Shown here: in pieces, positions 1 to 61,688 of the stretch | Position numbering within the stretch: the first letter of the stretch is position 1 | Layout of the letters: every line of letters starts with the position of its first letter | Assembly: GCA_014879535.1 (NCBI GenBank) | Contig: JACSRX010000039.1 | Location: 1 to 61,688 of the forward strand | DNA: 61,688 nucleotides | Direction of reading: 5' to 3' | Source: Chthoniobacterales bacterium | GTDB lineage: Bacteria > Verrucomicrobiota > Verrucomicrobiia > Chthoniobacterales > JACTMZ01 | Translations under genes and position numbers: made by a program | Notes under the pieces: model-generated | Told to the model about the DNA's origin: nothing | What the model saw: only the letters and a program-made list of their open reading frames with translations | Databases searched by the model: none

Positions 1-19
1 AGATGTGTATAAGAGACAG
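1..19. other. Tn5 mosaic end (library adapter)
   Basis: The first 19 bases, AGATGTGTATAAGAGACAG, are identical to the transposon mosaic end used in Nextera-type tagmentation libraries. They sit exactly at the edge of the window and interrupt a coding sequence, so they are almost certainly untrimmed adapter rather than genome. Genomic sequence starts at base 20. Confidence 0.95.
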
Positions 20-809
20 GTGGTGGAGGTGGCGGCGGCTGTTGGACGGTGTCGTGGCGATTGATCAAGTTGTCCATGACTCCGGCCGCCTGCGTGGCGG
101 GGTTATCATGCACGGGCGTGGGGAGCACTCCATCAGCTTCCCCGAGCGTTCCGTCGCGAAGCTGGGCCTCCTGATCGGTGACTGTTTCGAGGATCAGGCC
201 ATAGGATGCAAGATCGCCGTCCTTGATGAGCTTCGAGGTCTTCAGAATGCGCTTGATGTCCACCGTCATCGGGTCGGGGAGCCTGCGGGCGTCGGCAGCC
301 ACCGAAATCATCTGCCCCGGGCCGACGAGCACCGATTCGCCAAGATGCCCGGTGAGGGAAACCCTGACGGTTCCTTCCAACACGATGATTTTCACGATTC
401 CAGGGTTGCCCGGACTGTGCTCCATCATGACCGTCGTGCCGGTAATGGCCGCGGTCACCGGGGCGCTCCGGATGGTGGCGCCGCCTGCATCCTTGGGAAC
501 TTGCAGCAGGATGGCCCCCTGCTCGAGGTCCAGCTGGCGGGTGCCGCGCTCAAAGCTGAAAAGGGTGTTGGAGCCGAGACGGGTGAGCGTGTTGTCGGCG
601 AATGTCAGTTGCGCGCGCGACCCGGATCCCGTGCGGACCCCCGTGCTGCCACTGATGACTTCTCCGAGGGTGGCGGCCTGGGCTTGGGCGCCCGGCGGGA
701 TGACCTCCACGTTGTTGACGATCTTGGTCACGGTGGCTTGGTTCAGGCCGGCGGCTGAAGACCAGACGACGGAGGCGACCAGCAGCGCGGGGGTGAGCAG
801 GGCTCTCAT
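20..809 (-). CDS. FecR-domain secreted protein, 3'-truncated by contig edge
   Basis: Reading from the ATG at 809 gives a signal peptide (MRALLTPALLVASVVWSSAAG) followed by a FecR-type domain. Seen in the sequence are GSTGVRTGSGSRAQLTF, the following D-N-T-LTRLG segment and AITGTTVMMEHSPG, the usual FecR pattern of a TG-S-x-L-F core and a second half with G-T. The frame stays open to the window edge and ends in a run of prolines, so the C-terminus is missing. FecR domains act in the periplasm, classically passing a signal to an anti-sigma system; here no sigma factor or TonB receptor is adjacent. The start lies 5 bp after the stop of the upstream barrel gene, so the two are probably one operon. 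It has no stop inside the window. Confidence 0.8.
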
Positions 810-814
810 GGTGG

Positions 815-1771
815 TCAGAACTTGAACAGGGCCGAGATGCCGGCGCCCGTGTTGAGGACGGAGTAGGTGAAGAAATTGTCGTTGGATTCGTTGAACGAGG
901 CGGAGACCGAGCCGTTGATGCTGAATTGCTCGTTGAATTTGTAGGAGAGGGCCGCGCTCAGGATCTGGTTCCAATCCCTCCGGCTGATCTCGGCAAACGG
1001 AAGATAGGCGAGCTGGTAGAAGAGGTTGGCCTGGATGTGGCGCGTGAGGTTCGCTTGGTATCCGCCGAGCAGGGCGAAGCGGTTGCGAAGCGAATAATCC
1101 GGGAAACCGCCGAGATTGAGATCGGTCTGGAAGGAGACCACGGCGGAATGGGCACGGCTGAAAACGAAGGGCTTCTGGAGACCCATCCGGATGGTCTGCT
1201 GCTGGAAAATCGAATCGCTGGCGTCGGCGTCGGTCAGCATGTTCCAATTGTAGCGGGCGAAGAACGAAAGATCCTCCAAGTCTCGGAGGACGTAAATCAA
1301 GCCGCCACCCACGTCCAAGCTGTTGAAGCTGAGGCCACTGAGGTCGGCATAACGGAAAAACTGCTGCATGACCGTTGCTTCACCGAAGAGGTTGCCGCTG
1401 ATGCGGGGAAGCCAGGATGCCCCGAGTTGGACGGCGGTGAGCCAATCCCCTTGGGGGTTGCTGCTGCTGAGCGCCGCATTGCTCGTATAGAACTCGGAGG
1501 CATTGGCGAAGATGGTGAAAGCCTTGTAGCGTGAATCGGGAACGAGCACCCGTTGCTCCCCGAGGTCGCTGTCCGACGGGCTCGGGGGGGCGAACGCCGG
1601 TTCGGGGGAGAACAGGCGCCCGGTGGTCGCGTTGACCATTTCACTGCGGCTTACATCGGCATCCGTCGAAACTTGGCGGGGGGGAGGGGTTTGGGCTGGG
1701 ACCACAGCGCCCGACAGGGCCAGGATCAGAGCCACAGGGATTATCCGTGAGTGCAGGGTCTTGGGGTCCAT
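815..1771 (-). CDS. outer-membrane beta-barrel protein
   Basis: The 318-residue product begins MDPKTLHSRIIPVALILALSG and has a signal peptide ending near VPAQ. The body consists of alternating aromatic/polar strands (for example SLRNRFALLGGYQANL, HIQANLFYQLAYLPF) and terminates in phenylalanine (ISALFKF), the usual end of a barrel recognised by BamA. No enzyme motif is visible. An upstream in-frame Met at 1825 exists, but only the start at 1771 puts the signal peptide at the N-terminus. It is divergent from the CHASE2 cyclase (73 bp between starts) and precedes the FecR gene. The fold is confident; the function (pore, adhesin or sensor partner) is not known. Confidence 0.75.
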   Translation of the reverse strand: MDPKTLHSRIIPVALILALSGAVVPAQTPPPRQVSTDADVSRSEMVNATTGRLFSPEPAFAPPSPSDSDLGEQRVLVPDSRYKAFTIFANASEFYTSNAALSSSNPQGDWLTAVQLGASWLPRISGNLFGEATVMQQFFRYADLSGLSFNSLDVGGGLIYVLRDLEDLSFFARYNWNMLTDADASDSIFQQQTIRMGLQKPFVFSRAHSAVVSFQTDLNLGGFPDYSLRNRFALLGGYQANLTRHIQANLFYQLAYLPFAEISRRDWNQILSAALSYKFNEQFSINGSVSASFNESNDNFFTYSVLNTGAGISALFKF

Positions 1772-1844
1772 AGGCGGATGGCTTCCCCATCCCATAAAAC
1801 ACAGTGATTGTGCTGCCAAGAACATTCATGCCAGTTTGTGGCGA

Positions 1845-3959
1845 GTGAAAACCGGCCAGGTTTGGAGAAGCGCGCTGTTCACGTCGTCCCGGCGTTCGGT
1901 GATCCTCTTCATCCTGTGTTCTGCATGGGCGGTGATATTCGCCCTGTTGGCCGGCCCGGTGCCGATTGTTCCCCTTGAATTGGCCGATTTCTCGCTTCAA
2001 GACGCGGTGGTGCGGCACGGGGTGAAGACGGCCACACCCGAGGATTTTGTCTTCCTGGCCGTCGATGAGGCTTCCCTTGATCTCGACCAATTGGACCCGG
2101 AGGAGATCGAGGCATCCTCCTCGCTGACACTCATGTCGCGGGAGTTCCCGTGGTCCCGGGCGGTCTATGCGGAAATGATCGAAAAAGTCCTCGGGGCGGG
2201 GGCCAAGGTTGTGGTTTTGGATGTCAGTTTTCCCAAGGAGGGCCCGGGGGACGAGGTTCTCCGGGATGTTCTCGACCGGCACCGTGAGAGGGTGGTTATC
2301 GGCTCGGTTTTCGAGAATGCCTCGGCGTCCGATGGCTCTCTGTCCAACCTTTACCGTGAACCTTCCCCCTCGGTGTTGCCGCCGGGCGCGGTGAGGGATG
2401 GTGTCGTCGGCTATGTGAATTTCTGGCCCGAGCCGGACCGCGTGGTTCGCGGCGCGCATTACCGGATCAATGACGGGGAACTGCTCGGGCGGCCGGAGGC
2501 AGGCTGGGAGGATAGGCGATCCCTCGCCTCGCTTGCACTCGAGAAGGCGGGGGAGGCCGGCCGGGTGCCGCGCTTCGGGCTGATGCGCTTCTGCGAACCG
2601 GAGTCCTTCCGGACCGTGCCATTGTGGATGATATTTGTCCCGGATCTTTGGGATGCCAATCTCCAGAATGGGGAAATTTTCCGAGACAAGATCGTCCTGT
2701 TGGGGCCGCTGGCCAGCCGCTTTCGCGATCATTTCCGCACCCCGGTTGGCACGCTGCCCGGGCCCGAAATCCACCTGCATGCCATGGCCGCCGCACGCGA
2801 GCAGGCTTTTTATCGAAGGGCCTCCTCGGTGGCGGTCATGGCAACCTGTCTTGCGATGGGGCTTGCCGCATTCGGGGTGAGCATGGTGCTTCGGAAACCC
2901 CTGATTGCCCTGGGTGTGCTCGGCGTTCTCGTGCTCGGCTACGGATTGGCGACACTTCTGATCTTCAACCTTTTGGACATCCTTCCGGGCCTGTTGTATC
3001 CGGTTGGCACGCTGGTCTTCGCGGGGTTGACCGCGTTCGCCTACGACTTCTCGCTTGAGCGCCGCGAGAAGGCCCGCGTGCGGAGGAGCCTCGAGCGCTA
3101 TGTCTCCCGCGACGTCGTGAGGGAACTCCTGGACTCCGGCAGCAGCGTGCTTGCCGAGTTGGGGGGCACGCGCAAGGACGTGGCGGTGCTGTTTTCCGAT
3201 CTTCGCGGTTTCACCAAGCTCTCCGAGCGTGCCGATCCCGCCGTGCTGGTCTCCCATTTGAACGAGTATCTCGGCTCGATGGTGGAGATCGTTTTCCGCA
3301 ACAACGGAACTCTCGACAAATTCATCGGCGATGCGGTGATGGCGGTCTGGGGAACGATCCAATCCGCCGGTGCCGGCGGGGATGCGCGGCGTGCCGTGCA
3401 GACGGCCCTCGACATGCTGGCTGCCGTGGCGCGCCTCCGCAAGGAATGGCTCCGGCGCGATGCTCCCGACCTGCGCCTTGGCATCGGGCTCCACTACGGC
3501 CCCGCCATTTTCGGAAACATCGGATCGGATTTGAAGATGGAACCGACCGTGATCGGCGACACGGTCAACCTGGCTTCGCGGCTGGAAAGCCTGACCAAGC
3601 ACTACGGCCTGCAGCTTCTGCTGAGCGGCAGCGTGGCGGATGCGGCGGCGGGAGGGTTTCCCTTCCGCACCGTGGACACGGTGCGGGTTGTCGGGCGCGA
3701 GGCGCCGGTGGCCATTTACACCGTGCCACTCGACGGGGAAAACCTCGTCATGCACCCGGATTGGCTCGATGCCCACGAGCGGGCATGGGCCTGCTACCGC
3801 GGGCGCCGCTTCGAGGAGGCGGCCGGGCTGTTCGCCGAGGTTGCGGTGGCTTCCGTGGGGGATGCCTTGATCGCTGACATGCTTCAGCGTAGCCGCGAGT
3901 TTGACGCCAATCCGCCGGGCCCCGAGTGGGAGCCTGTGACCGTGATGGGCAGCAAATAG
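1845..3959 (+). CDS. CHASE2-domain adenylyl cyclase
   Basis: The 704-residue membrane protein has one N-terminal membrane segment (about residues 18-37), an extracytoplasmic CHASE2 sensor (about 45-310), three further membrane helices (about 328-402) and a class III nucleotidyl cyclase domain (about 440-625). The cyclase has both metal-binding Asp residues (FSDLRGFTKLSE and KFIGDAVMAVWG), the adenine-selecting Lys (LDKFIGD) with Thr in TVIGDTVN, and the transition-state Asn/Arg in DTVNLASRLE. That combination predicts an active class IIIb adenylyl cyclase making cAMP. No in-frame ATG lies near the first helix; GTG at 1845 is the best start, with weaker upstream alternatives. CHASE2 ligands are unknown, but genomic pairing with FecR proteins is known in several phyla and is seen here. 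Confidence 0.85.
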   Translation: MKTGQVWRSALFTSSRRSVILFILCSAWAVIFALLAGPVPIVPLELADFSLQDAVVRHGVKTATPEDFVFLAVDEASLDLDQLDPEEIEASSSLTLMSREFPWSRAVYAEMIEKVLGAGAKVVVLDVSFPKEGPGDEVLRDVLDRHRERVVIGSVFENASASDGSLSNLYREPSPSVLPPGAVRDGVVGYVNFWPEPDRVVRGAHYRINDGELLGRPEAGWEDRRSLASLALEKAGEAGRVPRFGLMRFCEPESFRTVPLWMIFVPDLWDANLQNGEIFRDKIVLLGPLASRFRDHFRTPVGTLPGPEIHLHAMAAAREQAFYRRASSVAVMATCLAMGLAAFGVSMVLRKPLIALGVLGVLVLGYGLATLLIFNLLDILPGLLYPVGTLVFAGLTAFAYDFSLERREKARVRRSLERYVSRDVVRELLDSGSSVLAELGGTRKDVAVLFSDLRGFTKLSERADPAVLVSHLNEYLGSMVEIVFRNNGTLDKFIGDAVMAVWGTIQSAGAGGDARRAVQTALDMLAAVARLRKEWLRRDAPDLRLGIGLHYGPAIFGNIGSDLKMEPTVIGDTVNLASRLESLTKHYGLQLLLSGSVADAAAGGFPFRTVDTVRVVGREAPVAIYTVPLDGENLVMHPDWLDAHERAWACYRGRRFEEAAGLFAEVAVASVGDALIADMLQRSREFDANPPGPEWEPVTVMGSK

Positions 3960-4117
3960 GGGCGCGTCGGCGCAGTCTGGGAACCGTCTGTTGTGCCTTG
4001 GGGCGGGGACACCTCGCCGCAAGGCGTCCGCGAAGACTGCCTTGCCATTGCACTCGGCGGCGAATGGGTGGCGTCTCCGCTTCGGACTGTGCGGTGATCC
4101 GCCGTGCTCCCTTGCCT

Positions 4118-4150
4118 GAAAAAAAGAACCCGCGCCGAAAGGCGCGGGTC
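4118..4150 (-). terminator. rho-independent terminator
   Basis: On the minus strand a perfect 9-bp GC-rich stem (ACCCGCGCC/GGCGCGGGT, arms 4128-4136 and 4141-4149) with a four-base loop is followed by a run of seven T (4119-4125) after GTTC. It lies 24 bp beyond the stop of the minus-strand gene ending at 4174. No T run follows the stem on the plus strand, so it serves the minus strand only. Confidence 0.85.
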
Positions 4151-4173
4151 CATGATTCGGGACGAGATGCCGC

Positions 4174-6267
4174 CTAAATTTCGACGATCTCTCCGGCAAG
4201 GGTCGCCTTCAGGCGCAGGAACTTCTTCGCGTCGCCATCGCGCTCGACGCTGAACACCTTGCGCTCGCAACCTTCAGGCACTCCGGTCTGGTCCACGCCT
4301 TGGCCGGCACCGGCCACCGTGACACCGACCGTGGTCCACGGTCCGACCGTGAGGTCGTCGGTGGTTTCCCCCTCGATCGTGAGATCCGGATCATCGATGC
4401 GGACGATGGCCGTGATCGAGAGGGTGGTGGCGTTGATGCCGGTGACCGAAGCCGTGCTGTCCGCAGTCGGGCTGGCGGCACCGCCGATGGCGTATTTCAA
4501 GACGAGATCGGGTGTGGCGGGCTCGCCACCGCTCCACTCAGCGAATGTGGTGCCACCATCGTTGTTGCTCCAGAAGACCAAGCCGAGATCCTGCGGATCG
4601 TCCGCGGGTCCGAGCACGAAGGTGCGGTTCTCGACAGGGTTGCCGTTGAGGAGTTCATAGCCGCTGTTGGTTGTCACATCGGCGCTGAAGAACTTGTATT
4701 GGACGGTCGACGCTTCCGCGCCACCGATCGGGAAGGTGCCGGAGTAGATGTTCCCGCCTTGGTCGGTGAGCTGGTAGGTCTCGCCGCCGGTGCCCCAGTC
4801 GTTGAAGCTGCCCGTGACTTTCACGACACCGCCTTCCGTGAAGGTGCCGAGTTCGACCTGCACGCTCATGTCAACGGCGAATGTCACATCGCGGGACTGC
4901 GGGACGACGTCCTGATTGTTCCAGAAAACAACCGGCAGAACTTGAGCAGGCAGCGGCTCGCCGTCCTCGTTGAGTTCCAAGGTCGCTTGGCGGTTGTCGA
5001 TGCTCTCGTAGCCGCTGTTGGGCATGCCCGCGCTGTAGAACTTGTAGAACAGGGATTGTCCTTCCAATCCGGCGATGGTGAATGTTCCGGTGTAAATCCC
5101 GTCCTCATCCTCATCCACCAGCGGCGGATTCGTTTCAGTGGTGTCCCAGTCGTTGAAACTGCCGACGACGAGCACATCCTGAGTTTCGGGGTCGAATGTT
5201 GCCAACTCGATCTGGACGTTCATGTCCACCGAGAACTCGACGTCGCGGACACCTTGGATGTTGTCGAAATAAGCGAGCGGCAGGCTGAGCGCCTCCTCAG
5301 GCATCTGGAAGGTGCGGGTCAGATTCTCTGGAAACGCTTCAAAAAGCCCGATGTCGAAAATTGCGAAGCGGTAGTCCACGATGGACGATGCCGGGGCCGT
5401 GACCGCGATGGTTCCCGAGTAAATGGGGCTCTCGGGTTCGATCGGGTCGAGAATGTTCTCGGTGTAATCGTCGCCATTGAACGATCCGGCCACCGTCACG
5501 TAGTCCACCTCGGGATCGAAATTTCCGGAGGCGATCTGGTAGCTCATGTCCACGGTGAACGTGATGTCCTGCGGAATGACCAGTGCCGAGTTGTTCAGCA
5601 GGTAAGACGAGATGCCGGTGTTTGTGCTGGACGTGTAGGGCCCGCCCCAACCGGTGACCGAGACATTCGGGTTCGAAAGGGCGTCAATCGCACTGTCGCC
5701 TTCTCCGGAGCCGGACGAGTAGGCGTCGAAATAGATCGTGTCGCCGTTGGTCACCCCGAGGTTGGCCTTGCTGACCACGTAGCTGATCGTCGAGGTTCCG
5801 TTGGTGTTGGTGGTGAAAGTGTAGCCTGCGATCCCGGCCGGACCGCTCCAGTTGGTGGTGCCATAGGTCCACAGCTGCCTGCCGCCGCCGCCGTTGACCC
5901 ACGAGCCGATCCAGTGGGTCATGCCGTTCGTGTCGCCGGCGAGGAGCCGGATGGGGCGGTTCCAACCGTTGCCGTTGGTGTTGGTCGCGCCTTCGGCTTT
6001 CATGTTGGCGATGCCGATCATGAAATTGCCCCAATCGGTCCCGGCGATATTGCCGTTGACGGTCATGTTGAAGAGCACATCGGTCTCGGTATCGGAGACC
6101 TCCATTTTCACGATGTCCAGCGTGCCACCCCCGGTCGAGACGTTGGTGGAGATGTCCCCGACCGCGTCCGCGTAGATCGTCGGCTGGGCTTGGAGGGTTG
6201 CGGTGAACAAAAGAGCGGCTGCACTCAGGAGAGCGAGGCCGCGCACGGGGAGGGAGCGGGATTTCAT
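4174..6267 (-). CDS. large secreted protein with carbohydrate-binding-like repeats
   Basis: The 697-residue product starts MKSRSLPVRGLALLSAAALL and has a signal peptide ending near LQAQ. The N-terminal third (about 28-230) resembles DOMON/CBM9-like beta sandwiches. Three tandem repeats follow, each opening with D-[IV]-x-F-[TSA]-V-DM and containing V-x-[VAG]-GSFN-[GD] and a Y-[ST]-GT motif, with two of them also carrying a YKF motif, like starch-binding (CBM20/48-type) modules. The last about 107 residues form a module also present at the end of the protein encoded at 13130-16591 (GPW-x-T, GVPEG, LRL near the end). No catalytic motif was recognised. An alternative start at 6291 adds MQTDHPSS. 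The gene has its own terminator and is divergent from the pseudopilin operon, possibly as cargo of that system. Confidence 0.75.
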   Translation of the reverse strand: MKSRSLPVRGLALLSAAALLFTATLQAQPTIYADAVGDISTNVSTGGGTLDIVKMEVSDTETDVLFNMTVNGNIAGTDWGNFMIGIANMKAEGATNTNGNGWNRPIRLLAGDTNGMTHWIGSWVNGGGGRQLWTYGTTNWSGPAGIAGYTFTTNTNGTSTISYVVSKANLGVTNGDTIYFDAYSSGSGEGDSAIDALSNPNVSVTGWGGPYTSSTNTGISSYLLNNSALVIPQDITFTVDMSYQIASGNFDPEVDYVTVAGSFNGDDYTENILDPIEPESPIYSGTIAVTAPASSIVDYRFAIFDIGLFEAFPENLTRTFQMPEEALSLPLAYFDNIQGVRDVEFSVDMNVQIELATFDPETQDVLVVGSFNDWDTTETNPPLVDEDEDGIYTGTFTIAGLEGQSLFYKFYSAGMPNSGYESIDNRQATLELNEDGEPLPAQVLPVVFWNNQDVVPQSRDVTFAVDMSVQVELGTFTEGGVVKVTGSFNDWGTGGETYQLTDQGGNIYSGTFPIGGAEASTVQYKFFSADVTTNSGYELLNGNPVENRTFVLGPADDPQDLGLVFWSNNDGGTTFAEWSGGEPATPDLVLKYAIGGAASPTADSTASVTGINATTLSITAIVRIDDPDLTIEGETTDDLTVGPWTTVGVTVAGAGQGVDQTGVPEGCERKVFSVERDGDAKKFLRLKATLAGEIVEI

Positions 6268-6396
6268 GGAGGATGGGTGGTCTGTCTGCATCACGTTACC
6301 CGTTTCCGTCCCTTCCGGCAATGACTTTTTTGTTGTTCTGGTCACAGAGGGGCGGCCCCTCCGTTCAGAAACAAATCGTCGCCCCAAAAAAAAGAC

Positions 6397-6423
6397 TTGA
6401 CCCCGCCTCGCGGTGTTTACAAT
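6397..6423 (+). promoter_or_regulatory. candidate sigma-70-type promoter, near-leaderless
   Basis: TTGACC (6397-6402) and TACAAT (6418-6423) are separated by 15 bp, a little short of the usual 16-18. Transcription would start about 7 bp after the -10 box, at about 6430, almost on the ATG at 6432 of the first pseudopilin gene. It would therefore give a leaderless or nearly leaderless mRNA. The boxes are read directly from the sequence; promoter activity is inferred. Confidence 0.4.
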
Positions 6424-6431
6424 GTGAATAC

Positions 6432-6965
6432 ATGGAAAAGAGTCGGCAGCCCTCCCTCGGCAGTCGCGGGCAAGCGTCCAAGCGTCTGGATCCCCCTGCA
6501 ATCACCGGGTTCCCATCGCTCGCTCCCGCCTTCACTTTGGTCGAATTGCTGGTGGTGATGGCTGTCATCGCAATCCTTGCGGGGTTGAGCCTCACAACCT
6601 TGGGGTATGTGAACCGCAAGGGCGGGGAGTCACGGGCCAAGGCCGAGGTCGCAGCGCTTGCCGCAGCGATCGACAGTTTCAAGCAGGATCACGGCGCGTA
6701 TCCGTCAAACAAGAGCGTGTTGTTCAGCGAGCTGACCGGCACGGCGACCGGGTCCGGCGCCATCAACAAGACCAAGGTTTATTTCGAGCCGACCCCGCGA
6801 ATGCTCAAGACCAACGGAACAGTAGTGACCTTCGTCGACCCTTGGGGGAATGACTACAACTACAATCCGACCAGCCCCTCGAACAACGTGGGGTTCTTCG
6901 ATCTTTGGAGCACGGGAAGCGGCGGCTCGGGCAGCGCCAACCAAGCTGATTGGATTATCAATTGA
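6432..6965 (+). CDS. GspG-like pseudopilin
   Basis: This 177-residue prepilin has a long 33-residue polar leader, then the type IV prepilin motif AFTLVELLVVMAVIAILAG. Cleavage is expected before Phe34, with the conserved Glu at mature position 5. The globular part carries the GspG-type order FKxDxGxYP (FKQDHGAYP) and D-P-W-G-N-D-Y, as in major pseudopilins of type II secretion. The residue before the cleavage site is Ala rather than Gly. It is the first gene of a tightly packed operon: the next gene starts at 6950, inside this one. It could be the major pseudopilin of the cassette, but no GspD/E/F gene is in the window. Confidence 0.8.
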   Translation: MEKSRQPSLGSRGQASKRLDPPAITGFPSLAPAFTLVELLVVMAVIAILAGLSLTTLGYVNRKGGESRAKAEVAALAAAIDSFKQDHGAYPSNKSVLFSELTGTATGSGAINKTKVYFEPTPRMLKTNGTVVTFVDPWGNDYNYNPTSPSNNVGFFDLWSTGSGGSGSANQADWIIN

Positions 6966-7681
6966 AAACCAAAGCCACAGTTTGCAGGCATGGATCCTTG
7001 GCGGCGGCTCCGCGGGATACGGGCTTTCCGCCCGTTTCCGGGCGCTCCCCCCGGACGCGTCCGGGCGGATTCACCTTGGTCGAGATGCTCGTGGTCATTG
7101 CCATCATCGGCGTCATCACCGCCCTCACTCTTCCCTCGCTGCAGGGGCTGTTCGGTGTGGCGGGTCGCCGTGGTGGCGTCAATGTCCTGGCCGGGGCGGT
7201 GGAACAGGCTCGCTTGTTGGCCCTGCAACATGGCGTCCCCACCTACGTGGGATTTCCGGATCCCGGCAGTTTCGCAGACAAGGAAGTGGCTCTCAACTCC
7301 GTCATCGTCTTCCGCGAGCAGCGCGATGAGGAGAGGTTCAGCGGAACCAACAGCACCAATCCGTATACCATGGTCAGCCGCTGGCTGCGATATCCCCGGG
7401 GTGTCTTCATTGACCCGGAAGCTCCAGACTTCAAGACGACCAACATCACCGCGGCCAATTTTCCCAAGCTCTCGGGCGCCGCGGTGGGCAATGTCGTGGC
7501 CATCCGGTTCGACCGCTACGGCAAGCTCAAGCCCGAGACCCCGGTCACCATCCGCATTGGGGAGGGGGTTGTGGATGGTGCGGGCGTCACTTTCAGGCCC
7601 AACCCGGAGCATTACACCCAGCTCCGCATCCAGCCGCTCACGGGCAGGGTAAAGATCTTCGATCAGGTTCTGGAGCAATGA
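6950..7681 (+). CDS. GspH-like pseudopilin (Verru_Chthon cassette D-like)
   Basis: The 243-residue protein has a 40-residue leader ending in GG and the prepilin motif GFTLVEMLVVIAIIGVITAL. The body is GspH-like: the segment QARLLALQHGVPTYVGF is the typical helix-strand pair after the membrane helix. It overlaps the previous gene by 16 bp and the next by 4 bp (ATGA). Size, leader and position match the D member of the Verru_Chthon cassette described from Verrucomicrobium spinosum and Chthoniobacter. That family assignment is by recall, not by search. An alternative start is the TTG at 6962. Confidence 0.75.
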   Translation: MDYQLKTKATVCRHGSLAAAPRDTGFPPVSGRSPRTRPGGFTLVEMLVVIAIIGVITALTLPSLQGLFGVAGRRGGVNVLAGAVEQARLLALQHGVPTYVGFPDPGSFADKEVALNSVIVFREQRDEERFSGTNSTNPYTMVSRWLRYPRGVFIDPEAPDFKTTNITAANFPKLSGAAVGNVVAIRFDRYGKLKPETPVTIRIGEGVVDGAGVTFRPNPEHYTQLRIQPLTGRVKIFDQVLEQ

Positions 7682-8325
7682 AAACGACAAGACACAGGGA
7701 ACGGGGAAAACGGGACACGGAGTGCGTGCTGGCCGGGCCTCCCGCCCGTCTCTTTTCGCCCGCAACTTCCCACCCTGAATCCGTCCCGGGCGGATTCAGC
7801 CTCGTCGAGGTGGTCATCGCCATCGGCATTTTCGCCTTTGTCATCGTCGGCATCATCGGCCTGTTCCCGGCGGCGCTGCGCATCCGCAGCGAGTCGGCTC
7901 TCGACACGCGGGCGACCATGATCGCCCAGCAGATGATGGTGGCGGTGGACACGGCTTTGAATTTCACGAATACCACCGGCACGGCCATTCCCACCGGCCC
8001 CACCAACGGCAATCCGGCGGTCATTTACACAAACCTGACCAATGTGACAAAACCCGTCGTTGTTGGATACCAGGCCCGGAGTGCGATGCCCTACTATCTC
8101 TACCAATCCAACTCGGCCTCCTCGTGGACCAATGCCGGGGCTGCCGATCCTGAGATTGTCTCATCCGCGGGTTCACATTCCATCGACACCTTGGTTCGCA
8201 TCGCCGCCGATACCAACAATCTGACCAACCTTGCCCGGATCACCATCGAGGTGCGCTCCCCGGCGGCGCTGGCCCTGAGCAATTCCCGCGTGGTGACCTT
8301 CACCACCTTCCGCCCATACCCATGA
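7678..8325 (+). CDS. prepilin-type protein (Verru_Chthon cassette B-like, GspI/PilV-like)
   Basis: The 215-residue prepilin has leader ending VPGG and motif GFSLVEVVIAIGIFAFVIVGI. Cleavage would be between Gly and Phe, with Glu at mature position 5. The region after the helix (LFPAALRIRSESALDTRA) resembles GspI/PilV minor pseudopilins. The mature domain is rich in Asn and Thr, as are the other exported proteins here. It overlaps both neighbours by ATGA, so translational coupling is likely. In type II secretion systems minor pseudopilins I, J and K form the tip complex; the next two genes supply J-like and K-like partners. Confidence 0.75.
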   Translation: MKTTRHRERGKRDTECVLAGPPARLFSPATSHPESVPGGFSLVEVVIAIGIFAFVIVGIIGLFPAALRIRSESALDTRATMIAQQMMVAVDTALNFTNTTGTAIPTGPTNGNPAVIYTNLTNVTKPVVVGYQARSAMPYYLYQSNSASSWTNAGAADPEIVSSAGSHSIDTLVRIAADTNNLTNLARITIEVRSPAALALSNSRVVTFTTFRPYP

Positions 8326-9050
8326 AACGGATTGGTGCATCGCTGCCGTTTGCCGCCCGGGGGGCGCGTGCATTCACGCTCATCGAGGTCCTGGTCTCCT
8401 GCGCTGTGATCGGCATAGTCATGTTCATCCTGCTGACAACGCTGAGCTCATCGCTCACCCTTTGGCGCACAGCCGAGGGCAATATCGCGGCAGACCGCGA
8501 GGGGCGTTCGGCCAACTTTCTCCTCGCCCAAGACTTGGCAAACGCCGTGGTGCTCTCGAACAGCAGCTTCTGGCCCCAGGCCACGAGCAACTCGCTGCGC
8601 TTTCTCACGCTGCGCCCCGCAGATTACCAGTCCGACTCCAATGCGGTCGGTGATCTTTGCTTCGTGGAATACCGTGTCGTTCAGGACACGAATACCTCGA
8701 ACACCAATTTTCTCGCCCTCACGCGCAATTTCGTTTCGAGCGGGGAGACTTACGAGGCCCTCAAGGGCGGCAGCTTCCCGTCCGTCCCCGCCGCAAACGC
8801 CCAGATCCTTGCAGCCAACATCGTCCCCAACCGCCGTGTGCTCTACTTCAACACGGAAATCTCCGACACCCACTTCGCCGTGCTGGGAGCCGATGGGAAA
8901 CCGATGACCGGCAGCACCGTGCCGCCAGCCATGATCGATGTGACCATTTCCACCGCGGATGAAGAGACGGTCCGCAGTCTTGATCTTACGAACAAGCAGG
9001 TGCGCAAGGCGGGTTTTTACTCCTTCCGCCAGGCACTTCGCGCCCCCTGA
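8322..9050 (+). CDS. prepilin-type protein (Verru_Chthon cassette C-like, GspJ-like)
   Basis: The 242-residue protein has a short 17-residue leader, then AFTLIEVLVSCAVIGIVMFIL. After the helix the sequence LWRTAEGNIAADREGRSANFLLAQDLANAV resembles GspJ, in which a helical linker leads to a strand-rich domain. It overlaps the upstream gene by 4 bp, and only one base separates its stop from the next start. As with the first pseudopilin, Ala rather than Gly precedes the cleavage site. A C-terminal FRQAL segment and length fit the cassette C family in my recollection. Confidence 0.72.
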   Translation: MKRIGASLPFAARGARAFTLIEVLVSCAVIGIVMFILLTTLSSSLTLWRTAEGNIAADREGRSANFLLAQDLANAVVLSNSSFWPQATSNSLRFLTLRPADYQSDSNAVGDLCFVEYRVVQDTNTSNTNFLALTRNFVSSGETYEALKGGSFPSVPAANAQILAANIVPNRRVLYFNTEISDTHFAVLGADGKPMTGSTVPPAMIDVTISTADEETVRSLDLTNKQVRKAGFYSFRQALRAP

Positions 9051-9051
9051 C

Positions 9052-12000
9052 ATGATGAAATCACGCCTTCACTCCCAAGAATCGCAAGGTGCAGTTCTCA
9101 TCACCACCCTCATCGTCCTCACCGTGCTCGCGATCGTGGCGGTGGCCTTCATGCAGAGCACAACGATGGACCAGCTCTCGTCGCGCAGCGCCGCGGGGGG
9201 CTACCAAGCCCGGCTTGTCGCCGATGCCGCCGTGGGATTTGCCCGGGGTGAGGTGGCGCGCTTGGTCGCCAAATACCCCGATTCGGTCACCGTCTGGCAG
9301 AATATCGGGGGTGCCCAGACCAACGAGGCCACCGTGCTTTACGTCCGCGCCCTGGCTTCCGATACAAATACAAACGCCCGTCCGGGGCAGTTCGGCGGCG
9401 AGGTTTCAATCCTCGCCCGCCCGCTGGTCTCCCTGACGAGCCCCGGGCTGTTTACTCCCTCCAGTGTTACGAACGCCCTGCCGTATGCGTCCTCGAACCT
9501 GAGCTTGGTCAATCTCAACGCCACCAACGCCGGCCGTCCCGAGGCGTTCGTCGGCACGCGGTCCATGACCAATGCTGTGACGCCAGATGGTGGCGCGCCG
9601 GTCACCGCCGCGCAATGGGTTTACATCGGGAAGTATGCGGGGCCGACGAACAATACCAACCCTCCCATCGCCCGCTACGCCTACTGGATCGAGGACGAGA
9701 GCTTCAAGGTCAATGTCAACATCGCCACCAACGGCAGCCGCGGAACAACCAGCCTCGGCTTGGGCCCCGACGAGGTCCGTCTCGATGGATCTTGGCGGAG
9801 CTCGACCAATCCCGCCCTCACAAATGTCAACACCGGCTTGGTGCTGAGCGACCGCGGCGCCTTCGGTGGTTCCGGATTCCCGACAGTCGGTTCGGCTGCC
9901 ATCGCCGCCGAGCTGAGCGGGAACTCGAGCGTTTCGGATTTCCGTTTCCTCACCACAACGAATTCCGCCGGCCTCGACCTCTCCCGTGGCGGGTTCAAGC
10001 GGTTCAACGTCAACTCCATCACCAGCGGCGACAAGCGAACGGCCCTGAACCGCGTCATCTTCGCCATCACCAACTCCAATTCTGCGCCCCTTTTCGGCCA
10101 GCGCTTCTACCGCCTTGTGACCAATTCTGCCGCTGGGATCAATGCAACCAATGTCGTGTCAAACAACCAGCCGGTCATCTATCTGCAGAAGATCGCCGCG
10201 AATTTGTATGATTACATCGACAGTGATGACCAGCCGACGATCATCAACAACGACACCAACTTCACGTTGCGCACGGGCAAGCCCGCAGATGCCCTTGAGC
10301 CGCTCGGTGGTGGAACCGACGGCCCCAATCCGATCGTGGCGATGGGTATCGAGAATACTCCGCGTCTGCAGGAATACGCGATACACGGGAGACTCAGGAA
10401 GCTCGAACCCTATGGATACCACTCAAGCGCCGCCCCCCCTGATCCCGTTGCGAGCTACAGCATCTCCATAGATCATTATTTTGAATTTTGGAATCCCGGC
10501 ACCCGGGACATCACCCTCACGGGTGCGTTTCTGAAGGTCTATGATCAGCCAAGCTACGGAACGAACATCACGGGGGAACTTGCCAATGACGACCGCCCGT
10601 TCGAGCTCCCTTTGGACAACATCACGTTTCCGGCAGGGCGCGTCACGGTCCTGACCACGGCTCCGACAAACGAGATCAACACGGTCTTGGTCGGATCCGG
10701 CAGTGCCAATGTCATCTCCATCCCGGGGCCCGACGATTCGCACCGGCTTTTCGACGGTGAAACCCGGGATGTTAGCACCACCACTTACGGCAGCTACAAC
10801 AGGCTTTTCAATGTCTCCATGAATGCGCGTTCCACGTCGGTGACTGATTACCAGAGCGCCGTCCTGTTGGGCAATGAGAACGGGATACTCGAAAGTTTCA
10901 TCGGCTTGCCCATCGTCATCAGCGGGAGCGGTGTTTCCGCAATGCACTTTGTCGTGAGCAGCAACGTGCCGCCGTCGATCATTGGAAACATGACAACGGG
11001 CAACAATTATTTTGTGCGTGGCGGATCGCTGGCGGACAACCGCAGTGCGACAAGCACGAGGCCACTCAGCGCCGAAGGCGATCCGAGGGCGCTCAACGAG
11101 CAGATGGAGATCGTCAATTTCAGGACCGGCTCCGCCGGGTCGGCAGACGACCAGACGCGATTCTTCAGCACGGGGCTGGGAAACACAAACGTCCCGGCGA
11201 ACAGCACGATCGGCCTGCCGAACACGAACACGAACGCCGTGAAGCCGCAGCTTTGGCTCGACTATTCCAGCATGGCCAGTGGCGCGTCCAATTCGCCTCT
11301 CTATGTGAGCAATGCGGCCATGAGTTCGATCGGGGAGATCGGGCACATCACCGATCCGGCCCGGGTCAAGGGCACGGTTGCTGCCGTGAATGAGATCGAA
11401 AATTCCCGGGGGGGGGGGCGGACGCTGCGCGTGGGGCAACCCGAGGTTTCGGCCTGGTATGACGGCAACCAGACCAACGCCAGCCGCACATGGACCTCAT
11501 GGCGCCTTGCGGACATCTTCACGGTCCGCTCGGGCTATTCCACCAATCCCTCCGTCAACGGCGTGGCCAACGCCATCAACGTCCGCATTCCGGGGCTCAT
11601 CAATCCCAACGGCGTCCTGCGCGACAATGGTGCGGCGATGCGCGCCGCGCTTTTTGGATTCACCTTCCAGCCGGCACCTGACGGCGCGGTCGGCACGGCC
11701 AGCCGCGGGGTCCAGATCACCAATGTGATCAGCAACATGATCTCACGCTTCATCAACACCAACAATGCATCAGGCATGGGCACCAACATCCTCAATCCTT
11801 TCTGGGAGCGGGGTGAGATCTCCGAGTTGGGGGTTTTCAACTGGGGGCCCAATACCAATGCGTCCGTGGGCGGAAACATGTCCAACACGTTCGACCGCGG
11901 CCGCGAGGAGATCGTGCGCCGTTCGATCGAGATGGTCACCACCCGAGGCAGTGTCTTCACCGTGTATGCCATCGGCCAGGCTTTGCAGGTTTCCACCAAT

Positions 12001-12195
12001 GCCGCAGGCGTCCCGATCGCAACCAATGTGCGCGGCACTGCGCGCGTCAAGAGCACCTTCGAGATCACGCCCCAGTTCGCCAATGCGGCCAATGCCACCA
12101 ATGATGCTTTCACCACGAATGCCATCCAAGCTGGAGCCCGGTTCCAGCGTCCGACCAATTATGCGACCCGCGTCCTCGCGTCCTTTTATGACTAA
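9052..12195 (+). CDS. very large GspK-like secreted protein (Verru_Chthon cassette A-like)
   Basis: The 1047-residue product starts MMKSRLHSQESQGAVLITTL and has a single N-terminal helix of the GspK/PilX kind (AVLITTLIVLTVLAIVAVAF) after a Gly. It lacks the Glu5 of other prepilins, which is the GspK hallmark. Around residue 208 it has YWIEDESFKVNVNIATNG, like the D-E-x-x-K-[IV]-N-[IV]-N segment of GspK. The rest is Asn/Thr-rich and beta-like with no enzyme motif. It is about three times longer than ordinary GspK (about 330 residues), which fits the cassette A family. The gene starts one base after the GspJ-like stop; Met9055 is an equivalent start. Confidence 0.75.
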   Translation: MMKSRLHSQESQGAVLITTLIVLTVLAIVAVAFMQSTTMDQLSSRSAAGGYQARLVADAAVGFARGEVARLVAKYPDSVTVWQNIGGAQTNEATVLYVRALASDTNTNARPGQFGGEVSILARPLVSLTSPGLFTPSSVTNALPYASSNLSLVNLNATNAGRPEAFVGTRSMTNAVTPDGGAPVTAAQWVYIGKYAGPTNNTNPPIARYAYWIEDESFKVNVNIATNGSRGTTSLGLGPDEVRLDGSWRSSTNPALTNVNTGLVLSDRGAFGGSGFPTVGSAAIAAELSGNSSVSDFRFLTTTNSAGLDLSRGGFKRFNVNSITSGDKRTALNRVIFAITNSNSAPLFGQRFYRLVTNSAAGINATNVVSNNQPVIYLQKIAANLYDYIDSDDQPTIINNDTNFTLRTGKPADALEPLGGGTDGPNPIVAMGIENTPRLQEYAIHGRLRKLEPYGYHSSAAPPDPVASYSISIDHYFEFWNPGTRDITLTGAFLKVYDQPSYGTNITGELANDDRPFELPLDNITFPAGRVTVLTTAPTNEINTVLVGSGSANVISIPGPDDSHRLFDGETRDVSTTTYGSYNRLFNVSMNARSTSVTDYQSAVLLGNENGILESFIGLPIVISGSGVSAMHFVVSSNVPPSIIGNMTTGNNYFVRGGSLADNRSATSTRPLSAEGDPRALNEQMEIVNFRTGSAGSADDQTRFFSTGLGNTNVPANSTIGLPNTNTNAVKPQLWLDYSSMASGASNSPLYVSNAAMSSIGEIGHITDPARVKGTVAAVNEIENSRGGGRTLRVGQPEVSAWYDGNQTNASRTWTSWRLADIFTVRSGYSTNPSVNGVANAINVRIPGLINPNGVLRDNGAAMRAALFGFTFQPAPDGAVGTASRGVQITNVISNMISRFINTNNASGMGTNILNPFWERGEISELGVFNWGPNTNASVGGNMSNTFDRGREEIVRRSIEMVTTRGSVFTVYAIGQALQVSTNAAGVPIATNVRGTARVKSTFEITPQFANAANATNDAFTTNAIQAGARFQRPTNYATRVLASFYD

Positions 12196-12931
12196 GCAGC
12201 CCATCCCTTGGCCCCGTTTCTCCCTCGCGTTCATTTTCCTCGCCATGGCCGCGGGGTTCGTGGGCGCCCAGACGGCGGAGGAGGCGCCCCCGGAAGAGGC
12301 GCCCTCGGCGATGCTGCGCGCATGGATCCTTCCCGGCGGCGAGTCCGATGTCGCGACCGTCTCGGTCAAGGCGGGGGCTGATGAGGGGGCCGTTGTGTTT
12401 GCCTCGTCCAAGGAGGGCAGCCGCGAGATCAGCCCTGTCTACCGCAATGTGAGTCCGGGCAATGTGGCCATCGAGGCCAAGGCGGGGGAGGAGATCCTGG
12501 CCCAGGCCATGGTCGCCCTGACCGCCCAGCGGCAATACACCGTCGTGGCCTGGAAAGCCGGAGCCAAGTGGCAGATGAAAGTGTTTGCCGACGGTCCCGC
12601 CGCCTCGAAGTCCGCCGAGCGCCCGCTGAGGATCCTCAACTTCGCCCACGGTCGCGGAACCCTCGTCTCCATTAACCGGGGCAAGGAAGACCAGGTGCCC
12701 GCGGATGCGATCTCCGAACTCAAGCTTCCCCCGAAGATTTCCGGCGTCGTGGTCAAGGTCCTGGCACCGGATGGTGGTGCCCCCGCGCAATCCTCCACGG
12801 AGATTGATTTCACAGTGGCTCCCAGCGCCTACGTGGTCGTCGGCCCGGACTCCCGAGGGCGCATGCGGCCGCGGGTGGTCACAGGTGGCGTGATGCCGGT
12901 CGAGCCGGATCCGGCGACTGTCGCCCAGTAA
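12188..12931 (+). CDS. secreted protein of unknown function closing the pseudopilin operon
   Basis: The 247-residue protein begins MTKQPIPWPRFSLAFIFLAM and has a clear signal peptide ending near FVGAQ. It overlaps the cassette A-like gene by 8 bp, so it belongs to the operon. The mature part has two similar beta-rich halves: ISPVYRNVSPGNVAIEAKAG with LTAQRQYTVVAW, then LRILNFAHGRGTLVSI. This is reminiscent of DUF4397-type envelope domains, a weak resemblance. There is no membrane anchor, lipobox or catalytic motif. A role as periplasmic accessory of the pseudopilin system is inferred only from position. Confidence 0.7.
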   Translation: MTKQPIPWPRFSLAFIFLAMAAGFVGAQTAEEAPPEEAPSAMLRAWILPGGESDVATVSVKAGADEGAVVFASSKEGSREISPVYRNVSPGNVAIEAKAGEEILAQAMVALTAQRQYTVVAWKAGAKWQMKVFADGPAASKSAERPLRILNFAHGRGTLVSINRGKEDQVPADAISELKLPPKISGVVVKVLAPDGGAPAQSSTEIDFTVAPSAYVVVGPDSRGRMRPRVVTGGVMPVEPDPATVAQ

Positions 12932-13129
12932 GCAGGGCTCCGATGGGTGCCGGATTTCGTGGCACGCTTTCTGCTCCGATCGGCATGCATGATGCCTGAA
13001 AGATGCCTTGCACAGTCATGTATCGCCGCCGCGTGAAACTTTTGACACACACGAAAAAAGGGGTTGCCCATCTGCCGCAACCGGACCAACTTACCCCGTA
13101 ATCACCCCCCAAAAAATCGAACACACGCC

Positions 13130-16100
13130 ATGAAAAACCACCATCGTTACCTCCTGCCCGGTTGTCGCCTGGGCACGTTCGCCCTCGCAGTGCTCGCCAT
13201 GGTCGCCACGGCCGGCGCGCAGCAGACCTTTTTCAACATGGCCACGAGCAACTACTCGCAGGACTTCTCGAGCATCTCCTCCTGGTCCAACAACTACGCG
13301 GCCGGGACCGGGGCGGAGAACTGGCGGGTGGCGGCATCCGCCACGGGGTCCGACGTCACGAACACGACGGTGTTTGCATCGGGCACTTCCGGCGGAGTGC
13401 AAAAGGGCACCAACGCCATGGTCTTTCTGGCGACGGGCGTCAACACGGGTGGCACGGACCTCCTCCTGAACTTCTCGGGACGCACGGCAGGGAACATCAG
13501 CTTCAACTGGAGCAAGATCGTCAACACCGCCAACACCAACGCGAGGTCCTCGGATCTCAAACTGCAATACAGCACGAACAACGGCTCGAATTTCACCGAC
13601 ATCACCGGCTACACCATCCCCCGCATCAACAACAACACCAACACCGAGAGCGGCAACCTCGATGTGGTGTTGCCCACGGAGATTTCCGGGCAGGCCCAGG
13701 CTGTCATCCGCTTCTTTTACTGGAACAACGGCATGACCAACGGTGCGGGAAACCGGCCGAAATGGAACATTGACGACGTGTTGGTCACCAGCTCCGCTGC
13801 GGTGGGTGCACCGTCCATCACCTCATTCTCCCCGGAGAGCGGCCTCATCGGCACCTCGGTGACGATCACCGGAACCAACTTCACCGGAGCCACGGCCGTG
13901 GCCTTCAATGGCTCCTCCGCTTCCTTCACCGAGGACAGCGACACCCAGATCACGGCCACCGTTCCTTCGGGGGCGACCACGGGGCCGATTTCGGTGACTG
14001 CGCCCTCAGGAACGGGCTTCAGCACCACGGACTTCGTGGTGTCCTCGGTCTCCGTGTCGCTGCCATCCCAGATTCTCGAGGGGCAGTCCGATTTCGGAAC
14101 CGTCAACCTGAGCGAGGCTCCCGAGTCGGATGTCGAAGTCACCATCGAGAGCTCCCACCCTGCCGATCTCGAGGTGGAGTCCCCGGTGACAATTTTCGCG
14201 GAAACCACGGAGTCCTATTTTTCCATCGAGGCACCGCTCGACAGCACCATCGACAGCAATGTGGTCGTGACGGTCACCCCGATCGCCACAGGCTATGCCT
14301 CCATTCCCGACACCATCACGGTGGTGAACATCGATGCCCTGTCGATCCCGCTCACGACGCTCGTGACCAACAGCTACACGCAGAACTTCGACTCGATGGG
14401 GACAACGACAATTTCGAACATTGTCTCCGGCACCAACGGCGTGCAGACCAGCTTCGGCGACGTGGTTTCCACCAATCTCACGGGGTGGTTCGCCACCAAG
14501 ATCACGGGGAGCGCCGGCACGACGGGCCTCGTGGCGGGTGACGGATCGAGCACAAGCGGCGCCCTTTACAACTTCGGCACGACGGCGGACACCAACCGGT
14601 CCCTCGGAGCGCAATCTTCAGGATCCATCACCCCTGCGTTTGGTGCGCTCATCTACAACGATACCGGTGAGACCCTGAACTCGGTCTGGATCAACTTCAC
14701 CGGCAAGTTCTGGCGCAGCTCGACCTCGGCCACGAACGTCCTTGTCTTCGGTTACGGCAAGGTGGACGGAACCAATGTCAACACAGGGAACTTCCTCACG
14801 TCCTCCAACGGTGTCTCGCCGCTTGCGGCGGCGAATGTGGTCGGGCCCGCCCCGGTCGCGACGAACGGGCCGCTGGACGGCAACAACATCACCAACCAGA
14901 TCCTGATCTCGAACGTGGCCATCCCGGTGCAGCTCGCCCCGGGTGAGACCATGTTCGTTCGCTGGCAGGACTTCGACAATGCCGGCAGCGATGCCGGCTT
15001 GGCCATTGATGATCTCAACCTCACGGCTTCCACGAACGCCCCGGCGCCCGTCTTGGCTTCCGTGACGGTGAATCCGTTCTCCATCACCGAGGCCCAAGCC
15101 GAAGTCACTTCCTCGGTGGTCTCCGACAGCGGGTCGGCACTCACAAGCCGCGGGTTTGTCTATTCCGAGACCCTCTTCAACACGAATCCGACGATCGGCG
15201 GATCGAACGTGGTTGTGATCACCAACGAGCCGGCCGAGGTCGGCAGCTTCACCAACACGCTCACGAGCCTGCTGGCCAGCACAAGCTACACGGTCAAGTC
15301 CTTCGCGGTGAACGCGGCGGGCACCAACTACAGCGCCGCGGTCGCCTTCAACACGCTGGCGCCCAGCCCTCAATTCAACGGGTCCTACTTCCAGGCCTTC
15401 AACGGTCTCACGAACACGGACTTCCCGGCCGGATGGCGCTGTCTCTCGACCAGCAATCTCAACAGCTATGCCGGCGACTGGAATGCCACGAACTCGACGG
15501 TGGGCGGCTTCTACGGCCGCACGAACATCCCGGGGATCCTGGGCTACCTCCACACGGGCTCGAGCGGCATCCTCTCGAACCGCCTGACGCTCGTGAACAA
15601 CACCGGCGGAACGCTCACCAACCTGTGGGTGTCCTATGCGGGTGAGGTCAACACGCTCAACCCGACCAACAACCTGCGCTTCCCCGAGTGGACGGTGGTT
15701 GTCCAGGGGCAGACGAACAGCGGGCTCGCCTACTCGACGGCCGGCGGCACGAATGCCTTCCTGTCCGCCGAGATCACCGGTCTCGACATCAGCAACGGCC
15801 AGACCATCACCATCAGCTGGTCGTCCGACCGCGGTGCCGGCTCCGGTTCGTCCCGCATGATCGGCATGACCTCGGTGCGCGTCGCCACGAATGCGCCCGG
15901 TGCTCCGACCATCGGTGTCTCGGGCAGCCTGACGAACTTCACCACGACGGTCGGCAACGCGTCCGCCTCGCAGAGCTTCAACGCGAGCGGCACGGATCTG
16001 GTGTCCGACATCACGGTCACCGCCCCGGCCGACTACGAGGTGAGCCTGAACGACGCGGACTTCAGCCCGTCGGTGAACCTCTCGCCGAGCGGTGGCACGG

Positions 16101-16591
16101 TGTCCTCGACGCCGGTCTATGTCCGCATCGCGGCCAGCGCGCCTGTCGGCAACCCGGCCGGCCAGGTCAACCTTGCCAGCACCGGCGCCACGGATGCGAA
16201 CGTCGCGGTGACCGGAACCGTCTCCTCGGGAGGCGGCGGCTTCACCGCATGGGTTGACGGTGGTCCGACCAACGCGACCACCGTGGGCCTCTATGCGGTC
16301 GGCGGCGCCAGCAGCCCGACGGCCAATGACGCGATCCCGTCCGTGACCACCGTGACGAGCAGCAACCTCTCGATCACGGCGATCGTGCGGACCAACGATC
16401 CGAACCTGTCGGTCTTCGGGCAGGCCACGACCAGCCTCAGCCTCGGGCCGTGGAGCACCAACGGCGTCACCATGACGAACTCGCCGAACCAAAGCGGCGT
16501 GCCGGAAGGGACCGCGCGCCAGATCTTCAGCATCGACCGGGGCACGAACACGAGGCTGAACCTGCGCCTCGAGTCCATCCTCGCCCCGTAA
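13130..16591 (+). CDS. 1153-residue secreted multi-domain protein
   Basis: The protein has a signal peptide (residues 1 to about 29, ending ATAGAQ), then a beta-sandwich segment, an IPT/TIG domain beginning APSITSFSPESGLIGTSVTI, two 'choice-of-anchor'-like segments (around QNFDSMGTTT and QAFNGLTNTDFPAGWR), and a segment with DYEVSLNDADFSPSVNLS as found in extracellular nucleases and adhesins. The last 100 residues match the C-terminal module of the protein at 4174-6267 (YAVGGASSPTA, LSITAIVR, GVPEGTARQ, LRLESILAP). No nuclease or protease active site was seen. The upstream region contains no Shine-Dalgarno. A terminator follows directly, so it is probably monocistronic and surface-exposed or secreted. 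Confidence 0.75.
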   Translation: MKNHHRYLLPGCRLGTFALAVLAMVATAGAQQTFFNMATSNYSQDFSSISSWSNNYAAGTGAENWRVAASATGSDVTNTTVFASGTSGGVQKGTNAMVFLATGVNTGGTDLLLNFSGRTAGNISFNWSKIVNTANTNARSSDLKLQYSTNNGSNFTDITGYTIPRINNNTNTESGNLDVVLPTEISGQAQAVIRFFYWNNGMTNGAGNRPKWNIDDVLVTSSAAVGAPSITSFSPESGLIGTSVTITGTNFTGATAVAFNGSSASFTEDSDTQITATVPSGATTGPISVTAPSGTGFSTTDFVVSSVSVSLPSQILEGQSDFGTVNLSEAPESDVEVTIESSHPADLEVESPVTIFAETTESYFSIEAPLDSTIDSNVVVTVTPIATGYASIPDTITVVNIDALSIPLTTLVTNSYTQNFDSMGTTTISNIVSGTNGVQTSFGDVVSTNLTGWFATKITGSAGTTGLVAGDGSSTSGALYNFGTTADTNRSLGAQSSGSITPAFGALIYNDTGETLNSVWINFTGKFWRSSTSATNVLVFGYGKVDGTNVNTGNFLTSSNGVSPLAAANVVGPAPVATNGPLDGNNITNQILISNVAIPVQLAPGETMFVRWQDFDNAGSDAGLAIDDLNLTASTNAPAPVLASVTVNPFSITEAQAEVTSSVVSDSGSALTSRGFVYSETLFNTNPTIGGSNVVVITNEPAEVGSFTNTLTSLLASTSYTVKSFAVNAAGTNYSAAVAFNTLAPSPQFNGSYFQAFNGLTNTDFPAGWRCLSTSNLNSYAGDWNATNSTVGGFYGRTNIPGILGYLHTGSSGILSNRLTLVNNTGGTLTNLWVSYAGEVNTLNPTNNLRFPEWTVVVQGQTNSGLAYSTAGGTNAFLSAEITGLDISNGQTITISWSSDRGAGSGSSRMIGMTSVRVATNAPGAPTIGVSGSLTNFTTTVGNASASQSFNASGTDLVSDITVTAPADYEVSLNDADFSPSVNLSPSGGTVSSTPVYVRIAASAPVGNPAGQVNLASTGATDANVAVTGTVSSGGGGFTAWVDGGPTNATTVGLYAVGGASSPTANDAIPSVTTVTSSNLSITAIVRTNDPNLSVFGQATTSLSLGPWSTNGVTMTNSPNQSGVPEGTARQIFSIDRGTNTRLNLRLESILAP

Positions 16592-16610
16592 GGCGCGGAC
16601 AACTCATCAC

Positions 16611-16646
16611 AACCCGCACCGGGCAACCGGTGCGGGTTTGTGTTTT
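16611..16646 (+). terminator. rho-independent terminator
   Basis: A perfect 12-bp stem AACCCGCACCGG/CCGGTGCGGGTT (16611-16622 and 16627-16638) with a GCAA loop is followed by TGTGTTTT. It lies 19 bp after the stop of the large secreted protein gene. Confidence 0.85.
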
Positions 16647-17225
16647 CCGGAAGAGACGCCTGCTCTTGCCGAGGCATGCGGCCGACGCGGGGGGGCCTGG
16701 CCCTGCGTCTCTGTCCACAGGCACGGTCCCCCGGTCCGGGCCGCGGGATCATCCTGCAATGATGCATGTGGCCAGCAGAGGACATCCGGCTCGGGCCGGG
16801 GGGCGGAGGGATGGGCCGCTTGTCATGCCGAAGCCACATGGAGGCGGATGCTCAATGCTTTTGGTTTCAGGAATGCCTGCCTCCACAGTCTGAAACACGC
16901 GGCTGTCTTCGATCTTCCACAGGGGTCTTTGAAGGATCCTCCCATGCTCTGCCGGAGGCCCTTGCGCCGCACGGCCGGGGCAACCTATGCACGGTGGCTC
17001 TCTGCAGGTTTATTTCGTTTGGCCCGCCTTTCCCGGGGGGGGCGTCTGGACCATTTGTCCTGATGCGGCCGGAGTGGAGGCTCGCCCCCGCTCGGCCCGT
17101 GCCTGCGGGGACCGGCCGCGGATCTTCTGACGTTGCCGGTTGAGCAGGCCATTCCCACCGGGATCAAGCCGTGCAAGACAGGCTATGAGTTCCTCAATGA
17201 TTCACCGCTCCATGGCGGCAGCGGC
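16647..17225. other. 579-bp stretch without a supported gene
   Basis: Several short open frames exist on both strands, but their translations are rich in Arg, Gly and Pro, have no start context and show no recognisable domain. An imperfect inverted repeat AGAGACGC (about 16651) / GCGTCTCT (about 16713) could form a long-range stem. I see no tRNA, riboswitch or insertion-sequence ends. Confidence 0.5.
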
Positions 17226-17768
17226 CTATTTCACGTTGGAGATGTTGTCCGTCGTCGTTGCAATGTTCGAGTCCGGACCGGAGGAAACCACCACAACGGT
17301 TGTAAAATTTGTTCCCGGGTCCAACCCCATATCGGCGGTGCCGGTGATCTTGTTGTCGTAGTCGTAATCGAGATACACCTTGTAAGCAGCGCCCCAGGGA
17401 TCGAAGTAGGTTGTCCCGTCGGACCCGCCCTTTCCGCCCTTGGCAGCCTTGGGCTCGAAAAAGACGACGCCGCGGGGGTTGTTCGAGTTGGTTCCCGTCA
17501 GGATGCTGACCCAGTTGTCGGGAGCGGGAGCGGTGCCGCTGCCGGTTCCGGGGAGACGCCCATATTCGAGTTGGAAGGCCTTGAAGGCGGAGGAGATCTG
17601 GTTCACATCGTTGCGGGCCTGCGCTTTCTTGGAGGACTGCAGCGCCCCCTGCATGGCGGGAAAGGCGAGGCCGGCCAGCGTGGCGATGATGGCGATGACG
17701 ACGAGGAGCTCGATGAGTGTGAACGCGTTGTCCGGCTGGCGGTCGGGCTGGTGGCGGGAGATTTTCAT
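17226..17768 (-). CDS. GspG-like pseudopilin, isolated
   Basis: The 180-residue protein has a short leader and motif AFTLIELLVVIAIIATLAGLAF, so it is a type IV prepilin-like protein. The globular domain has the GspG features FQLEYGRLP and YFDPWGAAYKVYLDYDYDNKI; acidic residues at the C-terminus could be the calcium site of major pseudopilins. It is distinct from the pseudopilin at 6432-6965, stands alone on the minus strand and faces away from the MFS gene. An upstream in-frame Met at 17849 is rejected because it would give a long charged leader. In this phylum such singletons are numerous and may serve a shared secretion apparatus. Confidence 0.8.
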   Translation of the reverse strand: MKISRHQPDRQPDNAFTLIELLVVIAIIATLAGLAFPAMQGALQSSKKAQARNDVNQISSAFKAFQLEYGRLPGTGSGTAPAPDNWVSILTGTNSNNPRGVVFFEPKAAKGGKGGSDGTTYFDPWGAAYKVYLDYDYDNKITGTADMGLDPGTNFTTVVVVSSGPDSNIATTTDNISNVK

Positions 17769-17893
17769 GGAGTGGAAGGGGTGGAATCGGTGTTTCGACC
17801 GCTGTGCGCCGGTCATCGGGAATATCTTCCCGGGACGGTCAAAATGCAACCCGCTTGTCGCCGGTGCGCTGCCGGCTTGCCCGGTGCGTTAGA

Positions 17894-19234
17894 ATGGCCC
17901 GACGCATGAGCGCCCGCCGTCCCGGAAACCCGTTTCCCCCGGGCGCGCTGAATTTCAACGGATTCAGTTTTTTCAATGCGATCTCGTTCCAGATCGTGCT
18001 CGGGGCCCCCGTGATCCTCTACGCGAAATCCCTCGGGGCCTCCTCGCTGGTGCTCGGCACCATTGCGGCCCTGACGCCGCTGTTGACGATCCTGCAACTT
18101 GTGGCGGCGCGGTTCCTGCATCTCACGGGATACCGCCGGTTCCTGCTGGCGGGGTGGGGAACGCGCGCGTTCTTCACGGGTGTCGTCGTGGCGGTGCCCC
18201 TGCTTCCGGATGCGTCGCCCGGCCTGCGCCTCGTCATCCTCGTGGCGGCGCTGTTTTTCTTCAACCTGCTCCGGGGTTTCGCCTCGGGGGCGTGGCTCCC
18301 GTGGCTGACAGCCCTGTTGCCGGAAAAGGTGCGCGGTCGCTTCCTTTCCCGCGACCAGGCGTTCATGCATCTCGGCTGTCTCACCGCACTCTTGGTTTCG
18401 GCGTGGATCATGGCAGGCACGGTGGAGGCAGGCGAATATGCGGCGGTGTTCGGGCTGGGGTTCCTGGCAGCGCTGGCCAGCCTGTGGTTCCTGCGCCGCA
18501 TCCCCGAGGTGGATTCGCCGGAGGAGCGCAGACAGTCGGGCGTCAACGTGCCCTGGGGCGCGATGCTGCGGTTCCCGCCGTTCGTGCGCCTGCTCGGATT
18601 CACCACGTTCTACATGGCGGTGATCGGCAGCCTCGGGGTGTTCACCGTCGAATTCCTGGCCGGGCGCGAGAAATTCGCCGAAGGGCTGATCCTGCTGCTC
18701 GGCGGACTGGCATTCGCAGGTGCACTCGCCGGGCTGGCGCTGGCCGGTCCGCGGCTCGACGCCACCGGAAGCAAGCCGTGGCTGCGCCGGTCGCTCGTCC
18801 TTTTCGCACTGGTCATCTCCGGGTGGTTCCTCATCGCCTCGCGGATGCTGCCGGCCTCCCCGTGGTTCGTCGGCGCGCTCAACTTCGCGGGGGGCCTGGC
18901 GGGGGCGGTCTTCGGCGTCGCCAACACGCGCATCATCATGGGCAGCGTCCCGCCCATGGGCCGCAATCATTTCTTCGCCCTGTTCACCGTGGTGACCAGC
19001 CTCGGCCTTGGGGGGGCGCCGATGGCCTGGGGCGCCGTGCTCGACCTGCTCGGGCCGCTCGACATCGCGACAGGGGGCATCTCCGTGGACCGCTACACCA
19101 TCTATTTCGGCGTGCTTGCGGTGATGGCGTTGTTCGACTGGTGGCTCGCCTCCTTCCTGCACGAGGGGGCTCCCGGCGCGGAACTTGCGCCGCTGGCCGC
19201 CTCCGAGCCGCGCCCGACGATCCCGGTGGAGTAG
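17894..19234 (+). CDS. MFS-type transporter
   Basis: The 446-residue integral membrane protein has about 11-12 hydrophobic segments spread along its length. The cytoplasmic loop LLPEKVRGRFLSRDQA, after the fourth or fifth helix, is the R-G-R-[FY] motif of MFS proteins related to the 'MFS_1' group with unknown substrates. Substrate and direction cannot be told from sequence. The start is either ATG 17894 or ATG 17906; neither has a Shine-Dalgarno. The downstream YceI gene follows after 49 bp on the same strand. Confidence 0.75.
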   Translation: MARRMSARRPGNPFPPGALNFNGFSFFNAISFQIVLGAPVILYAKSLGASSLVLGTIAALTPLLTILQLVAARFLHLTGYRRFLLAGWGTRAFFTGVVVAVPLLPDASPGLRLVILVAALFFFNLLRGFASGAWLPWLTALLPEKVRGRFLSRDQAFMHLGCLTALLVSAWIMAGTVEAGEYAAVFGLGFLAALASLWFLRRIPEVDSPEERRQSGVNVPWGAMLRFPPFVRLLGFTTFYMAVIGSLGVFTVEFLAGREKFAEGLILLLGGLAFAGALAGLALAGPRLDATGSKPWLRRSLVLFALVISGWFLIASRMLPASPWFVGALNFAGGLAGAVFGVANTRIIMGSVPPMGRNHFFALFTVVTSLGLGGAPMAWGAVLDLLGPLDIATGGISVDRYTIYFGVLAVMALFDWWLASFLHEGAPGAELAPLAASEPRPTIPVE

Positions 19235-19283
19235 GGTGGATTTTCTTGGCTCTCATGCTGTGATGCCGCACGCTTGGGCCCCT

Positions 19284-19859
19284 ATGAAAAAGCACGTTCT
19301 CCTGCCGGCGGTTCTCCTGTCGCTTTCCCTCGCAAACTCCCTGCGCGCGGAGGAGGTTCTCTACGAAATCGACCCGGTGCATTCCGCCGTCCTGCTCAAG
19401 GTCAAGCATCTGGGCTTGGCGGATGTCTTCGGGCGCTTCAACGAGATGTCGGGCACGGTGCGCCACGATCCCGCCGACCCCTCGAAGACCTCGATCGAGT
19501 TCGAGGTCAAGGCGGCCAGCATCGACACCAACAATGCCGACCGCGACAAGCATCTGCGCGGACCGGATTTCTTCAACGCCGCGGAATTTCCCGTGCTGAC
19601 CTTCAAAAGCACGAAGGTCGAGAAGAAGGGGAATGACGAATTCGAGGTGACAGGCGACTTCACGGTGCGCGGTGTCACCAAGCCCGCGACCTTCGAATTC
19701 GACTTCGGGGGAACCGGCAAGGGCATGAAGGGCGAGGAACGCTTCGGCGGCGGCGCCAAGTTCGAGGTCAAGCGCAGTGATTTCGGAATCGACTACCTCC
19801 CGCAGGCTCTCGGCGACGAGGTGAAGGTCATCGTCAGCGTCGAAGGCATCAAGAAGTAG
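19284..19859 (+). CDS. YceI-family periplasmic protein
   Basis: The 191-residue protein starts MKKHVLLPAVLLSLSLANSL with a signal peptide ending near LRAE. The mature domain has the YceI pattern in order: DPVHSAVLLKVKHLG, an F-N-x-MSGTV segment, S-I-[DN]-T-N-N-x-x-RDKHLRGPDFFNA, FPVLTFKST, and LGDEVKVIVSVEG at the end. YceI proteins are lipocalin-like barrels that bind polyisoprenoids or similar lipids in the periplasm; their physiological role is not settled. The length is typical. It lies 24 bp before the next gene, so the two are likely cotranscribed. Confidence 0.9.
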   Translation: MKKHVLLPAVLLSLSLANSLRAEEVLYEIDPVHSAVLLKVKHLGLADVFGRFNEMSGTVRHDPADPSKTSIEFEVKAASIDTNNADRDKHLRGPDFFNAAEFPVLTFKSTKVEKKGNDEFEVTGDFTVRGVTKPATFEFDFGGTGKGMKGEERFGGGAKFEVKRSDFGIDYLPQALGDEVKVIVSVEGIKK

Positions 19860-19883
19860 GGCGTTCCGCAGTCCCGGCGCCCC

Positions 19884-20717
19884 ATGCATCCGCTGGTCCA
19901 GACGATCGTGCCGACGGTGCTGGTGCCTGCGGCGGTCTGCGGGGTGTCCGTCCTTGCCGCCTCGCTGCTCCCTCCCGGCCGGTGGCGGGGCGCGCTGGTC
20001 GGTGCCGGGGCGGCGGCGGCGTGGTGCCTCGGGGTCTGGTTCGCCGTGCGCACGCCGCGGTGGCCTCCCATGCAGGCGGCGGATTGGCAGTTTTATGCCG
20101 TCATGGTCGCCGGCCTGGTTGCGTTGGTGTTCCCGTGGGGAGCCACGACCGCCTGGCAGCGCGGCATGTCGGGGTTTGTGTTCTTCGCCGTTTTCTTTGT
20201 GCTGCTAGCCCATCGCTTCCTGGCGGGTTTGTGGCCCGGGATGGCGGCCATGGCGTGGCCTGCGGGGTTGGCGGCCTTCGCCCTCCTGAATGTCTGGGCC
20301 GTGGCCGGTGTCGCCCGCTCAGTGCAGGCAGCCGCCACTTGTGGCGCGATCATGGTGTTCAGTGTGCTGGTGAGTGCAGGGTTGGCCTTGGGGGGAGCGG
20401 CCACCTTGGGGCATTCCGCGGGCATCTTGGCGGCCGCAGCGGGCGCGGCCTGGGTGGTCTCGTGGACGTTGCGAAGGCAGATGGACGGACTTCCCGCAGC
20501 ATTCGCGGCCACCGTGGTGCTTGGGGGGCTTCTGGGCCAAGGCGTCCTGTTCGGCGGCCTCGATCCCGCGGCAGCCATCTGGTTCGGGGCCGCATGGCCG
20601 GTAGCAGCCATGGCAACCCGAGTCCTGCGGCATTGCGGTGGAAAATTGCGAGTTGGTTTCGTCTTGGGTGTCCTTGCGGGTTGCGGCGGGGTGGCCCTGT
20701 GGCAAATCAAAACCTGA
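19884..20717 (+). CDS. integral membrane protein of unknown function
   Basis: The 277-residue protein consists of about eight hydrophobic helices with very short loops and no charged motif that suggests a transporter or enzyme. It is unusually rich in Ala, Gly, Trp and Val. It starts 24 bp after the YceI gene and ends 96 bp before the exopolysaccharide operon. I do not recognise the family. Codon use looks like its neighbours, so it seems to be a real gene. Confidence 0.6.
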   Translation: MHPLVQTIVPTVLVPAAVCGVSVLAASLLPPGRWRGALVGAGAAAAWCLGVWFAVRTPRWPPMQAADWQFYAVMVAGLVALVFPWGATTAWQRGMSGFVFFAVFFVLLAHRFLAGLWPGMAAMAWPAGLAAFALLNVWAVAGVARSVQAAATCGAIMVFSVLVSAGLALGGAATLGHSAGILAAAAGAAWVVSWTLRRQMDGLPAAFAATVVLGGLLGQGVLFGGLDPAAAIWFGAAWPVAAMATRVLRHCGGKLRVGFVLGVLAGCGGVALWQIKT

Positions 20718-20813
20718 CCCTCCATGTCTGGAAAAAGTGCTGCTTACAGGACAAAAACGCTTGATCAGGGTGCCCCCAATCAGGTTTGCTCTGTAATTTA
20801 GGCCATATTCCCT

Positions 20814-22097
20814 ATGACCCGCACACCCAGTTTTTCCACAAAAAGCTATATTTGGCTTTTGCTTCTCGGCTTTCTGTCAGTTCCCCTTGCTGTTGACGCC
20901 CAAGACATTGCCCGTCCCTCCTTGGGCGGCAAGCGCGCCCCCAATCCCATCGCCTCGTCGACGATTCCTGCGTCTCGCTACAACGTGAAGGCCGGGCCGG
21001 TCCAGATGTTGTTCAACGCGAGCATCGCCGGCGAATACAACTCCAACATCAATGTCTCGGAGGACAACCCCATAGCCGATTTCGCCCTCATTCCGCGGGT
21101 GGGGGTTGGCGTTTACTGGCCGATGACCAAGGTGAACCGTCTTCGCTTCAACGTGCAGCTGGGTTGGCAGTATTACATCAACCACCCCGAATACGGCGGC
21201 CAGACCGTGCTCATCGCGCCGGATACCGAGTTTGCCTTCAATTTTTACATCGGCGACCTGCGGGTCACGATTTTCGACCGTCCGTCCATCACGAACAATC
21301 CGATCGACAATCCGAGCATCAACGATGCCATCGACTACACGATCTTCAACAACACCGCGGGCATCGACCTTCTCTGGGATCTGAACGACGTGCAACTCGG
21401 GCTCGGCTACAACAACTTCATCCAATACGCGATCAACGACGTCTTCGACTACACGAACCGCGTGTCCAACCAAGTCTACGCCAACGCCTCCTTCCTGGTC
21501 CTTCCCTACCTGAGGCTGGGAGTGGAGGGGTCGGCGACGTCCTCGACCTACCTCCAAGGGAGTTCGCCCGGCTTCGAGGCACTGAACGACAGTTGGGGCT
21601 ACACGGCGGGTCTCTTCGCCTCGGGCAACATTTCACGCTACCTCGACTGGACGGCGGGCGTGGGCTGGCAGCTCGAGGATTTCAATGAGGGGAACAATCC
21701 GCTCAACACCGGCAATTACAGCAACCCGTATTACTACCTCAACATCGACCATACCGTGAACCGCTTTTTCAGCCACCGCGTGACCACCGGTTTCGAGGCG
21801 ATTCCCAGCTACGAATCGAACTACATGCAGCTGTTCTTCGTCCGCTATTTCTTCAACTGGGTGTTGATCCGTGACTGGTCGCTGGGCGGCAGCGCGTTTT
21901 TCGAGGATGCCGTGGAATCTCCCGGCCCCCAGTCCGAGGACTTCAACCGCCTTGGGGGCACACTCTCGCTCAACTACCAGCTGACAAAGCACTGGGTGTT
22001 CAACCTTTACTACGGCGTGATCGGGAAGGGATCGACTGTCGGATTTGACAGCTACAACCAGCAGCGCTTTGGTCTGAACGCGACCTACACCTTCTGA
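20814..22097 (+). CDS. outer-membrane barrel protein of exopolysaccharide operon
   Basis: The 427-residue protein has a signal peptide (first about 30 residues, ending AVDAQ) and a long series of amphipathic strands ending ...FGLNATYTF, a barrel-type C-terminus with terminal Phe. It resembles the outer-membrane 'EpsL/GumB-neighbour' type barrels found beside Wza- and Wzc-like genes, in general architecture only. It is the first gene of a three-gene operon; the Wza-like gene starts 4 bp after its stop. A role in passage or secretion of the polysaccharide across the outer membrane is inferred from this context. Confidence 0.75.
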   Translation: MTRTPSFSTKSYIWLLLLGFLSVPLAVDAQDIARPSLGGKRAPNPIASSTIPASRYNVKAGPVQMLFNASIAGEYNSNINVSEDNPIADFALIPRVGVGVYWPMTKVNRLRFNVQLGWQYYINHPEYGGQTVLIAPDTEFAFNFYIGDLRVTIFDRPSITNNPIDNPSINDAIDYTIFNNTAGIDLLWDLNDVQLGLGYNNFIQYAINDVFDYTNRVSNQVYANASFLVLPYLRLGVEGSATSSTYLQGSSPGFEALNDSWGYTAGLFASGNISRYLDWTAGVGWQLEDFNEGNNPLNTGNYSNPYYYLNIDHTVNRFFSHRVTTGFEAIPSYESNYMQLFFVRYFFNWVLIRDWSLGGSAFFEDAVESPGPQSEDFNRLGGTLSLNYQLTKHWVFNLYYGVIGKGSTVGFDSYNQQRFGLNATYTF

Positions 22098-22101
22098 GTT
22101 G

Positions 22102-22875
22102 ATGAATCCGGGCATCATGCGGGGCCCGCGCCGGGCTGCCGCCTTCGGCATCCTGCTCTTGGCGGCGAGCGGGATCCTCCACAAGGTTGCAGCCCAGCCC
22201 CCGACCTTGCCGTTGCCGCAGGTGCCCGCGCTGGTGCCTTCCAATCCGTCGGCCCCCATTTCCCCGCAGCCACTGGTTGATGAAACCACCTACGCGCCGA
22301 CACGTGCGGGCACCGCGGCCGTCTCGGCAACGGTCTCCATGGACGTTCTCGACGACTCGCGGCCGATGACGCGCGGCGACGTGATCAACTTCCGCGTGGT
22401 CGAAGACAGGGATCCGCCAGTCACCCTGAAAGTCACCGATTCCGGCGACATCGAGGTGCCCTACATCGGGCGTGTCCGCGCGGAGGGCAAGACGCCGCGG
22501 GTGTTCGCTTTCGACGTGAAGGGCCTGCTGGAGCGCGACTACTACCACCGGGCCACGGTCATCGTGAGCCTTGACCTGGAGGGCCAGAGATCGCCGGGCC
22601 GCATCTACGTCACCGGTGCCGTGCGCGGGGCGGGGCCTCAGGACATCCCGGCGAATGAGAGGTTCACCGTGAGCAAGGCGATCCTCCGTGCCGGCGGGTT
22701 TGCGGACTTTTCAAATCAGCGTAAGGTGAAGCTGACGCGGGCCAAGCCCGACGGCACGACGGAAACCATGACGATCGACGTGAAGGAAATCATCGAAAGG
22801 GGGCGCCAGGAGCTTGATGTCGAGGTCCTGCCGAATGATTTCATTGTCGTGCCCGAGCGCCTGATCAATTTCTGA
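22102..22875 (+). CDS. polysaccharide export protein (Wza/SLBB type)
   Basis: The 257-residue secreted protein has a signal peptide ending near VAAQ, a Pro-rich linker, then the Poly_export domain (RPMTRGDVINFRVVEDRD, the D-SGDIEVPYIGRV strand and RDYYHRATVIVSL). An SLBB domain follows (GRIYVTGAVRGAG, KAILRAGGFADFSNQRKVKL). It has no lipobox Cys, unlike Wza of E. coli, and is shorter than Wza (379). This is common for single-SLBB exporters outside Proteobacteria. It lies between the barrel and the Wzc-like gene, so together they should form the export channel. Confidence 0.88.
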   Translation: MNPGIMRGPRRAAAFGILLLAASGILHKVAAQPPTLPLPQVPALVPSNPSAPISPQPLVDETTYAPTRAGTAAVSATVSMDVLDDSRPMTRGDVINFRVVEDRDPPVTLKVTDSGDIEVPYIGRVRAEGKTPRVFAFDVKGLLERDYYHRATVIVSLDLEGQRSPGRIYVTGAVRGAGPQDIPANERFTVSKAILRAGGFADFSNQRKVKLTRAKPDGTTETMTIDVKEIIERGRQELDVEVLPNDFIVVPERLINF

Positions 22876-22881
22876 AGCGTC

Positions 22882-25044
22882 ATGGCCACCACCCTTGAAT
22901 CCAGCACCTTGGCGGGAGCCCAGCAGCACGAGCGGGCGGAAATCCTGCAGCTGACGTTCCAGCGCTACAAATACATGCTGCAGAACTGGTGGTGGATTCC
23001 GCTCCTCACCACGGCTGTCGGCCTCGGCGTGCAGGCATGGATGGTGCTGAGTGCCCCCCCGCAATACCAGTCCGGCGGCCGGCTCATGGTTTCGGGCAGG
23101 ATCGCGCTGCCCGAGGGTGCGGTTTACAACGAGGAGGCGGCCAACTTCTTCGGCACCCAGCTTGAACTCCTGCAAAGCAGTGAGGTCGCGCGCCGCGCCG
23201 ATGCCCGCGTCATGGCGCTGAATCCCAACCTCGAGAAGGTGCGCGTCCGCCTGTTCGCCAGCGTCATCCCCAAAACCTCCATCTTTGCCGTCACCGCCCA
23301 GGGCCCGCAGCCGCAGCAGACCAAGGCCTACCTCGATGCGGTGATGGACGAATACATCGCCTACCGTCGTTCCCTGCGATCCGACAAGTCGGAGATGACG
23401 CTCAGTGCCATCACGGACCAGGTGGTGGATCTTGAAAAGGAACTGCGCAAAGCGGAAGAGTCTCTCTTCGACTGGCAGAAGGAGAACAACCTCGTCTTCC
23501 TGCAGGAGGAAGGCAACAGCGCGGGAGTTTATCTTGCGCAACTCAACCGCACGATGGCGAACCTCCAGACGGAATACCAGCTGCTTGAAACGCTTTCCCT
23601 CGAGCAGAATCTCGAGCGCCAATCCAAGCTCGACCGCCTCACCGAGGGCAATACCGACGGTGTTTCCGCCATGATGCAGGGCTTCGGGCCTGCGGCGGAC
23701 TACCTCAAGGCCCGCCAATCCCTGCAGTTGCTCAAGGCGCAAATGGTGGAGTTGAGGGTCAACCTCAAGGACCGCCACCCCAAGATCGGTGATCTCCAGC
23801 AGCAGATCGCCATGCAGGAGCGGCTCATGGAGATTTACCAGGGCCAGACGGCCGAGCAGTTCGCCTCCCAGATGGAAACCCTCCGCGTGCGCATCAAGAA
23901 CACGGAGGCCTCGATCAAGGAATGGGAGGTCAAGGCCCTCGATCTCAGCCGGCGCTTGGGGGAGTTCGAGCGCCTCAAGGGCAAAGTCGAGCGCCTCAAG
24001 GGGCTCTACAACCGCCTCCTCGCCAGCGTGCAGAGCGTGGATGTCAACCGCAGCATCGATCAGGATGTGGTCACCGTCATGGAATACGGTTCGCAGCCTG
24101 CTGTCGTGCGCCCGGACCTCGGCAGGGCCCTGTTGATGGGCGGTCTTGGCGGCTTTGCCGTCGGCCTCGGCATCCTGCTCCTCATCGGCAAATTGGATGA
24201 CCGCTACATCTCGGTCTCCGAGCTGGAGGCCCACTCCGACCTCGATGTTCTGGGGCAGATCCCGCGCCTCAAGGCTTCCGATGCGGAGCCGCTCGTCGAG
24301 AACGACGAGCGCCACATCCTTGTCGAGTCATTCAGGAACATCCGATCAAGCATGCTGTTCATGCCGGAGCCGGGGTTCAACCCCAAGAGCTTCCTCATCA
24401 GCAGCGCCATTCCGGGTGAGGGCAAATCCTCCCTTGCCATGAACTTGGCGATCACCATGGCCTTGGCGGGATCCAAGACGCTCTTGGTGGACGGCGATTT
24501 GCGCCGCGGGCGCCTCAACCGCCACTTCTCCGTGGCCGGGGATCCCGGCATCGCCGAGTGCATGAAGGGGCTTGCAACCCTGGAGGAGACGGTTTCCACG
24601 ACTTCGATCCCCAACCTCAGCTTCCTGCCGCGTGGCAAGGCGATGGCTGGCGGCGCCGAGCCGCTCCCGGGCGCCAAATTCAGCGCCGTCATCGACACCC
24701 TTCACGATCAGTTTGATTACATCATCATCGACAGCTGTCCCGTGTTGGCGGCGGACGATTCCAGTGCCATGGCCCCATTGGTCGATGCCGTGTTTTTCGT
24801 CGTCCGCGCCCGATTCACTTCCGCCCGTCTTTTCATCCGTTCCCTCAAGCTGCTCGCCGTCCGCGGGGTCAGCGTCCGCGGACTCATCTACAATTGTGCG
24901 GAAATGGGCAGCTCGGACTACCCGTATTACCAATACAAGGAATACCACCGCACCGCAGGCGCCGCCTCCGAGCAGGGCTCCCGCGGGAGACTCGGCGAGT
25001 CCGAGGAAGCCGACGAGGAAGCCGAGGAAGAGGAGAGGGTGTAA
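22882..25044 (+). CDS. Wzc/GumC-like polysaccharide co-polymerase with tyrosine-kinase domain
   Basis: The 720-residue inner-membrane protein has an N-terminal Wzz domain with a membrane helix around residues 34-56, long coiled coils (about 170-400) and a second helix (about 415-435). The C-terminal BY-kinase domain has Walker A SAIPGEGKSSLA (about 507-519), Walker A' LLVDGDLRRG (about 534-543) and Walker B YIIIDSCPVLAADD (about 612-625). A tyrosine cluster YPYYQYKEYH near residue 685 is the expected autophosphorylation tail, followed by an acidic end. It should control chain length and export of the polysaccharide by cycles of phosphorylation. No polymerase, flippase or glycosyltransferase follows it. 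Confidence 0.9.
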   Translation: MATTLESSTLAGAQQHERAEILQLTFQRYKYMLQNWWWIPLLTTAVGLGVQAWMVLSAPPQYQSGGRLMVSGRIALPEGAVYNEEAANFFGTQLELLQSSEVARRADARVMALNPNLEKVRVRLFASVIPKTSIFAVTAQGPQPQQTKAYLDAVMDEYIAYRRSLRSDKSEMTLSAITDQVVDLEKELRKAEESLFDWQKENNLVFLQEEGNSAGVYLAQLNRTMANLQTEYQLLETLSLEQNLERQSKLDRLTEGNTDGVSAMMQGFGPAADYLKARQSLQLLKAQMVELRVNLKDRHPKIGDLQQQIAMQERLMEIYQGQTAEQFASQMETLRVRIKNTEASIKEWEVKALDLSRRLGEFERLKGKVERLKGLYNRLLASVQSVDVNRSIDQDVVTVMEYGSQPAVVRPDLGRALLMGGLGGFAVGLGILLLIGKLDDRYISVSELEAHSDLDVLGQIPRLKASDAEPLVENDERHILVESFRNIRSSMLFMPEPGFNPKSFLISSAIPGEGKSSLAMNLAITMALAGSKTLLVDGDLRRGRLNRHFSVAGDPGIAECMKGLATLEETVSTTSIPNLSFLPRGKAMAGGAEPLPGAKFSAVIDTLHDQFDYIIIDSCPVLAADDSSAMAPLVDAVFFVVRARFTSARLFIRSLKLLAVRGVSVRGLIYNCAEMGSSDYPYYQYKEYHRTAGAASEQGSRGRLGESEEADEEAEEEERV

Positions 25045-25070
25045 GCCGCGAACCCCGCGCAGCTTCCTCC

Positions 25071-25099
25071 TTGCTTCTGCCGGCAAAAGTCCTTACCGT
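25071..25099 (+). promoter_or_regulatory. candidate promoter of tRNA-Phe
   Basis: TTGCTT (25071-25076) and TACCGT (25094-25099) are 17 bp apart and would start transcription near 25106, ten bases before the mature tRNA. The same -35 hexamer with the same spacing is used by the stronger candidate promoter at 29888-29916. Confidence 0.45.
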
Positions 25100-25115
25100 C
25101 TGGCGCCTGTCTCAA

Positions 25116-25188
25116 GGCTGGGTAGCTCAGTTGGCAGAGCAGAGGACTGAAAATCCTCGTGTCGGGGGTTCGATTCCCTCCCCAGCCA
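25116..25188 (+). tRNA. tRNA-Phe (GAA)
   Basis: The 73-nt sequence folds as a complete cloverleaf: acceptor GGCTGGG/CCCAGCC, D arm GCTC-AGTTGGCA-GAGC, anticodon stem GAGGA/TCCTC with loop CTGAAAA (anticodon GAA), T arm GGGGG-TTCGATT-CCCTC, and discriminator A at 25188. The 3' CCA is not encoded, since ACCT follows the acceptor stem. Immediately downstream lies a mobile-element scar; tRNA 3' ends are common integrase targets. Confidence 0.97.
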
Positions 25189-25697
25189 CCTCTCTAATAA
25201 TCAAGCACTTACGGAAAGAGCGGGGCGATTGTGTGCCGTAAGTGTGCCATCCGCGCCCCAAAATCTCCCCACGTTGCGCGAGAATTGAGGTTGTCCGAAA
25301 AGGCGGAAATCGGCCTTTGGGGAAAGAATCTCCCCGGTAACATCGGTCCGATTGCGTGAGTGCTGATAAAAAAAGAAGGGGGGTTCCCTCTCTCTCTCCC
25401 TACTCCTCGCACAAGCACCCGCCCCCGCTGCCAAGCACAAGCGCCGGCCTCGATCTCCGCGGCTCATCGTTTCCGGGTTGCTACACGCGCCCGCGCCCTT
25501 TGTTTTCGTGCCTCTACTGCCAGCCCCGCGCGCCGATCATCCCCAGGGCGAACAAGGGCGAAGGCCTCCGTCCTTCTGCCGTCCTCACTTTGCGAGCCTC
25601 GGCTCCTTCACCCTCAAAAAATTTTCCACCGCGCGCGCCTCTGCCTCCCCCTTGGGCCGCTCGCACTCACCCGCCAGCGCGCAAGCGTTCCAAGCAC
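25189..25697. other. 509-bp non-coding remnant beside tRNA-Phe
   Basis: No convincing gene is present; the open frames have no recognisable products. Seen directly are a 9-bp inverted repeat CACTTACGG/CCGTAAGTG (25206-25214, 25236-25244), direct repeats GTGTGCC four bases apart (25231-25237, 25242-25248) and the start of a series of AAGCAC motifs. The position directly after a tRNA and before a truncated mobile-element gene suggests the residue of an integrated element. Confidence 0.55.
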
Positions 25698-25859
25698 TCA
25701 CGGGGGCGGAGACGTGGGGAGACGTTGCGGATTCTCGCGGACGGGCCGCGAGTGCTTTTTTTCCTCCAAGCGTTTAACAAGCACTTCCAAGCACTCCGCC
25801 TCAGCCGCCGCTGCGCGCACCGCCACGGGCCGCCAGCGCGCCCGCTCTCCGCGTCTCAC
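25698..25859 (-). CDS. possible 53-residue protein coupled to DUF3987 remnant
   Basis: A GTG at 25859 overlaps the TGA of the upstream DUF3987 remnant (GTGA), the classic arrangement for translational coupling. The frame gives a basic helical peptide with the stretch ECLEVLVKRLEEKKHSRP and ends in a Pro-rich tail. It may be a small gene of the decayed element. It could also be chance, because the repeated AAGCAC motifs fall inside it. Function unknown. Confidence 0.3.
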   Translation of the reverse strand: MRRGERARWRPVAVRAAAAEAECLEVLVKRLEEKKHSRPVRENPQRLPTSPPP

Positions 25860-26446
25860 CGTTGCGCCTGCATGGGGGAAAGCCGATAGCGCACCGGCTG
25901 CCGGCCTTTGCCTCCCGGCTCCGGCTTGCTGGCTTGAATCCGCCCGTCCTCGGCCCACGCCGCGAGCAACGTCTCCGCCTCGGCCTTGTCCTTGGCGAAT
26001 CGCCGGCCGCTGTAAATGTCGCGCGCCGTCACGCCTCCGGGCCGGCCAAGCATGAAGCGCCGCACCCGCTCCCAAAGCTGGTCCGCCTCCGCCGCTCGCC
26101 GCGCCGCCAGGAACTCCGATTGTCTCCGCTTGAACCAATCCCGCACGGCCAGCCCCGCCGCCGCGTCATGCTCACGAAGGGGCCGCTCATGGCCGATGCA
26201 CCCGCCCTCGGCAACGCCATACGTCCCCGGCCCGCGCTTCTCGATCTCGATATGCCGGAAAACGTGAAGCGCCAGCGCGAGCCGGATTGCCTGCTCCGTC
26301 AGCCGGCTTTCAAACGGGTCCAGCGCGCCGTCCGTCCGTTCAAGAATCCCGTTCCAATCCCGCGCAAACATCCGCCGCGCCTCCGGCTCCATGTCCACCG
26401 TGTGCGGGGCCACATTCGCAGACATCCGTCCGCATTCCCATCTGGG
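25856..26446 (-). pseudogene. 3' fragment of a DUF3987 (mobile-element) gene
   Basis: The frame from the ATG at 26425 (open only to 26446, after a TAA at 26447-26449) encodes 189 residues matching the C-terminal part of DUF3987 proteins. These occur as primase/helicase-like genes in integrated elements and plasmids. Seen are EARRMFARDWNGIL, the R-[LI]-A-L-A-LH-V-F-RH helix, a winged-helix-like end and the terminal G-RQPVRYRLSP. The N-terminal ATPase part, normally several hundred residues, is missing, so this is a remnant. It sits about 670 bp from tRNA-Phe with no integrase, supporting a decayed integrated element. Family assignment is from pattern memory. Confidence 0.6.
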
Positions 26447-26475
26447 TTACACCACCCCGGCGAAGTTTGCAGCCA

Positions 26476-26522
26476 GCTGTTTGGCTCCGCTCCGGCCTAC
26501 GGCCTCCGCTACGCCAAACAGC
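26476..26522. repeat. long hairpin (10-bp perfect inverted repeat)
   Basis: GCTGTTTGGC (26476-26485) and GCCAAACAGC (26513-26522) are perfectly complementary around a 27-base loop that itself contains GGCC-TAC-GGCC. It lies 27 bp beyond the broken end of the DUF3987 remnant. There is no T run, so it is not a standard terminator; it may mark a boundary of the former element. Confidence 0.6.
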
Positions 26523-26660
26523 AAAACCAACCAAATCTCTCATAGAACCCGGTCCAAAATGCGGGGGCATGTCAGGGCCCACCGGACTTCAAATTCCATG
26601 CTTGCGCCGCGAAGCCTCCCGAGATGGATTCCCGGCGCTTCCGTCGATTCCTCCAGGTCC

Positions 26661-28250
26661 TCAGGCCCTCCGTGGTCGCGCGGCCGCGGCGGCGAGGGTT
26701 GCGAAGGTGGCGCCGAGGCAAAGCATGGAGAACAGTTCGCCGACCCGCATGTAGGGGGTGACCGGCGGGTTTTCGGGGACGGCGATTTCAGCCAGCATGA
26801 CGCCCTCGGCGAAGGTGTCGCCGTCGGTGGAGGCGAGGCGCTGGCGGATGCGGCCCAGATCGTCGATCACGCAGGTGACGCCGGTATTGGCGCAACGGAC
26901 CATGGGGCGCCGGGTTTCCACGCAGCGGAACACGGCATGGGCCGCGTGCTGGCGGGAAGCCGCGGAGCGCTTGAACCAGCCGTCGTTGGTGATGTTGACG
27001 AAGAGTTGCGCGCCCTGGTTGGCCGCGTCGCGGGCGAGGTAACCCAGAGTGTCCTCGAAGCAGATGAGCGGAGCGATCGCCACCGGCGGCGAGGGAAGAT
27101 GGAAGATGACCGGACCGGCTCCCGCATCGAAGTCGGCCGGCACCAGATTGCCGACGATGATGGCGAAGAGGGGGAAGCTCTCCCGGAAGGGAATGTATTC
27201 CCCGAACATGACAAGGTGGGTCTTCGGATAGACCTGCGGCGCGGCGTCTGCACCGGTCATCAGGACGGCGGCATTGTGGTCCGCCTCGTGGCTCAGGATC
27301 AACGTGCCGAAGAGCAGCGAGAATCCGCCGCGGCTGATGTAGCTGTTGACGAACTCGTGGGCCAGGGGATCTTGAAAAAACCCCCGGGGTGTGGCGGCCT
27401 CCGGCCACAGCAGCAGGTCCGGTCGAAGGGCGAGTGCGGCGTCGCTCTGGCGGGAGAGGGTCTCGTAGATCCGCTCCTCGAAAGCACGGTTCCATTTTTG
27501 GTCCTGGGGGATGGAGGGCTGCACTGCGGCCACGCGCAGTGGCACGGACCCGCCCGGTTCGCCGAACTGTCGCAGGCCGTAGCCGAAGGCCGCCACGATG
27601 AGGGCGATCGTGAGGGTGAAGTCGAAATGGGCGCGGATTCTCCCGCCACGGGCCTCGATCATGAGGCGGCGGACGGTGGCCACTGCAATGGCGGACGACA
27701 GCACGGCAAGGAAGGAGAGCCCGGCGGGCCCGGTGAGAGAGGCTATCTGGATGAGCGGGACGTTTGCGTGGAGGGCGATGCCCAGCGCATTCCAGCCGAA
27801 GCCGGTGAAAACGTGGCCGCGGAGGAATTCAACAGAAACCCAGGCGCAGGCGGCAAGAAGACCGGTGGCGAGGTTGCGCCAGGAACTCAGCCAGACTGGG
27901 TGTTCGTCCTCGGAGCGGCCCCGCGGGGTTGCGATGACAAAAACGATCGCGGACCACAGGGCGGGGTAGACCGCGAGGTAGAGGCACAGGACGAACCATC
28001 CCGCGACGGTGACCGTGTGGAGCCACGAGAGCGATCCGAGGAAGTAGATGAGGCCGGTGAGGTAGCCGAGCTCGGCTTTGCGCAACAAGGGGTGACGGGG
28101 GTGGGTGGGGCCGAACCAGATGGCCGCAAAGAGGGGTGCCAAAGCGATCCATGCCAGCCAAGCCTGGTCGAAGGGAGCGAAGCAGAGAACGAGCAGGATG
28201 CCGCTGACGGCGGCGGCGACCCAGGGCCAGAGGGAGCGGAGAAGGGGCAT
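26661..28250 (-). CDS. lnt: apolipoprotein N-acyltransferase
   Basis: The 529-residue inner-membrane enzyme adds the third acyl chain to apolipoproteins, the last step of lipoprotein maturation. The N-terminal half has about six to seven membrane helices; the C-terminal half is a nitrilase-type (CN hydrolase) domain. The catalytic triad is visible: Glu in LLLWPEAATP (about 281), Lys in YPKTHLVMFGEYIP (about 343) and Cys in PLICFEDT (about 396). The final membrane helix is present (ELFSMLCLGATFATLAA), so it is full length. It starts 63 bp after the sugar transferase stop and may share that gene's promoter. The window encodes lipoproteins that need this enzyme, such as the protein at 60027-61592. 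Confidence 0.93.
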   Translation of the reverse strand: MPLLRSLWPWVAAAVSGILLVLCFAPFDQAWLAWIALAPLFAAIWFGPTHPRHPLLRKAELGYLTGLIYFLGSLSWLHTVTVAGWFVLCLYLAVYPALWSAIVFVIATPRGRSEDEHPVWLSSWRNLATGLLAACAWVSVEFLRGHVFTGFGWNALGIALHANVPLIQIASLTGPAGLSFLAVLSSAIAVATVRRLMIEARGGRIRAHFDFTLTIALIVAAFGYGLRQFGEPGGSVPLRVAAVQPSIPQDQKWNRAFEERIYETLSRQSDAALALRPDLLLWPEAATPRGFFQDPLAHEFVNSYISRGGFSLLFGTLILSHEADHNAAVLMTGADAAPQVYPKTHLVMFGEYIPFRESFPLFAIIVGNLVPADFDAGAGPVIFHLPSPPVAIAPLICFEDTLGYLARDAANQGAQLFVNITNDGWFKRSAASRQHAAHAVFRCVETRRPMVRCANTGVTCVIDDLGRIRQRLASTDGDTFAEGVMLAEIAVPENPPVTPYMRVGELFSMLCLGATFATLAAAAARPRRA

Positions 28251-28313
28251 GCAGCGGAGATGCAGGTGGGGAGGCTAACCGCGGCGAATGCCGCGCGCAC
28301 GGACAAAGGCGTC

Positions 28314-29855
<1,542 letters not shown>

Positions 29856-29887
29856 TGAAGTAACTATCTCGTCTGACGCAATTTGCG

Positions 29888-29916
29888 ATTATACCACGGC
29901 CTCCTGAAGGAAGCAA
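29888..29916 (-). promoter_or_regulatory. strong sigma-70-type promoter for sugar transferase gene
   Basis: On the minus strand TTGCTT (29916-29911) and a consensus TATAAT (29893-29888) are exactly 17 bp apart. Transcription would start near 29881, leaving a leader of about 25 bases before the ATG at 29855. It is the best housekeeping-type promoter seen in the window. Confidence 0.75.
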
Positions 29917-29948
29917 TGCCAACCTGCAGGGTGTCCGTGGAGCCCGGG

Positions 29949-32048
29949 TCAGGGGGTGGCGGGCGTCGAGCCCGGGAGGATTCGCTGGGCGAGGGCGTCA
30001 ATGCGCTCTTGGGCGAAGCGGCTGGGCGGGTATTGCCGGTGGGCGTCGAGATACCATGCGAGGGCCGCACCATACTCGCCCCGCGCCTCAAGGTCATCGC
30101 CTTTGTTGAGCGACTGGACGAAGGTCGCAGCACCGCCACTGGCGAGATCGGCGCGGAGGCGATTGAGGTCGTTGTCACCGGGATATTTTGCCGCGGTGAT
30201 CTGGATGCTCTCCCAAGCCCCGGCGGCATCGCCGCGCTGCTGGATTTCACGGGCCCTTTGGATGGCACCCTCGATTTCCGTCATTTCCTCCAGGATGCCC
30301 TTGAGCTTTTCCTGGCGGTCGGGGTAGAGGGCGGTGGCGGCGATGAACTTCGCGCTTTCCTTGAAGATTGTGCGGTGATCTCCCTGCTCGATCAGGCGGT
30401 CGAGTTCGTTGAGCGCCACCTGCTGGACATCGGTCTGCTTGAAGATGTTGCTCCCTATCTCGGCGAGGGCGGGGTTGCGAGGCCAGATTTCCGCCGCGGC
30501 CCGCAACTCCGCTTCCATGGCCGTGCGGTCGCCGGACAAAGCGGCGTTTTTCGCCTTGGCCAAGTGCATGGAGCTGATCGTTTTCGCCGTTTCGATCTTG
30601 GCGAGGGGTTTGCTCGAGTTGAAGTCGCTCGCGGTTCCGCTCATCTCATCGACCAGTTTCTCGGCGCGTGTCAGGTCGTTGACTTCGAGCGCGGCAAGGA
30701 GTTCGTTGCCCATCTGGGTGAATTTGAGGGCGCGGCGTTTGTCCTCGCGCGAGAGCAACCGCACGCTCGGCATGTATTCCCCGAGGGCGAATGTCTCGGC
30801 GAGCCTTTCGGTCGCGCTGTTCAGTTCGCCCTGCTCCAGCAGGAACTTGTAGGCTTCGACGCCCTCGTTCACGTCCCGGATCGCCTCGTTGGCGAGGCTG
30901 TCGATCTGGCTGAGCGAGCTGACCAGCTTGCTGATCGCCTGGGCGGCTGTCGCAGCGCCCCCTGTCAGGCTCTCAATGCTGAAATTCTCGATGCCCATCC
31001 GTGCTCCGCTGGCCGAGAAGGCTCCCGCACTGCGGGCAGGGGGAGGGCTGCCGCCCGCGACCCCCGCGGAGACCCCCTCCGTTCCGGCAGAAGCGCCGGT
31101 GGAGGCTCCCGATCCGTCAGCTGCGGCTCCGGCCCCCGAGATCTTCGGGTCGAGTTCGGCGTTGATTTTCGCCTGCCCTGCGTCGCGGTTCGTGGGCAGC
31201 GAGTTGATCATCTGCCTGTAAACGTCGATCGAGTTGTCGCCGTCCGTGTAGAGGGCGCGGTAGAAGCGGTTGGCGATGATGACATGCTCGAAGCGCCTCG
31301 TGGCGAAATACTGCATGATGAGCGCCTGCAGATGGGCCTTGGTGGTGAGTTCGGTTGCAGCGATCCTCAGCTTGTTGTTCTCGATGGTCTGCGAAATGTC
31401 GGAAAGCACCCTTTGGGTCGAGGCAAGGCGCGCGTCGCGCTCGATGCGCTGGGTTTCCTGGCGCACGGGGTCGTTCGTGCTCGAACTGCCCAAGCCCACG
31501 GTCGAGTTGCGCGCCGCCATCTGGTTGTTCCATTCGGCCGATTTGCGTTCCCTCTCGAGCACGGTGTTCTCGGCCTTGAGGCGTTCGACGGTCTTGAGGC
31601 TGGTGCGTGCGGAATGGATCGCGTCGGACATGGTCCGGCAGAGGTTCGCATCGTCCCTGTATTCGGAGGCCTTTTGGAGGAGGCCGAAGGCGGTGTCGAT
31701 GTTCTGGGGGGTGGCCTTCCCGGGTGAGAGGAGATCGAGGATGCGGGAGATCGTTTCGCGGTAGGCGACATCGGCCTCGCTCGTGGCGGGCGGTGAGTTG
31801 AGGTATTTCTCGAAACGCGCACGGAACAGGCGGTTGTCGTTGATGTTCCAAATCTTGCCGTCGAAGGACATCACGTCCGAGCCGGGGTCGAACGCGGGGA
31901 CATCGCGTCCCATGAAACCCTCGTTCATCTGCGGAGGTCGCGCTCCGCCCGTGGCGGCCTGCGAATCGCCCATGCCGGGTTCCTGGCCGCCGGCTGTGAC
32001 GGCCGTCAGGACAAACAGGAGGGGAAGGATGCGGGGAGGCGGGATCAT
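29949..32048 (-). CDS. 699-residue secreted protein of unknown function
   Basis: The protein has a signal peptide (ending about residue 20, TAGGQ) and a short Gly/Pro-rich segment, then is mostly helical. A coiled-coil stretch (LKAENTVLERERKSAEWNNQ) lies near residues 165-185, a low-complexity Gly/Ala/Ser linker around 310-350, and TPR/HEAT-like helical pairs fill the rest (for example LDRLIEQGDHRTIFKESAKF and the last GDDLEARGEYGAALAWYLDAH). No catalytic motif was recognised. Its start overlaps the stop of the small OB-fold-like gene (ATGA), the end of a gene run from mrdA through an ABC transporter. It is probably a periplasmic component of that envelope system. I do not recognise a named family. 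Confidence 0.7.
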   Translation of the reverse strand: MIPPPRILPLLFVLTAVTAGGQEPGMGDSQAATGGARPPQMNEGFMGRDVPAFDPGSDVMSFDGKIWNINDNRLFRARFEKYLNSPPATSEADVAYRETISRILDLLSPGKATPQNIDTAFGLLQKASEYRDDANLCRTMSDAIHSARTSLKTVERLKAENTVLERERKSAEWNNQMAARNSTVGLGSSSTNDPVRQETQRIERDARLASTQRVLSDISQTIENNKLRIAATELTTKAHLQALIMQYFATRRFEHVIIANRFYRALYTDGDNSIDVYRQMINSLPTNRDAGQAKINAELDPKISGAGAAADGSGASTGASAGTEGVSAGVAGGSPPPARSAGAFSASGARMGIENFSIESLTGGAATAAQAISKLVSSLSQIDSLANEAIRDVNEGVEAYKFLLEQGELNSATERLAETFALGEYMPSVRLLSREDKRRALKFTQMGNELLAALEVNDLTRAEKLVDEMSGTASDFNSSKPLAKIETAKTISSMHLAKAKNAALSGDRTAMEAELRAAAEIWPRNPALAEIGSNIFKQTDVQQVALNELDRLIEQGDHRTIFKESAKFIAATALYPDRQEKLKGILEEMTEIEGAIQRAREIQQRGDAAGAWESIQITAAKYPGDNDLNRLRADLASGGAATFVQSLNKGDDLEARGEYGAALAWYLDAHRQYPPSRFAQERIDALAQRILPGSTPATP

Positions 32049-32443
32049 GACTTGGTCAGGCTGGTGACGTAGAGGATGCCGCTTTCGCGCACTTCGACGA
32101 GAAAATGGAATCTCTGACCCTTCTGGATGTTGGTCTCGCCGAGATCGGCCGGGATCACGAGGGGGATGGGAGACTGGGAGCCCGTGGGCTGCACCGAGAC
32201 CAGGCGGCCTTCATCCGGCGACCATGTGATCGAGTTGAGCACGGCCCCGGACAGGCGGTAGGAATTGCCGCGCAGGGACGTGGAGGTGGTGAGGTATTCC
32301 TCGACGGGGAACTCGGCGGCCGTGCGGTAGGGGGTGCCGGCTGTGCCCAGGAAATAGCCTCCCGCGGCGATGAGCAGAAGGGCTGCGGCGAGGGCGGCGA
32401 GAAGCCAGCCGATCTTGGGGGCACTGCGGGCGCGTCGGGCCAT
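32045..32443 (-). CDS. small membrane-anchored OB-fold-like protein
   Basis: The 132-residue protein has a basic N-terminus, one membrane helix (about 12-31) and a periplasmic beta domain. The elements FPVEEYL, LRGNSYRLSGAVLN, GRLVSVQPTG and the end FLVEVRESGILYVTSL follow the order of small OB folds such as CcmE. The haem-binding His of CcmE is absent. It starts 6 bp after the ABC transporter stop and overlaps the next gene by 4 bp. The OB-fold assignment is inferred from strand pattern; function is unknown. Confidence 0.65.
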   Translation of the reverse strand: MARRARSAPKIGWLLAALAAALLLIAAGGYFLGTAGTPYRTAAEFPVEEYLTTSTSLRGNSYRLSGAVLNSITWSPDEGRLVSVQPTGSQSPIPLVIPADLGETNIQKGQRFHFLVEVRESGILYVTSLTKS

Positions 32444-32449
32444 GGCTAC

Positions 32450-34189
32450 TTATCGATCCCAAGCGGCGCGAAGGCAACCCAGCCATGCCAAAAATATGCC
32501 GAAGAGGACGTGCAGTATGAGCACCCACACGCACAGTGCGGGGGCGGAAAGTGTGGTGGGAATGACGAGTTCGAACACATCGTAGTAGCGTGTCTCCCGC
32601 AGGCTTTGCAGGGCGCCGCTCCAACTCCAGTAAGCCGCGATGAACGGCCGCAGTGCGGCGCCGAGCGCGGCGGGCAGGGCGAGGACGGCGCCCGACAGCG
32701 GAAGCTGGAAGCCGACGAGGTAGATCGAGACCAGCGATGCCTGATCGGCGGAACGCGAGAGTGCGGAGATGCCGAGGCAGACCGAGGTGAGCGCGGCATT
32801 GACGAGCAGGAAAAACAGGAACTGCTGGGTGCCGTCGCCTGGAAAGTGCGAGACGGTGCGGACGAACCAGGTCATCCATGCCGACTGCAGCAACACGAGC
32901 ACCGAGAGGAAGGCCACCCGGGATGCGACATAGGCGGCCGGGCTCAGTCCGGCGAAGCGTTCCTTCTCGTAGATGGAGCGCTCACCTGCGATCTCGCGTG
33001 CGCTGTTGTTGGCCCCGAGGAGCCCGAGGAGGATGACTTGCAGCAGGATGAGACCGGAGACGACGCTGCCGGCCTTGCTTGCCCCCTCGGCAAAGGTGCG
33101 GGCCTCGAGCAACTGGCGGACAACGTCGCCGCTGAGTCCGGCATCAAGGCTCGGCACCGGTGGAAGCCCGTCGAGGGCGAAAATGGCCACGACCACGGGG
33201 AAGCCGAGAACCAGACCGAGTTGGAGGCCGATGGCGCCCTTGTCGCGGAAGAAAATCTTCCACCGCGTGGCCAGAAGCGTGAAAAACTGGCTCCAAGGCG
33301 GTGCGACGCGGGCATGCGGGGAATGCCCGACAGGATCGGGGTTGTCCTCCCGCTTCCGTTCGCCGAACAGGAGCTCCCGCCAGTCCTCGGCCTCCGACCC
33401 TTCCGAAGCCTCGAAGTGGCTGCGGTGCTTCGACCAGGAGGAATGCCACTCGGCACCGGTCCGTTCCGGAAGGCGTTCGAAGATCTCCTCCGGATGCTCC
33501 GCGCGGAAATAGTGGGCGATCGTTGCGGGCGGCCCAAGGTAAGCCAGATGTCCGTCGGCCAGCACGGCGACTTTGTCGAACGACTCGAGGTCCCGCAGGC
33601 TGTGGGTGACGACAAGAACCACCCTGTCGCCCTTGCGGGCGATCTGGCCGAGAAGATCGAGGATCTCGCGTTCCGAGCGTGCATCGAGCCCGCTGGTGAC
33701 CTCGTCGCAAAGCAGGAGCGAGGGTTGGCTGGAGAGTTCCATCGCCAGGGCGAGACGCCTGCGCTGCCCGCCGGAAAGATGCTTCGAGGCGGTGTCCGCG
33801 GCGGAGGTCAAGCCGGTCAGATCAAGAAGCTCCGTCGCGCGCTCCTGCTGCTCGGTCCGACTGAGACCGGCCACGCGGAGCTTGAGAGCGAGAAGGATGT
33901 TTTCCCTCGCGGTCAGGTTCTCCTGACTGATCGTGAACTGAGGCACGTAGCCGATCTGCGACGGGGGGAGATCGTGCGCGTCGAGGTCCGTGCCGTTCCA
34001 GAAAAGCGAGCCGCCGGTTGTGCCGGTGATCCCCGCGATGGCGCGCATCATGGTGGTCTTGCCGCTTCCGCTGGGCCCGAGGAGCGCGCAGACTTCGCCG
34101 CGGGGAAACTTGGCGCTCACCCCGGAGAGGAGCACAGGCGCATCCTCCGAGTCGCCGATGGACACGGTTACCTCGCGCAGTTCAAGCAT
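32450..34189 (-). CDS. ABCG-type (White family) ABC transporter, fused ATPase-permease
   Basis: The 579-residue half-transporter has the ATPase first: Walker A GPSGSGKTTMM (about 38), signature LSGGQRRRLALAM (about 138), Walker B LLLCDEVTSGLDA (about 158) and the H-loop in VVTHSLRD. The membrane domain follows, with about six helices (about 330-579). Nucleotide domain before membrane domain plus these motifs is the ABCG/White layout, used for lipid and polyketide export in eukaryotes and for ill-defined exporters in bacteria. It would act as a dimer. The upstream mrdA ends 68 bp before its start and the OB-fold-like gene begins 6 bp after it, so an envelope substrate is likely but unknown. 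Confidence 0.85.
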   Translation of the reverse strand: MLELREVTVSIGDSEDAPVLLSGVSAKFPRGEVCALLGPSGSGKTTMMRAIAGITGTTGGSLFWNGTDLDAHDLPPSQIGYVPQFTISQENLTARENILLALKLRVAGLSRTEQQERATELLDLTGLTSAADTASKHLSGGQRRRLALAMELSSQPSLLLCDEVTSGLDARSEREILDLLGQIARKGDRVVLVVTHSLRDLESFDKVAVLADGHLAYLGPPATIAHYFRAEHPEEIFERLPERTGAEWHSSWSKHRSHFEASEGSEAEDWRELLFGERKREDNPDPVGHSPHARVAPPWSQFFTLLATRWKIFFRDKGAIGLQLGLVLGFPVVVAIFALDGLPPVPSLDAGLSGDVVRQLLEARTFAEGASKAGSVVSGLILLQVILLGLLGANNSAREIAGERSIYEKERFAGLSPAAYVASRVAFLSVLVLLQSAWMTWFVRTVSHFPGDGTQQFLFFLLVNAALTSVCLGISALSRSADQASLVSIYLVGFQLPLSGAVLALPAALGAALRPFIAAYWSWSGALQSLRETRYYDVFELVIPTTLSAPALCVWVLILHVLFGIFLAWLGCLRAAWDR

Positions 34190-34257
34190 GACTGGTCATC
34201 GTCTCGCGCCCGGGGAGTTTGGGCAAATGCAAAGGTGGCCGGCCCCGGGGGGAAGGA

Positions 34258-36216
34258 CTACGGTGTTTCCTCGATCGTTTCCGGGGCGCCTTCCGGGTTC
34301 ATGACGTCCTCGGTGAATTCCTGGCTTTCCCCGGAATCGGCCTGCCCGGTGCCCTGCTGCTGCTGCTGCGGAGCCGTCTCCCCATCTTCCGCTTTTTCCC
34401 CCTCCTCTTCGTCCTTGGCGGGTTCTGGCGGTTTGTAGTCCTTCAACAGGGCGGTGATGATGCTCCCGATGACCGGGCCGGCGTTCGCGCCGCCGGCAAT
34501 GGTTTCCCCCGCGTTGCCCTCCACGACCGCGGCGAAGGCGTAAAGAGGCCTGTCGGCGGGGGCGAACCCCGCGAACCATGCGGCGTTGCGGCGCTTGCGC
34601 ACGGGGCCCCATTGTGCGGTGCCGGTCTTGCCGGCAACCTTCACGCCTTTGACTGTGGCGGCCCGGCGTCCGGTGCCGGTGCCGTCCGAGGTGACCATGA
34701 CCAGGCCCTTGTGGAGTTCGGCGACGGTTTCCTCCGAGATGTTGAGCTCGGAACGGACACGGTCCGGGTAGGCGGACACGACGCGGTTGTCGATGCTCTG
34801 CACCTGTTTGACCAAGCGTGTCTGGTGGAAGGTTCCTCCCGTGGCGATGACGCCCATGGCCTGCGCCATCTGGAGCGGGGTGATGAGGATGTCTCCCTGT
34901 CCGATGCTCATGTTGGCGATGTCGCCCTGGAGGATCTTCCGTTTGTGCACCCTGAGCATGTAGTCGTCGTTCGGGATGTTGCCGCGGGATTCCGCGCGCA
35001 GGGGAATGCCGGTGCGGCGTCCAAGGCCGAGGGCGTCGGCCCATTCGATGATGGGCTCGGCACCGATTTTGAGTCCGGCCTGGTAGAACCATGTGTTGCA
35101 CGACTGGGCCAGGGCTTGGGCGAAGGTGAGCATGCCGGCATGCCCTGATTTCCAGTTGCGGAAATAGAAGTTCCCGACTTGGAGGCCGCCGGGGCAGCTG
35201 ATCTGGGTGGTCGGGGTGATCAGGCCGGTTTGCAGCGCGGCCAAGCCCACGAATGTTTTGAAGGTGGACCCGGGAGGGTAGGCCGAACGGAACGCGCGCG
35301 GGTAAAGGGGCGCGGAGGGGTCGTCGTTGAGCTTCGAGAAGATGTCCGGCTTGATGATCGGGATGAATGCGTTCGGATCGAAGGACGGTCGCGATGCCAT
35401 GCCGAGGATCTCGCCCGTGTTGGGATCGAGGACGACAACGGCGCCGCGCCTGCCGGATTGGGCGAGGGCGTCCTCGCAGGCCTTCTGCACCTTGAGGTCG
35501 AGCGTTGTGATGACATTGTAACCGGGGATGGGCTGCTGGACCATGCGTTCGGTCGTCCGTTTGCCCTCGGCATTGAGGGTGATGTTGACCACGCCGACCG
35601 TGCCGCGCAACTGGTCGTCGAAGACCTGTTCAAGACCCTCGCGCCCTTCGGAGTCCGGGAAGATGAGATCCTTGTTTTCGATCGGCTTGACCGACAGCGG
35701 GGCGAGGCGGCCGACATAACCGACCATGTGTGCGCCCATCGGGCCTAAGGGATAGTGGCGCACGTAGGACGGCTGGAGGACGAGGCCTGCGCTGAGTCCG
35801 CGGCTGACCCGGGCGATTTCCTCAGCGGCCAGATCCTCGGCCAGGATGAGAGGAAGGATGCCCCGGTTCTTGTAGTGCTGGATGAGAGTGTCGTCCGAAA
35901 CCTCGAGCTTGCGCCCGAGCAGGCGCTCGGCCGTGAGGATCTGGCTGCGTGCAAAGTTGACCACCTGGCTGTCCGCCAATTCCAGCGGCGTCGGGAAGCT
36001 CAGGCCCAGATTGTAGGCCACGCGCGTCTGGGCGAGGCTGGCCCCGTGCCGGTCGGTGACCTGTCCGCGCGGAGCGGGGATGTGGAGGAGGTAGGTGCGC
36101 GCCTGCTTCTGGGTTTCCCAAGTGGGCTTGGGCACCTCGACAATGTCGGTGATCCGCTGTGCCACCGCGGCATGGGCCAGAAAGGCCACGAGGGAGAAAA
36201 CGACCGATGACTTCAT
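34258..36216 (-). CDS. mrdA: penicillin-binding protein 2 (peptidoglycan transpeptidase)
   Basis: The 652-residue class B PBP has a dimerisation domain (about 40-240, with RGQVTDRHG near residue 50) and a transpeptidase domain with all three active-site motifs: SxxK as SAYPPGSTFK (Ser about 316), SxN as SCN (about 371) and KTGT (about 530). In rod-shaped cells PBP2 crosslinks peptidoglycan during elongation together with RodA; rodA is not in the window. The N-terminus (MKSSVVFSLVAFLAHAAVAQ) looks more like a cleavable signal peptide than the usual membrane anchor. A low-complexity acidic and Gln-rich tail follows the catalytic domain. It is first in a run with the ABCG transporter. Confidence 0.85.
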   Translation of the reverse strand: MKSSVVFSLVAFLAHAAVAQRITDIVEVPKPTWETQKQARTYLLHIPAPRGQVTDRHGASLAQTRVAYNLGLSFPTPLELADSQVVNFARSQILTAERLLGRKLEVSDDTLIQHYKNRGILPLILAEDLAAEEIARVSRGLSAGLVLQPSYVRHYPLGPMGAHMVGYVGRLAPLSVKPIENKDLIFPDSEGREGLEQVFDDQLRGTVGVVNITLNAEGKRTTERMVQQPIPGYNVITTLDLKVQKACEDALAQSGRRGAVVVLDPNTGEILGMASRPSFDPNAFIPIIKPDIFSKLNDDPSAPLYPRAFRSAYPPGSTFKTFVGLAALQTGLITPTTQISCPGGLQVGNFYFRNWKSGHAGMLTFAQALAQSCNTWFYQAGLKIGAEPIIEWADALGLGRRTGIPLRAESRGNIPNDDYMLRVHKRKILQGDIANMSIGQGDILITPLQMAQAMGVIATGGTFHQTRLVKQVQSIDNRVVSAYPDRVRSELNISEETVAELHKGLVMVTSDGTGTGRRAATVKGVKVAGKTGTAQWGPVRKRRNAAWFAGFAPADRPLYAFAAVVEGNAGETIAGGANAGPVIGSIITALLKDYKPPEPAKDEEEGEKAEDGETAPQQQQQGTGQADSGESQEFTEDVMNPEGAPETIEETP

Positions 36217-36401
36217 GCGCACGATGACCTGCCAATGAATACGCACACGGTGCCGGTGGCAAGTCAAGCGAGAGCGGGGAGCAGCGAGCAAGGGCTGAAA
36301 CTTGAGTGAGCTGGCGCGAAGCGCCTTGGACTGCGGCAGTTGAGGTTTAAAGATGAGGGTTGAGGGAGGTGGCAGTTTTCTGCGCCTTTCCCTCGCAGGG
36401 C
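36217..36401. repeat. intergenic segment with degenerate short repeats and a small hairpin
   Basis: The segment contains GGCGC-GAA-GCGCC (about 36312-36324) followed by TTGGACTGCGGCAG, then TTGAGGTTTAAAGATGAGGGTTGAGGGAGG. I recall similar text recurring in Verrucomicrobiota intergenic DNA, but no second full copy is in this window. Related short AAC/TTG-rich motifs occur at 38140-38280 on the other side of the adjacent surface-protein gene. Confidence 0.35.
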
Positions 36402-38231
36402 TTACGGCGCGAGGGTGGCTTGGACGCGGAAGAACCTGCCGCTGGCGGCGGGCACCCGGAACTCTTTCCGTTCGTAGTCCGCCGGGATGTTGAGGCCGGA
36501 TTGGTTCGCCGAGTTTGAGATGGTCACGAGGGAGTTGGTCCACGGGCCTGCGGCGGGGTTGGAGGTTTCCTTGACTGCGTAGGTCGCGCCGCCGGGAGGG
36601 TTTTTGCGCTGCGCCCATGTGAAGACGGCGTTGGTGCCTGATTTCACCGCGGCGAGGAGCGCCGTGGTGCCCACGGCCGGGTTGCCGTCGAAGGAGAACT
36701 CCAGGTCGCCGCTGAAGCCGTCGCCGTCGGGATCGGCGGTCTTGGCCGTGTTGGTGAAGCCCGGATGCAAATTCCTCCAGTAATTGCCCCACGCGTTGTA
36801 GCTGTTCATGGGCTGCACCGAGAGCACGCGGGTGGACTGTTTGAAGACATATTCCACGCCGTTGGTCGAGTTCGTCCAGTTGCCGTTGGTCCCGTGGAAG
36901 CCTGCAACGGTGAAATTCGTCCCGAAGCTCGCGGCAATGCTGGGCGCCACGATGGTCCACTGGTGCCCGGCATTGGTGGAGGCGGTGGAGAGGTTGAACG
37001 TGAAGGAACCGGAAGCTTGGAAGGAACCCGTCCCGAGGACGGCGTTGTTGGTGCCGTTGCCGCCGATGAGAAAAGTCAGCGTGCCGCCTTCGGCGATGGC
37101 GAGGGAGCCGTTCGAGATCACGGTGTTCCCGGTGTGGGTGTTCGTGCCGGCGAGGATGGTCGTGCCGCTGTTCTGTCGGACCTCAAGGCTGCCGGACAGC
37201 CTGACGGAGAAGATGTGGTTCGTTTCGGTGTGGTTGAAGTTCACGAGTTTTGCGCCGATGCCGGTGCCGCAGGTGATGCTCCCGGCTTGGAGTGTGCCCG
37301 CAGGAAGCGCGGCCTGCCCTAAGGCGCCGCCGATGCTGAGTATTCCCCGAGGGGATGTGGAATCGGAGGCAAGAATGAGCGCGCCGGCGCCAGTCGGGCC
37401 GACTTTCACCGTGCCGCCGCCTGCTATCCGCAATTCGCCTTTACCCCGATCCCCGACACTAAGGGTTTGGCTGTTCAGCCATTGTGAGCCTGTGCCGCTG
37501 ACCGTCACCAGCCCCTCGGCGTTGGTTGAGTTGAAGCCGATGATGCCCCAAGAATTGGAAACCACGCCGCCGCCTGTTACCCGCAATTCTCCTTTGCCAC
37601 CCGTTCCGACATAAAGGGTGGGGCTTTGCCACTTCGAGTTTACCCCGCCTACCGTCACCAAACCTTCTGAGTATGAGTTTCGGCCGATGTGGCCAATCGG
37701 ATTGGAAGCCACTCCGCCGTTTGTTATGAGCAACGACCCTCTGCCGGAATCCCCGACAAACAGGTTGACGCTATTTTGCAACATCGAGCCATTTCCGTTT
37801 ACCGTGACAAATCCCTCGGAGCCTGACTGCTTGCCAATGGAGACCTCCCAACAGGAAACCACACCGCCGCTTGCAATCTGCAATTCCCCTCTGCCCTGCA
37901 TGTCCCCGACGGGAAGGTCGGAGCCAATTTGCCACCTTGAGCCTGTGCCTGTAACTGTGCCGACCGCGGCGATGTTGTTCATGTAACTTCCAATCAGGGC
38001 GCCGTGAGCGAGATTCAAGACGCTTCCGCCATTTATGGTCAATGTGCCCCCCCAGATGTAGACGCTTCCGCCGTTCGTCCACAAGGATGTGTTCGTCGGG
38101 AAGTATTCCCCGGTGACAGTGATGGCAGCGGGAAGGGGGGTAAGGCAAAGGCTAAAAGCCAAAAGCTGAAGGTTGAAAACACAAAGCCTCCTCGACATAT
38201 CCCGGGGCAGGAGGCGTCGGGCGGGCTTCAT
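36402..38231 (-). CDS. surface protein with T5SS/PEP-CTERM-associated repeats
   Basis: The protein is 609 residues from the ATG at 38231; a start at 38198 (MSRRLCVFNLQLLAFSL...) would give a cleaner signal peptide. Four tandem repeats of about 50 residues follow, each with L-x-VG-x-x-G-x-G-x-L-x-[IV]-x-x-GG-x-[VA] and S/N-x-EG-x-VTV, the pattern of T5SS/PEP-CTERM-associated repeats. Next comes an autotransporter-associated strand repeat (TTILAGTNTHTGNTVISNGSL). The C-terminus has ADPDGDGFSGDLEFSFDGNP and ends FFRVQATLAP, resembling the end of the two other large secreted proteins. There is no autotransporter barrel and no PEP-CTERM tail. It lies 29 bp after tsaB and looks like an accessory gene inserted between tsaB and mrdA. 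Confidence 0.75.
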   Translation of the reverse strand: MKPARRLLPRDMSRRLCVFNLQLLAFSLCLTPLPAAITVTGEYFPTNTSLWTNGGSVYIWGGTLTINGGSVLNLAHGALIGSYMNNIAAVGTVTGTGSRWQIGSDLPVGDMQGRGELQIASGGVVSCWEVSIGKQSGSEGFVTVNGNGSMLQNSVNLFVGDSGRGSLLITNGGVASNPIGHIGRNSYSEGLVTVGGVNSKWQSPTLYVGTGGKGELRVTGGGVVSNSWGIIGFNSTNAEGLVTVSGTGSQWLNSQTLSVGDRGKGELRIAGGGTVKVGPTGAGALILASDSTSPRGILSIGGALGQAALPAGTLQAGSITCGTGIGAKLVNFNHTETNHIFSVRLSGSLEVRQNSGTTILAGTNTHTGNTVISNGSLAIAEGGTLTFLIGGNGTNNAVLGTGSFQASGSFTFNLSTASTNAGHQWTIVAPSIAASFGTNFTVAGFHGTNGNWTNSTNGVEYVFKQSTRVLSVQPMNSYNAWGNYWRNLHPGFTNTAKTADPDGDGFSGDLEFSFDGNPAVGTTALLAAVKSGTNAVFTWAQRKNPPGGATYAVKETSNPAAGPWTNSLVTISNSANQSGLNIPADYERKEFRVPAASGRFFRVQATLAP

Positions 38232-38260
38232 GGATTTTAGAGCTTTTAGTGGTTCAGGTT

Positions 38261-38881
38261 TCAAAATTCCAGTCCAACGAGTCTCGGACGCGGGTTTGTG
38301 ATGTGGGGTGGCTTGAGGTAGATCGGCGCCATGGTGCGCGGATCGGTCGGTGGCAAATGGCGGCCCACGAGCGCAAGGATGGAGGCGTCGGGGAAGGCGG
38401 ACGGGAGGAAATCCGCGCCGGGGATGGTTCCGATCCGGAACACGGGATGTCCGCATCCGTCTTGGAGGGATGACTGGAACTCCGCATGATCCAAAAGCGC
38501 GATGTCCCCCTGCAACCGCCGGTTGAGGATTTCCGCTCGATAGATGCGGCCGCCGCGCGCGTCGCCGACGGCGGTGTAGCGGGAGTCCCCGACATCGAGG
38601 ATGCAGGCCGAGGGCACCGCGACGACGTCGATCCCAAGGGCGAGTTGGAACGATCCAGCCAGGGCGCAGGCCGCGCGCAGGCCGTTGTAGGCGCCCGGTC
38701 CGATTCCCACCGCCAGCCGTTCGATGCCGAGCCATTGCGGCCGCATTTCCCCGAGGACGGCGAAGACCTCGGCGCCGCGCCCCCGCGGGGCGTCGAACCG
38801 ACGGACGTCCAGAATCCGGTCGTCTTCGGCCACGGCGACGCTGGCGCGGGATGACGAGGTGTCGAGGGCGAGGATCTTCAC
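38261..38881 (-). CDS. tsaB: tRNA t6A modification protein TsaB
   Basis: The 206-residue protein begins MKILALDTSSSRASVAVAE, the typical YeaZ/TsaB start, with VGIGPGAYNGLRAACALAG as the conserved G-P-G-x-[FY]-[TN]-G-[IL]-R motif. It is an inactive ASKHA-fold paralogue of TsaD. It dimerises with TsaD and with TsaE to make N6-threonylcarbamoyladenosine at position 37 of ANN-decoding tRNAs. It overlaps tsaE by ATGA. TsaD and TsaC are not in the window. Confidence 0.93.
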   Translation of the reverse strand: MKILALDTSSSRASVAVAEDDRILDVRRFDAPRGRGAEVFAVLGEMRPQWLGIERLAVGIGPGAYNGLRAACALAGSFQLALGIDVVAVPSACILDVGDSRYTAVGDARGGRIYRAEILNRRLQGDIALLDHAEFQSSLQDGCGHPVFRIGTIPGADFLPSAFPDASILALVGRHLPPTDPRTMAPIYLKPPHITNPRPRLVGLEF

Positions 38882-39294
38882 GGGTTGACGGTGATGAGGC
38901 GTCCACCGTCGCCGGTGTGGACAATGTCAACGCGGACCGCGCCGGGGGGGATCAGCTCGGGAAATCGGTCGGCCCATTCCATCACGACGAGGCCGTGCGG
39001 GGCGTGGAGTTCATCGTGGGCCGCGGACCAGATTTCCTCCGCGGAACCCGCGCGGTAAAGGTCGAGATGGTAAACGGGGCCGCGCCGGGTGTCGTATTCG
39101 TGGACGAGTGCGAACGTCGGGCTGGTGGCCCGCTCGGCGCCCTCCCATCCCTCGACGAGGCCGCGCACGAAGTGTGTCTTGCCCGCCCCGAGATCACCTT
39201 GGAGGGCGACGACGTCGCCCGGCGCAAGGCGCTCCGCGAGCGCGCGGCCGGCTGCGACGGTTTCGTCGGAATTGGAAGAGTGGACGGAGGTCAT
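38878..39294 (-). CDS. tsaE: tRNA t6A modification ATPase TsaE
   Basis: The 138-residue P-loop ATPase has Walker A GDLGAGKTHFVRG, the SPTFALVHEY motif and YHLDLYR, followed by VVMEWADRFPELIP; all are conserved TsaE elements. It regulates the TsaB-TsaD complex in t6A synthesis. It is the first gene of the tsaE-tsaB pair and divergent from cdsA (91 bp between starts). The sequence CTATAGAAT just upstream could be a -10 element that would give a leader of only about five bases. Confidence 0.92.
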   Translation of the reverse strand: MTSVHSSNSDETVAAGRALAERLAPGDVVALQGDLGAGKTHFVRGLVEGWEGAERATSPTFALVHEYDTRRGPVYHLDLYRAGSAEEIWSAAHDELHAPHGLVVMEWADRFPELIPPGAVRVDIVHTGDGGRLITVNP

Positions 39295-39385
39295 GGTCGG
39301 CGCATTCTATAGCACCGGTCGCGGGCGGGGGCCAATGCGCGCTTGCCTTTGGGGCGCGGGCTTTCGACCATGCGCGGCTCGTCCG

Positions 39386-40273
39386 ATGGAGACCGCCCAG
39401 CTAACTTTTCGACGACGCCTGGTGAGCACACTGTTCATGTGGGCGGTCGTGCTCGGCACCATCCTCTCCGGTTACGAACAGATCTTCTTCATCACCATCT
39501 CGGGCATCGGGCTGCTGGGACTGTGGGAATACTACGAGATGCTCGACCGGCGGGGGGTGCCGAATTTCAAGCTCACGGCCCTGATCACGGCGGTGGTGTT
39601 CATGGCGGGGAGTTTCTACACCTTCCGTTCCTACGGGCCCGACAAGTCGTATGACTTCGAGATCGCGGTGATGGTGATCTTCCTGCTCGTGGTGTTCGGG
39701 CGTCAGATGTTCCGGCGCACGCGGGACCACAATCCGCTGGAGACGATGGCCTACACCTTGTTCGGCTTGCTCTACGTGGTCTGGCTCTTCAACTTCGTCA
39801 CGAAGATCGTCTATCTCGCGCCGCGCGGCCCGATGGGCGAGACGACCGGGCAATACTACGTCCTGTTCCTCCTGCTTGTGACGAAATTCAGCGACATGGG
39901 GGCGTATGTCACCGGTTCTCTCATCGGGCGCCACAAGCTCGTCCCCCACATCAGCCCGCACAAGTCGTGGGAGGGGCTCGGCGGCGCGGTGGTGTTCTCC
40001 GTCGCGGGAAGTTTCGGGCTCTGGTATCTGATCCCGGAACGGCTTTCGGTTTTCACCGTCACCGACGTGGCGGTGCTCGGCGTCCTGCTCGGGTTGGCCG
40101 CCGTGATCGGCGACTTGGCGGAGTCCATCGTCAAGCGCAGTGCGGACGCCAAGGATTCGGGTGCCCTGCTCCCGGGGATCGGCGGGGTGCTGGACCTGAT
40201 CGACAGCGTGCTTTTCACGGCTCCGATCCTCTTTTTCTACATGAGGTTGGTGCTCGGCCTGCCGGAGCAATGA
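39386..40273 (+). CDS. cdsA: phosphatidate cytidylyltransferase
   Basis: The 295-residue membrane enzyme makes CDP-diacylglycerol from CTP and phosphatidic acid, the branch point of phospholipid synthesis. It has about seven to eight membrane helices and the C-terminal CdsA signature in the order S-x-x-KR-x-x-x-x-KD-x-G-x-x-x-PG-x-GG-x-x-D, seen as SIVKRSADAKDSGALLPGIG with the following GG-V-LD. The start at 39386 puts METAQLTFRRR before the first helix. The stop overlaps the dxr start (ATGA), so the two genes are translationally coupled. Confidence 0.92.
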   Translation: METAQLTFRRRLVSTLFMWAVVLGTILSGYEQIFFITISGIGLLGLWEYYEMLDRRGVPNFKLTALITAVVFMAGSFYTFRSYGPDKSYDFEIAVMVIFLLVVFGRQMFRRTRDHNPLETMAYTLFGLLYVVWLFNFVTKIVYLAPRGPMGETTGQYYVLFLLLVTKFSDMGAYVTGSLIGRHKLVPHISPHKSWEGLGGAVVFSVAGSFGLWYLIPERLSVFTVTDVAVLGVLLGLAAVIGDLAESIVKRSADAKDSGALLPGIGGVLDLIDSVLFTAPILFFYMRLVLGLPEQ

Positions 40274-41424
40274 GCTGCAGGAACATCGTCCTGCTCGGGG
40301 CCACGGGATCGATCGGGCGCAGCGCATGCCGCGTGGCGCGCGATCTGCCCGGGCGTGTGCGGATCACGGGCATGTCGGGGTTCCGCAACATCGACCGCCT
40401 TGCCGCGGAGGCCAATGCACTCCGTCCGGAGGCGCTGGCCGTGCCGGACGGGGCGGCCGAGGCCGTTCTCCGGGCGAAGCTCGAATATGCCCCGGCGAGG
40501 ATTTTCCACGGGGAGGAGGGGTTGGCGACCCTGGCGGGATGGGAGGGGGCGGACACCGTCCTGGTGGCGATCGTTGGCACCGGAGGCCTCCAGCCCACGC
40601 TGGCAGCAATCAAGGCAGGCAAGGACATCGCACTGGCGAGCAAGGAGGTGCTCGTCGTGGCCGGGGAGATCGTGATGGCGCAAGCGGCAAAGCATGGTTG
40701 CCGCATCCTGCCGGTGGACAGCGAGCACAACGCGATTTTCCAGTGCCTGGAGGGGCGCGACCCGGGGCAGGTGAAGAAGCTGATCCTGACGGCATCCGGC
40801 GGCCCCTTCCGCACCTGGCCGGCGGACAAGCTGCGGATGGTGACGCGCGACGAGGCGCTGAGGCACCCGACATGGCGCATGGGGGAGAAGATCACCATCG
40901 ATTCGGCCACGCTGTTCAACAAGGGGCTCGAGATGATCGAGGCCCGCTGGCTTTTCGGCGTCGGCATCAACCGGATCGACGTGGTCATCCACCCGCAGAG
41001 CATCATCCATTCCATGGTGGAATTCATCGACGGCTCGGTGCTGGCGCAGATGAGCCATTCCGACATGCGTTTCCCGATCCAATACGCCCTGACGTGGCCC
41101 GACCGCATCGCGGGGAGCCTGCCGCCGCTTGAGTTCGCCAAGCTTGGCAGATTGGATTTCGAGGAGCCGCGGTGCGACGATTTCCCGGCGCTCGATCTTG
41201 CGCGGCAGGCCGCGGAGCGCGGTGGTGTGGTTCCGGCGGTGCTCAACGCGGCGAATGAGGTGGCGGTGGCGGAGTTTCTCGCCGGACGGATTGCATTCCC
41301 GAGGATCTGGGAGGTTGTGGCCGCGGTGATGGAACGGACACCGGACGCAGGGGCGGACAGTCTCGAAGCACTGCTTGCCGCCGACCGTGAGGCGCGCAGG
41401 GAGGCTGCGCGGCTCGCCGCCTGA
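40270..41424 (+). CDS. dxr: 1-deoxy-D-xylulose 5-phosphate reductoisomerase
   Basis: The 384-residue enzyme converts DXP to MEP with NADPH, the committed step of the non-mevalonate isoprenoid pathway. The NADPH motif GATGSIG is at the N-terminus. The metal and substrate residues are intact: VDSEHNAIFQCL, TASGGPFR, and HPQSIIHSMVEFIDGS. Length is normal. In many bacteria the order is uppS-cdsA-dxr-rseP; here cdsA-dxr are kept but uppS and the rseP protease are missing from the neighbourhood. Confidence 0.95.
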   Translation: MSCRNIVLLGATGSIGRSACRVARDLPGRVRITGMSGFRNIDRLAAEANALRPEALAVPDGAAEAVLRAKLEYAPARIFHGEEGLATLAGWEGADTVLVAIVGTGGLQPTLAAIKAGKDIALASKEVLVVAGEIVMAQAAKHGCRILPVDSEHNAIFQCLEGRDPGQVKKLILTASGGPFRTWPADKLRMVTRDEALRHPTWRMGEKITIDSATLFNKGLEMIEARWLFGVGINRIDVVIHPQSIIHSMVEFIDGSVLAQMSHSDMRFPIQYALTWPDRIAGSLPPLEFAKLGRLDFEEPRCDDFPALDLARQAAERGGVVPAVLNAANEVAVAEFLAGRIAFPRIWEVVAAVMERTPDAGADSLEALLAADREARREAARLAA

Positions 41425-41471
41425 TCCGCCGGCCCTTGGCAAGCCGCCGCAGTCGGGTATGTTCGCCTTCC

Positions 41472-43379
41472 ATGGCAAGGGTGCGGCAAATTCTGTTCGT
41501 TCTGCTTCTCGTCGGCGCGGTCGCCCGGGCGGACTTTGACTTGTCCCGGCCGCCGACCGCGCAGGATCTGGCGGAAATCCGCCGGATCGGCTGGGCCCAG
41601 GCCGCGGACATGATCGAGGGCGGCTTGACGGCGGCGTGGAAGCCGTCGCACTTCGCGCAGGCGGGCAGCACGGGCAATGCGACATTCCGCCAGTGGCAGC
41701 TTCTCTACCGGTGGTGCCGTTTGTTGGGAACGCCCGAGCCGGAGGCGTTGCGGGCGTTTCTCGGCCGGCGGGTGTTGGAAAACCCCGAAAAGCCCGGCGC
41801 GTTGCTCATCATTCCGCCGGGAATGTCATTGCCGACCGACGCCACCGGGCGCCTGCTTCCCACGGCCGCGGACAAATTGTCCGTGGCGCGGGTGCCGGCG
41901 GAGATCCTGCAGGGGCTGCTTCCCGATGATTACACGCCCCAAGCCGGTCCGGTGTCGTTGCGCGCCAAGGAGGATTTCCTCGCCGCGCTCGCCTCCGATC
42001 CCGGGTTCCTCCGGGAGTTTTTCCGGCTCCTCACGCCGGATGATTTCGCCCCGGTGGTCCTGACAAGGCTCGAGCAGCTGTATTCCGCGCACCCGGGCCG
42101 GTGGGCGGACTACCGTTCGCTGATGCTGGCGTTCGCGTTGGTTTACGACCAGCGTCCGCCGTCGTTCTGGCCCCATGCGCAGGTGAGGCAGGAGGCCGTG
42201 CAGCCCATGGACGAGCCGCTGGCGGACCGCCTGGGATACTACATCCAGGCGAATGAAAACCGCCGCTTGGAGTTTGACCTGAGGAGACTGCCTGCCGAGC
42301 AGTTGAAGTTCCTCGTCGACGCCCCGGTGCCGCGGTCGGAACTGGAATGGGCGGCCAAGAACGTGAAGGTCCGGCGCGACCAGTTCGACAGGGCGTTCAG
42401 CCTCGTGGCCTATGACAAGCGGCGGGTGGAGCGTGGGGTCTTCTCGTGGCCGCACGGCCGCTACCTGCTGGGCAACATCGAACTGCAGGGCGGCATCTGC
42501 GTCGACCAGGCCTACTTCGCGTCGATTGCGGGCAAGGCGAAGGGAATTCCGACGATCTACTTCGCAGGTCAGGGGACCGATGGCGGCCATGCGTGGTTCG
42601 GCTACCTCCAGAGCGCAAGCAAATGGGAGTTGGATGCCGGCCGCTACCTCAACCAGAACTTCACGGTCGGCCAGGCACTCGACCCGCAGACATGGCTGCC
42701 GATCACCGACCATGAGCTGCTGTATTTGTCGGGCCGCGCGGCGCGGGGGGGCAATTACGACGCCGCCTTGGGGGATCTGGCGATGGCCGCGGTGTTCGAG
42801 CGGAAGGGAGATGCGGCCTTGCAGCTCGCGGCTGCCACGAGTGCGCTCTACAACGCCCCGGAATCCGTGGCGGCATGGGAGGCGAAGGAGGCCGCACTCG
42901 CCGCGACGGGCGACCGGGCGGCTCTGCAGGCGCACTTCAGGAGCGCGATCGAGGCGTTCCGGCGGCAGGATGACCTCAAGGTGCGTTATCAGGCGCGCCT
43001 GGCCGAACTCGAGCGCGACGGCGGCGATGCGCGCGCGGCTCAAAGGCTGGCGGACCAGATGGTGCGGGAAAACCGCCGCGAGCGCGCTGATCTGAGCACG
43101 GCGGCCGGCTCGGAAGCGATCTCCCGGCTCCTCGGGGCCGGGGACTACGAGGGGGCGATGAGGGAATACCGGGACCTGACGAGCAAGCTCGGGCGCACCG
43201 GCGGGGGGAATTTGTTCTACAATGTGGTGCGTCCGTTCGTGCTCGAATTGCGCGCGGCCGGCCGGGAACAGGACGCGCAGAAGGCGCTGCAGCGCGCTCG
43301 TGACAAGATGCACTTCGAGAAGGACAGCATTCTTGCGCGGGAATTTTCCGAGCTGGAGGCCGTCCCGGGCAGCCGTTGA
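41472..43379 (+). CDS. secreted transglutaminase-like protein
   Basis: The 635-residue protein has a signal peptide (MARVRQILFVLLLVGAVARA) and no lipobox. In the middle (about 340-385) is a transglutaminase-like core: the nucleophile in GGICVDQAYFASIA and the His in DGGHAWFGYL, with Asp candidates such as WELDAGRY. The C-terminal 200 residues are TPR-like helical pairs. Such Cys-His-Asp folds act as peptidases or transamidases, and some work on peptidoglycan or protein. The substrate is unknown. It lies 47 bp after dxr in the place where rseP is often found. Confidence 0.7.
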   Translation: MARVRQILFVLLLVGAVARADFDLSRPPTAQDLAEIRRIGWAQAADMIEGGLTAAWKPSHFAQAGSTGNATFRQWQLLYRWCRLLGTPEPEALRAFLGRRVLENPEKPGALLIIPPGMSLPTDATGRLLPTAADKLSVARVPAEILQGLLPDDYTPQAGPVSLRAKEDFLAALASDPGFLREFFRLLTPDDFAPVVLTRLEQLYSAHPGRWADYRSLMLAFALVYDQRPPSFWPHAQVRQEAVQPMDEPLADRLGYYIQANENRRLEFDLRRLPAEQLKFLVDAPVPRSELEWAAKNVKVRRDQFDRAFSLVAYDKRRVERGVFSWPHGRYLLGNIELQGGICVDQAYFASIAGKAKGIPTIYFAGQGTDGGHAWFGYLQSASKWELDAGRYLNQNFTVGQALDPQTWLPITDHELLYLSGRAARGGNYDAALGDLAMAAVFERKGDAALQLAAATSALYNAPESVAAWEAKEAALAATGDRAALQAHFRSAIEAFRRQDDLKVRYQARLAELERDGGDARAAQRLADQMVRENRRERADLSTAAGSEAISRLLGAGDYEGAMREYRDLTSKLGRTGGGNLFYNVVRPFVLELRAAGREQDAQKALQRARDKMHFEKDSILAREFSELEAVPGSR

Positions 43380-43404
43380 CCGGTGCCGTCGCGCTTGTCC
43401 GCAG

Positions 43405-43683
43405 TCAGGATTGTGTCCGCACCGATTCCTTCTCGCGGTCGCGCTTTTCCCCGAGGCGCTGGATTTCGTCGGAGAGCTGGCGTTGCAATTGCGCCAACTC
43501 CGAAGCGTCCCCGGTGGCGCGGGCCTTGGCCATCTCGTCCTGCAGCAGAAGCTCTTTGGCGGCGATGTCCGCCTTGCATCGGGCCTCGATGGCGGCGATC
43601 CGTTCCTTTTGTTCGTCGGTGAGGCGGATCCCGGGGGACTTGGCCTCCAGCCGCTCCATGGCAAGTTCGTAGGCGGATTTCAC
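43405..43683 (-). CDS. small coiled-coil protein, conserved in the phylum
   Basis: The 92-residue protein reads from GTG at 43683 as VKSAYELAMERLEAKSPGIR and continues as one long charged helix (LTDEQKERIAAIEARCKADI, then ELLLQDEMAKA). It has no signal peptide or metal site. I recall close relatives annotated as hypothetical in other Verrucomicrobiota. It stands between two convergent/divergent neighbours without an operon partner. A start at the internal Met is possible. Function unknown. Confidence 0.6.
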   Translation of the reverse strand: MKSAYELAMERLEAKSPGIRLTDEQKERIAAIEARCKADIAAKELLLQDEMAKARATGDASELAQLQRQLSDEIQRLGEKRDREKESVRTQS

Positions 43684-43761
43684 GGGGATAATGTTAGGCG
43701 GGATCGGTCGGGGAGGCAACGGCGGCTGGCAGCATTGCAGGGGACACGGTATTTTCGGGGA

Positions 43762-44529
43762 ATGGCGATCGGATTGCTGAGCACGGATTTCGACGGGACA
43801 TTGATCGGGCACCAACCGGATGCACGGACCACCGCGGCGCTGGTTTCCGCATTGACGGATTTGCGCCGCAACGGTGGCGTGTGGACGGTCAACACGGGGC
43901 GGCAGCTATGGTTCGCCCTGGAGGGGTTGGAGCAGGCGCATCTGCCCCACGATCCCGAGTTCGTGCTGTCCAGCGAGAAGGACATTTTCCGGAGGGTGGA
44001 GGAGGGGAATTGGGAGGCCTTCGGCGATTGGAATGCACGGATCGAGCGGCAGACGGCGGACTTGTTCGGCCGCGCCGCGCGCGTGTTCGACGCCATCCGG
44101 GAAATGACCTCGAAGGGGGACGGCGTGGAGGTGCTCTACGAGAACGACCGCGTGGCGGGGTTGATGACGGCGGATGTCGCCACGATGGATCGCACGGTCG
44201 AAATGGTCCGGGCGGCGTCGGCCGATGTCCCCGAATTTTCGTTCAGCCGCAACGACGTATGGATGCGTTTCGCCCACCGCGATGTCCACAAGGGCTCCGC
44301 GCTCGCCGAGTTGGCGCGCCTGCTGGCGATTCCCCGGGAGGCGGTGCTGGCCATCGGGGACCACCAGAACGACATCCCGATGCTGGACGGGTCGGCTGCC
44401 GCGATGGTGGCCTGTCCCGCGAACGCCGTGGATGAGGTGAAGGATCTGGTGCGCTCGGCCGGCGGCTACGTGTCGCCGTTCCCGTGGGGTGAGGGGGTGG
44501 CGGATGCGATCCGCCACTTTTCCGCATGA
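43762..44529 (+). CDS. HAD-superfamily hydrolase (Cof-like, subclass IIB)
   Basis: The 255-residue cytoplasmic enzyme has the four HAD motifs: nucleophile STDFDGTL, motif II TVNTGRQ, the motif III Lys in DVHKGSALAELARLL and motif IV IGDHQNDIPMLDGS. The cap inserted between motifs II and III identifies subclass IIB (Cof type), which hydrolyses sugar phosphates or nucleotide-related phosphates. The exact substrate cannot be told. Its tail includes APANAVDEVK-like sequence (CPANAVDEVKDLV) typical of the family. Confidence 0.85.
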   Translation: MAIGLLSTDFDGTLIGHQPDARTTAALVSALTDLRRNGGVWTVNTGRQLWFALEGLEQAHLPHDPEFVLSSEKDIFRRVEEGNWEAFGDWNARIERQTADLFGRAARVFDAIREMTSKGDGVEVLYENDRVAGLMTADVATMDRTVEMVRAASADVPEFSFSRNDVWMRFAHRDVHKGSALAELARLLAIPREAVLAIGDHQNDIPMLDGSAAAMVACPANAVDEVKDLVRSAGGYVSPFPWGEGVADAIRHFSA

Positions 44530-44572
44530 ATGCGGGTGGGAACCGCGGCTGACGTGTGCGCTCCCCGTTGTG

Positions 44573-45688
44573 CTAACGGATCAGGCCCCACCGGCCGATG
44601 AGGGGCCAGTAAACAAAGAGTCCGCGACCGACGACGTTCTGCTCCGGGACCGGGCCGAAATAGCGGCTGTCGCTGCTGTTGTAGCTGTTGTCGCCAAGGG
44701 CGAAGTAGGTCCCGGACGGGACTTTGTAGGTGTCGTCGGGCGATCCGAGGATCGGAAACACTCCGCCCCCCCCGCTGGAGTTCGAATAGCCGTTGTAGCC
44801 GTCGCGCATGGACATGACGCGCTGGAAAACGGGCAACCCGGCGACATGGCCGTCGATGAAAAGCCGGGGCGGGTCGATGCGCAGGGTCTGGCCGCCCAGG
44901 CCGGCGAGCCGCTTGATGTAGTATTGCGACCCCATGTCGGGGGCCACGATGATGCGGCGGATGCCGGTGGTCCGGAAAACGAACACATCGCCGGAATCCG
45001 GCCGCACGAAATTGTAGGAAAGCTTGTCCACGAAGAGCTGGTCGCCGCTGTCCGCGTGGCCCCGCACAATGGGAATCCCAGCGGTCACCCGGCGCCCGGT
45101 CTCGATCTTGAAGTCCCGTCGGACGACATCGAGCGGTGCCGGGACGGAATACGTGCGCCTGTGGGTGATGATCTCGGTCGAGGTGAAGAAGTGGAAGCGG
45201 TTGATCTCACGCAGGCCGACGATGGTGTCATCCTCCTCGGCAATGACGTCGATGTAGGTCCGGCCGCTCAGGAGGAATTCCGCCACGCGCACGGGGAGGG
45301 CCGGTGGCGGCTCGGTGGTCTGGGTGCCGGTGACCCCGTAGAGTGTCGGCTGCATCGAGCCCGTGGGGATCTTGAAAGGCTGGAGGAAGTAGGCGCGGAC
45401 GCCCAGGGCGATGACGAGGGCGACGAGGATGACCTCGGTGTTTTCGCGCAGACCGGCCAGCGGTTGGGCTGGCGCAGCCAGATCGAAGGTCTCGTGGAGC
45501 TTGGCTGCGGATTGTTCGATGTCCTCCCGCGACCTCTTCCGGAGGGCGACCTCAAGCCGCGTGATGCCCTCGTGCAGCGAGATCAGGTCCTGCTCGGGAA
45601 GGATGTCGCGGCGGTAGCGGATGAGTTTGCGCGCGGCCCGCAGGACCATTTCGGCCTCCTTGCGGTAGCGGGGGGTCAGGAAAAGCAT
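44573..45688 (-). CDS. lepB: signal peptidase I
   Basis: The 371-residue membrane protease cleaves signal peptides of exported proteins. The catalytic Ser is in PTGSMQPTL (about 112) and the Lys in FVDKLSYNF (about 222). The box E region is GDNSYNSSDSRYFGPV, followed by VGRGLFVYWP. An extra domain of about 80 residues lies between Ser and Lys. The N-terminus is a cytosolic helical extension of about 85 residues, then a single membrane helix, unlike the two-helix E. coli enzyme. It is divergent from the nucleosidase (103 bp between starts). Confidence 0.9.
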   Translation of the reverse strand: MLFLTPRYRKEAEMVLRAARKLIRYRRDILPEQDLISLHEGITRLEVALRKRSREDIEQSAAKLHETFDLAAPAQPLAGLRENTEVILVALVIALGVRAYFLQPFKIPTGSMQPTLYGVTGTQTTEPPPALPVRVAEFLLSGRTYIDVIAEEDDTIVGLREINRFHFFTSTEIITHRRTYSVPAPLDVVRRDFKIETGRRVTAGIPIVRGHADSGDQLFVDKLSYNFVRPDSGDVFVFRTTGIRRIIVAPDMGSQYYIKRLAGLGGQTLRIDPPRLFIDGHVAGLPVFQRVMSMRDGYNGYSNSSGGGGVFPILGSPDDTYKVPSGTYFALGDNSYNSSDSRYFGPVPEQNVVGRGLFVYWPLIGRWGLIR

Positions 45689-45791
45689 GGAAGGTTCGGC
45701 GGCAGGGGCGGCAGTTTCCACGGAGCGGCCGGAAAAGGCAATGCCGGCGGAAAGGATGGGCGTGCGGGGAGAATTTTGCTCTGTTGTGGGG

Positions 45792-46370
45792 ATGAAGTTG
45801 CACCGCGACATTTCCCTGGATCTCCCGCTGCTGGTCGTCGCCTTGGAGGAGGAAGCCACCCATCTCCACGTCAGCGAACTGCCGGTGCTGGTCACGGGTG
45901 TGGGCAAGATCTGCGCGGCGTCGGCGCTCTCCGCGGTGCTGTCCCGGCGCAGGCCCTCGCGGCTGGTCAACCTCGGGACGGCGGGCGCCCTCAAGGACGG
46001 CTTGGCGGGAACCCATGTGGTCGGACGGGTCATCCAGCATGATTTCGACGACAGGGGCATCCATGCGCTGACCGGGGAACACTTCGGCGCGCCCATCGAT
46101 CTGGGAGGCGCCGGGCCGGTGCTGGCGTCGGGTGATGCTTTCATCAATGACACGGAGGCGAGGGTCCGTCTGGCGGCGCGGGCCGACTTGGTCGACATGG
46201 AGGGATACGCCGTGGCGCGCGTGGCACGGGAGTTCGGGCTCGAGGTGATGCTGGTCAAGGAAATCAGCGACGGCGCCTCGGAGGGGGCGGGCCGCAGTTG
46301 GAAACAGGCCGTGGACGACTGCGCGGAGCGCCTCGGGGCGTGGGTGCGCCGGGAGTTGCTGGGTGCTTGA
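45792..46370 (+). CDS. nucleosidase (nucleoside phosphorylase fold)
   Basis: The 192-residue protein has the PNP/MtnN fold: LVTGVGKICAASALS near the N-terminus, NLGTAGAL, and the base/ribose-binding VDMEGYAVARVA, with the catalytic Asp in KEISDGAS. It is shorter than MTA/SAH nucleosidase (about 230). The first strand LPLLVVALEEEA is retained. Candidates are methylthioadenosine/S-adenosylhomocysteine nucleosidase or futalosine hydrolase; the sequence alone does not decide. Confidence 0.75.
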   Translation: MKLHRDISLDLPLLVVALEEEATHLHVSELPVLVTGVGKICAASALSAVLSRRRPSRLVNLGTAGALKDGLAGTHVVGRVIQHDFDDRGIHALTGEHFGAPIDLGGAGPVLASGDAFINDTEARVRLAARADLVDMEGYAVARVAREFGLEVMLVKEISDGASEGAGRSWKQAVDDCAERLGAWVRRELLGA

Positions 46371-46403
46371 CGCGGGGGCGCGCGGGACGGACGTTCGGAG
46401 CCT

Positions 46404-46619
46404 ATGAAAATCGACGCTTACACCCGAATCGTGCTCACCGTCATCGCCGGCTGCCTTGTTTACATGGTGGCCAAGGACTTGGTTCTTGTTCCCTCGGCCC
46501 ATGCCCAAGTCACGGATGCCGTCACGGCGGTAAACATCGTGCAGGTGGCCGGTTCGCCCGTCGTGGGGCCCCGGGACAGCAATTTCGAGACGGCGCTCCC
46601 CGTGCGCGTGCTGCAATAG
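46404..46619 (+). CDS. small exported/membrane protein of unknown function
   Basis: The 71-residue protein starts MKIDAYTRIVLTVIAGCLVY with a single hydrophobic helix and then a short polar domain ending PVRVLQ. Similar proteins with the MKIDAYT start are widespread as hypotheticals in several phyla, as far as I recall. The ...PSAHAQ segment could be a cleavage site. It lies 18 bp before sufS on the same strand. Confidence 0.65.
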   Translation: MKIDAYTRIVLTVIAGCLVYMVAKDLVLVPSAHAQVTDAVTAVNIVQVAGSPVVGPRDSNFETALPVRVLQ

Positions 46620-46637
46620 CACAGTCCTTTCCGACCG

Positions 46638-47867
46638 GTGACAGATGCCCTCGACACCGCGCGCGTCCGCGCGGATTTCCCCATCCTCGGCCTCGAGGTC
46701 AACGGGCGTCCGTTGGTCTATCTGGACAACGCGGCGACATCGCAGAAGCCGGAGGCCGTGCTGCGCGCCATCGGAGAGTTCTACGAACGGCACAACGGCA
46801 ACATCCACCGCGGGGTCCACTACCTGAGCCAGGCGGCCACGGATGCCTATGACCGGGCGCGGTTGCGGGTGGCCGCATTCCTCGGGGCCTCCGACCCGTC
46901 GGAGATCATTTTTGTCCGCGGGGCCACGGAGGGCATCAATCTCGTCGCCCACGGCTTGTCGCAGGTGTGGCTGCGTCCGGGGGATGAAATCCTCCTCACG
47001 CGCATGGAGCATCATGCGAACATCGTGCCGTGGCAGGTGGCCGCGGAGCGGACCGGGGCCGGGATCGTCGTGGCCGATGTGACGCCGGAGGGGACGCTCG
47101 ATCTGGAGGATTTGGAGCGCAAGATCACGCCGCGGACACGGGTGGTCGGGATTGTGCATGTCTCCAATGCCCTCGGCACGGTCAACCCGGTGGCGGACAT
47201 CATCCGGCGCGCCCACGAGGTGGGGGCGGTGGTTTTGTTGGACGGCTGCCAGTCCGCCCCCCATTTCCACGTGGATGTGCGGGAGCTTGATTGCGATTTC
47301 TTCGTGTTCTCGGGACACAAACTTTGCGGTCCGACCGGCATCGGCGTGCTTTACGGCAAGCGGGAATGGCTTGAGCTGCTTCCGCCCTACCAGACCGGCG
47401 GGGACATGATCGGGCGTGTGTCCTTCGAGGAGGGCACGACGTTCCGCGGGGCTCCGGAAAAGTTCGAGGCGGGCACCCCGGACATCGCCGGGGCGATCGG
47501 TTTGGCGGCGGCCATCGATTACCTCGGGGAGCTCGGCACGAAGCCGATCGAGGCGGCCGAGCAGGCTTTGCTGCGATACGTCACGCCACGCCTGAGGGAA
47601 ATTCCCGGCCTGAAGATCTACGGCGAAGGCCCGGAGAAGGGGCCCGTGGTTTCGTTCACGATGGAAGGGGTTCATCCGCACGACATCGGCACCATCCTCG
47701 ACAGCGAGGGGATTGCCGTCCGGGCGGGACACCATTGCGCGCAGCCGCTGATGAAATTTTACGGGATTCCGGGCACGGCGCGGGCATCGTTCGCATTCTA
47801 CAACACCAAGGCGGAGACCGACGTGCTGGTTGCGTCCCTGCGCAAAATCGCCAAGATGTTCGCCTGA
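46638..47867 (+). CDS. sufS: cysteine desulfurase SufS
   Basis: The 409-residue PLP enzyme takes sulfur from cysteine for Fe-S cluster assembly. Diagnostic elements are YLDNAATSQKP, HRGVHYLS, TRMEHHANIVPW, the PLP Lys in SGHKLCGPTGIG (about 226) and the catalytic Cys in RAGHHCAQPLM (about 366). The short loop around the Cys marks it as type II (SufS), which needs a sulfur acceptor. The start is GTG at 46638. The sufU acceptor gene overlaps its stop (TGATG). No sufBCD genes are in the window. Confidence 0.95.
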   Translation: MTDALDTARVRADFPILGLEVNGRPLVYLDNAATSQKPEAVLRAIGEFYERHNGNIHRGVHYLSQAATDAYDRARLRVAAFLGASDPSEIIFVRGATEGINLVAHGLSQVWLRPGDEILLTRMEHHANIVPWQVAAERTGAGIVVADVTPEGTLDLEDLERKITPRTRVVGIVHVSNALGTVNPVADIIRRAHEVGAVVLLDGCQSAPHFHVDVRELDCDFFVFSGHKLCGPTGIGVLYGKREWLELLPPYQTGGDMIGRVSFEEGTTFRGAPEKFEAGTPDIAGAIGLAAAIDYLGELGTKPIEAAEQALLRYVTPRLREIPGLKIYGEGPEKGPVVSFTMEGVHPHDIGTILDSEGIAVRAGHHCAQPLMKFYGIPGTARASFAFYNTKAETDVLVASLRKIAKMFA

Positions 47868-48310
47868 TGTCCGAGCTGGCCGACCTTTACCAGGAGATCA
47901 TCCTGGATCACAACCGCCGTCCGCGGAATTACCGCGACATGCCGGAGTGCACCTGTTCGGCGGAGGGCAACAACCCGCTCTGCGGGGATGAAGTGAAGGT
48001 GTTCGTTCGGGTGGATGAAGGGAAGTTGTCCGACGTGTCGTTTCTCGGCCAGGGGTGCGCGATCTCGAAGGCTTCGGCGTCGCTCATGACGGCCAAGACC
48101 AGGGGTCGCAGCGGCGCGGAAGCGAGGAATCTGGCCACGGAGGTGCGCACCATGCTGCTCGGACCGGAGGAAGCGCCTCCCTCGGGCTTGGGGGATATCG
48201 TCGCCTTGTCCGGTGTGCGCAAATTCCCCGCCCGCATCAAATGCGCCATGCTGCCGTGGCACGCGCTGGAGGCCGCGCTCGATGGACAGCAGACCGCGAC
48301 AACCGAGTAA
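47867..48310 (+). CDS. sufU: sulfur acceptor protein SufU
   Basis: The 147-residue protein receives persulfide from SufS. It has the three conserved Cys regions: NNPLCGDEV, GQGCAISKASASLM and RIKCAMLPWHAL. The insertion of about 20 residues between the second and third Cys, which separates SufU from IscU, is present. It overlaps sufS by one base, so they are cotranscribed and coupled. Confidence 0.93.
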   Translation: MSELADLYQEIILDHNRRPRNYRDMPECTCSAEGNNPLCGDEVKVFVRVDEGKLSDVSFLGQGCAISKASASLMTAKTRGRSGAEARNLATEVRTMLLGPEEAPPSGLGDIVALSGVRKFPARIKCAMLPWHALEAALDGQQTATTE

Positions 48311-48355
48311 GCAGATCCGCGTGCTCCGTCGCAGGGCACGGCAGAGGCGGCTGGC

Positions 48356-49108
48356 CTACTTGCGGCGCCGCCACCGCCACGCAGCCAGCGCGCACATCCC
48401 GCCCATCAAAAGCGTTGCGGTCGTCGGTTCCGGCACCGCATCCACAATTTGAAACGCCGACACTTGCAGCACATCATTTGGTGTTGCCAGGGAAATGGTG
48501 AAGGAACCCGCGGTCAGGTCGGTGAAAAGATAATAGTTGGCGTTGGTCGTCGCGCTTCCCGAGTTGGTGCCCACCGCCTGGGTGTAGGTGTAGGGCGTGC
48601 CGGAGTTGCCATCGACATAACCAGCGTCGAGCGAGTTTGGCGTCAGCCCGTAGTAGGTCGTCCCATCCACTGTCACCTCATGCGTGCGGCCCGGGAGAAC
48701 CGAACTGATGTAAAGGATCACATTGTAAGTTGCATACGGCACTCCGTTGATCGTGAGTTGCGGTGCCGCCCCTCCAAGCCACAGGTAGCTGTTATTCAGC
48801 AATTCATCCCCACCCGCCACCAAAGAGGCTATCTGGAGGGTCGGAAATCCCATCCCGTCGGCATAGGTCAGTTGCGCCGTCGTCGCGGCGCCGGTGCTGT
48901 CTGTCAGCGTCAGATTCGTCATGGCGCTGTTCGTCACGTCCATCCAGTTGGTCTGCGGCACGACGCCCGCACTTGCCATCGGTCCGATTTCCCCCGCAAA
49001 CCCCAGGGCGGGGCTTCCGAAGTTGACGCCGATCGATGCGGCGTGGGTGGAGACGGCGGCAGCGCCCGCAAAGGCTGCAGCGAAGAGGAGACGCAGCAGG
49101 GTTTTCAT
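48356..49108 (-). CDS. PEP-CTERM secreted protein
   Basis: The 250-residue protein has a signal peptide (MKTLLRLLFAAAFAGAAAVS) and ends with a PEP-CTERM sorting signal: VPEPTTATLLMGG, a hydrophobic helix and an RWRRRK tail. This is recognised by an exosortase, which removes the tail as the protein is delivered to the cell surface. No exosortase is in the window. The mature part is a beta-rich domain (N-V-ILYISSVLPGRTHEVTVDG) similar to many secreted Verrucomicrobiota proteins; no enzyme motif. It is convergent with sufU. Confidence 0.85.
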   Translation of the reverse strand: MKTLLRLLFAAAFAGAAAVSTHAASIGVNFGSPALGFAGEIGPMASAGVVPQTNWMDVTNSAMTNLTLTDSTGAATTAQLTYADGMGFPTLQIASLVAGGDELLNNSYLWLGGAAPQLTINGVPYATYNVILYISSVLPGRTHEVTVDGTTYYGLTPNSLDAGYVDGNSGTPYTYTQAVGTNSGSATTNANYYLFTDLTAGSFTISLATPNDVLQVSAFQIVDAVPEPTTATLLMGGMCALAAWRWRRRK

Positions 49109-49128
49109 GGTTGACGGCCTTCCTCACC

Positions 49129-49155
49129 TGCCATTTGAAAATGGCAAGTCTTTTT
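49129..49155 (-). promoter_or_regulatory. leader hairpin upstream of PEP-CTERM gene
   Basis: A perfect 7-bp stem TGCCATT/AATGGCA (49129-49135, 49140-49146) with loop TGAA lies 20 bp upstream of the start at 49108. On the plus strand it is followed by TCTTTTT, but no plus-strand gene ends nearby, so a role in the leader of the minus-strand mRNA is more likely than termination. Confidence 0.35.
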
Positions 49156-49338
49156 GCCTTCCATTTCCCAAGTCGGCAAAACCTTCGGGGAGTCTGGGGG
49201 GCTTGAGGGGCGGAAGGCAACAATCCGCGAGCCGAAGGTCTTCGTTCGGGTGGACGACGGGGCGCAGCTTGATCACGCCCGGCCGGACGGGGTTGCCTTG
49301 GAGATTGGAGGGGGCAAAAGCCGGAGTTTGCCGGGGTT

Positions 49339-49902
49339 TCACCGGGACGAGTCGCAGCCGCATGACGCCCGGTTCCATGGCATCCGGGCCAGGACGTTCA
49401 GCATGGGGCAGATGCCGGTGATGCCGGAGAAGACGAGGCCGCATCCCATGAAGAGGGGGATCCAGACGAATGACGGGTTCACGGTGAGCGCAAGGAGCGC
49501 GCCGATGAGGATGAAGGTTCCGGCGACGGTGCGCATCTGGCGGTCGAGTGGGAGCACTTTGCGTCCGCGCCGCTGGATGGGAAGCCCGGCGGCCGCCCAC
49601 GCATCGGTGCCGCCTTCGACGACGACGGGGCGTCCGGCACCGGCTTGGAGGAGCAACTCCGCGGCCTGTGTGGCACGGACTCCGGACTTGCAGAGGAGGT
49701 AAACGGGGGTGTCTGCCGCATCAAGCGAGGCGAGGAAACGCTGTGGGTCGAGATCCTGCAAAGGCAGGGATTTCGCGCCCTCGGCGTGCACCGATTCGTA
49801 TTCCCCGGCGGTGCGGACATCGAGGACGATCAGCCCGGGGTTGTCCCGCCAAAGGGCGGCAAGTTCGGCGGCCTTCACGGTGGAAAGAGGGATGGCTTCC
49901 AT
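49339..49902 (-). CDS. rhodanese-domain protein with DUF2892 membrane domain
   Basis: The 187-residue protein has an N-terminal rhodanese domain (about 1-110): IVLDVRTAGEYESVHAEGA, the catalytic Cys in YLLCKSGVRA, and VVEGGTDAW. A DUF2892 domain follows, with two membrane helices (TFILIGALLALTV and FVWIPLFMGCGLVFSGITG) and a CPM motif. Such fusions move sulfane sulfur, usually with sulfide or thiosulfate metabolism, with the catalytic domain in the cytosol. It has no sulfur-oxidation neighbours here; a short intergenic region separates it from the divergent SMP-30 gene. Confidence 0.88.
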   Translation of the reverse strand: MEAIPLSTVKAAELAALWRDNPGLIVLDVRTAGEYESVHAEGAKSLPLQDLDPQRFLASLDAADTPVYLLCKSGVRATQAAELLLQAGAGRPVVVEGGTDAWAAAGLPIQRRGRKVLPLDRQMRTVAGTFILIGALLALTVNPSFVWIPLFMGCGLVFSGITGICPMLNVLARMPWNRASCGCDSSR

Positions 49903-50015
49903 GACGCACCACGTTACCGCAGCTCGGGGTTCGGCGCAAATATTACTTTACGGCAATATATGAACGTATGAAGGTTTTTCGTTCCGTGGAAGGTGTGTCC
50001 GGGTAAAGTCCGGTC

Positions 50016-50897
50016 ATGCGAGAAACAGCGGCGGAGTGCGTCTTGTCGGCGAGGGCGGTTTTGGGGGAGGGGGCCTGCTGGTTCGCGGAGGAGCAAAGGC
50101 TGTATTGGGTGGACATCCTGCGCTGCGAGGTGCACCGCTTCGATCCGGTGACCGGCAAGGACGTGGTCCGCAAGACGCCGTGCCATGTTTCGCTGGTGCA
50201 GCCGACGACGCGGGGCGACCTCGTGCTGGGCACGCGCGACGGGATTGCGCGGATGGATTTCGAGACGGGGAAGTTTGTCGTGCTGTGCGATCCGGAGGCG
50301 CAGATTCCGGGCAACCGCTTCAACGACGGGAAGCCGGACCCGCGGGGGCGTCTCTTCGCAGGGTCGATCGCCTACGACGGCTCGGACAAGAAGGCGAACC
50401 TGTGGAGGATCGAGCCGGATTTGACGTTCACCCGCCTGATCGACCATGCCGGCAATTCCAACGGCCTCGGCTGGTCGCCGGATCAGAAGACGTTCTACTG
50501 GACCGACACAAAAACCGGGTGCGTGTTCGCGTTTGATTATGATGCAATCCACGGGGACATCACCAACCGCCGGGTGGCGGTCGAGGTGGACAAATCGGTC
50601 GGGCGTCCGGACGGACTGACGGTGGACGCCGAGGGTTTTCTCTGGACAGCGCTGTGGGGAGGTCACGGGGTGGCACGGTGGAATCCTGCGAATGGCGAGC
50701 TTGTGGAGAAGGTGACGTGCCCGGTGCCGTATGTGACGTGCCCGAGCTTCGGGGGTCCGGATTTGGATGTGCTCTATTGCACGACCGCGCAGAAGGGGCG
50801 GGATGAGATGGAGCCGACGCCGGAGGCGGAAGCGGGCAACATTTTTGCGGCGCGCCCGGGGGTGAAGGGGCTGCCGGGATTCGCGTTTGCGGGGTGA
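50016..50897 (+). CDS. SMP-30/gluconolactonase-family lactonase
   Basis: The 293-residue six-bladed propeller has the family landmarks LGEGACWFAEEQRLYWVDI, NRFNDGKPDPRGRLFAGS, the metal-ligand Asn in AGNSNGLGWS and the Asp in GRPDGLTVDAEG. These bind the divalent metal of lactonases such as gluconolactonase or regucalcin. The substrate is probably a sugar lactone. It is a single gene with 113 bp before its start and convergent with the PCMT gene. Confidence 0.9.
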   Translation: MRETAAECVLSARAVLGEGACWFAEEQRLYWVDILRCEVHRFDPVTGKDVVRKTPCHVSLVQPTTRGDLVLGTRDGIARMDFETGKFVVLCDPEAQIPGNRFNDGKPDPRGRLFAGSIAYDGSDKKANLWRIEPDLTFTRLIDHAGNSNGLGWSPDQKTFYWTDTKTGCVFAFDYDAIHGDITNRRVAVEVDKSVGRPDGLTVDAEGFLWTALWGGHGVARWNPANGELVEKVTCPVPYVTCPSFGGPDLDVLYCTTAQKGRDEMEPTPEAEAGNIFAARPGVKGLPGFAFAG

Positions 50898-50949
50898 GAC
50901 CCATCCGATCCGGCGCCCACCCCTGACGATGTCGGAGTGGTGGGGACGG

Positions 50950-51717
50950 TCAACGCGATCGCTCGGCTTCGCCGGTCATCGGGACGAAGCGGACGGGGAG
51001 GACGGACTGTTTCTCGACCATGCCATCCTGCTTGCGCAGGAGGATGAGATCCTGGTTCAGGCCGGCGCCGACGGGGATGATCATGCGTCCGCCCTCGCGG
51101 AGCTGGGCGACGAGATCGGGCGGGATCCGGTCGGGGGCGCAGGTCACGATGATGGCATCGAAGGGGGCATGTTCCGGCCAGCCTCGGTAGCCGTCCGCAT
51201 GGAGGACATGGGCATTCTCGTAACCGAGCCGCTCGAGGTTTTGCCGGGCCATCTCGGCGAGGGGGGCGACGATTTCGACCGTGTAAACCTCGGCACCCGC
51301 CTCGGCGAGAACGGCAGCTTGGTATCCGGAGCCCGCGCCGATCTCGAGGATCTTCTCGCCGGGCTCGGGACGGATCGCCTCGGTCATGAAGGCCACGATG
51401 TAGGGCTGGGAGATGGTTTGTCCGTGGCCGAGGGGCAGCGGGTAGTCGGAATAGGCCTCCTCCCGGAGGCGCAGGGGCACGAATTCATGGCGGGGGACGG
51501 CGCGCATGGCCGCAAGCGTGGCGGGATCGGTGATGCCGCGGGCTTCAATCTGGTCTTTCAACATGGCTTCGCGTTGCGCAGTGAGGTCGTGGCTTGGGGT
51601 ATCTGCTTTCGTGCAACCAAGGAGAAGGGTGCCGCATGCGAACGAGGAGGTTGTCCGCCTAACCCAACGCCGGATCGGCGGCCATCCCGGGCTCCGGTTG
51701 TGCCTCGTGTTCTCCAT
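50950..51717 (-). CDS. pcm: protein-L-isoaspartate O-methyltransferase, lipoprotein-like
   Basis: The 255-residue protein has the SAM motif ILEIGAGSGYQAAVLAE (about 124), the active-site region SDYPLPLGHGQTISQPYIV and DRIPPDLVAQLREGGRMI, all typical of PCMT, which repairs isoaspartyl residues. From the ATG at 51717 it carries a basic stretch and a hydrophobic run ending SFACGTLLLGC, a plausible lipobox, so it may be exported. That start overlaps dus by 59 bp. The next in-frame ATG, within EAMLKDQIEARG, would give a cytosolic form of about 205 residues. Last gene of a four-gene operon. Confidence 0.8.
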   Translation of the reverse strand: MENTRHNRSPGWPPIRRWVRRTTSSFACGTLLLGCTKADTPSHDLTAQREAMLKDQIEARGITDPATLAAMRAVPRHEFVPLRLREEAYSDYPLPLGHGQTISQPYIVAFMTEAIRPEPGEKILEIGAGSGYQAAVLAEAGAEVYTVEIVAPLAEMARQNLERLGYENAHVLHADGYRGWPEHAPFDAIIVTCAPDRIPPDLVAQLREGGRMIIPVGAGLNQDLILLRKQDGMVEKQSVLPVRFVPMTGEAERSR

Positions 51718-52708
51718 GGACGGTATTTTCGTGCCAATGACGGATGGCGGCAAGTCCCTCCGGGGTGTCCACGGCACCGAAGCGGCGACGGAGCTCGCGG
51801 CTGGCGGGGAGTCCGCGCGAGTAGGCCATGAGGCGCGAGCGCATGGCGTGCATGCCTTTCACGGGTTGGTGCCAACGGATGAGCTCCTCGCGGCAATGTT
51901 CCTCGATCAAGTCCCAACGGTCGGCAAGGGTCGGTGCCAGCGGGGCGGCTTCGCCGCGGAAGGCCGCGCGGATTTCCTGGAAAATCCAAGGGCTGGTCAT
52001 GGCCGCGCGGCCGATCATCAGGCCGGAAACGGGCGCCGCGGCCCAGCGCCGGAGGGCGGTTTCGGCGCTGGCGATGTCGCCGTTGCCGATCACGGGGATC
52101 TGCACGGCCCCGGCGGCGGCGGCGATGACATCCCAGTCGGCCTCGCCGGAGTATCCCTGCGCGCGGGTGCGTCCGTGGATGGTCAGGCGCCGGATGCCGG
52201 AGTCCTCGAGGCGTCGCGCGTTGTCGGTCGCATTCACCGTGGCGGCATCCCAACCGGTGCGGATCTTCGCGGTCACGGGCAGGGGGGCCACGGCGCGGAC
52301 GATGGTGCCGGCGATGGAGGCGAGGAGCGCGGCGTCGCGGAGCAGGGCGGACCCGCCGTTCTTGCACACGACCTTGTTGACGGGGCATCCGAAGTTGATG
52401 TCGATGAAGTCGGGCTTCACCCACTCGACCACGGCGACGGCGCCGCGTGCGAGGTGGTCCGGGTCGGCGCCGAAGAGCTGCACGCCGAGCGGGCGTTCCT
52501 CCGGCGTGAACTCCACGTAGTGGCCGGTGCGCTCGTTGCGGTGGAGGATGCCGTCGGCCGAGACGAATTCGGTGGTGAGGATGTCGGCCCCGCGTTTTTT
52601 GCAGATGCGGCGGAAGACCGAGTTGGTCACGCCGGCCATCGGCGCGAGGAAGAGCACGGGCTGCTCGGGGCGGCGGGTGAATCCGGCGGGCTGCGGGAGG
52701 GCGCTCAT
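51659..52708 (-). CDS. tRNA-dihydrouridine synthase
   Basis: The 349-residue flavoenzyme reduces uridine in the tRNA D-loop. Landmarks are LAPMAGVTNSVFR, VQLFGADP, the catalytic Cys in FGCPVNKV (about 105), the Lys in TAKIRTGW, HGRTRAQGYSG and VIGNGDI. This is the TIM-barrel Dus family (DusB/DusC-like); the subtype cannot be decided. It lies 13 bp after the upstream unknown gene in the operon lptF/G - unknown - dus - pcm. Confidence 0.93.
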   Translation of the reverse strand: MSALPQPAGFTRRPEQPVLFLAPMAGVTNSVFRRICKKRGADILTTEFVSADGILHRNERTGHYVEFTPEERPLGVQLFGADPDHLARGAVAVVEWVKPDFIDINFGCPVNKVVCKNGGSALLRDAALLASIAGTIVRAVAPLPVTAKIRTGWDAATVNATDNARRLEDSGIRRLTIHGRTRAQGYSGEADWDVIAAAAGAVQIPVIGNGDIASAETALRRWAAAPVSGLMIGRAAMTSPWIFQEIRAAFRGEAAPLAPTLADRWDLIEEHCREELIRWHQPVKGMHAMRSRLMAYSRGLPASRELRRRFGAVDTPEGLAAIRHWHENTVHGEHEAQPEPGMAADPALG

Positions 52709-52721
52709 GGCGCGGCGTGCG

Positions 52722-53210
52722 TCAGGCGGCCTCGCCGAGAAGGGCGCTCACCTCACGCTGCACCTCGGGGACCTGATCCAGGCTGAGGCGCGGGTTGGGG
52801 ATGAGGAAGGTCTCGCCGCTCTGCGCGTGCTCGTAAACCAGCACATCTGGATCCTCGCTCGGCATCGGCTTGAGCAGGCGTTTGCGCTCGAGCATGAGGG
52901 CGAGGATGTAGCGGGCGTTGCGGGTGGAATCGGCGTTCTCCGCGATGAGGCGGCGGAGGATGCTCTCGGCGTCCTGCTTGGCCAGCGGCTCGGGGGGGGG
53001 CGGCGGGGGCATCTCGAACTTCGAGCGCCAGAACGAGAACGGGCGCGGTTCGGGGGGGAGCCCCGCCCAAGCATCCTCGCTGACATCCTCACGGCGGAAG
53101 CCGCCGCCGTCGCGGTAGAGTGCGGTGAAGAAAAACTCGCCGTCCCGGAAGGGGCGCTGCGTCAGGGTGCAGATGTCGGAACGTTTGCGGATTTCCCAGT
53201 CTTGGTTCAT
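52722..53210 (-). CDS. conserved hypothetical protein
   Basis: The 162-residue soluble protein starts MNQDWEIRKRSDICTLTQRP, contains a run of prolines (about 68-73) and two conserved-looking regions, one with C-x-x-T-x-x-x-F-x-x-GE-x-F-x-[ST]-x-[LI] and one with a long helix (RNARYILALMLERKRLLKPM) before YEH and FLIPNP. I recall similar proteins as hypotheticals in Verrucomicrobiota next to lptF/G and dus. The first segment could be a small zinc-ribbon relic. No function can be assigned. Confidence 0.7.
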   Translation of the reverse strand: MNQDWEIRKRSDICTLTQRPFRDGEFFFTALYRDGGGFRREDVSEDAWAGLPPEPRPFSFWRSKFEMPPPPPPEPLAKQDAESILRRLIAENADSTRNARYILALMLERKRLLKPMPSEDPDVLVYEHAQSGETFLIPNPRLSLDQVPEVQREVSALLGEAA

Positions 53211-53217
53211 GGCGTGC

Positions 53218-54339
53218 TCAGCTGAGGATGTTCGGAATTTCGCGGTTGGTCGTGCGCATCCACATCATGAATATGCCGATGCCGCCGAAGATGGCAACGG
53301 GCGCCCAGGCGGCCATGTCGGCGCCGACGCGGTCGCCCTTGCCGAGGGCGAGGAAAAGGCTGCTGCCGAGGATGAGGAAAAAGAAGAGGCCGATGGCCAT
53401 GGTGATGCTGCCCATGAGGCCGCGCCGGGAATAGACGATGCCGAGGGGACCGGCGATGAGCACGGCGATGAAGCAGCCCCACGGGAGGGACCACCGGTAG
53501 GCGAGCTGGGTGCGGTAGGGGGCGAGGCGCCCCTGGGTGAAGTGGCTGTTGTTCGAGAGGTATTCGTGCAGCTCGGGGACGGAGAGGAAGTTTGCGTCGA
53601 GCACGGAGCTGCTGATGCGCCAGGGGGTCTCGGAGAAATTGCGCAGGCGGAGGACCTCGAAGTAACGCTGGTCCTTGACGTCGCCCTGCGGGGTGAAATC
53701 CACGACCTTGCCCCGGTTCAGGCGCCAGGTCCGTGTGGCGTGGTCGTAGGTGGCCTCGTCCGCATAGTAGCTCCGCTGGAGGTTGCCGTCGGCGTCCTCC
53801 TGGATGATCTGCACATAGGCCAGGCGCTCGATCGCGGGATTGAGGCGCGCGATATACCAGAACCTTCGGTCCTCGCGGTTTCGGTAAAGGTGGCCGCGGA
53901 CGGCCTTGCGGTTGATGTCGCCACCCTTGCGCAGGTCGGTGAGGATTTCCTTTTTGACCGCCCCCGCGTGGGGGGCCGCGGAGTAATTGAGCGCGGTGGC
54001 GATGCCGGTGAGGACGAGGCCGAGGAGGAAGAGCGGCATGAGGAGGCGTATCACGCTGCGTCCGGCGCAGAGCATCGAGATGATCTCGTTGCGGCGGGAC
54101 ATCTGGGTCAGGGCGTAGAGGACGGCCAGAAGGATGCCGATGGGGAGACTGATCAGGAGGATCTCAGGGACGCGGAGGAGGTAGAATTGCAGCACCATCG
54201 AAAGTGGGGCTTTGTTCTCGAGGAACGTCGGTGCATTCTCGCTGAGGTCGAAGACGAGCCAGACAGAAACGAAACCCACCACGCAGTAGAGAAACGGCTG
54301 GAGAACGCGGATGAGAAGATATCGGTCGAGAATTTGCAT
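53218..54339 (-). CDS. LptF/LptG-family permease
   Basis: The 373-residue protein has the LptF/G layout: two N-terminal helices (ILDRYLLIRVLQPFLYCVVG and ILLISLPIGILLAVLYALTQ), the conserved R-N-E-I segment SRRNEIISMLCAG, a third helix, a periplasmic beta-jellyroll (about 130-290) and three C-terminal helices. It pairs with a partner and the LptB ATPase to move lipopolysaccharide to the outer membrane. Only one such gene is in the window, and LptF versus LptG is not decidable. The start at 54339 rejects an upstream in-frame Met that would add 12 residues. Confidence 0.9.
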   Translation of the reverse strand: MQILDRYLLIRVLQPFLYCVVGFVSVWLVFDLSENAPTFLENKAPLSMVLQFYLLRVPEILLISLPIGILLAVLYALTQMSRRNEIISMLCAGRSVIRLLMPLFLLGLVLTGIATALNYSAAPHAGAVKKEILTDLRKGGDINRKAVRGHLYRNREDRRFWYIARLNPAIERLAYVQIIQEDADGNLQRSYYADEATYDHATRTWRLNRGKVVDFTPQGDVKDQRYFEVLRLRNFSETPWRISSSVLDANFLSVPELHEYLSNNSHFTQGRLAPYRTQLAYRWSLPWGCFIAVLIAGPLGIVYSRRGLMGSITMAIGLFFFLILGSSLFLALGKGDRVGADMAAWAPVAIFGGIGIFMMWMRTTNREIPNILS

Positions 54340-54450
54340 CGGGATCGCGCCCTGCGGGCAGCGCCCGGCGGACAAGACATGGCCGGGAATTATCCGTCAG
54401 AGGCCGCCGTTCATCAATGCCATTCCCCGGGGGGCGTCGAGGCGGCGGTC

Positions 54451-56442
54451 ATGATTTCCCTTTTGCCGGAAAGCGCTCCCGGGGGCGGATCGGCTGTGCG
54501 CATGGAGGGCGTTTTTGCGCCGGGCGGACTTCTCTCGGAGGCCAAGAACTACGAGTTCCGTCCGCAGCAGCTGCTCATGGCGCAGAGGGTGGCCGGGACA
54601 CTGGAGAAAGGCGGGCATCTGGTGGTGGAGGCGGGCACAGGCACGGGGAAATCGCTGGCCTACCTGGTGCCCTCGGTGCTCGCCGCGGTCGAGCGCGGGC
54701 GCAAGGCGATTGTCTCCACCCACACGATCAACCTGCAGGAGCAGTTGCTCTACAAGGACCTGCCGTTGGTGGCGAAGTTGCTGCCGGTGGAGTTCGACGC
54801 GGCGCTCTTGAAAGGGCGTCAGAATTACCTCTGCACGCGGCGGCTCGGCGCTGCGATGGAGAGCCGGGCCGAGCTGTTCACCACCGCGGAGACGATCGAG
54901 CTGGAGAGGATTCTGGATTGGAGCCGCCGGACGAAGGACGGGTCGCTGGCTGATCTTGATCCGCAACCCGACCCGGCGGTGTGGAACATGGTTTGCAGCG
55001 AGGCGGGCATCTGCACGCAGCGTGTGTGCGGGGGTGCCGGGAGCCGGTGCTTCTACCAGCGGGCGCGGCGGCGCGTGGATACGGCCAATGTCGTGGTGCT
55101 CAACCACAGCCTGCTGTTCATCCTGCTGGGGGGACGGAATGAAACGGACGAGGAGGGGGCGGGCCACCTGTATCCCAACGATTTTCTCATCCTCGACGAG
55201 GCGCACACGATCGAGGGGGTGGCGGCGAAGCACCTCGGGCTGCGCCTCTCGCAATACGAACTGCGTTTTCTCCTCCAACGGTTGTGGCAGCCGCGGACGA
55301 AGAAGGGGCTGATGGCGGCTCTCAAGTCGAAGGCGGGTGGCGGCGCGGTGGCGGCGGCCTTGGACGAAGGAGAGCGGTTCTTCGCGGCGCTGACCAACGC
55401 CTGCTCGTTCGACAAGGGGCGTGATGTGCGGGTGCGCAATCCATTGGATCTGCCGATGGACCTCGTGGCGCGCCTTCAGACCGTGCGGCAGGTGTTGAAG
55501 GAAGCGGCGGCGGACGCCGGGGAGGATCTGCGCTCCGAGGCGGGGGAGTCGCTGCTGCGGCTGCAGGGGTTCATCGACGGGTTGCCGGTCTTCGCGGACC
55601 AAAAGGCGGACGAGGAGTGCGTCTATTGGGCGTCCTTGTCGGGGCGTCGCGACCAGTTCACCACCGCGCATGTCACACCGGTGGATCTTGCCGGCGAGCT
55701 GCGGCGCCTTCTTTTCCGGGAGGACACCACGGCGGTGTTGACCAGCGCGACGCTTTCCGTGGGGCGGCCGGATTTGATGTATTTCCGCGAGCGGGTCGGC
55801 GCGGAGGATGCCGAGGCGGCGCAGATCGGGAGTCCGTTCGACTACGCGCGGCAGATGAAAATCCACGTGGTCCGGAAGATGCCGGATCCGCGGGCGGAGA
55901 GCTACGAGGCGGAGCTCGAGAACTGGATCAAGCACTTCACGGGGGAGACGCGCGGCCATGCGTTCGTGCTCTTCACCAACGCGCGGCTGATGCGCCGTCT
56001 GGCGGAGCGGTTGGAGATGCATTTCGCCGCGCAGGGCTGGCCCTTGCTCGTGCAGGGCGGCGACCGTTCCCGGCACCGCATGGTCGAGGAGTTCAAGGAC
56101 GCGCCGAATTCCGTGCTGTTCGGTCTGGACAGTTTCTGGGGCGGGGTCGATGTGCCGGGGGAGGCCCTGCGCAATGTGATCATCACCCGGTTGCCATTCG
56201 CCGTGCCGGATCACCCGTTGATCGAGGCGCGGCTTGAACAGATCGAACAGCGCGGTGGCGATCCCTTCGCGGAATATTCGCTGCCCGAGGCGATCCTCAA
56301 GCTGCGGCAGGGGGTGGGGCGTCTGATCCGCACGGCGGCCGACAAGGGGATCGTCGTCATTCTCGACAACCGCGTGGTGACGAAGGCCTACGGGCGCGCC
56401 TTCCTCAAGGCGCTTCCGGAATGCCCGGTGGAAATTGTCTGA
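54451..56442 (+). CDS. DinG/XPD-type Fe-S DNA helicase
   Basis: The 663-residue helicase has Walker A EAGTGTGKSLAYLVP (about 63) and the DEAH box LILDEAHTIE (about 249). An Fe-S cluster is suggested by Cys in NYLCTRR (about 127) and in the segments VCSEAGICTQRVC and RCFYQRAR. The C-terminal helicase motifs include LTSATL, FWGGVDVPG and QGVGRLIRT. It is a 5'-3' superfamily 2 helicase for DNA repair or R-loop removal. A start at 54379 adds 24 residues, but the chosen ATG fits the typical VFAPGG-containing N-terminus. It is divergent from the LptF/G gene. Confidence 0.9.
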   Translation: MISLLPESAPGGGSAVRMEGVFAPGGLLSEAKNYEFRPQQLLMAQRVAGTLEKGGHLVVEAGTGTGKSLAYLVPSVLAAVERGRKAIVSTHTINLQEQLLYKDLPLVAKLLPVEFDAALLKGRQNYLCTRRLGAAMESRAELFTTAETIELERILDWSRRTKDGSLADLDPQPDPAVWNMVCSEAGICTQRVCGGAGSRCFYQRARRRVDTANVVVLNHSLLFILLGGRNETDEEGAGHLYPNDFLILDEAHTIEGVAAKHLGLRLSQYELRFLLQRLWQPRTKKGLMAALKSKAGGGAVAAALDEGERFFAALTNACSFDKGRDVRVRNPLDLPMDLVARLQTVRQVLKEAAADAGEDLRSEAGESLLRLQGFIDGLPVFADQKADEECVYWASLSGRRDQFTTAHVTPVDLAGELRRLLFREDTTAVLTSATLSVGRPDLMYFRERVGAEDAEAAQIGSPFDYARQMKIHVVRKMPDPRAESYEAELENWIKHFTGETRGHAFVLFTNARLMRRLAERLEMHFAAQGWPLLVQGGDRSRHRMVEEFKDAPNSVLFGLDSFWGGVDVPGEALRNVIITRLPFAVPDHPLIEARLEQIEQRGGDPFAEYSLPEAILKLRQGVGRLIRTAADKGIVVILDNRVVTKAYGRAFLKALPECPVEIV

Positions 56443-57651
56443 ATGAACGCGCCTGAAACCGTCGTGCGGAGCAGGAGACCGGGCATTGTCCGGATGGTCC
56501 TTGCCGGTTTGGCACTGGCGGCCGGGTTGGCGCCGTGGTGGTCGGCCCGGGAAGAGGGATGGCGGGCTTTTCCGGGATTCGATGTCGCCCCGGCGGTCGA
56601 GGATGTGGTGGACGAGCTCCCGATCTTCGAGACCATCGAGATCAATCCGGGGTCTCCCGAGGCGAAGGCGCATTCGGCAACTTTGGCCCGGATGCCGGAC
56701 GGGAGACTTGTGGCGGCGTGGTATGCGGGCAGCGGAGAAGGACACACGGATGTGGGCATATTCACGTCCGTTCGTGATCCCCGGGGCGCGTGGTCCGAGC
56801 CGCGCAGGATCCTTTCGCGCGAGATGATGTTCGGGTCTCTGGGGCGCTATGCGCTGTCCTTGGGCAATCCCCTTTTGCTTCCGGGTGAGGGAGGGAAACT
56901 GGGCCTGTTGTTCGTGAGCATCGCTGCAGGCCGCTGGTCGGGAAGTTCGCTGAACTTGGCATGGTCGGAGGATGGCGGGGAAACTTGGGGGCCGGTGGAG
57001 AAGTTGACCACCAATCCGCTCTTCAACCTTGCGGCGTTGCCGAGAAATCCGCCCGCCCGGCTGGATGGCGGCGGATGGGCGGTGCCGGTTTACGAGGAAC
57101 TGGTGGGCAACTTCCCCGAAATCCTCTGGCTCTTGCCGCGGAACGGCGGCTTTTCCGCGGCGGTGTCGCGCATGGCGGGAGGCTTGGAGGTCATGCAGCC
57201 GGCCTTGGTGCCTTTGTCGGTGCAGGATGCTGCCGCGTTTTACCGCGATGTCACCAAGACGCGCCGGATGTTCATGGCGCGCTCGGAAGATTCCGGGCGC
57301 GCATGGAGCCGTCCGGAGCCGACGGAGCTTCCCAATTTCCACTCGGGAGTCTGCGTGGTCCGCCTTCCCGACGGTCGCCTGCTCTGCGCTTTCAACGACA
57401 CGACCAAGCGCGTCCGCGAGAACCTGCGCCTGGCGATTTCCGGGGATGAGGGGCGCACATGGCGGCGCATCGCCACGCTGGCGGAGGAGAAAGAGCAGGA
57501 GTTTTCCTACCCTTACATGCTCGTGGGGGATGATGGGTGGGTTCGCATGGTGTATTCCTCGCGCAAGAACAGGATCTGCTACGTGGAGTTCAACTCCGAG
57601 TGGCTCAACAGCATGGCGGACGCTGCGCAGAGGAAGGGGGAGGTGCCATGA
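56443..57651 (+). CDS. secreted sialidase-family protein (BNR repeats)
   Basis: The 402-residue protein has an N-terminal membrane segment or signal (about 18-38) and a sialidase-type propeller with three Asp-boxes: SEDGGETWGP, SEDSGRAWSRP and SGDEGRTWRRI. An N-terminal strand NPGSPEAKAHSATLARMPDG and AAWYAGSGEG are typical of the BNR_2 group. Conservation of the catalytic Arg triad and Tyr/Glu pair is not certain, so true sialidase activity is unproven. The start touches the dinG stop (TGA then ATG) and its stop overlaps the next gene by ATGA. Confidence 0.75.
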   Translation: MNAPETVVRSRRPGIVRMVLAGLALAAGLAPWWSAREEGWRAFPGFDVAPAVEDVVDELPIFETIEINPGSPEAKAHSATLARMPDGRLVAAWYAGSGEGHTDVGIFTSVRDPRGAWSEPRRILSREMMFGSLGRYALSLGNPLLLPGEGGKLGLLFVSIAAGRWSGSSLNLAWSEDGGETWGPVEKLTTNPLFNLAALPRNPPARLDGGGWAVPVYEELVGNFPEILWLLPRNGGFSAAVSRMAGGLEVMQPALVPLSVQDAAAFYRDVTKTRRMFMARSEDSGRAWSRPEPTELPNFHSGVCVVRLPDGRLLCAFNDTTKRVRENLRLAISGDEGRTWRRIATLAEEKEQEFSYPYMLVGDDGWVRMVYSSRKNRICYVEFNSEWLNSMADAAQRKGEVP

Positions 57652-58292
57652 GTGGCGGGGCGGCAGTGTGGACGGTGGTGGTCCCGTGGTTGCTGCTGAC
57701 ATGGGTGTTCCTGTGGGTGTCCGGACGCCGCGGATGGTGGGGGTGCTTTGTGTGCGGCGCGGTGGCTGCCGCGGTCGTGATGTTTCCATGGCTCGGGCAC
57801 CCGCTGCCGTTTTGGACGCGCGCCCTCATGGCGAACTTCAGCGTGCCCCTGGCCGGGGTGCTGGTGATCGCCGTGGCCGGCCGCGTCTCGGGGAAATCCC
57901 TGTTCACGTCCGCCGACTGGAATGCCGCATGGATTTTCGGCGCGGCGGGCGCCGTGGCGCTTTACCCGAGCGCCTTGGGGCTTGGTCCTCGCAATTTGGA
58001 CGCCTACGCCCTCGGCTGGCCTTGGCTGTTCTGGGGGCAATCGTTCGTGCTGTTCGCCGGGGTGGCGGTGGTTGCCGCCTTTCTCCTCTGGCGCTGCAAC
58101 CGCTTCGGCATCCTTCTGCTGCTGGCGTTGCTCGGATATTCCGTCGGATTCCAGGAGTCGGAGAACCTCTGGGACTATGTGCTGGACCCCGTGTTCGCCG
58201 CCGCGGCGATTGCGGGTGTGCTGCGGCTTGGGTTCCGGGGTTTGTTCCTCAGGAACCGCGGCGAAGCACCTCGACAAAAACGTCTTTCTTGA
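57648..58292 (+). CDS. integral membrane protein coupled to sialidase gene
   Basis: The 214-residue protein has about six hydrophobic helices rich in Trp and Val and a basic C-terminal tail. It overlaps the sialidase gene by 4 bp, so the two are translationally coupled and probably function together. A conserved-looking GYSVGFQESENLWDYVLDP segment near residue 170 could be functional. I do not recognise the family. Its 3' end overlaps the tail of the opposite-strand glycosyltransferase by 44 bp. Confidence 0.65.
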   Translation: MSGGAAVWTVVVPWLLLTWVFLWVSGRRGWWGCFVCGAVAAAVVMFPWLGHPLPFWTRALMANFSVPLAGVLVIAVAGRVSGKSLFTSADWNAAWIFGAAGAVALYPSALGLGPRNLDAYALGWPWLFWGQSFVLFAGVAVVAAFLLWRCNRFGILLLLALLGYSVGFQESENLWDYVLDPVFAAAAIAGVLRLGFRGLFLRNRGEAPRQKRLS

Positions 58293-59940
58293 AGAGGTGC
58301 GGGGACACATTTCCCCGCAGCATGTCGAGGGTTTCGTCCTGGCGGAAACGGTCCACGAGGTTGAGCCGCGTTCCGATCACGCGGATTCCCTCCGCATTGT
58401 CGAGGGATCGGTCCTGCAGTGGCAGGCTGATGATGAAGGCGTCGTTGGCGGCCTTGAGCGAGTCGAGACTGAAGCTGGATTTCAGCTTGTAGGGCTGGAG
58501 CTGGCTTCCCGGCAGCATGAAGAGGAAGATTTCCTCGCGGCTGCCGTGGTTGACCGGGGCGGCGATGGTCCGACCGCGGGCGAAGTCCTGCGCCGCGCTG
58601 TCGTATTCCCCGAGCGGACCGTCAAACGGCAGGAGGAAGAATGCGTAGCCGAGATAGAGGAGCAGGATGGAGGGCAGCACGAAAATTCGGGTCAGCCCGG
58701 AGCGGAAAACTCCCGCGAGGGCAAAGACGGCGAGTGCCCCCAAGAATGCCCACACAAACCACGGATAGACCGGGCCGAGGCCGAGGTCATTGGTCAGCAG
58801 GGCCGCGCCGAGAATCATTCCCGTCGCGATGACGGCGACCGCAAGCAGGGATATGGCCAGGACCCAGCGCGGCAGGCGCGACCAGTAAAGCGCGCAGAGC
58901 ACGGCGATCGCGGGCATGGCCGGCAGGAGATAGCGCTCGTCCCTCTGGTCGGGAATGGTGAACACGACGAAGACCGTGGCGATCCAGATCCAAAGCAGGG
59001 TTTCGTCCGGCCGGGCGGTGCGGCGGTCGCGGAAGGCGATCCAGAACAGCGCGATGACGGCCGGGGCGAGGAGGCCGGCGTTGAGGGGATAGGAAATGAC
59101 ATTGCGCCAGAGGCTCGATTCGCCCCAGAGGATGCGGAGGAAGTAATTCCGGCCATGGGTGTCGAACTTGCCGAGGTTTTCCTCGACGATGAAATCGGCG
59201 AGGATGAGGTGTCGTTGCGGGTCGAGCACATACCAGAGGCTGAACATTGCCAGGGCGATCACGCTCATCGCGGCAATCTTCGGCGCATCGCCGAACAACC
59301 ACTCGCGCACGCCGTAGCCGCGCCGGTGCATGGTCCACCATGTCAAGACCGCGCCCGCCGCGAGCACCAGGGCGAAGGATTTGTAAAGCAGCGCGATCCC
59401 CGTCGCGACGCCGAAAGCCAGGGCCAGCGGCCATGTCAGGTCGTCGGACCGTGGCCGGCGGAGGCACAGGATGAACACCGGGAGGAAGAGCCAGAAGGCC
59501 TCGGGCGCCGATGTGAGGAAGACGCGTCCGTAGCGGTAAACCCCGAAGAAGCTGAGATAGACGAGCGCGGCGAGGATGCCCGCGGCCGCACCACCGCCGA
59601 GCCGGCGTCCGAGCACGAAGACCATGCCGGCGAGCGCGAGGGTGTAGATCACGTTCGGATAGCGCAGATGCCACAGGTCCCAGTGCGCGGCCCAGTCCGT
59701 GGAAACGATCCCCTGCCAGAAAAGCGCCGGCGGCTTGGTGTTGCGGTGGCGCTCGACCGGGGACTGCAGCGGGAGCCAGTCGCCGGTGGCCGCGGTCAGT
59801 CGCGTGATCTGCGCGTAGAGGAGTTCGTCCCCATTGGTCGCCGCATGGTCACTGCCGAGAGCAAACCAATAGACGAACACGGCGAGAAGGAGGGCGAGGA
59901 TGCCGGGCCAGCGCGCAAAAACAGCCCCGTCGGAAAGCAT
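58249..59940 (-). CDS. ArnT-like GT-C glycosyltransferase
   Basis: The 563-residue membrane protein has about 12 helices and the first-loop catalytic region NGDELLYAQITRL, followed by HRNTKPPALFWQGIVS. The acidic residues in the first loop and the PPALFW stretch are typical of the PMT/ArnT family, which transfers a sugar from a polyprenyl phosphate to lipid A, protein or glycans outside the membrane. Which acceptor is used cannot be told. It is transcribed away from the OppA-like gene. Confidence 0.85.
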   Translation of the reverse strand: MLSDGAVFARWPGILALLLAVFVYWFALGSDHAATNGDELLYAQITRLTAATGDWLPLQSPVERHRNTKPPALFWQGIVSTDWAAHWDLWHLRYPNVIYTLALAGMVFVLGRRLGGGAAAGILAALVYLSFFGVYRYGRVFLTSAPEAFWLFLPVFILCLRRPRSDDLTWPLALAFGVATGIALLYKSFALVLAAGAVLTWWTMHRRGYGVREWLFGDAPKIAAMSVIALAMFSLWYVLDPQRHLILADFIVEENLGKFDTHGRNYFLRILWGESSLWRNVISYPLNAGLLAPAVIALFWIAFRDRRTARPDETLLWIWIATVFVVFTIPDQRDERYLLPAMPAIAVLCALYWSRLPRWVLAISLLAVAVIATGMILGAALLTNDLGLGPVYPWFVWAFLGALAVFALAGVFRSGLTRIFVLPSILLLYLGYAFFLLPFDGPLGEYDSAAQDFARGRTIAAPVNHGSREEIFLFMLPGSQLQPYKLKSSFSLDSLKAANDAFIISLPLQDRSLDNAEGIRVIGTRLNLVDRFRQDETLDMLRGNVSPHLFKKDVFVEVLRRGS

Positions 59941-60026
59941 CGGAGGAGCCTACTTCCCGCGGCCCGTGCGCGGCGAGCGCGAAGCACGGGATTGTCACTG
60001 CGGCGCGATCCGGCCATCAATGCCGG

Positions 60027-61592
60027 GTGCGTTTCACCCTTCTGGCCATTTTGCTGGCGGTCACCGGTTGCTCCCCGCAGCCGCGTGCGGACCTGGTCTT
60101 TCTCAACGGGGCGGAGCCCGAGACGCTCGATCCGGCCCTGATCGTCGGCCAGCCGGAGGGGCGGGTGGCCAATGCGCTTTTCGAGGGGTTGCTCTCCTTC
60201 GACCAGAGCGGACGCCCGCAGCCGGGGGCGGCGGAAAGCTGGGAGCTCTCCGGGGATGGGAAAGTTTACACCTTCCGCCTGCGCGACGGATTGCTCTGGA
60301 GCGATGGCACGCCGCTGACGGCCGGGGACTTTGTCGCGTCGTGGCGGCGCACGTTGGACCCGTCCACGGCGTCCGAATACGCCTATCAGTTGCACTACAT
60401 CAAGAATGCGCGCGCCTTCAACGAGGGGGAGTTGGAGGATTTTTCGGGCGTCGGGGTCTCGGCGCCGGATGACCGGACGCTCCGCGTCGAGCTGGAGAAC
60501 CCGACGCCGTTCTTCCTCGATCTGTGCGCCTTCACGACGCTCCTGCCGGCTCCGGTGCGCGTGATCGGGCGCCATGGCGACGACTGGATCAAGCCCGGCA
60601 ACCTTGTCGGCAACGGGGCGTATGTCCTCGAGTCATGGCGGCTGAACGACCGGATCCGGCTGCGCAAGAACCCGCACTACTGGAATGCGGCGAATGTCGC
60701 GATGGAGACGATCGACATCATCCCGGTGAGCAAGGCGAACACGGCCTTCAATTTGTATGCCTCCGGGCAGGCCGACCTCATGATGGACAAGGGCCTTGTG
60801 CCGCCCGCGCTCCTGTCCGAGATCAAGAAGCGCGGGGATTTCCACGCGGCGCCGTTCCTCGGGACGTATTTCCTGCGGTTCAACTGCGCCAAGGGTCCGT
60901 TCACCGACGAGCGGGTGCGGCGCGCGTTCAGCATGGTGATCGACAAGCCCTCCATCGTCGGGCGCATCACCCGGGCCGGCGAGCTGTCGGCAGACAGCTT
61001 TGTGCCGCCGGGTGCCGGGGGCTATGTGCCGATGGGCTGCGGCGGCGGACGCGACCCGGAGGAAGCGCGGCGTCTGCTGTCCGAGGCCGGGTTTCCGGGC
61101 GGGAAGGGATTCCCCATGGTGACCTACCTTTACAGCGAGGGGGAATTGAACGAGGCCATCGCCGTGGAGTTGCAGGGCATGTGGCGGCGGGAGCTGGGCG
61201 TGAACGTGCAGCTTCTGCGGCAGGAGTGGAAAGTTTACCTGCGTTCCCTGAGCACCCTCGACTACGACATCGCCCGGTCCAGTTGGGTGGGGGACTATCC
61301 CGACCCGAACACCTTCCTCGACATGTTTGTGACCGGCGGGGGGAACAACCGCACGGGGTGGAGCGACCCGGAATACGACCGCCTCATTGCGGAGGCCGCT
61401 GCGGAGTTGGATCCGGCCGGACGCTACGAAATCCTGCGCCAAGCCGAGAAAATCCTCGTGTGCGACCAGATGCCCGTGTGCCCGCTCTATTTCTACGTCG
61501 GGATCCAGCTTTACGACGCGGAGCGTCTCGGGGGCATCGAGGGCAACGTGCTCGACGAGCACCCGCTCAAGGCGATGTTCTGGCGGGACTAG
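60027..61592 (+). CDS. oligopeptide ABC transporter substrate-binding lipoprotein
   Basis: The 521-residue protein has a lipoprotein signal ending LLAVTGC (lipid on Cys15) and the SBP family 5 fold: the ETLDPALIVG opening, YTFRLRDGLLWSDGTPLTA, GNGAYVLESW, RLRKNPHYW and VRRAFSMVIDK. It binds oligopeptides in the periplasm for an Opp/Dpp-type importer. The start is GTG at 60027. The permease and ATPase genes would lie beyond the right edge, if present. Confidence 0.9.
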   Translation: MRFTLLAILLAVTGCSPQPRADLVFLNGAEPETLDPALIVGQPEGRVANALFEGLLSFDQSGRPQPGAAESWELSGDGKVYTFRLRDGLLWSDGTPLTAGDFVASWRRTLDPSTASEYAYQLHYIKNARAFNEGELEDFSGVGVSAPDDRTLRVELENPTPFFLDLCAFTTLLPAPVRVIGRHGDDWIKPGNLVGNGAYVLESWRLNDRIRLRKNPHYWNAANVAMETIDIIPVSKANTAFNLYASGQADLMMDKGLVPPALLSEIKKRGDFHAAPFLGTYFLRFNCAKGPFTDERVRRAFSMVIDKPSIVGRITRAGELSADSFVPPGAGGYVPMGCGGGRDPEEARRLLSEAGFPGGKGFPMVTYLYSEGELNEAIAVELQGMWRRELGVNVQLLRQEWKVYLRSLSTLDYDIARSSWVGDYPDPNTFLDMFVTGGGNNRTGWSDPEYDRLIAEAAAELDPAGRYEILRQAEKILVCDQMPVCPLYFYVGIQLYDAERLGGIEGNVLDEHPLKAMFWRD

Positions 61593-61632
61593 GGTGGTTT
61601 AGGAAATACCGTGGCCGTGGACAAAGCCGTTT

Positions 61633-61688
61633 GGTAGGGGCGTGTGGCCTCACGCGCCCGAGGTCGGCTGAGGCCAGCCGACCCTACC
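61633..61688. repeat. palindromic REP-like element at contig end
   Basis: Outer arms GGTAGG (61633-61638) and CCTACC (61683-61688) enclose GCGTG/CACGC (61640-61644, 61651-61655) and a 9-bp stem GGTCGGCTG/CAGCCGACC (61662-61670, 61675-61683). A further pair TGGCCTCA/TGAGGCCA (61645-61652, 61669-61676) offers an alternative fold. The element reaches the last base, as expected where an assembly stops in a repeat. Confidence 0.65.

Follow-up and report, generated by a model that had tools for sequence, protein, structure and literature searches.

A truncated DUF3987 gene behind a tRNA-Phe gene as the probable scar of an integrative element in a Chthoniobacterales genome

The stretch of DNA analyzed here, referred to as the window, is a contig of 61,688 nucleotides (C39) from the draft genome (3.17 Mb, 97 contigs) of a Chthoniobacterales bacterium. 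It holds an intact tRNA-Phe gene (GAA) at 25116..25190 on the forward strand, as identified by ARAGORN and Rfam, which is presumed to have served as the integration target with attB in its 3' end; copies of that 3' end are seen in the elements of the related genomes G010 and G003. On its left lies a gene for a Wzc-like tyrosine kinase (22882..25044, forward strand), which is conserved across relatives, and the same Wzc-type gene precedes tRNA-Phe in five genomes of the same genus. The tRNA gene is followed by a short att-proximal motif, ATCAAGCACTTACG (25200..25213, forward strand), common to the tRNA-Phe flanks of G010 and G007 (ATCAACGACTTRCG), by the inverted pair CACTTACGG / CCGTAAGTG starting at 25206 and 25236 (25206..25244, strand not assigned), and by the direct repeat GTGTGCC-GTAA-GTGTGCC (25231..25248, forward strand). 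The two GTGTGCC copies of this repeat begin at 25231 and 25242, the first one 41 bases past the tRNA, and with their period of 11 bp they resemble integrase arm sites, just as a previous reading made from the sequence only had described them. Direct repeats of this period, at least 7 bp long and inside 70 bp, occur at a frequency of about 0.5-0.7%, as estimated from shuffles and by sliding over the window. The whole interval of 665 bases between tRNA and the next open frame (25191..25855) contains no convincing gene and makes up the non-coding, tRNA-proximal end of the element, comparable in length to the 0.8-kb gap of the tRNA-Gly element in G003. Five of the nine AAGCACT copies of the window fall into it; they were considered as plasmid-type iterons, with an enrichment that is modest (about 0.02 by shuffling).

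The next open reading frame, at 25856..26425 on the reverse strand, encodes the C-terminal 189 residues of a DUF3987 helicase-like protein, including its winged-helix end. Against PF13148 it aligns to positions 273-356 of 364 with 20.5 bits, under the curated cut-off of 27, because only the end of the protein is left. A local profile was built from 13 other DUF3987 proteins with the remnant itself excluded, and the remnant was its sole match among the 487 open reading frames of the window (E 3.9e-18, positions 342-496 of 504), such that homology to DUF3987 proteins is clear at the level of the profile. The piece that is missing, which the sequence-only reading had taken to be the N-terminal ATPase part, amounts to the N-terminal two thirds; upstream of the ATG the frame continues for a few codons only (26426..26449, reverse strand) and is closed by a TAA at 26447-26449, and no N-terminal DUF3987 fragment is present in any frame. 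The predicted structure is poor in the first half and shows a confident winged helix at the end. The remnant thus comprises the last part of the helicase-like domain and, in addition, a winged helix. It matched nothing in PHROGs or NCBIfam, a sequence search returned no solved structure, a fold search gave general winged-helix matches only, none below E 0.001, and there were no close relatives of the 189-residue protein among viral contigs or phage and plasmid records. The single GTDB-contig match (Opitutae, L102) was rejected as a piece of the frame of a FAD-linked oxidase, and a match in G030 was set aside since it does not lie within a convincing gene. The best pairwise match (E 3e-7) comes from another family of the order, and the remnant is distant from the complete DUF3987 proteins of its own genus.

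No integrase gene lies between tRNA-Phe and lnt, and a second copy of the tRNA-Phe 3' end is not present in the window, even with 3 mismatches allowed in 23 bp, in agreement with the earlier statement that both had gone; the direct copy that had been proposed to lie beyond the scar was not found there. The longest exact tRNA-Phe word recurring in 25191-26760 is 8 bp, and the rest of the genome yielded only short partial matches of the tRNA-Phe 3' end, to other tRNA-like ends. Base differences between this tRNA-Phe and those of other genomes (G-C for A-T in the acceptor stem) were considered as the mark of a replaced 3' end; this was rejected, plain divergence being simpler because both sides of the stem have changed. 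Two other loci of the same genome deserve mention in their own right. Close to the end of one contig, an integrase gene adjoins an incomplete tRNA 3' end (L042, 16763-17972) and represents another tRNA-integrated element. On contig C90, about 17 tRNA genes are arrayed in 2.4 kb (L160, 5235-7635), with an integrase gene a few kb away at C90:10338-11615; they form a tRNA-array unit that perhaps belongs to a phage or to a mobile element of another kind.

The remnant is joined by a junction of 26450..26660, which is without att copy, to the chromosomal gene lnt (apolipoprotein N-acyltransferase, 26661..28250, reverse strand). Inside the junction lies a palindrome (26476-26522) with 10-bp arms. It occurs once in the genome, which leaves the idea of a dispersed repeat behind a rearrangement unsupported, and by eye its core boxes do not fit an integron attC. 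In relatives lnt adjoins yqgE, and the usual right neighbors of tRNA-Phe are a gene for a 212-residue protein and katG; in the genome of the window, yqgE lies among other genes on contig C90, and the right neighbor of tRNA-Phe is found on contig C66. Hence, the stump sits on a chromosome junction. A rearrangement rather than slow decay in place may have removed the right part of the element, given that the sequences which originally adjoined tRNA-Phe on the right and lnt are both located elsewhere in the genome. The element may have been cut by this rearrangement or may already have decayed by then, and the absence of an att copy from the window is expected under both histories.

The tRNA-Phe locus of the same genus was surveyed for comparison. 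In G006 the usual right neighbors start 38 bases after the tRNA. In G010 it carries an insert of 7.8 kb, at whose far end an integrase gene adjoins the terminal 34-38 bp copy of the tRNA 3' end, and in G003 an integrase gene stands beside a 45-bp copy; furthermore, a type I restriction gene adjoins tRNA-Phe in G001, and a type I methyltransferase gene adjoins its usual right neighbor in G002. As a consequence, tRNA-Phe is to be regarded as an insertion site in this genus, with further tRNA-Phe genes being free of elements. The flank of the window is not identical to an element-free flank in relatives; it differs. Its stretch right after the tRNA, ATCAAGCACTTACGG, aligns with ATCAACGACTTACGC of G010, ATCAACGACTTGCGA of G007 and ATCAATGACTTAAGG of G004, and the tRNA-Phe flanks of G005, G006, G001 and G008 lack the att-proximal motif. 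Three of the matching sequences had served to define the motif pattern, and their match is no test of it. A single further exact match was obtained in about 1.16 Mb of loci, located in the leader of an integrase gene, directly upstream of it, on contig C9 of the window's own genome; this is the only independent match. The period-11 repeat was present in 5 of 57 tRNA flanks, namely in the window, at tRNA-Phe of G010, at tRNA-Gly of G003 and G006, and at one tRNA-Glu of G004, and the four flanks other than the window all adjoin or end an integrase-bearing element. In the element-bearing relatives its position agrees with that in the window (+37 to +64 past the tRNA), and it occurs also at tRNA-Phe of G004, slightly farther from the tRNA. 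The window thus supplies a footprint by which past insertions may be recognized, consisting of the post-tRNA motif, the repeat with its 11-bp period, and the 3' end of a DUF3987 gene.

A search of tRNA-Phe flanks in related genomes for full elements with DUF3987 and an integrase had been proposed. Integrase genes and att copies do occur there, but the complete DUF3987 elements reside at other tRNA genes. Those of G003 and G006 (about 6.0 and 6.9 kb) extend from tRNA-Gly to a copy of its 3' end measuring 31-33 bp, and that of G051 (6.7 kb) from tRNA-Ala to an exact 37-bp copy. All three have the DUF3987 gene directed at the tRNA, such that its C-terminal end is the part closest to the tRNA, and the integrase at the far end. 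The stump in the window has the same polarity, and its gap to the tRNA is similar to that in G003. Among 17 integrase genes examined at related loci, 8 share a 4-nt overlap with the adjoining gene; the integrase genes of G003, G006, G051 and the tRNA-Phe element of G010 belong to these 8. Between this overlapping gene and DUF3987, G051 carries an AlpA-type gene (Pfam HTH_17); the counterparts in G003 and G006, 105-106 residues long, are AlpA-like by eye and without Pfam match. These two elements encode in addition a protein of 321-322 residues before DUF3987, whose SGGKS-H motif resembles AEP primases, again by eye. The sequence-only reading had pictured complete forms as carriers of unknown cargo, and some cargo is indeed present between tRNA and DUF3987; the elements are small, though, and the cargo is modest, with an FGE-sulfatase-domain protein in one element and HTH proteins in another. 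Across the loci inspected, FGE-sulfatase-domain cargo was seen in two tRNA-integrated elements (L103, 14141-15130; L032, 3757-5013), one with a PEP-CTERM motif and one with SAM domains. The tRNA-Thr region of G010 (L106, 7676-17807) contains a separate integrase-DUF3987 element, which is flanked by a copy of the tRNA 3' half and, at its opposite side, by one of the 5' half (84% over 38 bp), and was possibly inserted at the 5' part of the tRNA.

Along these lines, the window contains a real integration scar, of an ordinary kind, and not a working element. Attachment duplications at tRNA-Phe in the genus, DUF3987 elements of the same polarity elsewhere, and the shared post-tRNA signature support the scar interpretation, which on this comparative basis is mostly right and in part supported; of the original proposal, it is the decay that is put in doubt, as a rearrangement may have taken the right part. 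Probably, the tyrosine integrase of a small integrative element inserted this element by recombination at the tRNA-Phe 3' end, leaving a restored tRNA behind. The element would have had a layout of tRNA, non-coding or cargo region, DUF3987 reading toward the tRNA, AlpA-like regulator, int-overlapping gene, integrase, and a copy of the tRNA 3' end. Subsequently, either a deletion or a rearrangement of the chromosome would have taken everything beyond the C-terminal third of DUF3987, including the integrase and the distal att site, and this loss would have joined the stump to lnt. To this history as a whole, from the insertion at tRNA-Phe to the stump joined to lnt, we assign a probability of roughly 0.8. 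That the lost part had the gene order of the relatives is suggested by the complete elements. As the window holds neither att copy nor integrase, only the comparison places the insertion at this very tRNA-Phe. The genome itself is a fragmented assembly.

The alternative that survives best, and which we still consider unlikely, derives the stump from a prophage or another DUF3987-carrying integrative element instead of a small satellite-like one. DUF3987 is reported on varied mobile elements. An order-wide search gave DUF3987 matches in 27 of 213 genomes, and elements of the order include other layouts and sizes, such as one larger element of 15 kb at tRNA-Gln, and G064 and G045, where the integrase adjoins the tRNA. 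The elements with the polarity of the stump (those of the genus and G051) are compact, however, with no capsid or conjugation genes among their scanned proteins. A complete, working short protein, for instance one that the host has retained for binding DNA through its winged helix, would account for 189 open codons with coding-like base use and for the confidently predicted fold, and G074 has a second C-terminal-only DUF3987 frame (224 residues), of the same polarity, at a distance of about 640 bp from its tRNA-Pro. Yet the clearly complete relatives span about 500-690 residues, chance long open frames are common at this G+C, no promoter-like site was seen, a clade of short complete DUF3987 proteins was not found, and the short copy in G074 shares its contig with a full-length one, which makes this explanation improbable. 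The two copies in G074 (C152; full-length, L149 8857-10935, and C-terminal-only, L150 640-1314) are separated by cargo and are perhaps tandem elements, one of them decayed. Just as improbable is an assembly chimera joining tRNA-Phe, remnant and lnt: the assemblies of G002, G003 and G009 break exactly at tRNA-Phe, a sign of mixed populations or repeats, but the join in question lies within a 61.7-kb contig and has no long repeat at the junction. That repeats and DUF3987 piece are unrelated chance neighbors of tRNA-Phe is the least credible reading of all, for while no single short repeat carries much weight (about 0.5-2% by shuffling), polarity, similar distance and repeat position match the complete elements, and the motif is common to other element-bearing sites.

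Regarding the insertion and subsequent loss favored here, several known systems invite comparison. DUF3987 has been described as a predicted helicase of mobile-element replication, occurring in modules of AEP primase and DUF3987 helicase (PMC5862659). The proteins discussed here share this predicted role, but in the relatives DUF3987 is a gene of its own without demonstrated primase fusion, and the copy in the window is truncated. With tRNA-targeting genomic islands and their remnants the window has in common the insertion in a tRNA 3' end, the intact tRNA, and a scar after integrase loss; element-derived sequence right after the intact 3' end is present, whereas the copy at a far boundary and the integrase are absent and the chromosome is rearranged at the scar. 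P4-like satellites and PICIs combine integrase, AlpA-like regulator, primase/helicase and a chromosomal site, as the complete relatives appear to do, with a replication protein that differs from theirs; P4 or PICI packaging genes were not seen in the scanned proteins of the complete relatives.

The closest parallel is provided by the phage-inducible chromosomal minimalist islands (PICMI) of the Vibrionaceae, whose genes follow the order int, an overlapping gene (by 1, 4 or 13 nt), alpA and DUF3987 primase, with cargo between primase and target gene; complete PICMI have been reported from Vibrio genomes only, with fis as target (PMC10803314). The complete relatives likewise measure about 6-7 kb, are flanked by direct repeats, carry int, a gene overlapping it by 4 nt, an AlpA-type regulator and a DUF3987 replication protein, and have the replication gene closest to the target gene with cargo in between. 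In contrast to PICMI, they target tRNA genes (tRNA-Gly and tRNA-Ala, with tRNA-Phe in the window) and not fis, lack a DUF5906 match, possess a separate 321-residue frame before DUF3987 in G003 and G006, and have no known helper phage. The set of int, alpA and DUF3987 is present in G051, the only one where Pfam detects the AlpA-like protein, and in G003 and G006, where that protein is AlpA-like by eye only; in the window, where a DUF3987 stump is all that is left, it is incomplete. The complete relatives are thus built like PICMI, yet they are not filed as PICMI. By analogy they would be phage satellites, replicating by means of a primase/helicase that they encode and relying on a helper for packaging. 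Tentatively, and with odds slightly short of even, they may constitute a tRNA-targeting, PICMI-like satellite branch outside the Vibrionaceae that was repeatedly gained and lost, the window recording one such loss. It is this family of complete relatives, more than the ordinary scar, that is worth following: if the assignment is true, the minimal satellite plan reaches beyond its described range and does not depend on fis, with the same build at tRNA genes of another order.
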